Source: Roridomyces roridus
Taxonomy: Eukaryota > Basidiomycota > Agaricomycetes > Agaricales > Mycenaceae
Assembly: GCA_029378245.1 (NCBI GenBank)
Contig: JARKIF010000008.1
Span: 496,001-560,000 of the forward strand
DNA: 64,000 nt
Reading direction: 5' to 3'
A model generated the notes under the pieces. The model was not told where the DNA came from. It worked only from the letters and a program-made list of their open reading frames with translations, and did not search any database. Each line of letters begins with the position of its first letter. Within the stretch, counting starts at the first letter, position 1. A program made the translations under genes and the position numbers. Of this stretch, positions 1-64,000 are shown piece by piece.

Positions 1-290
1 TTTTCGATCAAGTGAACTGTCAGATCATGACAGGCTTCTATGATGAACACGGCGTAGACATGACAATAGGAGACGACAACGGTGCAGGACAATAGTGCAT
101 GTCGGAAGCCAGGACAATTAGTGTAGCATCGTAGATCTATTCCTCACAGTATAAAAGCAGTAGCTAGTCGTCGTATTCTGTACCCTCTCCTAGACTTTTA
201 TTCAGTTCATTTTACGAGCTTTAGTAGCGCACTACCCAATCCGCAGCATCTTACCGCTGTTGGACGCGTGAAACAAGTCTTGTCGTGACA
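1..290 (+). repeat. 5' LTR, 3' portion only
   Basis: This corresponds to bases 187-476 of the intact 3' LTR and ends with CGTGACA at 290. A TATAAAA box is at 150-156. I see no convincing tRNA primer-binding site immediately after base 290. Confidence 0.93.
150..156 (+). promoter_or_regulatory. TATA box of the 5' LTR
   Basis: TATAAAA lies 135-141 bp before the LTR end. The same box recurs in the 3' LTR at 6335-6341. It probably drives the genomic RNA of the element. Confidence 0.6.
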
Positions 291-792
291 TAATAAAAGT
301 CTACCCTCATACCGCTCATACCTCCCCCCGACATATCCTTTCCATACGCCTCGGCGTCCCTCCCCCACTACTTGGTCTCTCGTAATTGAAGATCCATTCA
401 TACCTCAAGCGTCACGTCGTTAAATCGCGACGTTAAATAAGCGCCCATCTCGTTGTCGAACTATTTTGGCAGACAGTCGCTGTGCTACGGGAAACGTTGA
501 GTCCGTCCCCGCACAATAGCAGACGTTGGTGTTCGGGTGGCAATCTTCGGAGAGTACCCTCACGCAAATACCGGGTGTGTTGTAGAAGGCCCGGGTTTGT
601 TCTGTCGGCAAGCGTTACGACCGAGAAATTCACCACCGGCTTCGTGCCGCTCCTACCCAAGTCGCGACGGCGTTTCGCGCACCCTCTTCCTCCTCTTCCG
701 GCACCTCTAGCCGTGAAGCTCGCTCCGTAGCGGACCAACTCTTGGCCGCTTCCGCCACCACCCACCACACCTTCCATACCGCCGTACCTGCC

Positions 793-1907
793 ATGTCCCA
801 TCACGGCAGCCCCATCCCCTATGACCAGCCTCAGGCTGGTTACTCGTACCCTCCCCAACAAATCTACCCCTCCCGCCCTCCTACCCGCTCTCCCCCTCGC
901 CCCCTTCCCACACGACCCGACTCACAACCCCCCGCCCAGCCTGGCCTGACTGAGTTACTTCAGGCCCTCCCCCCACGCCCGGCACCGGCAAGAATGACGC
1001 TGGCCCGGCTTCCCCCGCCGTTTGACGGCAATGACAAGTCCAAGTGGGAAACTTGGATTGATAGTGTCATGACTTACCTCATGGCCTATGAACACGATTT
1101 CGGTACGGATCATAGACGTATCTTTTTCGTGCTCTCGTTGCTGGGCGACGAGAAGAGTACGGCGTGCCCAGCCTCCAACTGGTCACGCAACTGGAAGGCG
1201 AAACATTTTCGCCTTGATCAACCCCGTCCCTCCTTTGCGGAGTTCTGACGGAGTTGGAGTCGACGTTCGCAGATCAGAACGTCAAGGAGACGGCGCTGTT
1301 GCGCCTGATGAACACTCGGCAGGGAACGTCCACCCTGGCCGACTTCCTCCAGTCGTTCGAGCTGAACGCGGAGCAGGCGGGCTACACGCCCGGAAATGTG
1401 CTGCATGACACGTTCCTGTGTCAGGCACTGGAAATCCTGGTCTCGGACCAGGTACGCAAACAGCTCTACGCTGGTGGCGTCGAGATCCCGGGAACCTATC
1501 CGGGATTAAAGAGCCGGTTGATGACCATCAACGGTATCATTGAGCGCGGGAAGCTCATCAACTCTCGCTGGGGAGCGGGAGGTGGAATGTTTTGGACGCC
1601 GGCGCAGCAGCAGCCGCCGCCCAAATTCCCCAAGGCCACGGCACTGGTGCCGCCGCCTAGGCCCCAGGGGACAGCCCCCCATCTGGCGACCCGGGTCACT
1701 CCCGGAAATCCGGCGCCGATGGACGTCGACCGAACGCGGCAGGCCGCGTTCAAGTGTTACAACTGTGGCAAGGAGGGCCACATGAAGCGGGAGTGCCCGG
1801 AGCCTCCCAAGAAGAAGTTTAATATCCGGTCGATCAAGACCGAAGACTATACGCAGGAGGACCTGCAGGCTCTCGCGACCATACTCCGAGAGAAGGGTTT
1901 TTGTTAG
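793..1907 (+). pseudogene. gag of the chromovirus, one-base frameshift
   Basis: The capsid protein that packages the element's RNA. The first ATG is at 793; an upstream in-frame TTG at 742 is less likely. The frame opens with a proline-rich leader and capsid-like sequence and stops at 1246-1248. Continuous gag-like coding resumes in another frame at once (LTELESTFADQNVKETA) and runs to TAG 1905-1907. A single missing base near 1244 explains this. A CCHC zinc knuckle (CYNCGKEGHMKREC, bases 1756-1797) sits near the C-terminus. The stop is embedded in the slippery region that leads into pol. Confidence 0.85.
1895..1901 (+). promoter_or_regulatory. -1 ribosomal slippery heptamer between gag and pol
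   Basis: In the gag frame the bases read G GGT TTT, then TGT TAG. This fits the X XXY YYZ rule, and slipping back one base enters the pol frame exactly (GGG TTT TTG TTA GGG). The gag stop follows two codons after the site. I did not fold the downstream RNA. Confidence 0.65.
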
Positions 1908-4900
1908 GGCGCCCGGTCAAGGCCGAACCGGTGTGCCCTCCCGTATCTGTAATCCATGGACAGTTTACACCGCTAGAGGCGGTTACGGACAGCACGAACA
2001 ATGTGCAAAATAGCGTACCTGTAAATTATGTAGAAAAAACTAGCCTACAACGTAGTATACAAGAATTTCTTGTAGGCGAAGTACAAAAGCCAAAAAAAAT
2101 ACGTATCTTGGAGAATCAGAATCGGAAACGTAACTTAAATAATCAACGCATGGATGCAGAGAACAAGCGCTGGAGCGCTTTTAAAAAGGCCCCTGGAACC
2201 CAAACCAGTGAGAAAAATAGTGAGAAGAAAAAGGGCGGCGATGCCGTGGAGGCTCAATCCTCGAAAGAGGAGGTAGCGCCTAAGCACACACGGGTGCCGT
2301 TCGGTCTCAAGAAGAAAGAGGCCGCCCAATGGCTAGCACGCCGTGCTATGGGAGAAACGGAACAACGCCTAGCTCAGGAGCTGCGTGAGTTCCAACGGCA
2401 ACGTGTCCACCACGAGATGTTGGTGGCAGTCCAGCTGGAAGCACTGGACACGGGGAAAACACGTTCCATTCGTGCGTTGCTGGACAACGGGTGTACCACC
2501 ACGTGCATGGACAGGGACTATGCCAAGGCCGAAGGCTTCGAGCTTAGAAAACTCGACATGCCGATTGTGGCCAGGAATGCCGACGGGACCGAGAACACCA
2601 AAGGCAAGATCACTCATTACGTAGAGATGATCATGTCTATCGGCCCACATGTCGAAAGACAAAAGTTCCTGATCACGGGCTTAGGCAAAGCACGTGTGTT
2701 TATTGGGTACGACTGGTTGTTTAAACACAACCCGGAGATCAACTGGCGGGACCAGACCATGAAGTTCAGCCGATGTCCAGCTGAGTGTGGCATGACCGGA
2801 CTGGAATCCGGAAAAGGTGTCACACGGGAGGAAGCGGTGGAAGAAGGCGAGTCGATCCTGTTGGTCGACTTTGCGCCTGTTGTGGAGCTGCGAAGCAAGG
2901 CGACGCAGGCACAGCAGATGGCCGAACAGGCTTTGGCAGAAGAGGAAAAATTGACGGAAGACAAGATCCCGGAGCAATACCGGGAGCACGTCAAGGTTTT
3001 CGCAAAAGAGTCATTCGACTCATTGCCGGAAAAGCGGCCTTGGGATCATGCGATCGAATTAAAGCCCGGATCAAAGGCTGTTGATTGCAAGATCTATCCA
3101 CTCTCGTTAAGCGAACAAGAAAAGCTGAACGAGTTTCTTGAAGAGAATCTCAAGAGTGGACGGATCAGACCTTCCAAGTCGCCGATGGCTTCGGCGTTCT
3201 TTTTTATTAAAAAGAAGGACGGGTCCCTTCGACCGGTACAGGATTACCGGAAGCTCAACGAGATGACGGTGAAGAACAAGTACCCGTTGCCTCTAATCTC
3301 GGAGCTGGTCAACAAACTCCGAGGAGCACGATTCTTCTCCAAGCTTGACATACGTTGGGGTTACAACAATGTACGGATCAAGGAAGGAGACGAGTGGAAA
3401 GCGGCTTTTCGGACCAATCGGGGATTGTTCGAGCCGCTTGTCATGTTCTTTGGGTTGACCAACTCACCGGCCACGTTCCAAACGATGATGAACGACATTC
3501 TTCGGGATCTCATCAACGAGGGCCACGTGATTGTATACCTAGATGACATTTTAATTTACACGGACTCCCTGGAGGAGCATAGACGGATTGTGTCACGCGT
3601 CCTGGAGACGTTAGAAAAGAATAAATTATTCTTGAAACCCGAGAAGTGCGAATTCGAGAAGAGAGAGATCGAATACCTCGGGGTTATTATTTCCCACAAC
3701 TCCATGCGGATGGACCCGGTGAAAATCCAAGGGATCATGGAGTGGCCGGTGCCGAAGAACGTCAAGCAAGTGCAGGCGTTCCTCGGCTTTGTTAACTTTT
3801 ATCGGCGATTTGTCCGCGGCTTTGCCGACATCGCCAGGCCCCTCACTAAGTTGACGGGGAAGGTTGCGTGGTCCTGGGGACCGGAACAGGAGAAGGCGAT
3901 CAGCCAATTGAAGGAACGGATCGCGGAGGATGTCATCTTGGCGTTGCCAACAGATGACGGGGAATATCGGCTTGAGGCCGATGCGTCGGACGGAGCGATT
4001 GGAGCAGTGCTCAGCCAGCTCCAAGAAGGAGTATGGAGGCCTGTTGCTTTCATGTCTCACGGCATGAGCGACACCGAGAGGAATTACGAGATCTATGACA
4101 AGGAGATGCTCGCAATTATGCTCGCTCTTGATGAGTGGAGGCAGTTCCTACTCGGTGCAAGGCACACGTTCGAGGTTCTGACGGATCACAAGAACCTCCA
4201 ATACTTCAAAAAGCCGCAGAAGATCAATCGTAGGCAGGCACGATGGATCATCGAGTTGTCGCAGTACGACTTCTCGTTACGGCACCGGCCCGGAGCTTTG
4301 AACAAGCAGGCCGACTTGTTATCCCGCAGGGCGGATCATGACCAGGGAAAAGAAGACAACCAGGAAATTGTCTTACTTAAGCCCGAGTACTTCCGAGCGC
4401 AGGAAATCACGCTCGAAGGCGTCGAGAAGGATCTCCTGGAAGAGATCCGAGCGGAACGCAAGAGGGACGGCAGCGTGAGGTCTGCCTTACTAAAGAAGCT
4501 CCCTAGATGGGAGGAGGAGGACAGCATTGTTTACTACAATGGCCTTATTTACGTTCCGCATAACACGGAACTTAGAAATAAAATTATTGGACTCCATCAC
4601 GATCCGGCGATCGTGGGACACCCCGGAGGGAACCGGACACAGGAACTCGTTGAACGAAATTACTGGTGGCCGAAGCTCGGCAACAACGTTTCCGAGTATG
4701 TAAAGTCGTGCGAAGCGTGTCAGAGGTCACGAGTTCTTCGGCACAAGCAGGGCAAGCTGAACCCGCACAAGATTGCGGAAGGACCCTGGCAGATCATTTC
4801 GATGGACTTGATCGGACCGTTACCAATTAGCAACGGTCACAATGCGATTCAAGTCTGGGTGGACACTTTTAGCAAGATGATTCACGTGGAGCCCACGACC

Positions 4901-6133
4901 ATGGAAATCACGGCTGAAGGAGTTGCGCGTTTGACACGCGACCGTGTGATTAGATATCATGGGGTACCCCGAAAGATCATCTCGGATCGGGATCCGAGAT
5001 ATGTAGGAGGCTTTATGAGGGAGCTCAATAAGATCCTGGGGATCGAAATGAACCCGAGTACGGCACACCATCCGATAACTGACGGGCAGACGGAACGGAT
5101 GAACCAGGAGATCGAGAAATATCTCCGCATATTTATCAATTATCACCAGACGGACTGGGCCGAGTGGCTCTCCCTAGCGGAGTTCTGTTACAACGACAAG
5201 GCCAGTTCGGCAACGAAGGCCTCGCCATTTTATTTAAATACCGGCTATCACCCTTGGAAAGGGATCGAGAATGCCGTGGAGACGAGGAACGAGGCTGCCG
5301 ACGAGTTCGGCAAGAAAATGAAAAAGATCCGCAATGAGGCGACCGCGGCATTAGAAAAAACACAGAAAACAATGGAAAAATCATATAACCTACGACGGCG
5401 ACCAGCGCCAGTATTTAAAAAGGGAGACAAGGTCTGGATCGAGGCGACGAACATCCAGACGGATAGACCCTCGAAGAAGCTGGGAGATAGGAGGCTCGGG
5501 CCGTACGAGGTCCTGGAGAAAGTCGGAGCGTCATCCTATAGGTTGAAATTGCCGAGCACGGACAAGTCACATCCGGTGTTCAACGAGGCGATTCTCACAC
5601 CGTATACGGAACCGCCCAAAAATCGAAGGGAGAAACGACCGCCGCCGAAAATCATATCCGGCGAGGAGGAATACGAGGTGGAGGAGATCCTGAAACACCG
5701 CAAGATGGGACGCGGTTTTCAATATTTAATAAAGTGGAAGAATTATCCGATGGGAGAAAGGACGTGGGAACCATCGCGTAACTTGACACATGCAAAGAAG
5801 CTGTTGGACAAATATAACAGGGAACACAGCATTGACGTCAGGGCGCTACCCACACTCCCGGCTGGATATTGGGACGGCGAATGCAAAAGATTCGTCCCAA
5901 AGGAGGAGTCCCGACAATACTCAAAGAAGAAATTATTTATTCCCAATGAAAATCGGTTTGTTGACATCGATGAGGACGTCGATCCTAGAGAGGGGGTAAT
6001 GTCACGCGCTGACCTATTTGCGCACGTGACAACGCCAAATAAACCAGATATACATTGGCGCCGTACAGCGTTAAAGTCATGGGAACCCCGTCTCGATCGG
6101 ATTGAGGAAGAAGCCGAGGAAGACATTATTTAA
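1901..6133 (+). CDS. Pol polyprotein: protease, RT, RNase H, integrase, chromodomain
   Basis: An uninterrupted frame of about 1410 residues counted from TTG 1901; in life it should begin by frameshift from gag. Aspartic protease: ALLDNGC near residue 195, with Asn where Ser or Thr is usual. Reverse transcriptase: YLDDIL near residue 547. RNase H: LEADASDGAIG. Integrase: an HHCC zinc domain (HHDPAIVGHPGG then CEACQ), then the DDE core seen as ISMDLIGPLP, ISDRDPRY and QTERMNQEIEKY. C-terminal chromodomain: YLIKWKNYPMGERTWEP, near residues 1260-1300. That domain places the element among chromoviruses, whose chromodomain can steer insertion to modified chromatin. The last 134 bp overlap the 3' LTR. 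Confidence 0.95.
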   Translation: MLGRPVKAEPVCPPVSVIHGQFTPLEAVTDSTNNVQNSVPVNYVEKTSLQRSIQEFLVGEVQKPKKIRILENQNRKRNLNNQRMDAENKRWSAFKKAPGTQTSEKNSEKKKGGDAVEAQSSKEEVAPKHTRVPFGLKKKEAAQWLARRAMGETEQRLAQELREFQRQRVHHEMLVAVQLEALDTGKTRSIRALLDNGCTTTCMDRDYAKAEGFELRKLDMPIVARNADGTENTKGKITHYVEMIMSIGPHVERQKFLITGLGKARVFIGYDWLFKHNPEINWRDQTMKFSRCPAECGMTGLESGKGVTREEAVEEGESILLVDFAPVVELRSKATQAQQMAEQALAEEEKLTEDKIPEQYREHVKVFAKESFDSLPEKRPWDHAIELKPGSKAVDCKIYPLSLSEQEKLNEFLEENLKSGRIRPSKSPMASAFFFIKKKDGSLRPVQDYRKLNEMTVKNKYPLPLISELVNKLRGARFFSKLDIRWGYNNVRIKEGDEWKAAFRTNRGLFEPLVMFFGLTNSPATFQTMMNDILRDLINEGHVIVYLDDILIYTDSLEEHRRIVSRVLETLEKNKLFLKPEKCEFEKREIEYLGVIISHNSMRMDPVKIQGIMEWPVPKNVKQVQAFLGFVNFYRRFVRGFADIARPLTKLTGKVAWSWGPEQEKAISQLKERIAEDVILALPTDDGEYRLEADASDGAIGAVLSQLQEGVWRPVAFMSHGMSDTERNYEIYDKEMLAIMLALDEWRQFLLGARHTFEVLTDHKNLQYFKKPQKINRRQARWIIELSQYDFSLRHRPGALNKQADLLSRRADHDQGKEDNQEIVLLKPEYFRAQEITLEGVEKDLLEEIRAERKRDGSVRSALLKKLPRWEEEDSIVYYNGLIYVPHNTELRNKIIGLHHDPAIVGHPGGNRTQELVERNYWWPKLGNNVSEYVKSCEACQRSRVLRHKQGKLNPHKIAEGPWQIISMDLIGPLPISNGHNAIQVWVDTFSKMIHVEPTTMEITAEGVARLTRDRVIRYHGVPRKIISDRDPRYVGGFMRELNKILGIEMNPSTAHHPITDGQTERMNQEIEKYLRIFINYHQTDWAEWLSLAEFCYNDKASSATKASPFYLNTGYHPWKGIENAVETRNEAADEFGKKMKKIRNEATAALEKTQKTMEKSYNLRRRPAPVFKKGDKVWIEATNIQTDRPSKKLGDRRLGPYEVLEKVGASSYRLKLPSTDKSHPVFNEAILTPYTEPPKNRREKRPPPKIISGEEEYEVEEILKHRKMGRGFQYLIKWKNYPMGERTWEPSRNLTHAKKLLDKYNREHSIDVRALPTLPAGYWDGECKRFVPKEESRQYSKKKLFIPNENRFVDIDEDVDPREGVMSRADLFAHVTTPNKPDIHWRRTALKSWEPRLDRIEEEAEEDII
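5988..5999 (+). promoter_or_regulatory. Polypurine tract
   Basis: A GAGAGGGGG-TAA run lies directly before the TG of the 3' LTR at 6000. This is the normal position for plus-strand DNA priming, here inside the pol reading frame. Confidence 0.65.
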
Positions 6134-6475
6134 AGACGTGGGACAGTTTCATATTTATGAACGACAGCGTGGATGAGGGAAGGAGTTTTCGATCAAGTGA
6201 ACTGTCAGATCATGACAGGCTTCTATGATGAACACGCCGTAGACATGACAATAGGAGACGACAACGGTGCAGGACAATAGTGCATGTCGGAAGCCAGGAC
6301 AATTAGTGTAGCATCGTAGATCTATTCCTCACAGTATAAAAGCAGTAGCTAGTCGTCGTATTCTGTACCCTCTCCTAGACTTTTATTCAGTTCATTTTAC
6401 GAGCTTTAGTAGCGCACTACCCAATCCGCAGCATCTTACCGCTGTTGGACGCGTGAAACAAGTCTTGTCGTGACA
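6000..6475 (+). repeat. 3' LTR of the chromovirus, 476 bp
   Basis: It starts TGTCACG, ends CGTGACA, follows the polypurine tract, and its last 290 bp repeat at 1-290. It contains the pol stop codon at 6131-6133 and a TATA box at 6335-6341. Confidence 0.93.
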
Positions 6476-7630
6476 GCATCGGTTCCATCAAGCAAATACT
6501 CGATGCCCACAAGGCGGGCACGAAACTCAACAGTCTGGACCTCGACCGCGCCAACAACATCACTCTTGGGCAGGACAAAGAGCTCTTCACCGCAAAACTG
6601 ATCTATACTCCCGCTGTACGTTCTTATAATTATAAGTACTTGACCATATCCGCAACCATCTAATCATCTATGCAGGACATGGCGGCACCAGTGGCCCCGG
6701 GTTCTTCTTCTGTTCCCCCTCCCGCAGCCTCTTCTGCCCAGATGACCACGGGCCCTACCAGTCTTACAGGTGATGGCTCCGACCGTCCCCTTGAGATTGC
6801 GCAAGCAAGAGCGGCTACCACCACTACCGCTACTACTCCAGCACCGAATTCAGAGGAGCTATTCCAGTTGCTGCGTCTTGTTCCGGAACAAGAAGGTCCT
6901 GTCGCTAAGACCGCGAGCAAAACAGCTGCTGACGCTATAGTCAACTATGTTAACGCTACGGACTTCCTCAACAAGTTTGAGGGAACATTTGAATACACCA
7001 AAGGGCATCGCTTTCCGCCTGGTATGTTTTCTTGTCCCTTGGACCCTTCTATACCTGACCATGAGACTAGATTGGGATCCTACGACCCAGCTCCAGGCCC
7101 AGTTTCCAGATTGGGCAAGCTATCGCAACAAAAGCTTTACCAAGGACCAACTTATGTTGGCCGCAGGACTCAAGAAGTCCTCGACAAAGGAGAACGACAC
7201 GCTGATGAAGAAGGCACGCAAATTGAAGGGTGCTCTCAGCAAATGGGTCCGAATGGCGGTTATAACTCCCCGTGCTGCCTGGACAGACTCGGAGTCGGAT
7301 TATGCCAGCATGAAGTATGGGATATTCAAGAACACCGTTGAGGAAAAACACAAGGCGGAGGAGAAGAAGAAGAAATCAAAGGGGAAGAGCAGCGATGAGG
7401 AGAGTGAGGAGGACTCAAAGAAGAAGAAGAAGAAGCGCAAATCCAAGAAGGAGGAGAGCGATGAGGAGGAGTCTTCCAAGTCGAAGAAACGCAAGCGCAC
7501 CAAGAAGGTGGATTCGGAGGAGGAGGAGGAGGAGCAGCCGAAGAAGAAGAGCAAGGGGAAGAACTTGAAGGAGGTCATGGACTCGGATACCCTGGATGCT
7601 GACGAGTCGAGCAGCAGTGACTCCGACTAG
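6476..7630 (+). pseudogene. 3' part of a gene split by the retrotransposon
   Basis: I do not recognise the product. The frame is already open at the LTR junction (IGSIKQILDAHKAGTKLN), so the 5' part should lie left of the retrotransposon. Exons: 6476-6615, 6676-7021 and 7071-7630, joined by 60 and 49 bp GT-AG introns in matching phases. The middle is Pro/Ser/Thr-rich, then a compact segment (KFEGTFEYTKGHRFPP, then DWDPTTQ and FTKDQLMLAAGLKKS). The last ~90 residues are almost purely Lys, Glu, Asp and Ser in blocks, a nuclear-type acidic/basic tail. It could be a host gene or the gene of another mobile element. Confidence 0.7.
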
Positions 7631-8261
7631 GGCGAAGGTAGCTTCAAGCTTATCTATGTAGGGATTCAACTCCTCCTTGAATATAGACAGATTCCACTCT
7701 GAATTGGAGCTCGTCAAAGGAATTGAAGTCTGAATCAGGCGTGGTGCAAGATTCACGGACGTCCGTATTTTTTTGACGCGTCCCGTCACGGGTGTCACCC
7801 GAGGAGACGCGTTTGTTGATTGCCAAACAAAGGCGTCTTCTCTCTTCCTCCCCATGTCCATCTTGGCACCCTCATCGTTCTGGAGACGCCGTATTTGGAG
7901 TACAGCGCACGCCACTGGTCGCTACACCCCCAACCATCGTTCGTGTGGCGCTACACCGAAAGGAGGGGACGGGCTGTACATGTACTTCTCGCGCCTGCCT
8001 GACACCGCCTGACACGGCACCTATCTCTCTCTCTTCCTCCACATCATCGTCTCTTGCCGTATTGGAGCCCGGGCATGTCAATTGCCTCTCTGCAAGTTCA
8101 GTTGGAGCACTAGCATTGGAGCCCCTGGAGAGGGCCGCCCCAAGCGCGTGCTTATATTCCTCTTGTTGATTCCTACTAACCTCTGCCTCAAGTCGTTTCA
8201 GAGAAGTTGAAACAGAGGTTCCGAGGGAAGACATGGCCGGACACACTCTTCACTCAAACAG
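7631..8261. other. No supported gene
   Basis: Only short overlapping frames without recognisable sequence are present. The stretch leads into the exon-intron-like tandem repeats that begin at 8262. Confidence 0.5.
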
Positions 8262-9000
8262 GTGTGTCTCCCTCAATTTTCGTCCGTTTCCCTCATGCCT
8301 TACCTTGTTCTGTGCAGCAGAGTCCAATCTTTGCCGCCTATAGACTTGCTGAGCCCTCGGGTGTGCGATCTCCCCGGCGTTGCGTGATGAATCTGCCAGC
8401 TCATCACTTTCCAGCTTCGACTAAAGTACGTGCATTTCAGTCAAATATTGTCCGTTTCACTCGTGTCTGACCTCGTTAGACTCCCTCGCATGTCCTCCTT
8501 CTCGTGATTCCACTCGTCAAGGCGTCGCTCCGGAGGAAGTTCCGGGGTTGCATGTCAAATCCGCCAGCCCCTCGGAAAAGAATCATTTTACCAAGGTACA
8601 TTCATCTCACTTGAATCTCTTCTGTTCCGCTCATGTATGGGCTCAATAGCTTCCCTTAGACGTGCCCCTTCTTGTGCATACACTCGCCAGGGTGCTGAGC
8701 CCAAGAATGCGCCGGCGTCCCATGCGGAGTCTGGCGCTCATCAAGTCGGGCGCTTTTCACAAATGTTCGTCTATCTCTACTAAAGCTGGTCCATTTGGCT
8801 TATGTTCGAGTTCGTCCTCTGCCCCTAGATCTCCCCCTTCTGTCGTGCATGCCCCCCAAGGCGTAGATTGCGTGGCTCATCGATGTGGATGTGGATAGTC
8901 TCAGAAAGGTATGTCTATATCTCTCTCAAATTTTGTCCCTGTGGCTCAAGCATGGGCTCATTCTCTCTGCATAGATCACCCCTTCAGCTTCCACCACCCG
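8262..9000 (+). repeat. Degenerate ~167 bp tandem array shaped like exon plus intron
   Basis: Five units begin at donor-like GT sites at about 8262, 8426, 8596, 8764 and 8909, a spacing of 164, 170, 168 and 145 bp. Each begins with a ~55-65 bp intron-like part (gtNNgt.t, then a Tgtccgttt-like run and TAG or CAG), followed by ~80-110 bp exon-like sequence. The exon parts translate to related peptides in one frame, for example PPSRDSTRQG, APSCAYTRQG and PPSVVHAPQG. It may be the 5' region of the following gene or a decayed multi-exon gene. Confidence 0.55.
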
Positions 9001-9103
9001 CTATCCACTACCAACCTCGCTGTCATTATTATTTCGTGTGCTACCACCGTAAATCAATTTGATATACTTCCGTTGATCTTATTGCATCTGTCTTTCTACC
9101 ATC

Positions 9104-10626
9104 ATGGTAGCTTCGGTGAAGGACCTGAGGCTTATTCTTGAGCTCTTCTTTCCTCCAGAGCTGGCCATGCAACAAGCTATCTATGTCCTCAGTGTCCTCA
9201 TCACCCTCTACCCCATCTTTCTGCTACACTCCAATCAACTTAACGAGGCCCGCCGACAAGCACCTCTTACGGGATGGAAGAAGACAATTCAAGTCCTCTT
9301 GACTCGAGCCTTTGAGGACGAGGCCAATGGAGTGGAGGCATGGCTCACAGGGATAAACTCGGCCTCAGAGTACACAAATTACATCTGTGCGGATATAGAC
9401 AAACTATACCTGCTGTTGGGTCTCACGCATGCAAATTCCGACCCTTCCTCCTTTGCCTTTCGGTCCCCTCCCCCCATCCTCACAACCTCCAGACTCAACT
9501 GCCGCTACTGCCCTCCAGCACATCGCAACCTCATCCCATCATTGCGCTGTCGCCGCAAGGGCAAAATGCAGTCCATCTGGGTGCTCAATTCATCCTTTGA
9601 ATGGGAGTCAGCCACCCTGGTTGTTGGTCACTGCACTACCTGCAAAGCCGACTATTATCCAGATAGAATTACGCGGGTTGGGACAGGAAGGGAGCGTGCG
9701 GAGGTGCTCGAGTACGACGCAGAGTATCTCCGTGTCTCCAAAAGTGGCATCTGGGTACATCGGCGAATTGCATTGGCTCAGGAAAAGGCCTTGCAATGTT
9801 ACCATTCTGGCTGGTCAAATTTTGCAGACTGGATCAACGGGCTCACCCAAGATATCAATGTCACTTTCACTTACCGCCAGTCGCAGCGGCTTTTCCTAGA
9901 GCATTTTTCCCGGCGCCTCCTCATTTCCCACGATAAATCGACCACATTCACCTGTACTGCTCACTCTTCATCAAAAGGTCTTGCAGAAAAAGTTCGAGCG
10001 GCGATTGGAATAAACCACGGCGTCATACCATCCGCGATGCATCATGGGTGCATGGATTGCACGCATATCAAACGCTATCACAGCGGACCGCCGGTGGGAG
10101 ATGGTACAGAAGTGGTTGGGTCGGAAGCTGGTCCTGCTACTGCGGTGCGCTTGTCAAATTCAAAATTGCATGTCAAGCTGACTTTCAATAGATGGATGAT
10201 GCTGCCGTTGAAGCTGCTCCACTTCCCGCAAATTTGCCAGAGGTGCTGGCTCAACAGCCTGCTCCTGCGGAAGGTTCTCCCAGGGGCTACGCGCGTTTGG
10301 CCGTTATGGATGGAAAATCTCTCACACACAGGGTAATTGTGAACTAGTGCCAAAATAACTCTCGAAGCTGATGTTTCCTCAAGAAATGCGCCCTTGATGT
10401 TTGCGAGCGGCCTCTCTACAACTACAAGAATGGGCGCTTTTGCGAAACTCACCTGGACCTGCGCTCTAAGTGCGGGATTATTCCATGCGGCCGGGATGTG
10501 CGATCTTCAGAAGACCTTACCTGTGATGATGCCACACATATTGCATGGTACAAGCAGTATGATGATCGGTTCCACAGGTTATCCTTTCCTGGAGTACAGC
10601 GCGTAATTCTGTTGGAAAATGGCTGA
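9104..10626 (+). CDS. KDZ-transposon-associated CxC5/CxC6 cysteine-cluster protein, 3' truncated
   Basis: Exons 9104-10144, 10192-10332 and 10384-10626 join in phase to 474 codons. An N-terminal helical region is followed by a CxC5-like cluster (LNCRYCPPAHR, then GHCTTCKADYYPD), a middle part with GHCTTCKA-type cysteines and CMDCTHIKRY, and a CxC6-like C-terminus (MDGKSLTHRKCALDVCERP, GRFCETH, KCGIIPCGRDV, FPGVQRVI). In known proteins these clusters precede a KDZ transposase or its integrase-like core. Here the frame runs into an inserted tRNA-bearing LTR unit at 10610 and stops 17 bp later, so any catalytic part is missing. I found no KDZ core elsewhere in the window. Family assignment is from memory of the cysteine patterns. 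Confidence 0.7.
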
Positions 10627-10732
10627 AGCAGGATTCGAACCTGCGACCTTCTCAGTATATTCGAGATGCTCTTTAACCAACTGAGCTATTCTGCCGATAG
10701 TGTGAAGGGAACTCCCAGAAGGACCTTCAACA
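10610..10732 (-). mobile_element. 123 bp mini-LTR unit carrying a tRNA-like gene, copy 1
   Basis: The unit is bounded by TGTTGGAAAATGG and CCTTCAACA, the same TGTTG...CAACA ends as the copia LTRs nearby. Almost its whole body is a tRNA-like gene on the minus strand. It interrupts the CxC6 reading frame at 10610, which supports a real insertion. After 10732 comes CTCCCCCG, which on the minus strand is a polypurine tract of the kind that precedes a 3' LTR; the same bases follow the copia LTR at 11075. A 29-base T run then separates it from the next LTR. Confidence 0.65.
10620..10695 (-). tRNA. tRNA-like gene (anticodon position reads UAU), possibly a pseudogene
   Basis: The minus strand folds as a 75-nt cloverleaf plus discriminator A: acceptor GGCAGAA/TTCAGCC with an A-A mismatch at 4:69, D stem GCTC/GAGC, anticodon stem TCTCG/TGAGA, T arm GCAGG/CCTGC. 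Box A (TAGCTCAGTTGG) and box B (GGTTCGAATCC) are intact, and four Ts follow. The anticodon loop AATATAC has A instead of U at position 33, so decoding as tRNA-Ile(UAU) is doubtful. Pol III transcription is still plausible. Confidence 0.6.
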
Positions 10733-10740
10733 CTCCCCCG

Positions 10741-10769
<29 letters not shown>
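10741..10769. repeat. 29-base poly-T run
   Basis: It lies between the tRNA-bearing unit and the copia LTR at 10777. It could be the poly-A scar of a minus-strand retroposed copy or simple slippage. Confidence 0.8.
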
Positions 10770-10772
<3 letters not shown>

Positions 10773-10776
10773 GTGA

Positions 10777-11074
10777 TGTTGAAGCAGGCAGCACAGATGA
10801 ACTGAGGTCAACAGTGAGAAACTCTGTATTGGTGACTATGAAACTACATGCCTGAGGTCAACAGTGAGAAACTGGGGACCTAGGCTACATGACAGCTGAC
10901 TATATACTTGTCAGAACAAAAGGAAGTCCTAATTGGTAAATACAATAGGAAAGAAGCATATCATGGGAGAATTCCCATGTCAGATGAATATCAGAAACAC
11001 GGTCACATGACCAGAACACGAGAATGCCATCAGTGCATCAATCAATATCATCAGTTGATCAACAACTTCCAACA
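10777..11074 (-). repeat. Copia LTR type A, 298 bp, minus orientation (3' LTR)
   Basis: On the plus strand it reads TGTTGAAGC to CTTCCAACA. The flanking CTCCCCCGGGACC is, on the minus strand, a polypurine tract directly before the LTR, so this is the 3' LTR of the minus-strand RT fragment. Further copies are at 13497 (inverted), 36216, 36661 (inverted) and 41581. Confidence 0.85.
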
Positions 11075-11100
11075 CTCCCCCGGGACCTGGGCAGTCTCAC

Positions 11101-12412
11101 CTAGCTCCCCCGGATTCCCATAAGTCCTAGTAGACGTTCCAGAGCAAGACGAGGGAGGGGTTTTGTGAGCAAGTCAGCTAGCTGCTCCTGGGTTGGCACA
11201 TATTCAATGTGAAGAGTGCCTCTGGCCACTTCATCTCGAAGCCAGTAGTGAGCAAGGTCAAGATGCTTCATTCGACCATGGTGCTCAGGATTTTTGGAGA
11301 CTTGAATGGCAGACTGGTTGTCCATGTAGATCACAGAACTGCCAAACACCTTGTACCCCAGTTCCCATAGCAAATTGCGCACCCATTTCATCTCCTTGCC
11401 TGCATCCACTCCTGCAATGTACTCTGCTTCAGTGGTGGAGAGCGATACTGTAGACTGCAGCTTGCTCTTCCAGCACACTGGTGCACCATTCATCATGACA
11501 ACATATCCACCTGTGCTTTTCCCAGTGTCTTTGCAGCCACCATGATCAGCATCAGTGTAGGTAATGAAGGAAGTGCCAGATGGTGATTTAGTGTAGGTGA
11601 GTTTGTAGTCCAGAGTACCTTTGACGTAGCGGAAGAGATGCTTCACAGCTTTCCAGTGGGCTTCACCAGGATTGCTATTGAAGCGGGAGAGGATGCCAAC
11701 AGCAGTGGAGATGTCAATGCGCGTTTGGGTAGCCAGATAAAGAAGAGATCCAACTGCAGAGAGATAGACAGATTTGTACTGCTTGGACTCCTCTTCAGTC
11801 TTGGCTCCCATTTCCTTGGTCAGGACAAGCCCAGGAAGCATTGGAGTGCTCACTGGCTTGCAATCCGACATGTTGAACTGCTCAAGCATGTTCACAGCAT
11901 ATTGGCGCTGTGAGAGAGAGACGGTGCCAGCCTCAAAATCACGCTCAATCTTGATGCCCAGCAAACACTGTGTAGGACCAAGATCCTTGACCTTGAATGA
12001 TTGGCCAAGTTGAGCAATGACCCTGTCTATGTCTTTGTTGTCTTTGGCAGCAATGGTGCCATCATCAACATAGATAGGAAGGATGATCCGCACTTTGCCA
12101 TCATAGTAGACATAGCAAGAGCGATCAGACTGGGTGCACCGGAAGCCCATAGTTAAGAGCTTTGCATTCAGCTTCTTGTTCCACTGGCGGCCAGCTTGTT
12201 TCAAGCCATAGATGGACTTGTTGAGTTTGAGAAGCTGGCCCTTCTCTCCTTGTGGAAACCCTTCGGGCTGAGTCATAAAGACATCCTCCTCCAGGTCTCC
12301 ATTGAGGTAAGCAGATGAGAAGTCAAAGGAACGAAGCTGAAGATCATGCTGAGCAGCCAATGCAAGGACAATGCGCAGGGTGGCAGTTGGTCATGTTCGA
12401 TTTCTCGAAGTG
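11101..12412 (-). pseudogene. Ty1/copia Pol fragment: reverse transcriptase C-terminal part and RNase H
   Basis: The frame reads from about 12400 down to TGA at 11101. Seen: FDFSSAYLNGDLEEDVFMTQPEGF, abbreviated here by its ends; SIYGLKQAGRQWNK; the YVDD catalytic box in ILPIYVDDGT; TDADHGGCKDTGKSTGGYV; LSTTEAEYIAG; and the C-terminal ADLLTKPLP typical of copia RNase H. Protease, integrase and the N-terminal RT are absent. On the minus strand it is joined, by a deletion near 12385, to a gag piece, with a solo LTR later inserted near the joint. The polypurine tract and a type A LTR follow. It cannot be autonomous. Confidence 0.9.
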
Positions 12413-12705
12413 TGTTGGAGATCAGTGATTGTATCATCGATCATTGATGAACTGATGGCATGTTTGTGTCACGTTCTAATCATGTGATTGTGTTTGATGG
12501 TATCATGCCCTTGTTCCCTTTATGGCATTCCCCTTGTAGTCTCTTATTTAGGCATTCCCTTTGTCTTGGTACACATATATACCAGCTAGAGCAGTAGACC
12601 TGAGTCCCCATTTTCTCACTGTTGACTCAGGTATGTATTTCTTCTCATATTGAATAAAAGAGTTTCTCACTGTTGACTCAGTCCACTGTACTTCCTGTTT
12701 CAACA
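12413..12705 (+). repeat. Solo copia LTR type C, 293 bp, with AAGTG target duplication
   Basis: It begins TGTTGGAGATCAG and ends CTGTTTCAACA. AAGTG occurs directly before (12408-12412) and directly after (12706-12710). Removing it restores a continuous gag-pol remnant on the minus strand, so it entered after that deletion. Confidence 0.85.
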
Positions 12706-12979
12706 AAGTGATCCTTGAGTGCAGTCCAAGCAGCGGAAGCACTGGTAGCATCCTCCACAAGATACTGGAACTCCTCAGTGACTTTGGAGTAGAGATAGGG
12801 CACCAGCATGCGATCGAGGGTGCGCTGATCCGCGCTGGGTGTCACACCATCACCGTGACCATCAACAACCCAGAGGGCATCAAGCCCAAGCAGAAAAATG
12901 CGGAAGCCCTTGCCAAACTTGGTCCAGTTGGTGGCATTCAGACATTGGTGAGGGCAGTGGTGATGGAAGGGGGTGCCAT
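12706..12979 (-). pseudogene. Copia gag N-terminal fragment
   Basis: ATG on the minus strand at 12979 starts MAPPSITTALTNV and hits a stop; a one-base shift continues as NATNWTKFGKGFRIFLLGLD, then VEDATSASAAWTALKDHF, characteristic of copia gag. The element's 5' LTR (type B) lies upstream at 13072. The fragment ends at the solo LTR at 12705 and, after removing that, runs only a few codons before the deletion into RT. Confidence 0.8.
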
Positions 12980-13071
12980 GGCGGAACGATGTCACGTGAC
13001 GAGACGTGTGAATGCGATAAAGAGGGGTGGTAGAAGCAAGAGTGTGCAGGGAAGAGCGGGGGCCAATAACC

Positions 13072-13370
13072 TGTTGAAATAAGGGGGAGGGTGGTCTCAG
13101 ATAGGGTGCTGATAAGGCAGGGTCTCAGATGGGTGCTGATATAGCGGTCTCAGATGGGAGGCGAAAAGCCCAGATCCATTGCAAGGTAGCTAGCTATATA
13201 CCTACAAAGACAATAGAGCCAGATCTGTACCAAGACAATAAGAAAGATCACTACCAGAACAATAAGAGAGATAGTAATCAGAACAATAAGAAAGAAGATG
13301 AAGGTGAACACAATAAGAAGGAGATGCATATCATCATGTGATCGGACACTCCAAAACACAATCTCCAACA
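13072..13370 (-). repeat. Copia LTR type B, 299 bp, minus orientation (5' LTR of the gag piece)
   Basis: The plus strand reads TGTTGAAAT to ATCTCCAACA. Internally it has repeats of GGTCTCAGATGGG and of AACAATAAGA. A near-identical copy is at 37370-37659. On the minus strand it is followed by GGTTATTGGCC, a plausible primer-binding region, then gag. Its outer flank is a piece of a different, plus-strand copia element. Confidence 0.85.
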
Positions 13371-13496
13371 GAGCCTGAGCCTGAGCCTATCCCCCATCCA
13401 AACTCAGAAAGTGATGATGAGTTGCTGCTCACTTCAGGTAGCGCTCTGATCGTTGCTCATGAAGGCAATCCAGCAGATGTGGTGTTTGTTGGAAGT
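13371..13496 (+). pseudogene. Plus-strand copia Pol linker fragment
   Basis: About 40 codons (EPEPIPHPNSESDDELLLTS, then ALIVAHEGNPADVVFV) read into the next LTR. They resemble the acidic linker between copia integrase and reverse transcriptase. The fragment was probably the target into which the type B element inserted. Confidence 0.5.
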
Positions 13497-13784
13497 TGTT
13501 GTTCAACTGATGATATTGATTGATGGACTGATGGCATTCTCGTGTTCTGGTCATGTGACCATGTTTCTCATATTCATCTGACATGGGAATTCTCCCATGA
13601 TATGCTTCTTTCCTATTGTATTTACCAATTAGGACTTCCTTTTGTTCTGACAAGTATATAGTCAGCTGTCATGTAGCCTAGGTCCCCAGTTTCTCACTGT
13701 TGACCTCAGGCATGTAGTTTCATAGTCACCAATACAGAGTTTCTCACTGTTGACCTCAGTTCATCTGTGCTGCCTGCTTCAACA
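13497..13784 (+). repeat. Copia LTR type A, plus orientation, inverted relative to 10777
   Basis: It reads TGTTGGAAGTTG to CTGCTTCAACA, 288 bp, reverse-complementary to the copy at 10777-11074. The flanks GTGTT and AGTAC do not match, so it is not a simple solo LTR; rearrangement is likely. Confidence 0.85.
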
Positions 13785-14426
13785 AGTACGGCCGTTTTCG
13801 AGCAAAGTGGTGGACAAAAAAGAATTATATTGGCAGGAATTTCTATTGGGATTTGTATCCAACTCGATAGATGAGATGTCCTTGTCTAATGGGGGGTTCC
13901 AGAGGGTACGCAGCCGGGTACTGTTCTCGCAAGGGTGCCCAGGTGCCATTGTTGACAAAATCGACAGGCGGTGAGGGGGTGACTCTGCTGCTGCGGGGGG
14001 GTCGCTTCAGTGAACAGGCAGCGGGCCAGGGAGTAAGGGCTGGCTGTGTTCTGGAGCAAGGGTTAGACCATGTACAACAACAACGCACTCGTATTCTGGG
14101 CCTCTTCCCCTTCAATCCCTCTCTCTGGTTCTCCCTCAACGGCCTTGAGGCGATTTTCAAGCTTGACCAGGTGTTCATTCATGCGGGAGTCCCTCAGATG
14201 TATGCAAGGGCAATCAATGCAAGGGACTTGCGATGTGTAGCCGGTGGGTTATTAGAAGTGCGGGCGGCCGCAGGGCTGTAGTCACAGTCGGGCTCTGAGC
14301 TGGAGACATGGGTCATAGACGAGGATGAGCGGTGTAGAAGAGGAGGCATGACTGCTGTGGAGGGCGTCGAGGGTGGTGGGCATCGGACTTGTGTTGAATG
14401 GTGGGAACGGGTTGGCAGTTAGGTAC
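13785..14426. other. Unassigned sequence without a supported gene
   Basis: Frames of up to 136 codons are present but lack recognisable domains and overlap on both strands. A GC-rich stretch near 13900-14280 may be a decayed element. Confidence 0.4.
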
Positions 14427-14732
14427 TCGGTTCCCTTCCCCTCTCGCGATTGTCATGGACGTTTACATACACGATAATTATGTATCAGGATCCGTGTGGG
14501 ACAGATCGACTCGATATAGTTACATTAGCGGTACCAATACCGGATAAACGGACCTTGGATACTCATAGTAGCTTACTAGTCGGCTCCCGCTCTTTGTATA
14601 AGTAGTTTCCCTCTCTGAGGTTATTCCTCAGAGAGAAAGAACCCGAATACACTGGTTTCTCATATACTCCTCTTAGTCGCCCTTTAGTCGACCTCGTCGA
14701 GCGGACCATCCTCCGGCCCTCTTATTCCAACA
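14427..14732 (+). repeat. Relic LTR-like repeat, copy 1
   Basis: Sequence from about GGTACTCGGTTCCC through TGTCATGGACG to TTCCAACA recurs, diverged, at 40874-41231. Shared blocks include TCATAGTAGCTTACTAGTCG, TTTGTATAAGTAG and CTCTCTGAGGT. TATAAG near 14597 may be its promoter. A degenerate retroelement leader with ATATCAGAGCC follows. Confidence 0.5.
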
Positions 14733-15034
14733 ACTTGTGGCCGTAAAAGGAAGGCTCCACCCGCTGACGTATATCAGAGCCGCAGCAGTTACCTCGTGAC
14801 TCAACCTCTCTGGACCTTCGACCACCATCTTCTCCCGCCCCACCAGGCATTCGGTGCGCCTACACCCTCTCTCATTGGAACTTCGACTCACCGTGTTATA
14901 GAAGCTTGCTCCCTGCTCCCTTTACCTCTCTCGGTATGTCCGCACCCGCGCCCACATCTTCACTGTTCGGACTCGCATTGCAGGTGTCATCCTCCTCTCG
15001 AAGTTTGGATCTAGGTACGTGCCTTACCTTTCTT
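14733..15034 (+). other. Flank of the Plavaka element; apparent exon and intron start
   Basis: An ATG at 14936 opens a short frame (MSAPAPTSSLFGLALQ) ending in a good donor at 15014 (CTAG then GTACGTG). The transposon starts 21 bp into that presumed intron. The matching acceptor is right of the element near 31935. Confidence 0.4.
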
Positions 15035-15486
15035 CACAGCGGCAGTTCAACAATAAACGGCCCATTTTAATTAGCCGCCCTTCCGAAGGTTTGGCGAACA
15101 AATAAGGCTGGGCCGAAATTCAATTGGATACATTTGGTTTAGCCTAGATCCGAATCAGAGCCGAATTTCGGCCTTTCATGTCGCGAATAAACAAATTTCA
15201 AACCTGTAGAATGAGAACACCATTGTGTGCAATCGAAAGCTATTGCGATGCATTGGACAAAAACGGCCTCCAAGTCAATGCCCAAACGGCAAATAATCTG
15301 TCCATCAAAGTGCAACCTTAAAGTCCGGAAATCACGTTCAATATGGGGGCCGCTTTTACGCAAAGTATGTAATAGGATTTCGAGGCCGCCGAAATCTCCG
15401 TGGAAACTCAAGATTTCGAACCCAATCAAACCTATCTGCCGATGATCTCCGGATGATCCGCAGATCATCTTCGGATGATCCGCGAC
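15035..15486 (+). repeat. Left terminal inverted repeat
   Basis: It is complementary to 31456-31903. The inner edge carries alternating GATGATCTCCGG, GATGATCCGCAG and GATCATCTTCGG motifs, probably transposase-binding sites. Confidence 0.85.
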
Positions 15487-15618
15487 ATAAAGACTCAGTA
15501 CAGTTCACGTGGATCACGCCGACAATCCATCAACACTACGAAATGCTTGATCACTAGAGTGACTGGCAAGCATCTTCATTTGAACATAAATATATGGTAC
15601 AGAAAGGCTAACATCCAC

Positions 15619-18534
15619 TCATGCAGGTAGCTTAAGATATTCGGCGGCAATCTCCTCATTCTTCGAGGCAACCTTCCTTGCAGTGACACTGAACTTGATT
15701 TTGCGCTTCCATTCTGAGAATGTCCAGAGCTTTGCAGTTCCCTGCGCCATTTCCTTCAACCTCTTCACAAACCAACGCTCGCAATTTGCATTCCACCAGC
15801 CGGTGCTGAGGCCTGAGGACTCAAATGCCATCGGTGTTGGCCACCAGCTTATATATTTGAGCTGGCGGCCATCCTCCGTATGTGGATCCCATTGGCCTGG
15901 GACAGAATGAGAAGAGTATCCAAAGAAGAACGGGAGAAGACTTGCCAGTTTCAACTGCGTAGAAGCCGCATATTAACTTGATTTCATCAGGGCTCAACGA
16001 TTGATGCCACAAAGAGCTCCCGCCGTTTAAACGACACACGCAAGTCCCGGATCTGAGCACATCATCTGATGGCTCCAGAAGTGCGAGGTCCTCAGCATCA
16101 ATCAGAACCAAGCGAGCAAGCCGTCCAATGATCCCGCCGTGGAATAGAGCTGCATGACCACGAGGAGTGCGCAAGAACGCATTTCGCCGCTGGACATACA
16201 CCCCGAGATCAACCGAGGTGGGAATGTATCCTTTGGGGCGGCGTCCAAGATTATAAGTCGGCGGAGGAGAGAGGTACGTGTAATTTTTCCTTCGCCATGC
16301 AGGATGAAACTCCACACCCAATCTGATCAAGTCGCGGATGATCGACGAAATATCGGTGCCATGCTGAGTTCGTATGACTTGCAGTACAGTGGCTGCATGA
16401 TTCAGGAGGATCAAAGGGCGAGATTCGTCGTCGGCATCAGGGCTGACTCCATAAAAAATGTGGTCCCCAACCGTAATTACTCTGAGTTCAATGGTCCGGA
16501 TGTCCTCCATGTCGGAATGTAGATTTCTGAGATCAAAAAAGTCGTTGTAGGGGATCTCATTCAGATTCTTGTCCAAAATGAGCTGGAGCAAAGTTGGAAG
16601 TAACGACTCCGGCGGGGGCACCCACTGTGTATCCCCGATAGACCAGCCACAGCTCATTGCATCCAGCTGTTTAGTGGAAGCAGGGGGAGCACCAGATGAC
16701 TGCAATTCCAAACCAAACCGACTGTGAATCACATCTTGCACATCTTGAGCCCTCCAGCCCGGAGGTTTATCTGTTCCTTGGTTCAGATCCTCTTGGCTGA
16801 GTGCATATGCCTGCTCGAGATCCGCTGCCGCCCCTTCACCGGTTTCCTCTTCCATCTGTTTGCTCCCCGGAAAATTGGGGACCCTGAGCACACTGTCTAT
16901 GGGGGGCGCAGGGGAGTTGCTCGGCTGGAAGTCACCAACAGGATGCCAGTCGTCGTATTCCTCAAACGGTTCCGGCTCCTCTGACGACAATGCAGTACAC
17001 AGATCCCACTCATCAGAGAACGGATCATAGACCCTTTGATTCGGAGTAAATTGATCCCAGAGGTGCCGAGCTTTCAGACGGTGGCATGCACGGCGAATCA
17101 AGAAGCCGTTCTCTTCCTCCCAAATGAAAACACGGGCACCACTCCTGTCTGGGGGTGTTCCGGTTGATGCATGGGCTTCTTGTACCATGCGACGCTGCGC
17201 AGAATCAAAGGATTCAAGATTGGCTCGTTGTACATTGAAAACTCGACGGCGTTCCAGAAAGGCCAATATTGTCTCTCCTGGTAATTGTCCACTGTCGGAC
17301 TCAACAGCGGGTACCCCGGCGATGGATGGGGAAATATAGGTTTGCATCTCGGAGTCGGGCTGATGCGGCCGCGGGCTCACCGGGCCCGAAACAAGGGAAG
17401 GAGCAGGTGTCTCAACTGGGTTCCCATCCCTGCCGCTCTCCCAGACCGAGGCTTTCATCCTCCAGGGGCTGAATGTCACAGCCCCGGTGAGATTGCACAG
17501 GTACTTGTCCTCTTCCTCATCCGGTGCGAACTGTACGGTCACCAGGGTCTCCGGAATGGGCCGCTCGGGTGGGAAGTTGCACCCGTAGAAGAGGTACAGT
17601 GGGACTCGGTGCACTCCCAAGAGGTGAGGAAATAACCAGGCAGCATCACAGGGAAGTTGCTGGCCAGGGTGATCACGAGAAAGGCTCAAATCTATAATGC
17701 CTCCCATACGGTCAATTCTCATATCTCCCACAGCGGAGTTCTCCAAATCGGCCATCCATTGAGGATGAAAACGAGTCCGTCCCAGCAGATCAGACCTCCA
17801 ATCGTGGTTTGGGCTGCCAGTGGAGTCGAGAAGGATGAATAAGAGTGTAATGTGTGCCATCAGTGGGAGAAATGCCTCACGCGAGTGCAGGGCTATGTGA
17901 ATGGCTTGTGATCGTGTACCGGCGCGTCTTTCCGTGTATTGGAATAAAATGGGAAGCGAGAATGGATATACACCCGCCGCACCACTACCGCCATAAAGAT
18001 CTATCATCGTCTTCAAGGTAAGACGGAGGAAGCTCTCAAGAGCCAGCCAGCTGTCGACGAGGCTTTGTTGGAGACCCCAACAAGTCGTCCATTTGAAGCC
18101 ATCATGGGTGGAGATCTCTTCGAGGGGAAGTGCCTTGCCGTTGACATTCAAGCGGGAAAAGAGTGGCCCGTAGAATGGATTGAACCGAGGTATGAGAACA
18201 AGGTACGGGAAGGTCGCATTAATCCACAACGGCCGCCTGAAGTCCCCAAGACGGAAGTTGTACCCGCTAGCCCAGGCAGGATCCGGAATCTCTTTGGATG
18301 GGATGTCGAGCAGAAACCGGGGTTCTCCATAGTGTACCCCAAAAAGACCCATGTGGTTCCGAATATGTCCATCAAACCATGGAGCACCCTTTGTATGAGG
18401 GTTAGACGAAAGACAAGTCTAGACTTGATAAGGTACATACATGGGGGAAGGTGGGTAGGTCTGAACTCAAGGAAGCAGGCATGATTGGCGGCGTAAGTAT
18501 ATTTCTGCGGGTCTCGATCAGCAATGCACCACAT
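15619..18534 (-). CDS. Plavaka cargo 1: large conserved basidiomycete-type protein of unknown function
   Basis: The main exon is 15946 to about 18388, the last exon 15619-15896. They are joined by a 49 bp intron with a GC donor (GCAAGT, 15897-15945). A first exon may start at ATG 18534, but its phase does not close, so the start is unresolved. The product is about 900 residues. Its N-terminal half is aromatic-rich and compact (RRPLWINATFPYLVLIPRF). The middle has a charged segment (AFLERRRVFNVQRANLESFD) and the pattern ARVFIWEEENGFLIRRACHR. The C-terminus is Trp/Lys-rich (YISWWPTPMAFESSGLSTGW). The protein type occurs near transposases in agaricomycetes, as I recall; no enzymatic motif is visible. 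Confidence 0.7.
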
Positions 18535-19760
18535 ACAGGAGAGGCATATTCACCAGAATTCAAAAGCAGCGGTCCGCCGAAGATTGGCTGATGCGATCCA
18601 AGTCACTCAGTTCTGGGATCTTGCTCAAGTTTGAGTGGCCCAGGGCAAGGGGAGCAAACTGCAACAGCAGTCCTACAGACGTACAACGTCTCGCAGTCAC
18701 TGAGTGCGGCAAGGGAGAGACAAAGGAGGTAGCTCTTACGTGAATGCAGTCACCAAACAGTCACACTACTTTGACGCTGTATGATTGCCCTGATGTTCAG
18801 ATGATCTCCATTCCCAAGTCAATGTCACAACAACTGCGCCCGGTGGAGGAGAGGTTGAAATAAACAATGTGAAGCCATTGGGTTGATGCGCCCGGCACTC
18901 ACCTGTGCTTTCTCAAACTGGACGTCTCGATTGCGATTCGAGGATCTCGGGCCGTCGGCAACTTGAAGAAGATCAATTGGAGATCTTTACCATCTCCGCC
19001 GATCGGGCATCTGTCACCGAACACAGCCTAAGTGTCATCGACGAGTCGGATAGCTTGTGCAAACTCCTACATCAACGACCACATCTCCTCGTTCTTGGTG
19101 CAGGGCCACCGAGGCGTCGTCTAATCCTCAGTCTTCCTCAGTGCTCGGCCATGTCTGGATAGGAAACCGCGGGTATGTGAAACCGCGGGTATGTGCTGAT
19201 CCGCGCTGTCAAGATTCTGCGGGAATCCCGACTCCCGGGACTCCAAACCTCATCAGCCTGGATGGCCGGCTCGGTGCTCCCAAGCCGCTCACAAGACGTG
19301 AGCTTTTTCTTCACCGCTATGTACATGCATTCCCTCTCGAGTCTCATCACCCAGATGAGCGCCGAATTCCGTGCGTGTATGAAGTGTCCTCCCATTCCAA
19401 GGCTGAGCTACCCACACTCACTCTCTTTCAACTTGCTCTGTTGCCTCACATCCGCAGCATGGCCCACATGACCCGGTTGTAACTCAGTGCCCTGAGGGCG
19501 GTGCGCCTGGCGTGCATTCTTTTAAAAAGAATGTGAAAGTGACAGCTCTGACATGAGCTCCGGTGATAATGCACCAGTGCGTCGACATCACCAATGCTTG
19601 CACATGGCCCAGATGGCTCAGTCACATTTTACAGAAGTTTCTGTCCACTAGCCGGAATGTAGTTTTGAGTATTCACAGCTGGACTTGGATCGAACAAACA
19701 CGCGCAAGATCTCTGGTTCGAATTGTTCACTACACTAATGAACATTCAACAGTCAAATCA
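18535..19760. other. Spacer inside the Plavaka element
   Basis: No frame with recognisable or continuous coding is seen. The stretch probably includes the promoter of cargo 1 and the 3' end of cargo 2. Confidence 0.45.
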
Positions 19761-21868
19761 CTATTTAGCCATCCTCTCCGTCGCTGCAACAAACAACCCG
19801 AACGCTTCCTTGGATACTTTGAGCTCCCGGAGATAGGCAGGGCTAGCCTCCTTGAGCCATGCATTGTTGTAGAGGCTTTCCGGCAGGCCACGAGGCGCCT
19901 TGGAGACTCCGAAACCATTCGCCGAGTTTCGATACCTGGTACTTGGTTTGCGGCCTGCAATATTCAATTTTGCTCTGGATTCCTTCGTCTGCTTGTCGAC
20001 CCAGCGGAGATAGTCGACCACCCGGGGCTCGCGCCAGATACAAATCTTGACCCGATAAATGGTGACCATCTCGTTATCCACCTCCACCTCATCTTCCTCT
20101 TCTGACGACATTCCCTGCTCTCCGAGAATCAAGATCATTTCCAACAACCTCTCCCAAGTCTTGATATCAGCTACAATGCCCTTTTCCTTCTTCAGCGCAA
20201 TAGTTTCTTCCACAGTCTCAACTCGTTGTGCAAATTTCTGCTCCGCCGTCAGAAGACCATTGAAACAGATATCAGAATATAACGTACACGGATCTTAGAA
20301 GACGTCTGGCGGCTATTGAGTTGGTTCTGTTCGATCTTTGCCAATGCACGTGCGGCGGCCTCTCTTTTTGTTTCCATCCGATCCTCGTCCTCGACCAAGC
20401 GCGGCTGGAAATTGTTCCATGCCGAGCGGTACCTCACTAGCTGCTCCCCCAACTTCATCTCCAACAACTCCCGCTCGACGTTATGCTCTTCGAGAAAATC
20501 GCGGTAATCTTCCATCACCAAATCAACAATCTTCTGCATCATCAACTCATTCCAACGTGATTTGGTGTAACCGGCCCCAAAGTCCCACTTGAAAACATTG
20601 GGGGCAGGATCACCGACTCCATCCTCGCAGGCATCAACCTCGGCCTGGGTGGCTGGGGTATGGAACTGCGTGTGTGCAAAGTCACCCGCCTGCTTGACTT
20701 TGAACTGCTCGTAAGTTACTACTCGTAGCGCGCTCTGTGAATATAACTGATGAGTCTTTCGGGCACATGGTAATCTGGTGTCACGTACATTGATATCATT
20801 CACCAACTCTTTCGATATCTCCATTTTCTTTTTCCTAGTGGATCTCTTTGATTTCGTCATGTGGACGGTGACCCCCGCATCATTGATCTTCAGCGACTTG
20901 AGCTTGCTTAGAATCTCGGTGAAGGTCTCCAGATCCGCATGGAGGAAATCGGCAACAGTTTGCTGATTGAGAGATTTCTCGCCAGTGTTGTTGTCGCACG
21001 GGGGAAGACTTGCGACTGGGGCGGGGTCGAGGGGGATTTCGAGAGGGGGTTTCCCGACATTCTGAGCTGGACTGAAGCTTGCACGCGTGCTGCGTCGAGG
21101 GAATTTTCTCTGCGGGGTTTTCTCTGCCTGGGTCTGGGCAGATGCCCGAAGCTGAATAGCTTCGTCCGTCTTCTGAGTCTGGGATGCGGGTGAGATTGCA
21201 TGACATGGTATAACAGTTACACCCACAATTGCACGCTGAAGTCGCTCCACATCCTCGTTACGCTGCATCAGAAATTGCTGGGATTCAACCAGCTTGGAAT
21301 ACAAGTCCCCGAACTCCTGGCGCTGGATTGGATTGTAAGTAAATGTCGAAGAGCCCACCAGCGGAATCACATCTCACCATTTGTTTGAGCTGTTCTTGAT
21401 CACCAAGAAACTGAGCTTCCATCTGGCCCTCGTGGCTCTGCAGCTCACGGAAACTGTTGTGATACTCTTCAAGCCTCTGCTGCATGGATTGGATATCCGC
21501 GGTGTGCTGGCTTGCTGCACTCTCCGCTGCAGCGAGGCTAGTGCGAAGGTGCTGGTTCTCCTGGGTGAGTACCCTGGCTTGTCTCTTGGCTGCCGCACTC
21601 TGCTCTTTGTAAAATGCTGAGTCTTGCAAGGCCTGTCCACGCTTAGCACACAGCATAGATGTTTAAAAACAAAAAGACACACATCGTCCAATTGAGCACC
21701 TTGCGGTCCAGGGACGACACGGACTTTCGGCGTGCCGGGATCAGTGCGAGTGCGCTAAATGGTTCAAAGAGCTGGTCAAGTCGGCTGCAAAGGCATACAC
21801 ACCTTCGCGGCGTTGGACTCCATGTCCATTAGGAATGCTCCCGCCACGCTGTTGTGACTGTTGTCCAT
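19761..21868 (-). CDS. Plavaka cargo 2: coiled-coil protein of unknown function
   Basis: The first exon is 21803-21868 (MDNSHNSVAGAFLMDMES). Then come short exons, a Gln/Glu-rich coiled coil (AAAKRQARVLTQENQHLRTS; MQQRLEEYHNSFRELQSHEG; DLYSKLVESQQFLMQRNEDV), a Ser/Pro/Lys linker (SKRSTRKKKMEISKELVNDI), a compact region (VFKWDFGAGYTKSRWNELMM) and an acidic stretch (MSSEEEDEVEVDNE). The C-terminus has VYRVKICIW-like sequence with RKPSTRYRN; stop TAG at 19761. At least six introns of 45-60 bp fit GT-AG signals. No catalytic motif is seen; I infer a structural or DNA-associated role at most. Confidence 0.65.
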
Positions 21869-22274
21869 CGAAGAAATATGACCACTTGATCGCTCCTCAC
21901 GTACAACGTTTGGAGACGCTCAAGTAGACAGGAATGAGGGATGACTTTGAACTCGGGTGCAGGCAACGGTCTTAAACCTTGCAGCTGGTTATTGTATTTA
22001 TTGTATTCCAGTTGGTTAGCCTAGTTCATTGTATTCCTTTCGGAGTTGAGGCTGATGAGGGGTTGCCGTATATGCGACAATACAATTAGATATCATCGCC
22101 GACATTGAATTGAACGACGGCATCTCCTGTGCGCAGATCAACCAAGACGACTTCCATTTTTGTCAACAGCGCTCGGTGTCACTCCAGCGGGCCCAAGAAT
22201 AATCTCCTCGGTCGCAGGTTCAACTGAGGATATCCATTGTACCACTCGGACGTGAATTCAACATTGAGAAAATG

Positions 22275-22951
22275 CTATGTACTGCGGGAACGTAGCTTCC
22301 GCTGTCCGAGCTCCTCGACAGTGGCCACCACGTCCTTGTCCAAAGCCCGCTTTGCCCCCAACGTCTTATTCTTCAGGTGTGCTTGGAGAATACACTCCGT
22401 CGCCCAGTGCTCATTGTACAAGGCAAGCTCTGGAAACTGCACTGCAGCCTGTGTACAGTCAGGGTGGAACCATACGAGATAACACTGCATACCCTCCGGT
22501 AAATCTCTTGCACCATCGCTCGATCCTGGAAGCTAATAGCGAGTTTCGTGTCCATGTCAACATCCTGTGCAATGTGATGGACGCAATTCTATCCAAGCTT
22601 TAGACCAGACGGCAAGTGGACAGTGTAGAACTTACAGCACCTTGATTTGGCTCGCCTTTTTCTTATCCCACCCGGTGTGTTTCTCAATCGACTTCTTGGT
22701 CATCTCCAAGGGCCGAGGAATTCCAGCTGCAATGATTGTTGGGGTAGGTGGATAGGTGTGGATGGCACTAGGCTCCGAAGCAAAGACAACAGACTCACCA
22801 TAGTCTCCGCATGCGTGAGGTCTTCGTGGATCAAAAGAGAGGTCGAGGTGGGTTCCTCCAGATCCGTGTGTAGCAATAGCACCACAACAGGTGGGGGAGG
22901 CTCGTCTGATTCGGCAAAGGGGGAGTCGTGGTGTACGACGAGAGGAGGCAT
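22275..22951 (-). CDS. Plavaka cargo 3: small basidiomycete-type protein
   Basis: It starts MPPLVVHHDSPFAESDE at 22951 with an acidic/proline leader. It continues with an exon containing GIPRPLEMTKKSIEKHTGWD, then DTKLAISFQDRAMVQEIY, and ends with a helical exon (ALYNEHWATECILQAHLKNK) before the stop at 22275. The splice between exons 1 and 2 is one base out by the best signals I can find, so either a nonstandard site or a small lesion is present. I do not know its function. The pattern of a Trp-Ala-Thr helix followed by LKNK recurs in agaricomycete hypothetical proteins, from memory. Confidence 0.5.
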
Positions 22952-23500
22952 AGATGTTCAACGAGCGATGCTGTATTTAGAGAGAAACAAAGAAAGATAT
23001 CTCTGCCGGCAATTAAAGCTGAGTGATCTCCCCGCATACAATTCGAAATGCATTCACGTACGTAAAGGATCCGACATTCGCCCGCACGAGCACAATTGTT
23101 GATCAGGTGGATATTCGGGCGGTAATGGGCGCTGTCTGGCATGTATCAATGCAGGGAGCCTTGGCCGCGTCGGTAACCGGTCTCTGATTGGGCGCTCGAG
23201 CTAGGGAGAAAGAGGAAATGCTTAGCGGACTCGCTTGAACAACATCTGAAACATATGATATATCCCCGAGCCGGTGGACAGACATGCTCATTGTTCTTCG
23301 AATGGAGTCTTACAGTTAGAATTCAAGCACAGCTCGGCTCCACGCACAGCGTGGGACAAATTGCTCACCACAATTGGAACAATTGAGAATATCCCCGACT
23401 AAGATGAAGGTATCCTTCGAGGAGAACAATACAGGGTGCTCGAGAGTGCAAGGTTAAGACAACGAATGATCACGTTAATGTTGAATTGTGACCCGCCCCG

Positions 23501-24921
23501 ATGCCTCTCCTATTCGGTCGCAACTCATCCACACAATACCACCTGCACGCCCAGCTTCGCGGCCACTCAGGGGCAGTTGCCAGACTCGAAGCAACAGCAG
23601 ACGGTACCTTGCTGGCCAGTGCAGGTAAGAACACTGATTTTTCCTTTGGCACAACTGAAACTTACTGTAAATGACAGGCGGCGATGGGACTCGAGTCTGG
23701 GATCTGTCAACTATGCGCGAAATCAAGAGCCCTTCATCGTCAGCGTTCCGCGGGGCCACGACTGCACTTGTCTGGATCAAGCACGAAGATGATGTCAACG
23801 AGCCACTTTTCTTTGGCACACAGAACGGTCAGCTTGTTTGTTGGAAGCAGGTCCAGCAAAAGGTCCGTACTCCCATTAACTGCAGTATTTTTCAACTGAA
23901 CCAGCACAGGGACCAATTACCTTCGAGGAGATCTCCTGCGTCCGCGTTGTCGAGCCTGCCGAGATCACCGGCTTGGCGTTTGACGCTCCATCGAATCGCC
24001 TTGCCGTGTGTCACCGAGGTGGCATCATCCAGGTGTATACACTGGGCACCACGATGTCGCTGACCCATGTCTTCACGACCGAGCTGTACAAGTTTGTTCC
24101 CAGGGCTGTCGCGTTCGGAAAAATGACTGGGAATGAGCGAGATCTCATGGTATTTGGTCTCTACGGCGGGACAATGTGAGTGTTGCCAAAATGTTAGTTG
24201 AATGCCAAGCTTACGATGCCAACTGGAAAGTTATACTCTTCGAGGTCCTGATGGAGACAAGGTGGAAGGAGAGACTTGGACAGTTGGCGCTCATATGTGG
24301 GTTAAATAGTCACCATAGCCGTTCACACACCGAGTTACTCACAGTCATTTCATCTAGTGGCGATGTGGCTCTTGATGTCGGCAAAGGCGTCGTTTGTATG
24401 GATGACCCATTTTCGGGGACCAATCTGTATCGTCTCGACGATCATAGCCGCATCAAGTCCTTCCGTATCAGCAAGAAAAGGGGGAGGGGAAAAAGGATTA
24501 GGCAGGTTGCACTTCTGAATGAGTGCACTTCCATCGTCAGCGGCAGCGATCATGGTATTGTATATATATTCGACCGACGCACCGCAGATATCACTGATCG
24601 GCTGAGCATTAATGCGGATGACTGGGTGCAGGCAGTTACGGTGAGTTTTCATAACCAGTATGAAGATCGCGCTGACCAGTCGGCTAGGCGGTGGAGTGTG
24701 CCGGTACGCCGACCGTATTCGCAGCAAAGTCACGAGAGAATGCGGGCGTAAATCACATTTTTGTCTGGCGCAAGAACAGCGGGAAGTCGTGGTCAGTGGG
24801 CATAGCAAGCATGGGTTTGGCTTGCGTCGGGTTGATTGTTCTGCAAGTGTTCGTTCTAGTGGCGGCAATGTCGTTCATGACCCAGGACGTAGTTAGCATC
24901 ATCCCCGCATACAAGATGTAA
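23501..24921 (+). CDS. Plavaka cargo 4: WD40 beta-propeller protein with C-terminal membrane segment
   Basis: Exons 23501-23624, 23678-23862, 23910-24176, 24232-24296, 24358-24640 and 24688-24921 close exactly to 385 codons plus stop. WD40-type repeats are visible: LRGHSGAVARLEATADGTLL then SAGGDGTRVWDLST; FFGTQNGQLVCWKQ; GLAFDAPSNRLAVCHRGGII; SIVSGSDHGIVYIFDRRTAD. The C-terminus has one hydrophobic helix (LACVGLIVLQVFVLVAAMSF) and a short tail, so it should be membrane-anchored. It is intact, unlike many element genes. The role in the transposon is unknown; a host-derived or regulatory cargo is possible. Confidence 0.75.
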
Positions 24922-27701
24922 TGAACTCGTTCGATCCGCACGCCAGTCGTATGCGTGTCGTTGAATGAAGACAGCCTCAATTGGATTCATGAACAAGATC
25001 TTTGTACGGAAGATAGAGGCGTGGACCCAAGGATAGAGAGCTCGGAGCCCATGCTCGTTGTAGGCGCGGGGCTGGGTCTGAAGCGCTGGCAGAAGTAGAT
25101 GGTGGATGGTGACACATAGTTCCGTGTGTACAAGAACTTGAGGAGAAATACATCATAGACTCGTCATACATCGAAACCAGAAAACCGGCGGGTTCCACGT
25201 ACCCAGCTCATGGCAGGTTACCCCCACTGTGCCACTACTGGACAGAGGGTATCCCAGATCCAGGCGGGTATGCATAAGACCCGTGGCAAGTCCCGTTGCG
25301 CCGTGTTCACACAATTTGTCTCGCCGCATCACCGGCTAATTACTGGAAGGTGGTAAGCGCAAAAGCAAGCGAGTACACACCGTGTTTGAACGACTCGGGA
25401 GCACCGACGCCCGCCCAAAATGGCAAATGAATCCGGTCTTCTATGCAGTGCTATTGAGCTCGGTCTGGGATGTGGGTGGGTAATTGAGTGAGCCGCGGCC
25501 GCGCGGAGGATTGGGTGCGTTGACGGAAATGAGTTCGGGGCAGATGGAGCAGGGATAGCGTGTCGGCAGGGAGGAGACGAAAGTAGGCTGATACAGATCA
25601 CGGGCATCCTCGGTGATCGGTGATCCTCGGGACCGATCCGCGCCTCTGGTCAACCACCATTCTCTGCCGCCACCACCACCCTGACTTGGTGGGTGGGCCG
25701 AAGCTTTGCCCGGCAGACCGAGTACTTGTTCCTTCATCCCTGAATGTCCTTTTTGGTACTGCAATTTCAGTCCCTTTGCAGATGAAATACCCTGTCTTCT
25801 GTCCAATTTCCTTCCATACGGAGCCTTCCCTTGCGTTGTACCGTTGTTGGCATGGGTGCTGATGTAAGCTTGCAACTTGAGTGCTGATGTAAGCCTCAGC
25901 TCTATTGATCAAAGAACAAACAACTGCAATCACACAAAGAGCAGGCTTGGACTTTGCCCCCAGTGTTTGAACAAATCTGTAAATATTTGAGGTATCTCTA
26001 CCATGCCAGAGGATTCATGGGAAATACAAATCTAGTGATACCAATGTTCGGTTCAGAACTGATCCGAACATGTGCGAACCCCGAACCGAACCCGTGGTGC
26101 AGTTAGATGGGAGGGGCTGAACCTGCACCGGACCTGAGGTGCGGTTCAGGGTTCAAAGAATCTGAGGAATTTTGAACCTGTGCGCACCAGTGCGAACCTG
26201 TCCGAACCCGTGCCCGGATCGGCCGATTCTGATCACCAAGATGCAACTTTCCATGCTCCAGTGGCGGGGGATTTTGAGTAACATCAGCATCATCTGCCGT
26301 TGATAGGCCTTGATAGTACACACCGAAGCCATGCTATTCCATGCTCGACAGACTCAGTAGCATCTGATTGGAACAAACATTATTTGATAGAGGTATCGGC
26401 AGCAGCAAACGGTGACATGTGAAATCCGTTTCATTGCGACTCGTAAATCATACACAGTATCACCCTATCACCTTCGTCTTATCATCGAGTCATCGAGTCC
26501 CATCCAACGTCGCCAAAGCAGTGTTATTGCTGCTACTATATCTTGAGTCCTCCCTTCCTCTCCACATACCCCCTTCTCTCGCCGCTTTCGCTGAAGCGAC
26601 TGGCTCTCCCATCATTCCGGCGGCCTTCCCCCGGGCCTACTCTTTGCTTGTGTTTTAGCTCCGCTCCTGGCTGCTTGGGCGCCGTCGGCGTATTGCCGGC
26701 ATTCCGTTGCCAGTGGTGTTAGGCGTCCCATTGTGATCCAGGTGACTCTCCGAGCTCGGAGTGGGCGACTTGGTGAGTAGATTTCACCAATGTGTTTCAA
26801 TCTTTTCACACTGGATTCATGTTTCATCTTCCAGAGACTACTTGTTCTCCATCCAGTTGGCCTGCGGCTTAAAACACGGGCCGCCTAAACTACTGAATAG
26901 CTACTGGGCGCTCTGCCGTTAACCGGGCAATCTCCCCGTGGAGATGTATGGCCGCCACGTTACACTCTTTTGTTACAATCCAAGCTAAGACTCCAATTGT
27001 TGCTATTGTTCTTCCAATGATATATTCTTGTGCGATGATTTCAGAAATCCATCGCCTCAATGAGCTTTCAGTCTCAGCACTCCTCAACGCGCGGCTCTCG
27101 AACATCGAGGGCTTCCAACCTGCCACCTACATATATTTGTGCGAGTTTCCCAAACTCTGCAGCGATTCCTCTCACTCTCTCATCACTCATTACAGATTCC
27201 ACGGTCTGCCCTCATTGTGATGTGTGCCCGAGCTGCGGTACTATCCAGCAACCCCGGACAGCACCATCTGTGCCCACTCCGCCCCCTCCTGCTGTTCCCG
27301 CTGATCCTGTCCCGGCTTCACGCCCCGCGACTTCCTCCGCTGCCGCACATCCGAGGCCGATGTCTCACCACGGTACGGTACCTGTTACTATGACCGGATT
27401 CATCAATTCTAATATTAAGACCAGAGCGCGTTCTGCCAGCTTTGCCCATGCAGTTCATCGTTACATTGTTCCTTATTGAGTCGCAGATCACTGGAGATTG
27501 GCGGCATCTAGTTCTTCCTTATGTTCTCTGTGCTATTGTATTCTATCTGTAGTGTTGACATTGTTCTTGTGGTATCCCCGGACGAGCACAACGGTGGCCA
27601 TTTAAACCAGTTTGACATTCATTGTCCCAATATCCACCTAGCCTCAGCTACTCTCCCCGCCAGGCTGTTCTGTGCCGACGTTGTACGTCCTCAGAGTCAG
27701 A
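24922..27701. other. Gene-poor stretch inside the Plavaka element
   Basis: No long coding unit is seen. A GAACC-rich low-complexity patch is at 26040-26225. A possible exon at 27060-27479 carries a cysteine pair motif (CPHCDVCPSCGTIQQP) followed by a Pro/Ala-rich linker; it could be a lost zinc-finger exon of the transposase. Confidence 0.4.
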
Positions 27702-30700
27702 ATGTCGCGGACATGGCAGTGTGCTGACTGTCCTTTACGCGACGGCGGGACTCACCGCATTGCTGCTGCAAAACGTGCTCAACATTTGCTGGAGATCCAA
27801 GCATTTCTGGACGCCTAGGGTGACAAGGATGACCTTGGCGATCCTGATCCTCACGCCACCACTACTATCCCTCTTGCGGATGACAGCGGCCAGAGCGCCG
27901 ACACACTTGCCGACATATTCACGGGGCTGATTATTACCGACGACGGTCCCTCGATTCACGGGCAACAGCATTCCAAACTGTTCAGCACCCGCGACGATTT
28001 CCAAGCCTCCCGTCCCCAGGTGCCAATTGCTTTCCAGCCCCCTTCTCCAGCCGATGCACTTGGTCGCATCCAGTCCGTTGCTCGGCAAGTGCGCACAGCA
28101 CCGGCAACAAAACAAGAACGTCGTACGGCGACCTTGATGGAGATACGGGAGCGTGTCCGTCGTGCGCGTGATGCTCTGGATATTGCGGAGATCATATATG
28201 CCACCAACTCGGACCAGGCTTCTGCTCGACGTGCACTTGATGTTGCTGCTGAGACTGTGGTTGCAGCAGGAAGGCTTCTGAACAGTGTGAAGCCGGATAA
28301 TAAAGATGCAAACCTCGCCAAGCTGTGGGAGGAAGTCCAGGCTGAGGCCCGACTGCTTGACCAGCTTGTTGATTGTGTGGGGGCAGTAGTGCCTAGTACA
28401 GTGGAGATGGACTCGGATGTACCAGTAGAATACAATACCGGTAGGTTTCCGCCCCAAACTCACTGGTCGGGCTGATATTCATTCCTACATAGATCATCAT
28501 TTCGAGGATCCGATTCGAGATCTTGACACCGTCGCACAAATCATGATACTTCTTGCTGTCATTTGCAATGTTGTTATGGGGCTGGCGACTGATGCCTGCA
28601 ACTTCCTGGTTGACACCGTTGCGCTGATCATCGATCTTACCATGTCGTTGTCCATCCCTGCGGACGCTGGTTATACAGCGGAGCAAATTCATGTTCGCTC
28701 GCAGCTCCCTTCGACGCTTGAGAGTGCACTCAAAACATTCAAGCTTGAGCCTAAAACACGCATTTTTGCCACCTGTCCATCGTGCCACTACACCCATGAT
28801 GCGAAGGTTGATCGACTCACTGGAGAGCACAGCTATCCAGCTCACTGCGAGAATTTTGTCTTCCGTGATAAACACAGTCCGGCTGTACCATGTGGGGAGC
28901 CATTACTTGAACAACGGCAGGCCAAGATGCGCCCAATCAAGCCTTTTGTATACCCCGAGTTTGTTGACCACATGTCATCGGTGCTTTCGGACCCCGAAAT
29001 TGCGGAGATGTGTAATAGCGCGTGCGACAAAGCTTGGGTGGCTGTTCAGGCAAAACTGGCTCAAAATCCCGATGGCCGCCGCTCAGAGGAGGAGGTCAAC
29101 AATGTTTTCGAGGCAGAATTTCTGCGCAGTTTCAAAGGGCCGGTTCCTGACCAACTCTTTATCAACCGGGGCGGACGTATGAGATTAGCATTCCAGATTT
29201 TACTGGACTTCTTCAACCCACACGGAATGCGGAAACGGGGCAACCATGACTCGGTGGGGATATTAGCCATCGTTAATCTCAATCTCCCGGAGTCAATCCG
29301 CTACAAGCATGAATATATGTGGCTGAGCATACTCCTCGGACCGCATGAGCCGGATCACGATCAAATCAGTCATTATCTCCGGCCCGTCATCGACGACTTC
29401 ATTGTTGGCTGGAAACGGGGATTCCAGCTCTCACGGACTGGTCTTTCTGACGCGGGCACCACGGTTGATATCGCGATCGTCATCAATGTAAATGATCTTC
29501 CGGCAACTCGTAAGATACTGGGTCTGGCAGGCGTCGGCTCCCATCACATCTGCACTGTCTGTAATTGCTCCGGTGTCGAGAACACACACCGCACCGACCT
29601 GAGTGATCCCGCATGGGCCCGCAGGGATGTGGCAGAGCTCCGACGTCAAGCTTACGCATGGAGAGATGCTACGACACAGGCTGAGCGAGATCGGATATTC
29701 AAGGAATATGGAGTCCGGTGGTCGGAACTCTGGCGTTTGCCATATTGGGACCCTACTCGGATGGGGGTGGTAGACTCCATGCATTGTATCTTGGAGGGTC
29801 TGGTGCATTATCATTGTCGCAGGGTCCTTCGAATTGACGCTGAGGTTGCCAAGAAGAAGGAGATTGTTGGCATTGCATTCGATCAGGATTGGATTGAGTA
29901 CGACTCTAACGAAGTTCCTTCGGAGTACCTGCTCAAAAACCCGGAGAAAGAACTTGTCCAGATTCATCGAATCCAAACAAAAATTGTGCAGTCCCTCCTC
30001 GATGACAATGCAGATATCGACGAAGATCAAGAAATGCCTGACGCTCCGGATAGCAATTACGTCCCGGCCATCAGCGAATCTCAAATGTGGAACGCGCTGC
30101 ATCGTAACAATAATCCCGCACTTCGTTTTGTTGCATGGTCCTTGGATCTGGACTTGGATGGCAAAGAGAACAAGGCAGACTACTGCAACAAGCTCATGGC
30201 TTGGGTGAGTCTTGTGCACAAATTTAAATTGCACATCATTGATACGGTCACAGCGGCGAACAAGGCCTCGAACAAGTGGTGATGGCTTTATGCCCAAAGC
30301 TATCAACCTGAATCAAATCAAGTTCATTCAATGTGTCATTGCTAACACCTCCACACCGTCATGGATCAATTCTGTTCCTCGTAACTACGGGGAAAGCAAT
30401 GCGGGAACCATCAAGGCGGATGAGTGGCGCATTTTGGCCACGGTCTATCTGCCCATCACACTTGTTCTGATGTGGGGAGATCGCCCTACGGATCCCAACT
30501 CTGCGCGGTCTCTGGGAATGCTTGACCATAGCATGGCCCTGTTCAATGCCGTGCTCCTGGCCTGTCGTTACACGATGACAGTCGAACGTGCGAGTAGCTA
30601 TCGAGGATTTCTCAAACAGTGGGTAGATGGTCTCACGGTTCACCATCCACACACCCAACATCATGCAAAGCGGCCCAACATCCACGTAGCGTTCCACATA

Positions 30701-31348
30701 TATGATTTTCTTCTCCTATTTGGCCCAGTCATTTCCTGGTGGTGCTTCCCCTTCGAACGAGTCATCGGATATCTTCAAAAAATACACACGACCAATCGGG
30801 TTGGCGGAGAACTCGAGGGCATATTGACCAGATCTTTCCTCCGGGGTGCAAGTTTGAGGCGCTGGCTCCGTCGCTCAGACTGCCCGGAAGTCATCAAACA
30901 ATTCAAAGCGATGTTCGATAGAGCATTCAGCCCTCGCACCGACTCTGATTCCCCGCCGCTTGCTAAGGATGGAGAGCGTGCTCACTACACATTCAACGGG
31001 GCAAATTTTTCTAGAGCTTCGGCACATCTAGGCAACAGCCTCATCTTGTATTATCCCTCCCACTCAGCAATCACACCAATTCCCGGCAGTATCGAAAACA
31101 TTGTCTGTGAAGGCGGTACAACCACTTTTTCTGTTCGCCCTCACGAAGTACTTCCCCCAGGCAAAATGGATCCCTTCCTTCGCTATCACCCTTATCTTCC
31201 CGCCACAACCTATTCCTCAGAAATGCAGCCAACCACTCATAAAATCTCTCCGTCCATGGTTCTCTCTCACTGCGCACGCTTTGAGTTCTCAGATGATCGC
31301 GCGGTCATCCTGAATCTAGCCCGAAGTCAGTGTACTTTAGTGTGCTGA
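27702..31348 (+). pseudogene. Plavaka-type transposase, one internal stop codon
   Basis: Exons 27702-28440, 28493-30204 and 30254-31348 join in phase to 1182 codons. The start MSRTWQCADCPLRDGGTHRI includes a Cys pair. TAG at 27816-27818, in frame, interrupts the N-terminal part. Downstream sequence is open and shows family hallmarks: DFFNPHGMRKRGNHDSVGIL; IVNLNLPESIRYKHEYMW; INVNDLPATRKILGLAGVGS; HICTVCNCSGVE; VRWSELWRLPYWDPTRMGVV then DSMHCILEG; and ISWWCFPFERVIGYLQK near the C-terminus, with likely catalytic Asp and Glu in these blocks. Translation from an internal ATG (for example near 28138) could still give most of the protein. Confidence 0.85.
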
Positions 31349-31455
31349 TGCCATTACTGAAATCAAGTATTTTCAGATTAGATGTCCTCCCTCCCATCCA
31401 CGGCTTTCACAACGGATCACTCTTGCCGCCGACATACACCCAATCACCTCGTGCC

Positions 31456-31903
31456 GAGGATCATCCGGAGATGATCTGCGGATCATCTGGGGATGATCCG
31501 CAATAGATTTGATTGGGTTCGAAATCTTGAGTTTCACTGGAGATTTCGGCGGCCTTGAAATCCGATCGCATACTTTGCGTAAAATTGGCGCCCATATCGG
31601 ATGTGATTTGTGGACTTCGAGATTGCGGATCAACGGACACATTACTTGGTGTTTGTGCACTGACTTGGAGGCTGTTTTTGCACAATGTATTACAATAGCT
31701 TTCAATTGCTCACAATGGCATTCTCATACTACGGGTTTGAAACTCATTTATTCGGGACGTGAAAGGCCGAGTTTCGGGTCTGATTTGGATCTGAGCTAAA
31801 CCAAATGTATCGAATTGAATTTCGGCCCGGCGTTATTTGTTTGCCAAACTTTCGGAAGGGCGGCTAACTAAAACGGGCCTTTTATTGTTGAACTGCCGCT
31901 GTG
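31456..31903 (-). repeat. Right terminal inverted repeat
   Basis: It is the reverse complement of the left arm at 15035-15486 and ends CCGCTGTG. The transposase stop lies 108 bp inside its inner edge. Confidence 0.85.
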
Positions 31904-32537
31904 CTTGTTGGACTTGACTCATATCGTCCACCAGAGTATGAGCAATCTTGATACTCAGCTGTTGTATCATTGTTGAATGTACCTTGTCTCTGTGTTGGTT
32001 GTCTGGAAGTGAGGGAGAGGGAGGGGGCGCTTTTTTTTTTTTTTTTTTTTCGGGCTCCTTTTGGATGCTCAGTTGTAACTGGCTAGAATGCCAGAAATTG
32101 GTTAAAATTCATTAGAATGTCAAAAGTGGTTAAAATCGGTTGAAACCACGATCATAAGTGTTATAACTGGCAGGAAAATTTTTGACATTATAACTAGTTG
32201 AAACGGGTTAAATCTGACTTGGGATTTTTGCGACAGGATCGCAAGCTTGCAGCAGGAGTCTTAATTGACTCTTGATATTTGGACTTTATACAAATAGATT
32301 TTGCCAAGGGCTGGTTTTCTAAGTGCTTCCTAGCTTACTGTAGGGACTTTTGAACTCCAAGGAATGTTCTCCCCCTTGTAGCTTTAATGCCATGAGCCCA
32401 ATAGGTGTGATATGTACAAATCATTGTATTGTTTGGATAAGATAGACAAGGCTTAAGTTGAAAGGAGTGTATGTCCGGAATCCGGATATCACTGTTCAAG
32501 ATGGGTCTTTTGAATCCCTGTGGCTATTGGGCCGTCC
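31904..32537. other. Right flank of the transposon, no supported gene
   Basis: It starts with the CTT duplication and contains an acceptor-like CACCAG near 31935, a GA-rich run and a ~23-base T run at 32032-32054, then AT-rich sequence with repeated TTAAAA/GGTTGAAA words. Confidence 0.4.
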
Positions 32538-34030
32538 TCAGACCAAAGGAAGACGGCCCCTTTCCACACCCGATAAGTGGGATACACCTCGCTCCCTAGT
32601 TGGCGTCTTCATCAGTATCAGACAGCGGCAGATTGGGATGTACATACCCTCTCCCGGGATTGGGCCCTTCCATTTCATTTTGGCGGCTGTTCTCACTTTG
32701 TGATACTTGGTTGCCTTGTTTCCGTATGTGCTTTCGCTCCAAGCGCAACCGTTCAAGATCTTGGCAGCGGAGAGTGTGCAACTCTTATTGGCTGGCCCAA
32801 GAAAGTGAATTGTTCGATCAGAGCCCAGGGAGAAGGCCTGCAGGAGTCTTTCCATTGAACCATGGTTCCGTACCATGGCGACCAAAGATGCATGGGTACC
32901 GGAGATAAACTTCGCATTCAGGAAGTGCGACTCCGGTATCGGTGGAGTCCGGGTCTGGAGAAAGTGCAGAATCGCTGTCTGGGTGTTTACTGAGCCAGAG
33001 CGATTGCGAGATTGTGATGGTGATGAGGAATAGGGTTTTCTGGTATGAGCCGTTCTCTCAGTGCGCTGCACCGAAGAAAGTTCTGGCCCCGGCGACATTG
33101 CCTCGGGAGGGGATGACAACGATGGGCTGTGATTTTCAACTGCAGCAGTAGCGCGCTCCCACTGCATGACCGCATGTGCCCGATCTGCTGGAGAGGGTGA
33201 CTCCAAGAGCCCAACCCCAACGGGATCGTCAACTTCAATGGCAGGGATAGAGGTGGGCAGCTGAAAGCTATACTCCGAAGAGTTGAACGTGCTGAAGACA
33301 TCAGAGGATGAGTTGGGACCAGATACAGGGAAACTTTTGATCAAGAAGACTAAAATGAAGTGGGACTCTGGATGGATATCTATGGGTTGATGTGCGTCAA
33401 AGAATGGGGTAGAATCTGGGGTGGTGAAAGAAGATAGTATCTCCCCAGGGGTATATTGAGCAGAGTGGGGCCTGAGACTGCCCGCAGCCTCGGACTGAAT
33501 TTCGGTTAGACATCCGATATACTGGTAGCAGCTGCACGGGGATTTATATCCGCCGGATGCGAATTCTGGGACACATGAGGTGCCAACGCCAACTTGTCCG
33601 GGGCATCAAAGGTGCCATCAAGGAGGGTTTCCAATAGAGGGTGCTCGATGGCAAATCCACTGAGGCGCCACGACGCATGCAAAGATTTCAGCAGCCCGGG
33701 GGCTCTGATTGAGAAAGCATCCCCACGAGAGAATTTGAGCAAGGAATTGATTGTGACGCGGGGTAGAATTTGGAAGAAGGTGTTCCCATACTGCTCAACA
33801 ACAATGGAGCAGCTGATAATTTCGACATACTCCAGTGAGGCCGAAGGACATGAAGGGAATGATGAGCCGGATGGAGTTGGACCATGCTCTGGATAACTTT
33901 CAGAAATCCAAGAATCGGTGGGTGTTTCAGCACTCACCCGAAGAATCTGAATGGTGGAGCGGCCAGTCCATTGAGTGGAAGATGAGAGACAAGGTTTTGA
34001 TGTGACTGATGTGACACACTCTTTTGCCAC
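32538..34030 (-). CDS. Basidiomycete-type protein of unknown function
   Basis: Two long coding blocks: 33506-34030 (STQWTGRSTIQILRVSAETP; SASLEYVEIISCSIVVEQYG; FQILPRVTINSLLKFSRGDA; LHASWRLSGFAIEHPLLETL) and 32538-33344 (Ser/Pro-rich, then HFLQTRTPPIPESHFLNAKF and FSLGSDRTIHFLGPANKSCT), probably joined through coding in the 33345-33505 interval. The upstream ATG at 34030 is only 8 bp from the divergent ATG of the integrase-like gene at 34039, so at least one true start may lie elsewhere. The fold and function are unknown. The pair probably formed one mobile unit. Confidence 0.5.
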
Positions 34031-34038
34031 CGACCACC

Positions 34039-35359
34039 ATGGACCTACCTCAGGATTTGCCTCTTGTCGACGCTTTCCGCTTACACTTCAACCGATTCCG
34101 AGAGGCTGTCAGTGACATTGTACAGACACCTACCGACTCTGTCGTGATTGCCAGACTGGGAGATGACCTGGATGAATACGCAGGATTGGTCCGACAGGTG
34201 AGCTGATAGTCTCACTACTCTAATGACGGCGCTCAATGCTCTAGAACTCTGCCATATTTGATGCCCCCGAGCTGGAAATAATACAAACTAGCTTGGCTGC
34301 CATGCAGAGTGATATTCAGCTGGAGTACCGCGATGCGATCGAGGCCTCACATAACGGCCGGCCTGAAATTGTGCAGCAGGTGCAGACAGGATGTCCAGGG
34401 AGACTACGCATTCAGATAGATTCCGACTTCCTCAACTGGGCATACTCCCAGAGGTCTACATCCAGCATTCATAGATTTCTTGGGGTCTCCAGAAATACGG
34501 TTCGAACCGCCCTTCTGGAGCATGGAATTGCGACCCTGCAGGCTAATCCCTTCCTCAACCACAACGCTCCAGCGGCTCCACCCGCAGACCTCCCAAGAGG
34601 CGATGCTGCCATCGACGACTTGCTTGACCTGGAAGTCTCGATACCAAACACTCTCCCTCAGGAGGTGCAAAACTTGGCAGTTTCATACACCGGACCTCTC
34701 TCCAACATATCGGACGATGAGCTGGATTCTCTCATTGTCCAACTGCGCTCCCACTTTCGCCGGGCTGGTCTCAGAATGTTGGATGGTATGCTGCGAAGGC
34801 TCGGTCATCGTGTACCCCAAGTGTTCACAATGTCCGGATAGAACACCTTTGGGTCGATGTCACTGCTCAAGTCGCTGCGGTTTGGTCAGACCGCTTCACC
34901 ATCCTCGAGATACATCATGGACTGGATATCAACAATCATGCGCATATTTGGCTCCTCCATTTCCTCTTTCTTGCCACCATCAACAGCCAGCTCGCCTTCT
35001 TTGCGGAGGACTGGAACCAACATCACATTCAAATCAGACATGGCCCGAATAGATCCCCTGTGGACATGTTTGTGTTCGACATGCTTGTCAATAGTATTCG
35101 GGGAAATCAGCTCCCGGCGGAGGAGGCTTTGAGCGAGGAGGAGCTCGAGGTCCATGGGATTGATTGGGAGGGTTTGAGGGATGACAACCTGCTAGCGTCA
35201 CAGAGGCAGAACAATACGGTTTCCAAGGGTGCAACCTCTTGGATTGGCCGTGTCGGACCTCCTCCCCTTGCAGAAGGTAGTGGCCAGGATGATGACTGTG
35301 TCGCTGTCTGGCTCTCAGCACTTGCTATAGCTCGTAATTTGCACCCAGATATATTCTAG
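34039..35359 (+). pseudogene. DDE integrase-core protein relic with the catalytic core deleted
   Basis: Exon 1 is 34039-34197 and exon 2 begins 34245. The N-terminal region (MDLPQDLPLVDAFRLHFNRF) leads to a DNA-binding segment (LRIQIDSDFLNWAYSQRSTS; FLGVSRNTVRTALLEHGIA) and to ISDDELDSLIVQLRSHF then RMLDGMLRRLGHRVPQ. In relatives a catalytic DDE core of about 150-170 residues follows. Here, within about 10 bp near 34830, coding jumps in another frame to RIEHLWVDVTAQVAAVWSDR, then LDINNHAHIWLLHFLF, NRSPVDMFVFDML and the C-terminal acidic tail, ending at 35359. The protein could still bind DNA if made from the N-terminal frame, but cannot catalyse. Family is recalled as the basidiomycete integrase-core group. 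Confidence 0.75.
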
Positions 35360-35455
35360 AAACAATGACTATTACTTATTCTTCCTTTGAAAAGTGAACT
35401 CAGAGTACTGTGGTTGATATGGCGCCCAACATGCCGTTCTCCGGAACCTGATGAC

Positions 35456-35550
35456 GATGTCACTCAATAAGGTTGGGATGGGTTAAGCCAAATCAATGTG
35501 AGACTGTAAATGATGTCACTGAATGAGGTTGGGATGGGGTTGGGATGAGT
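35456..35550. repeat. Imperfect ~62 bp tandem duplication
   Basis: GATGTCACTCAATAAGG..., followed by GTTGGGATGGG, is repeated with changes (GATGTCACTGAATGAGG...), with extra GTTGGGATG words. Confidence 0.6.
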
Positions 35551-35775
35551 TGAGCCCATCCCAAACCAAGGTAGATAGGAATCATCCCAACTGTCAAGAT
35601 TTTGTCTTGGTTTTGATGTGGGAAACCCAAAATAGTTTGGAAATGATGTGAAGGTTGTTGGGATTCCCACTGTTTCAAGGAATTTGATGAGATAACGCTG
35701 GGATAGGAGATCACCTGGTAAATGTACATGCACATGTTGAATTCTGCATCTGTGCAATGTACATGTACAAGAGTG

Positions 35776-35898
35776 TGTTGAAGGTCCTTCTGGGAGTTCC
35801 CTTCACACTATTGGCAGAATAGCTCAGTTGGTTAAAGAGCATCTCGAATATACTGAGAAGGTCACAGGTTCAAATCCTGCTTCAGCCATTTTTCAACA
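35776..35898 (+). mobile_element. 123 bp mini-LTR unit carrying a tRNA-like gene, copy 2
   Basis: It starts TGTTGAAGGTCC and ends TTTTTCAACA, the same length as copy 1 at 10610-10732 and in opposite orientation. The five flanking bases are GAGTG before and GAGTA after, four of five equal, as expected of an old 5-bp LTR-type target duplication. The body is the tRNA-like gene with its 37 bp leader. Confidence 0.65.
35813..35888 (+). tRNA. tRNA-like gene, second copy
   Basis: It is identical to the 10620-10695 copy except in the T arm (ACAGG and GTTCAAATCC instead of GCAGG and GTTCGAATCC), which weakens the first T-stem pair. Boxes A and B remain recognisable and TTTTT follows at 35889-35893 as a Pol III terminator. 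Confidence 0.55.
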
Positions 35899-35929
35899 GA
35901 GTACATGTTGCATGAGCATGTGCCCATGT

Positions 35930-36030
35930 CTCTGTACACAAAGGTGGTACCTCTGTACATGAAACTGGTACCTCTTTACACAAAAGTGGTAGCTCTGTGC
36001 ATGAAAGTTGCACCTCTGTGCATGGTGCAA
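35930..36030 (+). repeat. 21 bp minisatellite, about 4.5 units
   Basis: Units start at 35930, 35951, 35972, 35993 and 36014, each near CTCTGTACATGAAACTGGTAC in form. Confidence 0.8.
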
Positions 36031-36215
36031 TGTACAATAAAGATACACAAACACACAAGAGATGTACAAGAAAGATGTCCAAGCTCATGATAGCTGTACA
36101 CAAAAGGTTGTTGTTTGCACAAAAGATAGTACAAATGCAAGCACATATATTTGACGAAAAATGACTTTATAGTATGAAGATGCACCACAATCTAGGAGCT
36201 TATGGTACGTGGCTG

Positions 36216-36462
36216 GTTGAAGCAGGCAGCACAGATGAACTGAGGTCAACAGTGAGAAACTGGGGACCTAGGCTACATGACAGCTGACTATATACTTGTC
36301 AGAACAAAAGGAAGTCCTAATTGGTAAATACAATAGGAAAGAAGCATATCATGGGAGAATTCCCATGTCAGATGAATATCAGAAACACGGTCACATGACC
36401 AGAACACGAGAATGCCATCAGTCCATCAATCAATGTCATCAGTTGATCAACAACTTCCAACA
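36216..36462 (-). repeat. Copia LTR type A, minus orientation, internally shortened
   Basis: It matches the 10777 copy but lacks about 50 bp including one copy of GAGGTCAACAGTGAGAAAC, a motif that occurs twice in the full LTR. Its first base pair is altered. No target duplication was seen. Confidence 0.8.
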
Positions 36463-36597
36463 GCATCTGCATGTTGTGGGGGCTCCGGAAATGCACCTAG
36501 TAGTCTGTCTGGCAGTTGTTGAAGACCTTGGTGAGGGACACAGCTGCTCTGGTTTCCTTGATGGTTGGTGCTTTACCCGCTATCCTTCTTTGCCACC

Positions 36598-36660
36598 ATG
36601 ACACAATTACAGGAGGGCACGTTCAAGTCAATGGAGACACCATTGCAACGGCTGGATATA
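36598..36660 (+). pseudogene. Possible gag start between two inverted LTRs
   Basis: ATG 36598 opens MTQLQEGTFKSMETPLQRLD, compatible with a copia gag N-terminus, and is cut by the next LTR fragment. Confidence 0.3.
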
Positions 36661-36912
36661 TGGCATTTTCGTGTTCTGGTCATGTGACCGTGTTTCTGAT
36701 ATTCATCTGACATGGGAATTCTCCCATGATATGCTTCTTTCCTATTGTATTTACCAATTAGGACTTCCTTTTGTTCTGACAAGTATATAGTCAGCTGTCA
36801 TGTAGCCTAGGTCCCAGTTTCTCACTGTTGACCTCAGGCATGTAGTTTCATAGTCACCAATACAGAGTTTCTCACTGTTGACCTTAGTTCACCTGTGCTG
36901 CCTGCTTCAACA
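36661..36912 (+). repeat. Copia LTR type A, plus orientation, 5' truncated
   Basis: It starts within the LTR (TGGCATTTTCGTGTTCTGG) and ends GCTTCAACA. With the copy at 36216 it forms an inverted pair with 198 bp between. Confidence 0.8.
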
Positions 36913-37369
36913 CATGTTCCCTGGCAGGTGTGTCTCTCACCCAGACCACCCTCTGTGTCAGTACCATAAAGCAGATAAAAAGGTTATGTTGATGTTGGGG
37001 CTGAGGTCTCCACCATTGTCCTCAAAATCAGGATACTGCTGTGCTTCATCTGCAAGGGCAGATTCCACAACAATCTCGCAAAGTTGTGACTGGTGAGGGT
37101 GCTTGAACTGGGTTGTCCACTGAGTGTGCAAAGACGTGAGATCTGTGGTAGACTCAGAGAGCAGATACTGGGATGTGTAGATAGCCAAGCAAGTGATATG
37201 AGGGATCTGGGAGATAAGGATGCCCCAGTCATTCTGCTGCCATGGGCCCAGTGGGCTCTGTACAATGTTCAGCATGCACTGTGAACACTGTGGCATACAC
37301 ACCTCCTGCTTCTTGTCCAACTCCTCATCCTCATCATCAGGCTTAACCCACGAACAGCTTGTTGATTTA
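36913..37369 (-). pseudogene. Unrecognised coding remnant, split by a solo LTR
   Basis: About 120 codons on the minus strand (QCMLNIVQSPLGPWQQNDWG; ITCLAIYTSQYLLSESTTDL; HQSQLCEIVVESALADEAQQ). Possible continuation lies on the far side of the type B LTR at 37660-37730, out of frame. It may be gag-like. Confidence 0.35.
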
Positions 37370-37659
37370 AGGGGGATGGTGGTCTCAGATAGGGTGCTGA
37401 TAAGGCAGGGGTCTCAGATGGGAGCTGATATAGCGGTCTCAGATGGGAGGCGAAAAGCCCAGATCCATTGCAAGGTAGCTAGCTATATACCTACAAAGAC
37501 AATAGAGCCAGATCTGTACCAAGACAATAAGAAAGATCACTACCAGAACAATAAGAGAGATAGTAATCAGAACAATAAGAAAGAAGATGAAGGTGAACAC
37601 AATAAGAAGGAGATGCATATCATCATGTGATCGGACACTCCAAAACACAATCTCCAACA
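37370..37659 (-). repeat. Solo copia LTR type B with CAGCT target duplication
   Basis: It reads TGTTGATTT to ATCTCCAACA on the plus strand; CAGCT flanks it at 37365-37369 and 37660-37664. It is close to identical to 13072-13370 apart from its first ~75 bp. Confidence 0.9.
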
Positions 37660-39100
37660 CAGCTGCGTCAATCACACTGGACATGTCATTACCAAAGTAA
37701 CCGGAATCTGTTTTTGGCGAGTTTGCCACATGGTGCCAGCATCAAAGTTGATCTGATATCACTGGAAGGTGAGTGAGAGTGTCAAGAACTGAGTGGGCAT
37801 TTCATTTGCCATGAATTGATTCAGTGTAGCAGCCACAGGGGCTAAAAAGATTTGGTTCAATTCCTCGAGCCACATTGTCCCTAGAATGAACCTGAATGTA
37901 CCTGCTCTGGGAAGTCCCACAGTCAACTCCTTTATAAGATACTAAGACACTACTCGACCATACATTAGCATATTTTTTGTACCCTACATCAGCCCAGGAA
38001 GTGCAGGGTGGACCGGACTTCTGGCGGATTTGCCAAATATGGGTTTGCACAAAAAATACCCTTTGCGTGCTCAATACAAAGTTGTTGGTAGGGTTCTTTT
38101 CATCTCAGGGCACTTCAGATGTCCCAAGGAATTCTCGGATCCAATTTTGGCCGGAACCGATCACTGCAGCCATCACCATTCCACGATTTCCGGTCACTTT
38201 TGGTAATGACGTGTAGTGGCCCCATCAGATGAACTGGATTCGTACCGAGTGGACTCCTAGTGTTGTCTATGAGCATGTTGGGTAGCATGAAACACCTACA
38301 TGACCCACCCACACTGAGCCAGCATGCTTGGAAAATTTTCTGCAGGCTTTGACAGAGAATCCATGTCTGATTCCAGATGATATGTTTCCCGTGTGTTCTT
38401 CCTGCTCAACAAAGACAAAGAGCATTTCCTCAACACCGGGGATGAATGGCTGTGTGCCGGTTTGGTATACGTACGCGCTGGGGTCGCAGATGTTAGTTTC
38501 AATGGTTCAATGCGACCCAGGCTCATAGTTCTTTTAGCTTGAACGATGGGATCCCTGCACCCTATACCAAAACATAATGGGTTCCCAGGCCAGGATACGG
38601 CTAGATCCGAGGCTCGCAGATAGATCTACTGGATCGTTCCCACAGATACAAGAAGGACCTCAAGCCTCAAGAATCTCCAATCCAACATTGCTTGGCTTGC
38701 ACTGCCTGAGGACCCAGACCAATGCCGTCAGTTTCACCCATGGCGCAGACACACTGAGGAACCAGCAGCTATCTCCCACTCTGTGTCTGACTCTGCATTT
38801 GACACCAAGTCTGGTTTTGAGTCTCATCTTAACCATCTCCGGCGCCCTTGTCCCCACTGCCACAATTTCCCAGACAAAGAAAAGTGTGTGAGGATCTGGT
38901 GGGTTGATCAACAGGAGATTGAGGATCTCAAGGGGTGTGTGGTATCGGACACGCCTAAACATGACCAATTGAAGCCAAAGGTACATTGCTCAAGATTTCT
39001 TTGCTTCTGGAATGTTGTTGATGGAGACCAGGTGCTGGCATACATGGAGCAATAAATACACAGTGGATGATGATGCCAGAGCTTGAGGCTTGGATGCATG
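37660..39100. other. Decayed sequence, no supported gene
   Basis: Short frames only. One at 38783-39055 has a cysteine pair (LRRPCPHCHNFPDKEKCVRI) but no continuity. A GACAATC-rich patch follows at 39150-39235. Confidence 0.4.
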
Positions 39101-39849
39101 TGCGCCAGCTCATCAGGAAAAACCAGATCCGGCAATTTGACGCAGATTGTTGACATTTTTTTTTTAACAATCAGACAATCTTGACAATCCCGAACAATTC
39201 CTGACATTCGCTAACAATCCTGATTCCTCGCGCTTGCCTAACCAACTCACTACTAAGTTGCAATACTACATACTCATAGTGTCCAGGCACCTCAGGTGTA
39301 TCTTTGCTCAATTGGAACTCATTTGGTTTTTGACCAGGTCAGAGCAAAGTTAAGGCTCAGGTTGAGTTGGCCAGATTCATGTGCATGGAGGCGGGCGGGT
39401 AGGGAGGAGACTATTACAATTGTGGAGGGAGGACTCGGGAGGGAGGGAGGGAGGGGGCAGGCACTTTCCAGCGAAGTCAACGTGAAGTCACTGTCCTTGC
39501 CGAGACGTGGGAGTCTCGGGCAGAGATCACCGAGTTTCACAAACATCAATCACTTGCTATGTGGCAAGCATGATGCGGCGCTTGTTCTCTTCTTTCTTCT
39601 CGACCACCATCTTCAAGTTCTCCCTCCTTCACCCCCTCCTGTATATGTACCCTCCTTCTCCGTCTGCCTCATGTGCTATTCCAGCAAGCGGAGACCTCAC
39701 ACAATCCACCGCTGCTCAATTCCGGCCCCAGCTCACATGCGTCGTGCCCTTTGTCGTCTGTTCAGCGAGTCTTGTTTCTTCCCTCCGAGTGAGTCCAGGT
39801 GAGTCCTACCTGCTCTACCTCTCCAACTGTCTAAGGTCCTAACAGCTAG

Positions 39850-40260
39850 TGCAGGTGTGTTTGTACATCGTCTCATCACCGCTCGGAGTCAAGCCATCAG
39901 TGGTGTGCGGCCGCATCAACCGCATGTACATGACTGTTGTCGTTATGTCCCTCTGCTAACAATGTTTCCGTTAGCCTCTGCTAACGATGTTTCCGTTAGC
40001 TCTGCTCCCTTCCCCATGCTCATTCTTGGCTCTTTGGTGGTTCCTCGTGTCGGTGATACATCTCCCATCATGGTGCATTTGTATCTTGTCTCATCATCAA
40101 CCAGTTTTCGTGCCCTCGGCTGTTGCATATGGGCTGCCTCAGGTGCATGTACGTGACTGTTGTCGTGGTGTTCCTGAGCCAACGGCACTGTCGCCTGGTG
40201 CCGCCGTCCTCATTGTTGGCTCAATGCGCCGATGGCATGTCTGTCACAATCTTGCCAACG
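39850..40260 (+). repeat. Internal duplication of a coding-like segment
   Basis: Two stretches about 200-220 bp apart translate to related peptides (PHQPHVHDCCRYVP then FPMLILGSLVV; LPQVHVRDCCRGVP then AVLIVGSMRRW). Between them is a 25 bp near-perfect doublet, TCTGCTAACAATGTTTCCGT, at 39955-40000. Probably a decayed gene with duplicated exons. Confidence 0.4.
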
Positions 40261-40609
40261 CTCTACAATAGCTAATTTTGTTCCTGTCGCCGTAAGCTCT
40301 CCTGATTGTCTCGGGTTCCTTTTCCGCTGCCGGTCGTCGTACTCGTTGTTCCCTGGGTCGGCTCCTAGCCTATAGTATGTCCCTCACTGTCACCGTATTG
40401 CTGCACACTTATTATTCATCCTGCTCGCTAGTGTGCACTGTAGTGCTCTCATCTAGCATCTAGTGATGGGGAAGAGCTGTAGTATAGTTATGCCTCTGTA
40501 TTTTACCTGTATATTGTATCTAGAATCAATATATCATTTCCTGCTTCAAAGGATTCAGTGGAAAGAGCACCAGAAACAAGAATACACCTGTAGCGCCGCT
40601 ATGTAATTC

Positions 40610-40770
40610 ATGATATTCGGTGACAATCAGTGATAATTGGCCGCAGAATGTTGATAACAGATCGGGACCTGGACATTCTGACAATCTGACAATTTCAGCC
40701 GATTGCCGACAATTGGCGAGAATTGGTGACAATCAGTGTCAATTCTCAGATCCGGATTTTCCTGATGCTG
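40610..40770 (+). repeat. GACAAT-word repeat patch
   Basis: GACAATC, GACAATT and relatives recur about eight times. Its continuation (CAGATCCGGATTTTCCTGATG) resembles, inverted, 39105-39140, where a similar patch occurs. Confidence 0.4.
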
Positions 40771-40873
40771 AGGCCATGCACTTCACTGCAAATTGCCACC
40801 AAATGCAATCAGGACATCATGACTCTATTTGGTGGACAACCTACAGAAAGGTTGGGGCAGTTTGGTTTGGAGT

Positions 40874-41231
40874 GGTGGATGGGGGTACCTGGTTCCTTTC
40901 CCTCTCACAATTGTCACGGACATTTACTTACTCATAGTAGTTTACTAGTCGGCCCCCACACTTTGTATAAGTAGCTTCCCTCTCTGAGGTAGTTTCTTAG
41001 AGAGAAAAACCCAGATACATTGGTTTTCACTCTTAGTCACCCTCTCCTAGTTGATGTTACATGCATGAAAATTGCATGTAATCAGGTATAAATAGTCTGT
41101 GCGCGGTGACAACCTCAAGTTGTCATGATGGCCTTGTGGCTCAGTTGGTTCAAATGCAAGCTCGCAGGCACGGGACTTAACAGTCAACCTTGTCGAGCAG
41201 ACCCATCTCCAGCCCCTTATCTTCAACAGAT
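40874..41231 (+). repeat. Relic LTR-like repeat, copy 2, with a nested ~130 bp insert
   Basis: It is the diverged partner of 14427-14732: TGTCACGGACATTTAC, TTTGTATAAGTAGC and a CTTCAACA end. It lacks about 85 bp present in copy 1. It carries an insert at about 41052-41180 that contains a box A-like TGGCTCAGTTGG and is bounded by AGT on both sides. Confidence 0.5.
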
Positions 41232-41580
41232 AGGCGGGTGGTGAGAGGCGGATCAACACAGGGTCAAAGCGGGAAAAGAACAGCAAGTTGGTGAAGAACA
41301 TGGGGAAGGATGATGTGGGACTGTGGTGGTGGTGGTGGAGGCTGGCCAGAGGTGGTGGCGGGTCACGCTGTGACTTACGTGACTGTTAAGATCTGATTCC
41401 AAAGGCAAAGTCCGGGGTAGGTACCAGAACTCCGGGCATAACTGGAGTTGAGCAGAGTTGACCGGAGGAACAATCTAAGAGCACCACATGGACAGAGGAT
41501 TAGGGTGTCAAAGTCATCTTGCTATGTTGATAGGAAGGGGAAGACAAGGAACCAGCCAAGACGAGTAGTCAAGAATGTCA

Positions 41581-41878
41581 TGTTGAAGCAGGCAGCACAG
41601 ATGAACTGAGGTCAACAGTGAGAAACTGTGTATTGGTGACTATGAAACTACATGCCTGAGGTCAACAGTGAGAAACTGGGGACCTAGGCTACATGACAGC
41701 TGACTATATACTTGTCAGAACAAAAGGAAGTCCTAATTGGTAAATACAATAGGAAAGAAGCATATCATGGGAGAATTCCCATGTCAGATGAATATCAGAA
41801 ACACGGTCACATGACCAGAACACGAGAATGCCATCAGTCCATCAATCAATATCATCAGTTGATCAACAACTTCCAACA
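41581..41878 (-). repeat. Solo copia LTR type A with TGTCA target duplication
   Basis: A full 298 bp copy; TGTCA lies at 41576-41580 and again at 41879-41883. This fixes the true ends of the family. Confidence 0.92.
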
Positions 41879-43833
41879 TGTCAATTATCAACTGAAGTCT
41901 ACAGTAATGTACGATCAAATGGGAAATACGATCAAATGGGACACTTCTCGATCTCGGCCTCCACGACTGCACTGCACTTAGGAATTTGACCAGTATATAC
42001 AAGAAGATGTTCTTTCTACCTGAGTGAACCCATACAAGCATTAAAGTAAATGTTTCCGGTCGAAAATGGCCCTGTCCCACATGGTGGTACTGCACTGATA
42101 AGCACTTTTTTGACTTGATGTTGTTGGATATGCATTGCTGGCCACACTTTGCCAGAAATTTATGGCAGATAGGGTAGATGGGGACTAAATCCTGCCATTG
42201 ACGACGGCAGATCATGGGGTGAAGGCGAGAATCTTGCGTGCAAGAGCAAAATAAATTGACCGTCCCATCTGATGGTACATTACTGTAATACAGATAAGGA
42301 AAGTCTTATATGCAAAGTAAGCAAAGATGTATGTCAATGGAAACAGACTTGTATGGCAAAGTGGATATAAGCTGATCAAGTCCGCACAGAGTGACCAAGT
42401 GGATACATAGTTCGGATGAATACCATGTCCGGATGGGAAACGCTCAGATACCTTCATAGCGTGAAAACCCGATTACCCGGATAGATCCGGGGAGCACATG
42501 ATGCGCTACAACGTCGGGGGGAATCCCGGTGTTTGGACCAGAGTCGAGTACCGGAGTTCCAGGATCGAACCGGAATCCGGTTGGGATTAGAACGGGACAT
42601 AACAGTGACTTACACCTAGGCTCGCGACCAACCGCTTCGCTTGATCCGGCGAGCACGTCAAGCGAAGCGGCTGGGAAACTTGAGCCGGTTACAGCCCAGT
42701 CATGCCAAGCGTGACACGGACTTAGCGAATTTCATCTCACCCCACTACCGTCGTTCTTCCACTGAGAGCTGTGGGGTGCTACAGCCCCTTCCAAACCACT
42801 TCACCCCACTACCCTTTCGACCTCAAGCCGTCCTCAAGCTCGCCTCCAGGCCTTTTCCCTCAGAATTCACGAGCTAATGCTGACCACTCTATCCCGGTCC
42901 CCAACACCCTCAGCGCCTCTCTCTGTCCAATTCTGCCGTATCAACGGCCGCGGGCAACTGCCATTGGTCCCCTCGGATGCATCCCGAGTGGAATTGGCCA
43001 GAAAGGCCGACTTTCGTGTAGCCGTGACATGGCTCTCTGGGTCCGGGGCGCTGACAACGTCAATTGCGGCGACCATAGGTCATTCAGGCGGCGGGAAACT
43101 TGATGAATAGTCATTTTGTATCGTATAGTACCTGAATAGACTAAATACAAGGCAATCTAAAGAGGTCCAAAATCGACAAAGTCGAATTTTTCTAAGTCTT
43201 TCGCTTACAAATCACGACCCGGCTCAAAGCGTCTTAAGTTCCCCAGTCCGTTGGCTCGGCAAGCCCTGAATCACACAAACATACCAAACATCACACCAAA
43301 CTCTACCAACATCTGTACATACAAGAACCAATTGATTACATATCCAGCTTTGAATTCCCCTTAGTGAGATTGCGCCGCCGAGCCAACGGTACTGGTAGCG
43401 AGTCTAACTTACACCGATCTCTGTGATCCGACAGGCCAAGCAAATAGAAATAAAGTTTACGAGTTTACAAAGTTGAGGGTAAACTCCGTCCACTTTTCAA
43501 TACACGTCTCGAAACCAATGTCGGGGATCAGAGTCAGCCGGTGATCATGCACAGAAAATGCATCCTACCGGCTTGCAGTACTGGAACATCTAATGCTTGC
43601 AGTTCAGAAATCAGTGCTGTATAGGACAAACACCGGGATAAAAATGTGAAAAATGGGTCATACCATATGTATCCGTATTCAGTGAACAGTTTTCCCCACT
43701 CATACTCAGCCACCAGGTGCTTGTGGAAGCCAGAAAAAGCAACATACATAGATTTGTGTGCCAAAATTGAAGAGTAAACAAGACCAAAGCTGCCATCGTC
43801 GACGTCAGCGGTCCACGGACTGATCGCGTGAGC
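41879..43833. other. Intergenic stretch between the repeat-rich and gene-rich parts
   Basis: No gene is supported. A perfect 13 bp inverted repeat (CCGCTTCGCTTGA) with a 13 base loop is at 42632-42670. A minus-strand frame at 43534-43869 has no family resemblance. Confidence 0.45.
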
Positions 43834-44715
43834 ATGTCTCTCCCACACCACAACAGTCGCGGCCACCATCGGTCGCCTTCATCTGCCTCATCGTCCGGAG
43901 AGCCATCTCAGACTCATCACCACTCCTTGCTACCTGCAGCTGTTCCGACGACCTCATTAGTCGAATCAGTTGCAGGAGCGGCACACTACTCGGGCGCGGT
44001 ACACTCACCTCCCGCCCACCGGCATAGTTCACATGAAATTCCGATACTCGAGTCCCATACCACACTCAAGAGCCCGGGGCATGCACGAGTTATGGCAGAT
44101 CTTCGCGAGTTGTACGAATGCAGACCATCTTTGGAAATTTTTCAACGTACCTGGCACCCGAATGCTGTGTTCGAGGTTCGAGCTGGCACGATTTTCCGCG
44201 CGGATTGATACTATAGGAACGCGCAGGATCCGTTGGTCAAGGCCAAGGGATTCAGGGAGTATGCAGCGCAGGTGCGTCTGACAATTATGGCACCGTCAAT
44301 TTTAACTGACCATTTCTCGTAGTTTTATGCCCTCGTCAGTATCCGAGTCCCACCCAAGTCACTTGTCTTCTGACTGGGAGCTCAGCCCAAATTGTTCTCC
44401 AAATCGGAAACGGTCTCGTCGCGCGTCATGTCTTCGACGCGGCAGCCAAATCGTCTGGTGTTTACACAGAAACAACGCTACAAGAATCGTTTCATGAACA
44501 AGGTCGGTGTGTTTCTGCCGGGGCGGGATTTGGGCTTATACACAAAGACTATCGAGTCGGTCATTACGGTCGACTTGGACGAAGATGACCGCATCATAAG
44601 AATTGTGGATCAATGGCAAGGTAAACCACTTCAAGCGGAATGGCGGCGTCGGCTTGGTGCGCGAGTGGGTGCGATGCTGGTTCGAACACCGAGCTTGGGG
44701 CAAGGTTCAAACTAG
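43834..44715 (+). CDS. Conserved small fungal protein, probably SnoaL/NTF2-like
   Basis: Exons 43834-44175, 44227-44271, 44323-44334 and 44386-44715 close to 242 codons plus stop. The third exon is only 12 bases (FYAL). After a His/Ser-rich leader, the core begins RVMADLRELYECRPSLEIFQ, then a Trp-His-Pro motif, KAKGFREYAAQ, KLFSKSETVSSRVMSSTRQP, RLVFTQKQRYKNRF and SVITVDLDEDDRIIRIVDQW. The pattern of an N-terminal helix pair and curved sheet suggests the NTF2-like fold, which is inference. The last ~25 residues may be mis-framed, since a different frame there also reads plausibly. Confidence 0.7.
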
Positions 44716-45274
44716 CGAGGTATAGGGCGGGAATCCGCAGACTAGTGGCTAGGAAACCGGTGTCTTGCCGCCCAGAGGGCTGTCGATTACATGGCTCAAT
44801 ATAATCAGACCATTCAACTGAGCGTTTTCAGCCTTGCCCCCAGCAGTTAGTTCGTCCAGCCCATTCCCATTCCCATTCATTCCAGTCCATTCGCTCGGGA
44901 CGTCGTCAGCCAATGCATCCAAGCCTCGGAATTCAACCAGTCCATTCACTCCGGACTCTTCGTGATCCCAGCACTCATTTCCAGCCAAGCAACACCTCCT
45001 GGTACGTCCGCAAAGACCACTCACTCGGGACATTCATCCGCTCGCAATATATTCTTTTCTCCTTCCATATGCCCGTGTGTCCTCTGTCTTGCGGTTGGGG
45101 ATCGGTGTGCCGGTATCTTGCAGTGGTATCTCTAGACGATCGCGGCGGGGAGACGACGAGCATTTAATACATTGTAAGCAGGAAGACCGAGTATGTTTAT
45201 GTCATACAATACTTTGATCGGCCGGATGGCAATGCGCAGCACAAGCGCAGCCAGCCAATACCTTCTCTTCTCCC

Positions 45275-48200
45275 ATGCACGTCGAGGGCCCACAATCATC
45301 CAGGAAGGGCAAGGAGCGCGACGCCATGCCTCCTCAGCCCACAGACATTGGCGAGCGCCTCATAATGGCCAGGAGGAGACAGGCCAAGACAGAGTACGAC
45401 TTGCTTTTGATGTTCCCGCCGGTTCTCACCTCTCTTCCAGCGCCATTCGTCCGAAAGACCGTGCAGACAGAGATAAGGAGAAGGAGAAGGTGACTCCTTC
45501 CCCCGCCGCCCGTCGAAATCCACAACTCGTCGTGCAAGACGGCGACGCGGCTGCCGATGACTTTTCTCGGAGGCTCAAGATCTCCGCGTCCCCTACTCGC
45601 CACCCTGCGAGGCAGGCTGGTCCTCAGACGCGTCTCTTCAATCCCGACCGTGACCCCATCCCGATGCGCAGAACACAAGAGCCTGACCAAATGTCTGATG
45701 CTGCGAGCTCGTCCTATGCACCTCGCCCTTCTCCCTCTAAAACCCCTGCGCAGCCCCGTGACTCCTCTGGTAGGCAGCTCTTTGACCACCGCAAAGACGA
45801 CCCCGTTCGTTTTGTTCTGCGCGGAAAACCTCCGCCCACACCAAAGTCATCCGGAGAGTATGTCTCGGCATCCTCCACTTCCTCCTACGCAAATTCCATG
45901 GCCTCTTCCACCTTTACACTCTCCTCAACCACCGACGGCTCCTCCGCATCCTCTGCTCTATTCGATCGCAAGAGCAATCCGCAGGGCAGCGAAAGCAATA
46001 ACAACGTTTTTGCGCATCAGCTCAAGAAGTTGTACCGAGCAATCACCGACCTTGAGACCAAGGTCAAGCAGGAGGACTCTGACGACAGCGCAGAGGATGG
46101 TGGTCGCACCTTCGTCATGACAAAGGCCACCGACGACGCTGTAGAGGTGGACAAGGAACGGGAAAAATGGAAGCGCCAAATCGAGGATCACAAGGAGCTT
46201 GCGGAAATCATCCACAATCTTCTTGTCATTTCCCTCTCTCCCAGTGTCCCCGCATCCCTTCGCAATATCCCCACCAAGTACAACATCATCATACGCCTTT
46301 GGTCATTTGCCTTTCACAAACTCCTCGAATCACTCCGCCGTGCATCACTCACCTCCCCTCTTGCCCTCGAGCACCTCCAGGATTTCATCTACTATGCGTA
46401 CACGTTTTATACCGGCCTTCTTGAGGAACCGGCCCTCAGCCCTTTCAAAAGTGGCTGGCTCGAAGCCCTCGGCGACCTCGCGCGGTACAAGATGGCTGTC
46501 GCTGCCATGGTCATTGGAGGATCCGACAAGGGTGCTGCGCTAACACGCGACGCAGTCTCTGCCGCCGTAGATCCTGCTGCGGACCTGTTGGTTGTGCCCG
46601 GAGCCCCTGCCGCCAAATCAGTCAGCGACGCCCCGGCGGCCCGCATCGACGACTCGCCCACCCCGAGTGTAGGGCTCGCTGCAGCGCATCTCCTCGAGGT
46701 AGAGCCTGAGAAGGAGCGTTGGAGGTGCATTGCGCGCGACTGGTATGGTGCGGGAATCGCCGATCAACCTGGCCACGGAAAACTGCACCACCATCTCGGC
46801 CTTCTGAGCCGTGAAGTCGCCCCGCGTGAAGAGCTGCGTGGCGTGTATCATTTTGTCAAGAGGTGCTTCCACTTTCTTCCATCAAAGCACAGACTTGACG
46901 CAATTTTAGTATGACTACTCTACACCCCTTCATGACGTCGCGCGAGTCTGTGTTGCCAATGTGGTCACCCGCTGCACAGGCACGTCGTGCCGTGCCGGAA
47001 GCTCACCTCGTCGATCTCTTTGTACTCTTGCATGGCATGCTCTTCACCAATATCCAACTCGACGACTTTGCGCCGACACTGGCGCGGTTCATGGAATTGC
47101 TGGAAATCGAAGGTGCCGAGGAGCGCGAATGGATCATGATGGCTGTCGTCAACGTGTGTGCCGTCCTCGAGTATGGCAAGCCCACGGGTTTTCTCAAGAA
47201 AGCTGGTGGCGTTGGTACGCGTGATATGTCCGGAGCTTCGGCTGCTGCCATGCGCGTCATGGCCAAGCGCGCTTCAGCTGCCGAAGAGGACAAGGACAAG
47301 ATGGACGTGGATCAAGACGGTGTACTGCAGCAAACCTCCCCCGCCATGTCTGAAGCAGAGGCTGATCCTCAAGCGCCTGCAGCTTTCCGCCTCGCATTAC
47401 AATTACTTTTCGCTATGCTTACACATACGCTGCGTCGGCCGACACGCAAGTCGTCCCAATTCGCACGCTCGACTCTCAATCCCTACCTTACCGTCGCTCT
47501 CACCTTCCTCGCCACCGTTTTCCGTCACCCTGCATCTCTCACAGCCGTTGAGCGGGATGTTCCGTGGGCTGCGCTCGCCGATTTCTTTGCTCACATCCCG
47601 CGACATGTCATGTCGGCGCAGGGACTCGCTGGCTCGCGGACCACGGGGCGAGACGAACGCTGGGCCATGTTGACTACTGGCTGTGCCCCGCCGCTGCCGG
47701 AAGATTGGTGTCTCCGTGGGATGGAGTGGGTCGGCCGTAAAGTGTACCAACAAGGCTTCTGGAAGGCCGGCGAAGAGAAGCGCGTTGAAATCGAGGTGCT
47801 CGACGACTCTGAAGCTATCGAGATCACGGATGGGCACATCGAGGATGATGATGACGACGACGAGGGTGCACAGAAGTCTGGGGATAGTGAGACTGCGCGG
47901 CGATGGGTGCGCATCGTACGGTGCGCAGTTGGCATTGCGGACGTGGTGGATGGGTTTACGTGGATCGAGGGCACGCGTGAGTGGCGGGTTGAAGGCGCCC
48001 TTGCGAAGAAGACAGAAACATGGGCAGAAGAGGATCGACTTGAAGCTGAGGCGGAGGAGCGGCGGCGGATGGGTACACGTTGGGCCGATGACTCGATGGA
48101 TGTCGACGACTTGGTGGAGGATGCCCTGTCAGAAGATAGCGACGACGAAGATGCCCCAGCCGAAGTCAAGGAATTGAAGGTCGGCTTCTTTTTTTCTCAT

Positions 48201-48916
48201 GATCAGCGGACGCTAATTGGGGCTGTTGTAGGCGCGCCGGACATATCTACAGGAGCTCTTGTCGTCGGACAAGCGCACTATTCCAGCATCGGTTGGCCGG
48301 CAACCGTCGCGGTCGGCTCACCATACGCGGCCGAGACTGTCCATCGTACCGGGATACACCATCCTTGTGGTTGACACCAATATCCTCCTTTCCTCGCTTT
48401 CGATGTTGGCATCATTGGTCGAAAGCTTGGCATGGACAGTGGTCGTTCCCCTACCGGTCATCATGGAGCTCGACGGATTGGCTTCAAATCCATCCCAGCT
48501 TGGCGAGGCTGCCCAGGCCGCCATGTCATTTCTTTCGGCTCATATTCGATCACATGCGACCTCGCTCAAGGTGCAGACCTCAAAGGGCAACTACCTGACA
48601 TCGCTCAGCGTGCGCGCTGAGCAGGTCGATTTTGCGGGGGGAGCTTCCGAGCGTAACATGGACGATCTTATTTTGAAAGCTGCCATCTGGCAAGACGAAC
48701 ACTGGGTTGACCGATCCGCTATGCTCAAGGCCGATGCCATTGCCGATGACCATTCGGTCAAGGTCGTTTTACTATCTCTTGATCGCAATTGTAAGTACCA
48801 TCCACCACCTATCTGCATCGCTCACTCCCATCACAGTGCGTCTCAAGGCTCGCTCTAGACAGCTGCCGGCTGCCAGCGAAAAGGATCTCGCGTCCATCCT
48901 TGTATCAGGGACATAA
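45275..48916 (+). CDS. EST1/SMG6-type protein with C-terminal PIN nuclease domain
   Basis: Exons 45275-45393, 45441-46862, 46910-48179, 48232-48790 and 48837-48916 total 3450 bases, 1149 residues. A low-complexity N-terminus is followed by a coiled segment (FAHQLKKLYRAITDLETKVK), the EST1/14-3-3-like helical region (TKYNIIIRLWSFAFHKLLES; LQDFIYYAYTFYTGLL; VYHFVKSMTTLHPFMTSRES; LFVLLHGMLFTNIQLDDFAP) and an acidic linker. The C-terminal PIN domain has the acidic residues of the family: ILVVDTNILLSS, VIMELDGLAS, RNMDDLILKA and VVLLSLDRN. In relatives this domain cuts RNA in nonsense-mediated decay, and the N-terminal part links to telomere and decay factors. Whether this is the SMG6 orthologue or an EST1 paralogue cannot be settled here. 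Confidence 0.85.
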
Positions 48917-49229
48917 GCAGCATGTCCTTGCTATCGTGTTCCTCCCCTCTCTGTCTGGCCTGGTTGCGGCCACGGCATTGTCCACTTTACTTTGCTGCCT
49001 ACGAGTAAAGTCCGACAAAGCCTCGCACCCCTTGGCACTCTGCCATGGAGCAATAGCACGTCCGGTCCCTTGTGAATGGATTTGATGGACACTCACACTC
49101 CTTACCTCCCATTCCTTTATTTACTCCCTTGTTGGTGTATACACTATGAATGAATGCATCGCCGTGAAAATAACCAGTGTAGAATACGAATTAAAGTATA
49201 CAGTCTCATATTTTATTCTAGTTGTAAGA

Positions 49230-51235
49230 TTACCACCCGCTGAAACTCCACACTTTCACGTCCCAGTCATCACTCCCGGAGACGATTTTATCTTCCCCTA
49301 GGGCCAGACAGCTGACAGCCCCGCGGTGACCCACAAGGGTCGCGGTGCATTTGCCTTCCTCGCGAGACCACACCTAAACGCATACAATGAGCATCGTGAA
49401 CAATGGCTTCGAGAGGAAAATACCTTGATAGTGCGGTCGTGGCTGCCGCTGACTAAACGCAGCTTGTCGCTTGCAACCGCCCAAACACCCTCAATGTGGC
49501 CAAAAAAGGTGGAGAGAGTCTCGCCCGTGTCTATATCCCACAATTTGATGGTGTTGTCGAGGCTTCCAGAGATGAGGAGCGGTTTTTTGCGGGTCGGAAG
49601 AGGGGATGCCTGTTGATCCAAGGGTTCCCCGGCCGATGGTACCTCCGTCTGACTCGCTCGATCGCTTTCATCGATCTTGTCATCAGGATCGTCGTCCCCG
49701 CATTGGTCTGCAAGTAAAAGTTTCATGCTTTGCACCTGACCGACGTGTCCTGTGAAAGCACGGACGCAGGTCCGTAATGTAAGGTCCCAGAGTTTGATCG
49801 TCCCGTCGTCCGAAGCCGAAAAGAGCATTTTCCCTGGATCGATCTGCGGTGCAGAACTACATGGCGAAGGTGAGCCGACATCGTCCAGCGCTGCCAATGA
49901 CGAAGGGGGAGAAGAGGTCGTGGAGGGAGAGGAGTCCCACAGCTGAACCGAGTTGACCCAGTCCGAATGACCGCGCAGTGTAAAAGCCCCGCCGGTCCGA
50001 AGATTCCATACTTTGATGGTGGAATCAACACTCCCACTGGCGAGGACATTGGAGTCGAAATTAAGGCACACGACGCCCTCGGTGTGCCCAGTGAGCGTCC
50101 GAATGCATTTACCGCGCCGCCAGTCCCACACTTTGAGTGTGTGATCCATGCTGCCCGTAATCAGCTTGACGTGGTCGAACTGGAGCGCACGGACAGCCCG
50201 GCTGTGGCCCTTGAGGCAGTGGAGTTGGGCACCGGTCTCAAGATTCCATACTCGAGCAGTGCGGTCGTAGGAGCCAGTGATGAGGACGGGAAAGTCGGGA
50301 TTCGACATGGTCTCGGAGAATTGTAGACACATGACACCGTCGGTGTGCCCCTTGAGGGTGCGAACCGTACATCGGCCTCGTCGCCAATTGCGCTCGATAG
50401 TGAGCCGCTCGCTGTATACGTCCTTCCACGGACGCGTCGATGACCGGACCAGTGTCGGAGCCAGCAGGGCATGCCTGGCTTCCATCTGCTCGTCGTTGGC
50501 CGTTGGCGAATGTGACCGGGGACGTTTGGCGGGGCGCGAGTCACACGAATCGTCCGACATTGGTCGCTTGGCGGGCAACAACTCAACGCCCGGTGAAGGG
50601 GACTTGCGATACGCGCGTTTCTTTTCCAAGACGGGAAGGCCCCACCCGCACTTGTGGCATTTTTGGCCAATGTGCTGCTCGCATATGCCGCGCCACAGGA
50701 TGTCGTCGTCAGCGAGGGCCTTCCATTTCTTGGTCACCTGCGCCGCACGGCACAAAGACATGGCGTCGAGGTTGCCGAGGATCTTGAGACAGACCTCGCG
50801 AGGAAGGATCGCAAAGGGGTCGATTCTGATAATGTGGGCGAGTTGCTCGGTGAGGAGAGATAGCTGGGAGAAACAGCACATGGTCAACAGGCCGTGCAAA
50901 ATGAGCTCTCGGCGGGAATGGGACGAGGAAGAGAAGCTGGACCAGATGGTGTTGACGGTTTCTCGCTCCTCGAAAGGTAGAGCATCGAGAGACTGAGGGA
51001 TGGTTACGAGGGAATGGGATATGGACGACACACGGACCTGCTGGAGCTTGAGATTGGTGCCCTCGTCGGCCATGCGTTGGTGGCGAACACATAGTTTCCT
51101 GGGCGTCTCGTTGAGCGGAGTCGTTTTGCGTTCTTCACGGACAACGATGGGCTGGGGAAGCGCCTTGTCTCCGGCAGCCAGACGGGCGGCAGGAATGGTG
51201 TCGCACACGTAGTTTGTCGAGGACATGGAGGGCAA
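49230..51235 (-). CDS. F-box/WD40 protein, MET30/SconB type
   Basis: Exons 49424-51235 and 49230-49373, separated by a 50 bp intron, give 651 residues (from ATG 51235; ATG 51226 is an alternative). The F-box is at about residues 140-190 (DPFAILPREVCLKILGNLDA; VTKKWKALADDDILWRGI). It is followed by CEQHIGQKCHKCGWGLPVLE, a motif I associate with MET30/SconB. Seven WD40 repeats follow (for example LKGHTDGVMCLQFSET; GSYDRTARVWNLETG; GSMDHTLKVWDWRRGKCIRT; GSLDNTIKLWDIDTG), the last in the 3' exon (GSDDWDVKVWSF). Such proteins are substrate receptors of SCF ubiquitin ligases; MET30 controls sulphur metabolism and the cell cycle. Confidence 0.82.
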
Positions 51236-51429
51236 AATGAGCGAGCCCAGAATGGCATTTAGCTGCTATTTACCTATGGCTTGGTGCGTATGGCGCATTA
51301 TGGCGTAACTAACAATGCAAATCTCCCCTCATTTTCACGAACAACGCATTGCATTTCAGCTACAAGATAGATATATAGAACAGGGAGGACCCGGGTCTGC
51401 ACAGATGCCTCCTGTGGCATTCCTTCACT

Positions 51430-52903
51430 TTAGTCAAGCGTGATTCGCAACTCATCCAGCGGTATCGGCACAAACGAATCCAACACAATCCCCCGCGACG
51501 CCAGCTCCGTCTCGCAATGTGCAGGAACCAACTTGCGAATAAGATCCGGCCGCACAGACAGTTCTGTATTCATTCAGTACCTCGCCCTCGACACGTATGT
51601 AAGCTTACCTTCGCGTGTAAAGTTGAACAAGGGCGGGAAGGTTTTTCCATTGGGCATGCGTGCACCATCTGTACGCAGCTCGTCAAAGAATGGGTGGACC
51701 ATTGCCTCGACCGCGCTGAGACGGGCAGCTGGCGTGTACTCGAGGAGCTTGGAGACGAGGTCGATGGCCTCGGGAGCGGTTCGAGGACGGAAAACCTAAG
51801 CAGACATGAGCAAACACGAGTCGGGTAGAAAATGGCCTACTTTTGCGAAAGGATGGGGTCGGATTTGGGGGAACTTGTGCTCCATATAGTTGGGGTTCAT
51901 CGTCTTGATTTGTTCCCTCGACGGGGTGCCGAGGATTTTGATGATTTCCACCAACTGGTCGATCCCACTCTCACCAGGGAACAAAGGCTGGCCCATCATC
52001 AACTCGGCCATCACACATCCAGTTGACCAGATGTCTGTATGGTATTTGAGCCACAACCGAGGCAAAAAAGAGGCAGAGCACACCGATGTTTGTCGTGTAG
52101 TTGGTTGCGCCAAAGATGAGTTCAGGAGCACGGTAGTATCGTGAGCAGATGTAGCTGACATTGGGCTCGCCAGCCACCAGGATCTTGGCAGACCCAAAGT
52201 CGCAAAGTTTGAGCACACCAGTTGCGGGGTTGAGCAACAGGTTTTGAGGTTTGATATCACGGTGACAGATTCCGACAGAGTGAATGTACGCGAGGGAACG
52301 GAGAAGTTGGTACATATAAAGTTTAATCTGGAGCATGGGCATCGGCTGCTTGAGCTTAGCGTAGTGGCGACTGGCGCGATAGACGGTTTCTGGGACGTAT
52401 TCCAGGACAAGGTTGAGATAGACCTCGTCCTTCTGTGCGGGCTGGTAAGGTTGTGTGAGCCAGTCACACGCTATGAGAGTGATGACCGACCTTTTCGCCG
52501 TTGATGTAGAAAAAGGCCTCGAGATCGACGACATTGGGATGGGAGACGAGCCTCATGATCTGGAGCTCACGGTTCTGAATGGCACAGGGTCGGTTGCGGT
52601 GGTGGAGGTGAGAGGAGCTGTCCACGTACCTTGAACCGCTTGTCCTGCAACACCTTCTTGATGGCAATCTCCTCGCCGTTGGGGACGAGCTTGGCCTGGT
52701 AGACGACGCCAAAGGAGCCATTGCCGATGACCTTGTAGTTGGTGTAAGTTATTTCTCGGGCAGCGCCGCTCTTGCCATCGCTCGCGGAGACGGTGGTGAC
52801 CCTTGAAGGGTCGTCGAGAGATGCTGGAGGAGGGGGGCAAATGAGCAAGGATCATGGGAGGCAAGAGGAAGCGAGAGTTGGACGCACAAGAGACCTTGGA
52901 CAT
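51430..52903 (-). CDS. GSK3: Glycogen synthase kinase 3 (Shaggy/GSK3 family)
   Basis: Seven exons (52888-52903, 52630-52823, 52491-52574, 52084-52432, 51841-52034, 51609-51795, 51430-51563) close to 385 codons plus stop, the usual fungal GSK3 length. The first exon is 16 bases. Kinase signatures: [12 protein letters not shown] (glycine loop), [11 protein letters not shown] (Lys), [13 protein letters not shown] (catalytic loop), [11 protein letters not shown] (DFG), and [20 protein letters not shown] with the activation-loop Tyr of GSK3. It phosphorylates primed Ser/Thr substrates in growth, stress and metabolic signalling. Confidence 0.95.
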
Positions 52904-53569
52904 GACGGCTGAAAAAGCGGGGAGAAGGACTATGGAGGAAGAGAAGGAGAAGACGTGGGATGGCGTGAAAGACTTGAGTGAGAAAAGAGAGAGGGGGGGC
53001 GGAGAACGGGATGTGGGCTAGTGGGAGACTCAGACCAGGTGACGATAGCTGTCACTCGCTGCAGCTTCTTCTCTCGGGACGTTTTTTTCAGACTCCCACT
53101 TCACGCTCATACACTCTGCTGTCGCCTTTGGCTAGACTCGACGCTTCTCGACGCGGCAGGACATGCCACCGCTTTCTTGTGACAGAAGCCGCCCTAATTA
53201 ACAATTCACCACCAGCCTCGATGCCACCCTGCTGTCTGTACCTCTTATGCCAGCAGTCTCCGGTCTATCCCTCTCCGAGAAAGTATACTCCCCCCCTTCC
53301 TCCGCTCCTTTTGTCCCGGAACCGTTCTCAGCAGTCTAGATCTGGCAAATGATCCCTCGCAATAACCTTGCCCTTCGAGCTTGCTTGAAATCGGTGATCT
53401 CTATAGTGACCTGGTACGACTGGGGACGGGCAACGTGAAACGCCATTATGTATTCGGCGGGTCCGTACCCAGTTATTCTTCCACCGATCCTGTACCCGTA
53501 TCGAATCGAGCTGTTAACACTCCCGAAATCCACGCAGCAGTAGCCTATCTGCTGAAACTTGCGAGAGCG

Positions 53570-53576
53570 TATAAAT
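53570..53576 (+). promoter_or_regulatory. Possible TATA box of the MFS gene
   Basis: TATAAAT is 38-44 bp before the ATG at 53614. Fungal promoters use such boxes irregularly. Confidence 0.35.
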
Positions 53577-53613
53577 CACAACGCATTCGCGTTGCCTAGC
53601 CCACCCTCTAGTT

Positions 53614-55583
53614 ATGTGGGAGTCTTCCAGTACCGTTTGTGACCACGACTTGGCCTCCCTCAAAGGGAGTGGTACTCTCCAGGACCCCTTCATTGTCAAC
53701 TGGGATGACAAAGATCCTGAGAATCCACTCAGCTTTCCCAACAGCAAGAAGTGGATCATCACTTCGCAGTTGGCCTTCTGCACTTGGACCGTTTCCTTCA
53801 GCTCTAGCGTGTATTCCGCCGGCTTGGAATCCATGGCCCGCGAATTGCGCGTATCGGAAAGCGTGGCCATTCTAGGTCTATCGCTTTATGTGTTGGGGTT
53901 CGCCTTGGGACCTCTTGCAAGTCTCTTTACATGCTATATCGCTGTTGACTCACCGTGGTACCAGATGTTCGCTCCTCTCGGGGAGATCTACGGACGCGTG
54001 GGTGGTTCTCTTGATCTCTTGATCTCCAAACCTCATCGTCGGCAACTAGCGCCTTGTATTTCTCATCACATTCGTAGCCTGCACTGTTTTCCAGCTGCAA
54101 GGATGCTTGGGTACATTGCCATCCAACATCTCAGGCTTGAGCTGACTCGTTCCAGCTCGAGACAGCATTGCGGCACTGTTATCGTGTCGATTGTTAACCG
54201 GCATATTCGGCTCTTCTTGTAAGTCATCGACTATTTCTTTATACACAATCTAAACCCAGACAGCGCTTGTTAATGCCCCTGCCCAAATCTCCGACCTCTG
54301 GGATTCAAAAGAACGTGGCAGAGCTACATCCATTTACAATACATTTCCGTTTCTCGGTCCAAGTCAGTCTGCTTTGCTGCTTCTTTTTATCCAATTGACC
54401 CGTTTTCAAGTAATTGGCCCTAGTTTGTGCCCTGGCTTCTCTTTCCAGCTCCAACTGATCAACAATTTCCAGTCGTTGGCGGCTATGTTGTCACAACTCT
54501 GGGCTGGCGCTTCAATTTCTGGCTTCAGTTCATATTCACCGCGTTGTCACTACTTACTGGCGCCGTCTTGACGCCCGAAACGGTAACGATCCTTGCTCCT
54601 CAAGGTTTCTTGTGTCTCATTTTTTGCAAGTACGCTCCCGTGTTGCTTCGTCGCCGAGCAAGCAAACTCACTCGGCAGTCCAACGGCATCCTTCATTTCG
54701 TCTCCATACATGATCAATTCTCCGCGTCGCGAACCATGTTTTCGGACTTTGCCCGTCCCTTCGGTCTGTTATTATACACGCTTTCTTTTTCCTGTCGATC
54801 TCATTCTCGTAGTATTTCTTGTCACCGAACCGATCGTGCTCTGTACCGGTTTCTACATCGCCCTCGCCTATGGCTCATTATATTCTCTATTTGCTGCCTT
54901 TCCCATTGTCTTCCAGCAGCACCATCACTTCACCTCCGCGCAGGGTGGGCTCGTCTTCTGCGGTCTAGGCATCGGAATCCTGCTTGGATTGGCATCAACT
55001 CCTATACAAAACAGAATATACTGCAGGGCTAGCCAGAAAAGCGAAACAAAGCGTGCTGCACCCGAAGCGTACGTATTGCGCCCTTCTGCAGCTCCTTCCT
55101 CTTCTGACGTCTCGTAGTCGGCTGCATCAAGCCATGTTCGGCGGTGCGCTGGTTCCTTTGGGACTGTTTTGGTTTGCGTTGTGAGTTTCTTGGTCGGTTC
55201 AAAAAGTGTCCTAGCTTGATGCCCGAAGCAGCAGTGTGTCTCCTTCTGTCCACTGGCTCATCCCAGTTATTGGAAGCGCGGTCTTCGGCATCGGCATCTC
55301 GGCCATTCTGCAGAGTTTAACATCGTACCTCATGGACACGTACGACGTCTACTTTGCTAGCGCCGTCGCATCCACCATCGTGCTGCGCTCCGTTTGTGCT
55401 GCAACCATGCCTTTAACGGTGCCAATCATGTTTTCGCATCTGGGTGACATGGGCGCCATGGTTGTGCTTGGTGCTCTCGGCCTGGCTTGTGCTCCAATTC
55501 CATTCCTCTTGTGGAGGTACGGGCAATGGATCCGAACCAAAAGCAGTATCGCGTTCAAGGAAAAGACAACAGATATGCCTTGA
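53614..55583 (+). CDS. Major facilitator superfamily transporter, drug:H+ antiporter (DHA1) type
   Basis: Ten exons close to 489 codons plus stop: 53614-53916, 53965-53997, 54050-54110, 54156-54218, 54264-54362, 54473-54582, 54631-54763, 54813-55068, 55118-55180, 55235-55583. The first intron has a GC donor (GCAAGT). Without the introns the reading shows standard MFS landmarks: NPLSFPNSKKWIITSQLAF, GLSLYVLGFALGPL, MFAPLGEIYGRR, AALLSCRLLTGIFGSS, APAQISDLWDSKERGRA, GPIVGGYVVTTLGWRFNFWL, VTEPIVLCTGFYIALAYG, AAFPIVFQQHHHFTSAQGG and LGIGILLGLAS. About 12 membrane helices are expected. The family exports toxic compounds, polyamines or drugs by proton exchange; the substrate is unknown. One intron of 110 bp is unusually long. 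Confidence 0.88.
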
Positions 55584-55683
55584 GAACCGGGCTTAAACTT
55601 ACATCTTATTCTTATTCATGAAACGTTTATGTGCTACACTAATTATCGTGCCAAAAAAGTCAAATTCTGCCAATCGCTTTTGC

Positions 55684-57034
55684 TCACCGCTTCCTCTTGT
55701 TGCTCCTCTTGTCCACGTACACGAGGCCCTCGCTTGGATCCGCATATGAAACCTGTTGCATCCTAGAAGCATGAGCCATCGAAGCTGGGGCCGGTACAGC
55801 GACGCGCATGAAATCATAAGCTGCGATGGCATTTCGCCCAGAGTCCCAAGCTTCTGTCGCTTGACGTTCTATCTCGCGCATAACGTTCACCCGCTTGTCA
55901 CGCTCATAACGAGGAGCGGGGAATCTGACACAATGTCATTAATGGAAAAAAAGAGCAGCGAAAGGAGCTACCTGCTTCCGATGTGATTCAAGACAAGCTT
56001 TTCAGCCCAATGGTCTTTGCGAACGCGCCAGCTTGTTGGGGAATGGAATGTCCGCGTGCCAGCGCCACGCGTTGAACGGTCTCTAGTGACCGCTTGTACT
56101 GTGGGTTGATCTCAGAAGGAATGTGCGCCTCGGTGGCTTCGTGGATGAGTAAGGATGCCTCTCTGCAGAGTGGAATGATGGGGTCGGCGTCGTATGTATC
56201 GCCTAGAATTACGAGTTTCCGCTTAGGCTCTCCAGTTTCTCTGAATATATACCCCAGACATGGGTCTTTGCACGCATAAGGCACGTCTACATGCAGGCAA
56301 AAAGACTTACCACGATGTAAAATAGGCCCAGCGTCAACCACGACATCCCCAAACACGCCCTCGCCCTGGGTAAAGTTTCTCCAGAAGCCATCTTCAGTGC
56401 AATGAATGTCTCGGCCGACGAGCTCACTCGAATGCATCACTTCTGGGCTACACGGGGTGGGCGCGTCATCCGTACTCAACAGTTCGTGAACCACGAATTT
56501 CTCCGCCGTTGAAGTCAAAGTCATGATCAACGTCGAGCGCACGAAATTTCGAATACCTGACCAATATGTTATAGGGTCTGTTTATCAGAGAGTGGAATAC
56601 CTGCGGGTCCATAGATCTCAATTCTTGGCGTCGGATTCGCCGGCACAACGACATTTGGGTCAATCGAAGGAGCAAACAAAACGTTGCGCAGGAAACCGGT
56701 GATTCCGAGAATGTGATCTGCGTGTAGGTGGGTAATGAACATTTTGGAAACGTTCTGGGGCTTGAGCCAGAGTGGTGTGTCGTGGGGTTGGAAAGCGAAT
56801 TGGCGTGTGGTGCCCTCTAACAACATTTATGACCCGACTTGGCGTAAAGAGCGACTCTACCTGCGCAGTCGACCACTGAAATATATTAGTACGCGTGGTT
56901 GGCCAATGGACAGTAATACTCCAGAGTTGACCGGTCTTGAGACAATCCACGACGAGGGATGAACAGTTGCGCGACTCGCTTGGGCCGCCACCGGAAGAAG
57001 TTCCCAAAAAATGGACTGTCATGGCTTGGGCCAT
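55684..57034 (-). CDS. Ribonuclease Z (tRNase Z), apparent one-base frameshift in exon 5
   Basis: It removes tRNA 3' trailers. Exons: 56920-57034, 56861-56875 (15 bases), 56601-56816, 56311-56556, 55972-56265, 55684-55924. Signatures: VHFLGTSSGGGPSESRNCSS, DCAEGTTRQFAF, the metal motif FITHLHADHILGI, RIEIYGPAG, KLVILGDTYDAD, LLIHEATEAHI, and ALARGHSIPQQAGAFA. The next conserved block, LVLNHIGSR, is present but in another frame: exon 5 reads GLKSLS-stop, and the exon sum is 1127, one base short of a multiple of three. Either a base is missing or an error sits here. The start at 57034 (MAQAMTVHF) or 57022 is preferred; it is about 100 bp from the divergent ADA2 ATG. Confidence 0.88.
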
Positions 57035-57133
57035 CTCCAGCCGGGATAAATGCAAATGACGAGAAGAAAGTCGCAAGGAGAGTGCACAAAGATTGTACAT
57101 GCAAAGGCCGATCAAACAGATCAAAACTAGTAA

Positions 57134-59256
57134 ATGACCGTCACCCACCGCAAGCCGGCAGCTCAACCCGATGAAGTTGCACGCAAGTCTGACCCAATTC
57201 ACGTCCTTTCGCGTCCATTGAACGTGTCTCTAGCTGTGAATGAGCCGGGAGTCCAATTTGAATGCGATGGCTGCGCGTGTGATCTCACTCACACCATTCG
57301 CATAAAATGCGCCGATCCCGCTTGCCAGTCCGAGGACGGCGTCGATATCTGCCCCACCTGTTTCTGCGCGGGCAAAGAATTTGGGAAACATCGTAGAGGC
57401 CACTCCTATCGTGTCATTGTGAGTGCCCACTCTAGGCGCCATTCATCAATTTAGCTTGGTCCAGGAATTCAATTCCTATCCAATCTTCTCCGAGGACTGG
57501 GGGGCCGACGAGTGAGCCAAATTTAAGTCTGGTCCTTACGCTGCTCATTGTACCAGAGAACTACTCCTCATCAAAGGCATAGCAAGCCAAGGTCTCGGCA
57601 ACTGGAAGAAGATCGCCGAGCACGTTGGTACCCAAACCAAGGAAGAGGTAGAGAAACACTATAACGACGTCTACGTGGACTCGCCGGAATGGCCACTCCC
57701 GCGGATGGACCTCGAATTCGAGATTGCACCGGAAGAGTTCCAGGAGCGGAAGCGGCGGCGGATAGCAGCCATGAACGCGCTCCCCCTTCCTCCGCCAAAG
57801 GTTGCGCCAACATCTGCGCCGGGCATACACGAAGTTGCCACCTTTCTTCCTGGCCGCCTGGAGTTTGAGCACGAACTAGACAACGAAGCCGAGGATCTCG
57901 TCAAGGATCTCGAGTTTGGCGTCTGCCTCGAATATGGTGGCGACCAGATTATCGAGGACGAGAATGATTTAGACGTCAAAGCACGGATCAAGTGGGAGGA
58001 AGACAAGAGAAACGGACTCGTTCCCAGCTCTGTGTTTGTTCCTGAGCGCAAGTCGGGCAAGGGTCCGCTACCTAATGGTGATGGCGTAAAGTCGGAAGAC
58101 GTGGTCATGGCCAACGGTGCAGCCGACGAAGAAGAGGAAGCCACTCAGCTGCCTCCGGTTGAAACAAGGGCCTCTTTGGCGTTCAAGCTTACCCTCCTGG
58201 AAACATATGCTCAGCGCGTCGAGAAACGTTTGGAGAGCAAAGCGTTCATGTTTGATAGAAGCCTCTTGGAGTACAAAAAGGTGCGTTAATCGGTTTCGCA
58301 TGACATGTCTGATACTTTGCAGATGCAAGCGGCGGAAAAGAAGAGGCAGAAGGAAGAGAAGGACATTCTACACCGTCTGCGACCTTTTGCGCGTTTGCAA
58401 TCAGCCGAAGATTACGAGGCGTTCTCTACGGACATTTTGTGTGCGTCGTTTCCCGTTTTATATTATCCACCGTTCAACATTATTCAGACGAAGCCATGCT
58501 CCGGAAGAGAATTTCAGAATTGCAGCACTGGCGTAAACAAGGTCTCACGACGGCAGCTGATATCGACAAGTATCAGAATGACTTGGCGAAGCGGGTTCGT
58601 ATAGACTCTTTATTCCTTGTGTGGAAAGGTCATTCCTTGCAGACTCAGGTGAAGAGCAACCCTCGAGAATACCACACATCCGAGAAGCAAAAGCGACAAT
58701 CCATGGGCCCCGATCGCTCAAGTACTGCTCCAGAGGGCAGAAAGAGCCACGACCGCGAAGCGACACCGAAATTGGAGAGCATTGTCAATGCCAGGAAACG
58801 CGGTATGTTGTCATTTATATGATAGCACCTTCTCACAGCGGATCTTAGCTCCCTTGAACCTTGCCAACAGCCCATCTCTTCACCTTCTTACGGCTGCCGA
58901 GCAAACACTTTGCTCGCAGCTGCGCATTCTCCCCAAACCCTATCTCGTGGTCAAGGAGACTCTTGTCCGCGAATATGCCCGTCGAGGGGGGAAACTGCGC
59001 AGGCGAGAAGCGCGAGATTTGGTCAAGATTGATGTCAACAAGACGGCCAGAGTTTGGGATTTTCTTGCGCAGGCTGGCTTTTTGCAAATCAACGCCGAAA
59101 CATCCATGACTGTAGCTTCTCAAAATGCCACGTACGGTTCTGTTCCTGCTACTATTCAACACTGATAATATGAGCAGCCCTGCGCCAACTGCTTCTCCCG
59201 CCTTGTCCGCTTCTACATTCTCCGCCGCCCCACAGTCTTGGGTGGCGCCGGGATAG
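57134..59256 (+). CDS. ADA2: Transcriptional adaptor ADA2 (SAGA complex)
   Basis: Exons 57134-57418, 57465-57511, 57557-58280, 58323-58440, 58488-58594, 58643-58802, 58849-59131 and 59178-59256 close to 600 codons plus stop. The N-terminal ZZ zinc finger reads FECDGCACDLTHTIRIKC, then DICPTCFCAGKEFGKHRRGH. The SANT domain follows (ELLLIKGIASQGLGNWKKIA; VEKHYNDVYV). The ADA2 middle has RLEFEHELDNEAEDLVKDLE and ETRASLAFKLTLLETYAQRV. The C-terminal SWIRM domain includes LTAAEQTLCSQLRILPKPYL and NKTARVWDFLAQAGFL. ADA2 stimulates the GCN5 histone acetyltransferase. It shares a short divergent promoter with tRNase Z. Confidence 0.95.
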
Positions 59257-59338
59257 TTTCTAGATCTTGTATTGTAGGTAAAGAAAGAGAACCCACACAT
59301 TTTTAGATCCAAACCCCATCTGACTGCAGGCCCAGAAC

Positions 59339-59458
59339 GGCCGGATGACCGAGTGGTTAAGGTGTCAGATTTAAGCCGACTGTCACGTGATAAGGTCACC
59401 TGACCGCGTAAATCCTGATGGGTCTACACCCGCGCGAGTTCGATCCTCGCTTCGGCCA
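59339..59458 (+). tRNA. tRNA-Leu (anticodon UAA) with ~35 base intron
   Basis: The acceptor stem is GGCCGGA with TTCGGCC. The anticodon TAA is at 59372-59374 by standard numbering, the intron is about 59376-59410, the long variable arm is GGGTCTACACCC and the T arm GCGAGTTCGATCCTCGC. TTTTT follows at 59461. A31-C39 looks mispaired. The length without the intron is about 85. Confidence 0.85.
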
Positions 59459-59779
59459 GCTTTTTCTCCTTGGGCAGCAGTTCCGCTTGTTTTGCACCCT
59501 GTAAGTTCTTACTTAGCGTTCCTGCAATTGACACCACAGGATTAAGGACAGTGACAGCTCCATGTGTCACACAACCCATTGATCATGATGAGTATTTACC
59601 ACGGTCCACGTCTGCTCTCCCCGCTCCACTGACTACTCTGCCCTGACGTCCCTGTTGTTTATACAAACACAATACAAACACCTCTTTCCACAGCTGGGGA
59701 AGGTTAGTTGGTCCTTGATTATGCGTAACATGTAGAGACATCTAGAACCCCAAACCCTCGGCAGATGTTTCTTGGAAGA

Positions 59780-61330
59780 CTAAGATTGGTATAGGGCTCC
59801 TGGAGGAAGTCTTGCTTGCTTGCCAGTGTGAGTTTGATCCTTGCTCAGCTGAGGATTTTGCAATTGGCTGTGAATTAAGTACTTGAAAGCCAAAGCAAGA
59901 AGAGTGGAGCAAAAACAATGGACAGAAAACTCACCACTGAAGCCACACAAAGGATGCACGGCACCCCCTGTGGCTACCCCATTGTGTGAAGTTGGATCAC
60001 AGTCAGATGATGAATCATGAGGGCTGATCTCAACCACGGTACCTTGACAGAATTTTGCCCGTGTCCAACTGAGTTCAGAGTTCCCATGCATGAAGATCCA
60101 ACTCTTTGGCCAGACTGAACGCATGTCCCATCTTGAGTTGTGGTATTTTCAATGTCTTATTTTTGCCCGTCAGCGGCATGTACACGGTACCAAGACTGGT
60201 TGAGTTCAAACCTTGCTTCGGATTTTTTCCGCGATCAGCTGTGAAAGCACCCGCTGAATCGGGAAAAAAAAAGGGCCAGTGTGCTTGAACGGTGGCATGA
60301 GAGCGAAAGTGTCTGCTGGGAAGGCAGAAAACCGGGTTGCTGGGCGGGGTCGCGAGACTCGAGTCACTTGACTCAAAACAAAGCGCGTCGTGAGATCGGG
60401 AGACTTGGCTCAGAGCGGCAACCGAAAAGTTGAAGGGTTGGACGTGATCGAGAGGCTCAGCAAAACCGTATTGAGTTCGCCAAGCGGGATGGTTAGAACG
60501 AGAGCCACGGGCCAACGGGACGACTTGTGAATGGTGAAAAGGGACGGTTGTACGATAGTTGAAAACTCGCCACTCAGAGCCACGCGAAGGATGCGTTGCG
60601 GTTATACATCCTCCTCCACCCTCTGTAACCCTTGACACGTCAATCTCAACCCCGCAGTCTCTATTCACGCTGAACCTGCGCAACGTCCGAGGCCTGCCGC
60701 CTTCTTCTGGGAGCATTGAGACAGCCGTGGCCCTTGCAGTGTCGTGCTTCGTTTCATTCCCTGAATATGCCTCGCTCCGTTATACGGGCTTGAAAACAGG
60801 AGACTGGATTAGAGGCTGTGTTTCATTGTGCATTTTGCAACGAAAGCCCCTATCTTCAAGTAGTGCCGAGTTCGATCCTTGCTGGTCAAACTTCACGCTT
60901 GGGTCTTGGTTGCGAAATGGGCGGTGTGCTGGGACGGTGGCATGAGAGCCAAAAGGGTACGTAACTTGGCGGGATCGCGAAAGCAAATACACGCCAAGGT
61001 TGCTGGGCAGGATGAGAAACTCGAGATCACGAGGGGGGACCGTTGGAACGAGAGCCACGGGTTCGAGATAGATGTGTGCTGGCAGGGACATGGGAGTGCC
61101 GTGAATGGTGAAAGGGCGGATTCGGGTATGGAAACCATGAGATGGTACGATAATCGAGAACCCACCCACCTCTCAGAGCCACGCGAAGGATGCACCCTCT
61201 GTGGCCTCCGACGCGTCGATGCCAATGTATTCACGCCAAAGGTAACCTGCGCAACGTCCGCGGCCTTCGTCTGGGATTTCGGAGCAGTGGGACAGCAGTG
61301 GTGGACAACCGTGCAGGATTGAGGGTGTTT
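59780..61330 (+). repeat. Degenerate tandem array, about three units of 600-650 bp
   Basis: Matching landmarks: GAGCCACGCGAAGGATGC at about 60577 and 61177, with a diverged form near 59938; GGTGGCATGAGAGC at 60290 and 60940; and GGTACGATA/TGTACGATA words at 60547 and 61144. Each unit also has a tRNA T-arm-like stretch: GAGTTTGATCCTTGCT (59825), GAGTTCAAACCTTGCTTCGG (60202) and GAGTTCGATCCTTGCT (60867), matching the 3' part of tRNA-Leu just upstream. No intact tRNA or gene is seen in it. Confidence 0.5.
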
Positions 61331-61752
61331 TGAAGAGGTGGAGACTAGCGGCGCGAGACTTCGTTGTGGTCGGGACGAAAGCGCGCCTGATGGCGGCCAG
61401 ACACATACAAACTACGGAACAGGTTGCTCGCTAAGCGCTTAGCATCCCCGGCCCATGAGTTGGCTAACAAGCTACAACTACATACACCATGTTGCAGACC
61501 GAGAGCGGAGCAATGGGTAACCCGGGTTGAGACGGTAAACCTAGATTCGGAAGCACCGAGGTGACTGGAAAACTGGGCGATTCGCTGGAGGGTACTTATT
61601 ATCGCCAATTTGTCCCGACGCTCCGCTGATTCCAAGGCACCCAGGTCCTTCTATGCAACCGCCGGCGAAACAGCATCCGTGCAGCAAGATGGCAAAGAGA
61701 AAACTTCCAAGATACTTTGTTGTACATTCGTTTCTATCCATAGAAAAAAAAA

Positions 61753-62716
61753 TCAAAATAACTGCGCAACAGAGTCAGCTTGTTATGGGAGGCCCAGTGA
61801 GCAACTTACGCCCGAAACACCACCTCCGGGGGCCTGACGTACACTACAAGAGATGAGTGCAGTTTGCAAAGCCAGAGGGATTACATTACCGGCGCGTTGG
61901 TTTGAATTCCTCAGGTTCATCGGAGCCCCAGAAACTATTGAGGCTGCTGTTGCCACCGGGAGCCTCTCGGACACGTCTATTGCAAGTCAGGGAATATTTC
62001 GGCCCAACGAGGGTTTCCTCACCTGCTTGGCTTTATCCCAGTAGTTGATTGGGCGTTGTCTTCATTTTCAGCCACGACCGGGGCCGGTGCTTTCTCTGGA
62101 GTGGGTGCAGGCGTCGGAGTATCCACCTTGGGTGGTGCCATGGATAGGGCGTCAGGAACGTCTTCGTCTGCAAAGATATTGGTTCGAGGTCCGCCGGGGA
62201 GTTCACGGACGCGTCGGGTGGGCTTAAAGTCGGTCGATGGGGAAGGCGTCACCGAGGCTAAACTATGAAGCCGTGAGCAAGTTCGAGTTTGGATGTTATA
62301 CCTACTGGACGCGACGGTACCCGCCACAGGCAACTCGCCCTCTCCATCGGATATTTTGCCAAACTTTGCGTATTCTGGAGCGCGTTTATTGGGGGATATG
62401 CAATCGTAATGAAACTAACTGGGCAACTTCTGAACTAAAAGGTCAGATTGTGAGCCGCTGGATGCGACACGTGTACCTGAATATTGGCGAAATTGGTGTC
62501 TACGGTGGTGCCAGTATACTTGAGGAACTCCATAAGTGAGCGCTTCGTGAAGACGATGTTGGTAGAGTCCCAGTCGAGCATGCCTGTTCAGAACATTCAA
62601 CCACGTGTTTCTTGCGAGGAGAACGCGTTCAAACCCAGGTTGGCCGGCCAATCCTTGTTGGACACATCAACCACTGAGGCGGGCAGGAAACTGTGCAGTA
62701 CCTTTTCGTTGGACAT
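61753..62716 (-). CDS. Small conserved fungal protein with repeated KPTRRVR..PGG motifs
   Basis: The 3' exons are clear: 62302 to about 62402, 62023-62262, 61890-61976, 61810-61843 and a last 9-base exon 61753-61761. The motif occurs three times: FKPTRRVRELPGGPRTNIF, then PSRRVREAPGGNSSLNSF, and FKPTRRVRQAPGG followed by a GLF end. Similar short repeats are found in HN1/Jupiter- and SPIRAL1-type microtubule-associated proteins; that link is only a resemblance. The N-terminus is uncertain: ATG 62716 (MSNEK) plus exons near 62490-62583 (STNIVFTKRSLMEFLKYTGT) do not close in phase by obvious sites. Confidence 0.6.
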
Positions 62717-62937
62717 GTTAACGGGTGTGGTGGGCGTGAAACTGGGAAGAGTAAGCACCAATCTATGGGCCTGGAAGAGACGTACGAAGGCATATAGAAC
62801 TTGATTCAGCCAGTCAGTTAGTCAGTGGGGGGAGCAAGCATGAAAAGAACGCGCTTTTCAGTTGGTTGGGAGGCAAGAGTTGAGACGAAAGCACGGAAAC
62901 ACTAACAAATAAGTCAACGTCGCGCTGCGCGCCACTC

Positions 62938-63671
62938 ATGCGGCTATCCACGACCGTCAGGCGAGCGTATAGCTCTGCTATTTACTTGAATCCGTCGAGG
63001 GCAAAAGATGCCGCTGTCTGCACCACCCCCACAATCACCCATGTCCAAAGACAGCAATTGGACAGCGCGCTTCGCGTCGACCAGGCCGGCGAAATTGCCG
63101 CCAACTACATATACATGGGCCAGATGTCTGTACTTGGACGGAATCGGGCCTTGAGGCCACTCATTCAGGTACGTGTAATGAAATAAAGCAGGCCTGTACA
63201 CTGAATGTCGTGCTAGGAAATGTGGGACCAGGAAAAGAAGCATCTCGAGGTCATGGACAAGCTACAGGTGCAGCACCGAGTACGGCCAACGCTGCTCTCA
63301 GATGTCGCCAAAGTGGCTGGCTTTGGACTAGGTGCAGTGACCGCCCTCATGGGCAAGGAAGCTGCGATGGCTTGCACAGAAGCAGTCGAAACCGTCATCG
63401 GCGAGCATTATGACGAGTGCGTAACTTTGTCCACCCTCCCAGCCAATGTTCACGACTTGACAGCCAATTGAAGGAGATGGAATCCTTGCCGTCCGAGCAC
63501 CCGAGCATCCCATTGCTGCGGGACGTGATACGCGAATTCAGAGACGACGAACTTGAGCATCTGGATATTGCCGTCGACAATGATGCTCAGAGGGCGCCAG
63601 CGCATGCACTTTTGAGTAGCATTGTGGGGACGGGATGCAAGGTTGCGATAGAGCTTTGCAAGAGGATCTAA
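62938..63671 (+). CDS. COQ7: COQ7, 5-demethoxyubiquinone hydroxylase
   Basis: Exons 62938-63168, 63217-63416 and 63464-63671 close to 212 codons plus stop. The N-terminus ([20 protein letters not shown]) is a mitochondrial presequence. The carboxylate-bridged di-iron ligands are visible: [14 protein letters not shown] (Glu), [13 protein letters not shown] (Glu, His), [15 protein letters not shown] (Glu) and [13 protein letters not shown] (Glu, His). It performs the penultimate step of ubiquinone synthesis at the inner mitochondrial membrane. Its stop is 6 bp from the stop of the convergent NDUFB4 gene. Confidence 0.96.
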
Positions 63672-63677
63672 AATACA

Positions 63678-63994
63678 TCATGATTTGGCCAAAGGCTGGT
63701 CCTTCCGCTTCGCAGTCCAATCCCATTTGTTCTACGAACCGTGAGTGCGTGACGCGGCAGGGAGACTGGTACCGACCTGGTTTGCGCTTACGAGAAGAAA
63801 GAGGCCTACGGGCACCAGAATTACGCCCCACATCGAAGAGCGGACTGTCTGTCTCGTCCAGCGGAAATGTTTATATTGCTCCTCGCGCTGGACCCGTGAT
63901 GAGCAAGGTGGAACGAAGGGTATCAAAGGACTACCATGAACGATTGTCGCTCAATTGCACCATCCTGGATCTTGACGTGGGCGTGGCCGCCCAT
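63678..63994 (-). CDS. Complex I accessory subunit NDUFB4/B15
   Basis: Exons 63935-63994, 63777-63887 and 63678-63731 close to 74 codons plus stop. It starts MGGHAHVKIQDGAIERQSFM, continues REEQYKHFRWTRQTVRSSMW, then a single membrane helix (GVILVPVGLFLLVSANQ), and ends NKWDWTAKRKDQPLAKS. The short length, one helix, YKHFRWT and KWDW..KR are as I expect for the mitochondrial B15 subunit of NADH dehydrogenase. The assignment is from pattern memory. Confidence 0.75.
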
Positions 63995-64000
63995 GGAGAG

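Follow-up and report, generated by a model that had tools for sequence, protein, structure and literature searches.

A 123-bp unit carried twice by the window (the whole 64,000-nucleotide stretch of Roridomyces roridus DNA that was analysed) is very probably (at about 0.85) an LTR belonging to a Helenus-type TRIM, a non-autonomous element of 366 bp that would be transcribed by Pol III from a tRNA-like gene in its LTR and mobilized in trans by a copia element. The element is a genuine tRNA-bearing TRIM, a kind known since 2024, and its paired LTRs, primer-binding site (PBS), polypurine tract, 5-bp duplications, solo LTRs, one uninserted counterpart and recent amplification are documented at the level of genome sequence.

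Structure and genome copies of the TRIM

The genome assembly (90.8 Mb in 501 contigs) was searched with the 123-bp unit. By this approach, at least 40 full-length matches (123 bases) with an identity of 98-100% were detected (scores being available for 40 of 49 candidates), and many of these lay in pairs about 243 bp apart. The initial annotation had suggested a search for paired copies round a short internal segment, and such pairs were indeed found to flank a spacer of 120 bp. When the paired form was used as the query, all 366 bases were covered by 12 rows, two of which (on C438) share their flanks with two on C68 and were treated as the same loci. The DNA examined holds 48 LTR matches, of which 44 extend end to end, including one with a 12-base deletion; two further LTR places from the 366-bp query search lie outside this DNA. 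Loci without a second LTR represent solo LTRs or broken copies.

The architecture of the element in sense-strand order is an LTR of 123 bp, an internal region of 120 bp that begins with TGGTAGCAGCA and ends with CCGGGGGAG, and a second LTR of 123 bp. The internal region abuts the 5' LTR with the PBS and ends in the polypurine tract at the 3' LTR. This tract was GGGGGAG in all 10 of the elements printed, and GGAGGAG in the C24 copy, which is outside the 10. A total of 18 genome matches to the internal region was detected, and all 18 were in copies of this TRIM family.

Window copy 1 lies with its sense strand on the minus strand and is a damaged copy, consisting of the 3' LTR and 8 bp of the polypurine tract (Table 1). 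The TGTTG...CAACA ends that had been reported at 10610-10732 were present together with the adjoining polypurine-like CTCCCCCG, which is the plus-strand reading of 10733-10740 directly after the copy. The tRNA-like gene with box A, box B and a T run was likewise confirmed within the unit (by ARAGORN, by an Rfam score of 56 bits versus a gathering score of 29, and by the TTTT after the gene). By contrast, the proposal that the unit interrupts a known reading frame was not confirmed; the nearby CxC5/KDZ-associated ORF (9104-10336) stops 273 bases short of it. Flank comparison revealed no 5-bp target duplication at window copy 1, and it is the other copies that supply the evidence for the element. 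Between the TRIM polypurine tract and the copia LTR, positions 10741-10776 consist of 29 A on the sense strand followed by TCACTGT, and the flanks printed for the other copies are free of such an A run. Window copy 2 is a solo LTR with a changed box B. A further tRNA-like gene with an apparent intron was observed at 59339-59458 on the plus strand; ARAGORN gives its anticodon tta as Stop, and in its variable arm it resembles tRNA-Leu(UAA).

Table 1. Coordinates of the TRIM copies and neighbouring features in the window.
Feature	Position	Strand	Basis or remark
LTR of tRNA-bearing TRIM, window copy 1	10610..10732	-	identical to both LTRs of full-length element G000:C491:443821-444186
tRNA-like gene in LTR of copy 1 (LTR positions 38-113)	10620..10695	-	ARAGORN Ile-UAU; Rfam RF00005, 56 bits
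Box A TAGCTCAGTTGG (LTR 45-56)	10677..10688	-	0 substitutions among 38 LTR copies
Box B GGTTCGAATCC (LTR 92-102)	10631..10641	-	changed in 8/38 copies, 6 of those at its CpG
TTTT, short Pol III terminator-like run (LTR 114-117)	10616..10619	-	sequence reading
Polypurine tract CGGGGGAG, sole internal-region remnant at copy 1	10733..10740	-	genome match over element 1-131
29-base A run (T run on +), place of missing internal region	10741..10769	-	sequence reading
Solo LTR, window copy 2, 96.7% identical	35776..35898	+	flanks GAGTG/GAGTA, 4/5 match
tRNA-like gene of copy 2	35813..35888	+	ARAGORN; Rfam
298-bp LTR of neighbouring copia (candidate helper kind), TGTTG...CAACA ends	10777..11074	-	sequence reading
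Copia polypurine tract CCGGGGGAG, all 9 nt shared with the TRIM tract	11075..11083	-	sequence reading
Copia reverse transcriptase fragment (RVT_2)	11101..12360	-	ORF and domain match
ORF with CxC5 cysteine cluster of KDZ transposases, left of TRIM copy 1	9104..10336	+	Pfam PF18718, E 1.3e-13

Integration sites and age of the family

The flanks of the copies were compared for 5-bp duplications, a check that had also been suggested at the outset. Perfect duplications were detected at 15 of 25 loci, corresponding to 8 of 11 full elements and 7 of 14 solo LTRs; at the remaining loci, the flanks matched at four of five bases (two loci) or did not match (eight loci). When flanks were re-paired at random, the mean number of perfect duplications was 0.60 with a maximum of 5 in 10,000 trials. 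Excluded from the count were the copies on C438 and C244, whose flanks are those of C68 and C90, copies with internal sequence on one side or with one side missing (C46:627733, C469:362725 and C103:20892), and the C1:2321009 and C118:16946 copies. Two of the eight duplicated full elements were found to be invaded by later insertions, with their outer TTTTC and TTTTG still present. Thus, the outcome that had been named as contrary to an LTR element, with all copies devoid of duplications and scattered as tRNA genes with unrelated flanks, was not what we observed, as both pairs and duplications were found.

Uninserted counterparts were sought for three insertions by searching the genome with their joined flanks, and for two of the three this search gave no such counterpart. 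The joined flanks of the solo LTR on C138, by comparison, were found to match C469:372588-372807 at 99% identity. As 220 bases align with 220, the matched stretch has space for neither an LTR nor a second duplication. C138 and C469 may represent two haplotypes or paralogous stretches.

The TRIM family is young, as 43 of the 44 complete LTRs differ by no more than 4 bases from window copy 1 (the outlier being the C143 copy). Sixteen of 38 LTRs were identical to window copy 1 (C438 and C244 left out), and of 10 contiguous pairs, counted without C438, 4 consist of two identical LTRs. The LTR has 8 CpG bases and 7 of these vary, as would be expected of methylated DNA.

The tRNA-like gene and its putative role in transcription

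Among the 38 LTR copies, substitutions were detected at 16 of 76 sites in the tRNA part versus 6 of 47 sites in the rest of the LTR. The tRNA part is no less variable than the remainder and, therefore, selection on it is not demonstrable at this age. Box A was devoid of substitutions, and its first base was removed from the C143 copy by a deletion.

The minimum-energy fold of the 76-nt tRNA-like stretch was not a cloverleaf, and 11 of 200 shuffled sequences folded as well; Rfam and ARAGORN nonetheless accept this stretch as a tRNA, and it may be a working tRNA. As read from the sequence, its acceptor stem includes an A-A mismatch and its anticodon loop is AATATAC, with an A at the place of the U33 that tRNAs have in this loop. 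Four host genes with a similar D arm, read as tRNA-Ile(AAU), were found to have an intron and another anticodon arm. The D-arm likeness of these four genes was imposed by the search pattern, which was composed of the D arm and the box-B stretch.

On the sense strand of the 10 full elements, runs of four or more T were detected only at LTR position 114 of each LTR (with one run of 5 T), and the TTTT after the tRNA-like gene sits 6 bp before the LTR end. For comparison, eight host tRNA genes were read, of which seven had a first run of 5 to 7 T and the eighth had 4 T with 5 T close by. In budding yeast, T4 is described as terminating Pol III weakly and as being aided by nearby RNA structure (PMC9278858). 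Partial termination may be inferred for the TTTT of the TRIM, such that a genome-length RNA would be possible.

Based on the promoter boxes, initiation by Pol III is predicted at the tRNA-like gene of the 5' LTR, and the polymerase would pass the weak TTTT of this LTR often enough to cross the 120-bp interior. Transcription would continue into the 3' LTR and stop at its TTTT or further on, which would make the tRNA-like stretch the repeated R region. First-strand synthesis would be primed by the 3' end of initiator tRNA-Met and second-strand synthesis by the polypurine tract, with reverse transcriptase and integrase supplied in trans by a copia element. The tRNA-like gene would, in this scheme, act as a promoter and not as a tRNA for translation. 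According to the cited sections of Kojima 2024, a working Pol III promoter in Helenus is not to be concluded without experiments (PMC10886601).

Primer-binding site

The PBS TGGTAGCAGCAACT was found to be the complement of the 3' end of the host initiator tRNA-Met together with CCA, over 14 nt. CCA is added to the 3' end of tRNAs, and the host initiator tRNA-Met, as read at four loci, ends in ...GTTGCTGCTA. This tRNA was located by sequence pattern, with 4 genes among 12 matches, after a first pattern that matched nothing. Nine of the 10 elements printed open their internal region with this PBS, and the C491 copy differs within it. To find LTR families that share the PBS, the pattern ACATGGTAGCAGC was used and matched 17 places, 14 of which were in this TRIM family, compared to 5 places for a control pattern. 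The interior of the neighbouring copia starts with GGTTATGGGCCCCG, which over 14 nt is the complement of the anticodon arm of this initiator tRNA-Met. Both modes of priming (by the tRNA 3' end and by the anticodon arm) are described for fungal Helenus and copia in section 3.6 of the Kojima paper (PMC10886601).

The PBS was also observed to lie in a possible short hairpin, TGGTAG-CAGCAA-CTACCA, in 9 of the 10 elements printed (e.g., L010:1624-1743). The 3' arm of this hairpin, CTACCA, has the same sequence as the last bases of the primer tRNA, CTA followed by CCA. This hairpin could regulate priming or could have arisen by chance.

Relationship of the TRIM to copia elements

The TRIM and the copia have TGTTG...CAACA ends and the tract CCGGGGGAG in common, and the outer 8 bases of each TRIM LTR end (read inward) are those of the opposite end of the copia LTR. 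At C90 (L029:1203-1623) and C244 (L031:90-510), a copia LTR and a TRIM LTR were found in opposite orientation with 0 bases between them, bounded on both sides by a single duplication, CGACC. C90 and C244 have the same flanks and were counted as one locus, with C244 looking like the other haplotype of C90. The simplest reading of this junction would be joint integration. At C442 (L010:1203-1866), a full TRIM abuts a copia 5' LTR in the same orientation, and past the second copia LTR the copia interior continues for only about 70 bp; the outer end of this arrangement was sought and not found. Copia LTRs were also observed to abut each other elsewhere (C2).

Insertions of one element into the other were detected in both directions. 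A TRIM solo LTR lies inside copia pol sequence at C46:630429 (L026:1501-1626) with a GAGAG/CTCTC duplication, and one guest in the TRIM copy on C103, which is among the two invaded full elements, is a copia LTR pair with the copia primer site and tract and AAAGA on both sides. Thus, each inserts into the other.

No helper that shares the internal region of the TRIM was found in the genome and, as all 18 matches to this region are within the family itself, homology of the interior does not point to any helper. The neighbouring copia uses the anticodon arm and not the 3' end of the tRNA, so the helper may be another copia. On C90 and C244, TRIM LTRs separated by about 3.4 kb were considered as the ends of a longer coding element; this candidate was rejected, as each LTR is a separate insertion (with CCGAC and, round the copia/TRIM pair, CGACC).

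Alternative explanations

The notion that the copies are ordinary dispersed tRNA-Ile genes, with unrelated flanks and a coincidental likeness to LTRs, draws on the ARAGORN tRNA call in both window copies and on the 27 of 61 Rfam tRNA matches listed (63 of 4178 candidates scored) that are in fact TRIM ends, a proportion that serves as a warning for annotation. We consider this notion extremely improbable, as the repeat in the 44 complete copies includes 37 bp upstream and 10 bp downstream of the tRNA, and the copies are paired round one and the same 120-bp spacer; in addition, the A at the U33 place and the intron and other anticodon arm of the four D-arm-like host genes argue against it. It is refuted by the paired copies with duplications and by the uninserted counterpart of one site. 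A tRNA-derived SINE that resembles an LTR unit would similarly explain the tRNA head, the Pol III boxes, the short size and the A run that adjoins window copy 1. Such a SINE would be a single unit with a 3' tail and no LTR pair. Most copies would then be expected to have a 3' tail and duplications of variable length, and these were not seen among the copies printed. The two LTRs, PBS, polypurine tract and exact 5-bp duplications rule it out, and its probability is likewise negligible.

More weight is given to explanations that retain the TRIM and differ on how it is transcribed or moved. Full-length RNA of the same TRIM may be generated by Pol II (from U3 or by read-through from a neighbour), with the tRNA-like gene as a passenger or even a block. 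The TTTT would be expected to halt part of the Pol III transcripts in the 5' LTR and 8 of 38 copies have an altered box B, both of which are consistent with this explanation; by contrast, box A is without substitution in the same 38 copies (apart from the one that lost its first base by deletion), and the mere 37 bp upstream of the tRNA-like gene leave little room for a Pol II promoter. We view transcription by Pol II as conceivable but unlikely. The junctions of copia and TRIM LTRs may instead have arisen by later recombination or deletion, in which case they would be uninformative on the helper. This origin is suggested by the finding of a single duplication round both LTRs at only one locus (C90, the same as C244), by the mere 70 bp of copia interior past the second copia LTR at C442 and by the abutting copia LTRs on C2, and we rate its chances at somewhat under one half, given that the ends at C90 meet with 0 bases between them, that a perfect CGACC flanks the pair on either side and that a plain nested insertion would leave a duplication of its own. 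Returning to the Pol III-driven, copia-mobilized TRIM, a joint reading can be proposed in which the tRNA-like gene makes up most of the LTR, its weak TTTT would be a switch (with a stop giving a short tRNA-like RNA and read-through giving a genome of 300-odd nt with the tRNA-like sequence as R) and copia integrase would use one copia end and one TRIM end in the same integration event. This joint reading is tentative, and we would not expect it to be correct in full.

Comparison with known systems

The initial annotation had envisaged a tRNA-bearing counterpart of plant Cassandra in a fungus as a new kind of element. The tRNA-bearing LTR element was borne out by our findings; the new kind was not, as tRNA-bearing TRIMs named Helenus, including fungal families with 5-bp duplications, are described in Kojima 2024 (PMC10886601, on the cited sections of which all statements on Helenus and Ajax are based). 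Similarly to Helenus, the TRIM has a tRNA-derived sequence within its LTRs, and its 366 bp, with a 120-bp interior and no coding capacity, fall within the published length of 311-1263 bp. The Helenus box A motifs TRGCY and YGG and the box B motif GGTTC are present in TAGCTCAGTTGG and GGTTCGAATCC. The host-tRNA PBS beside the 5' LTR is represented by the 14 nt of the initiator tRNA-Met 3' end plus CCA (9 of 10), a primer that is among those published for Helenus, and the polypurine tract beside the 3' LTR by GGGGGAG (10 of 10); the 5-bp duplications of fungal Helenus are paralleled by those at 15 of 25 loci. For fungal Helenus, mobilization by copia is proposed; here, the ends and tract are shared, one copia/TRIM junction lies within a single duplication, and no homology of the internal region to a helper was found, so that mobilization by copia may apply. 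The fungal tRNA-coding families of Helenus are of the His or Thr type, whereas ARAGORN assigns Ile-UAU here. Unlike LTR-1_PTrit and Copia-9_PGr, this TRIM has an interior that matches nothing in the genome outside its own copies.

The element was found independently, from sequence alone, as a young and recently mobile TRIM of the Helenus type with a candidate helper nearby. With an uninserted counterpart, identical LTR pairs and a copia/TRIM junction, this genome is well suited to two questions left by the 2024 paper: whether Helenus RNA originates from Pol III and which copia moves Helenus (PMC10886601). If joint integration is true, the CGACC-flanked junction would be a physical record of a helper moving a tRNA-bearing TRIM.

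Cassandra of plants resembles this TRIM in carrying a Pol III gene inside its LTR and differs in that the gene is 5S rRNA instead of tRNA, based on the cited portion of PMC7215508. Identity with Cassandra was rejected, as the Rfam matches within the window number three, all of them tRNA and none 5S rRNA. Long tandem arrays are reported for Cassandra (PMC7215508), whereas none were detected in the DNA examined here except for one partial case (C46:627692-628098). Ajax has a small-RNA gene in its LTR and 5-bp duplications, similarly to this TRIM; unlike this tRNA-bearing fungal element, Ajax carries a partial 5S rRNA and is from nemerteans (PMC10886601). The neighbouring copia family (10777-12360) is like the TRIM in its TGTTG...CAACA ends, its CCGGGGGAG and its initiator tRNA-Met primer, and a 5-bp duplication like that of the TRIM was seen for a relative on C103 with 88% similar LTRs. 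It is unlike the TRIM in its 298-bp LTR without a tRNA, its protein-coding capacity and its anticodon-arm primer site. In the related literature, a 2026 meeting report cites Kojima in the part available (PMC12859917), and the available portion of a Boletales genome paper counts fungal TRIMs with tRNA in LTRs unmentioned (PMC5689174); among the papers listed, the titles and abstract beginnings name no other tRNA-bearing TRIM. The TRIM could be a copy of a Helenus family that is already listed. As far as this was testable, from a comparison with the published families by description only, it represents a new family of the Helenus kind.
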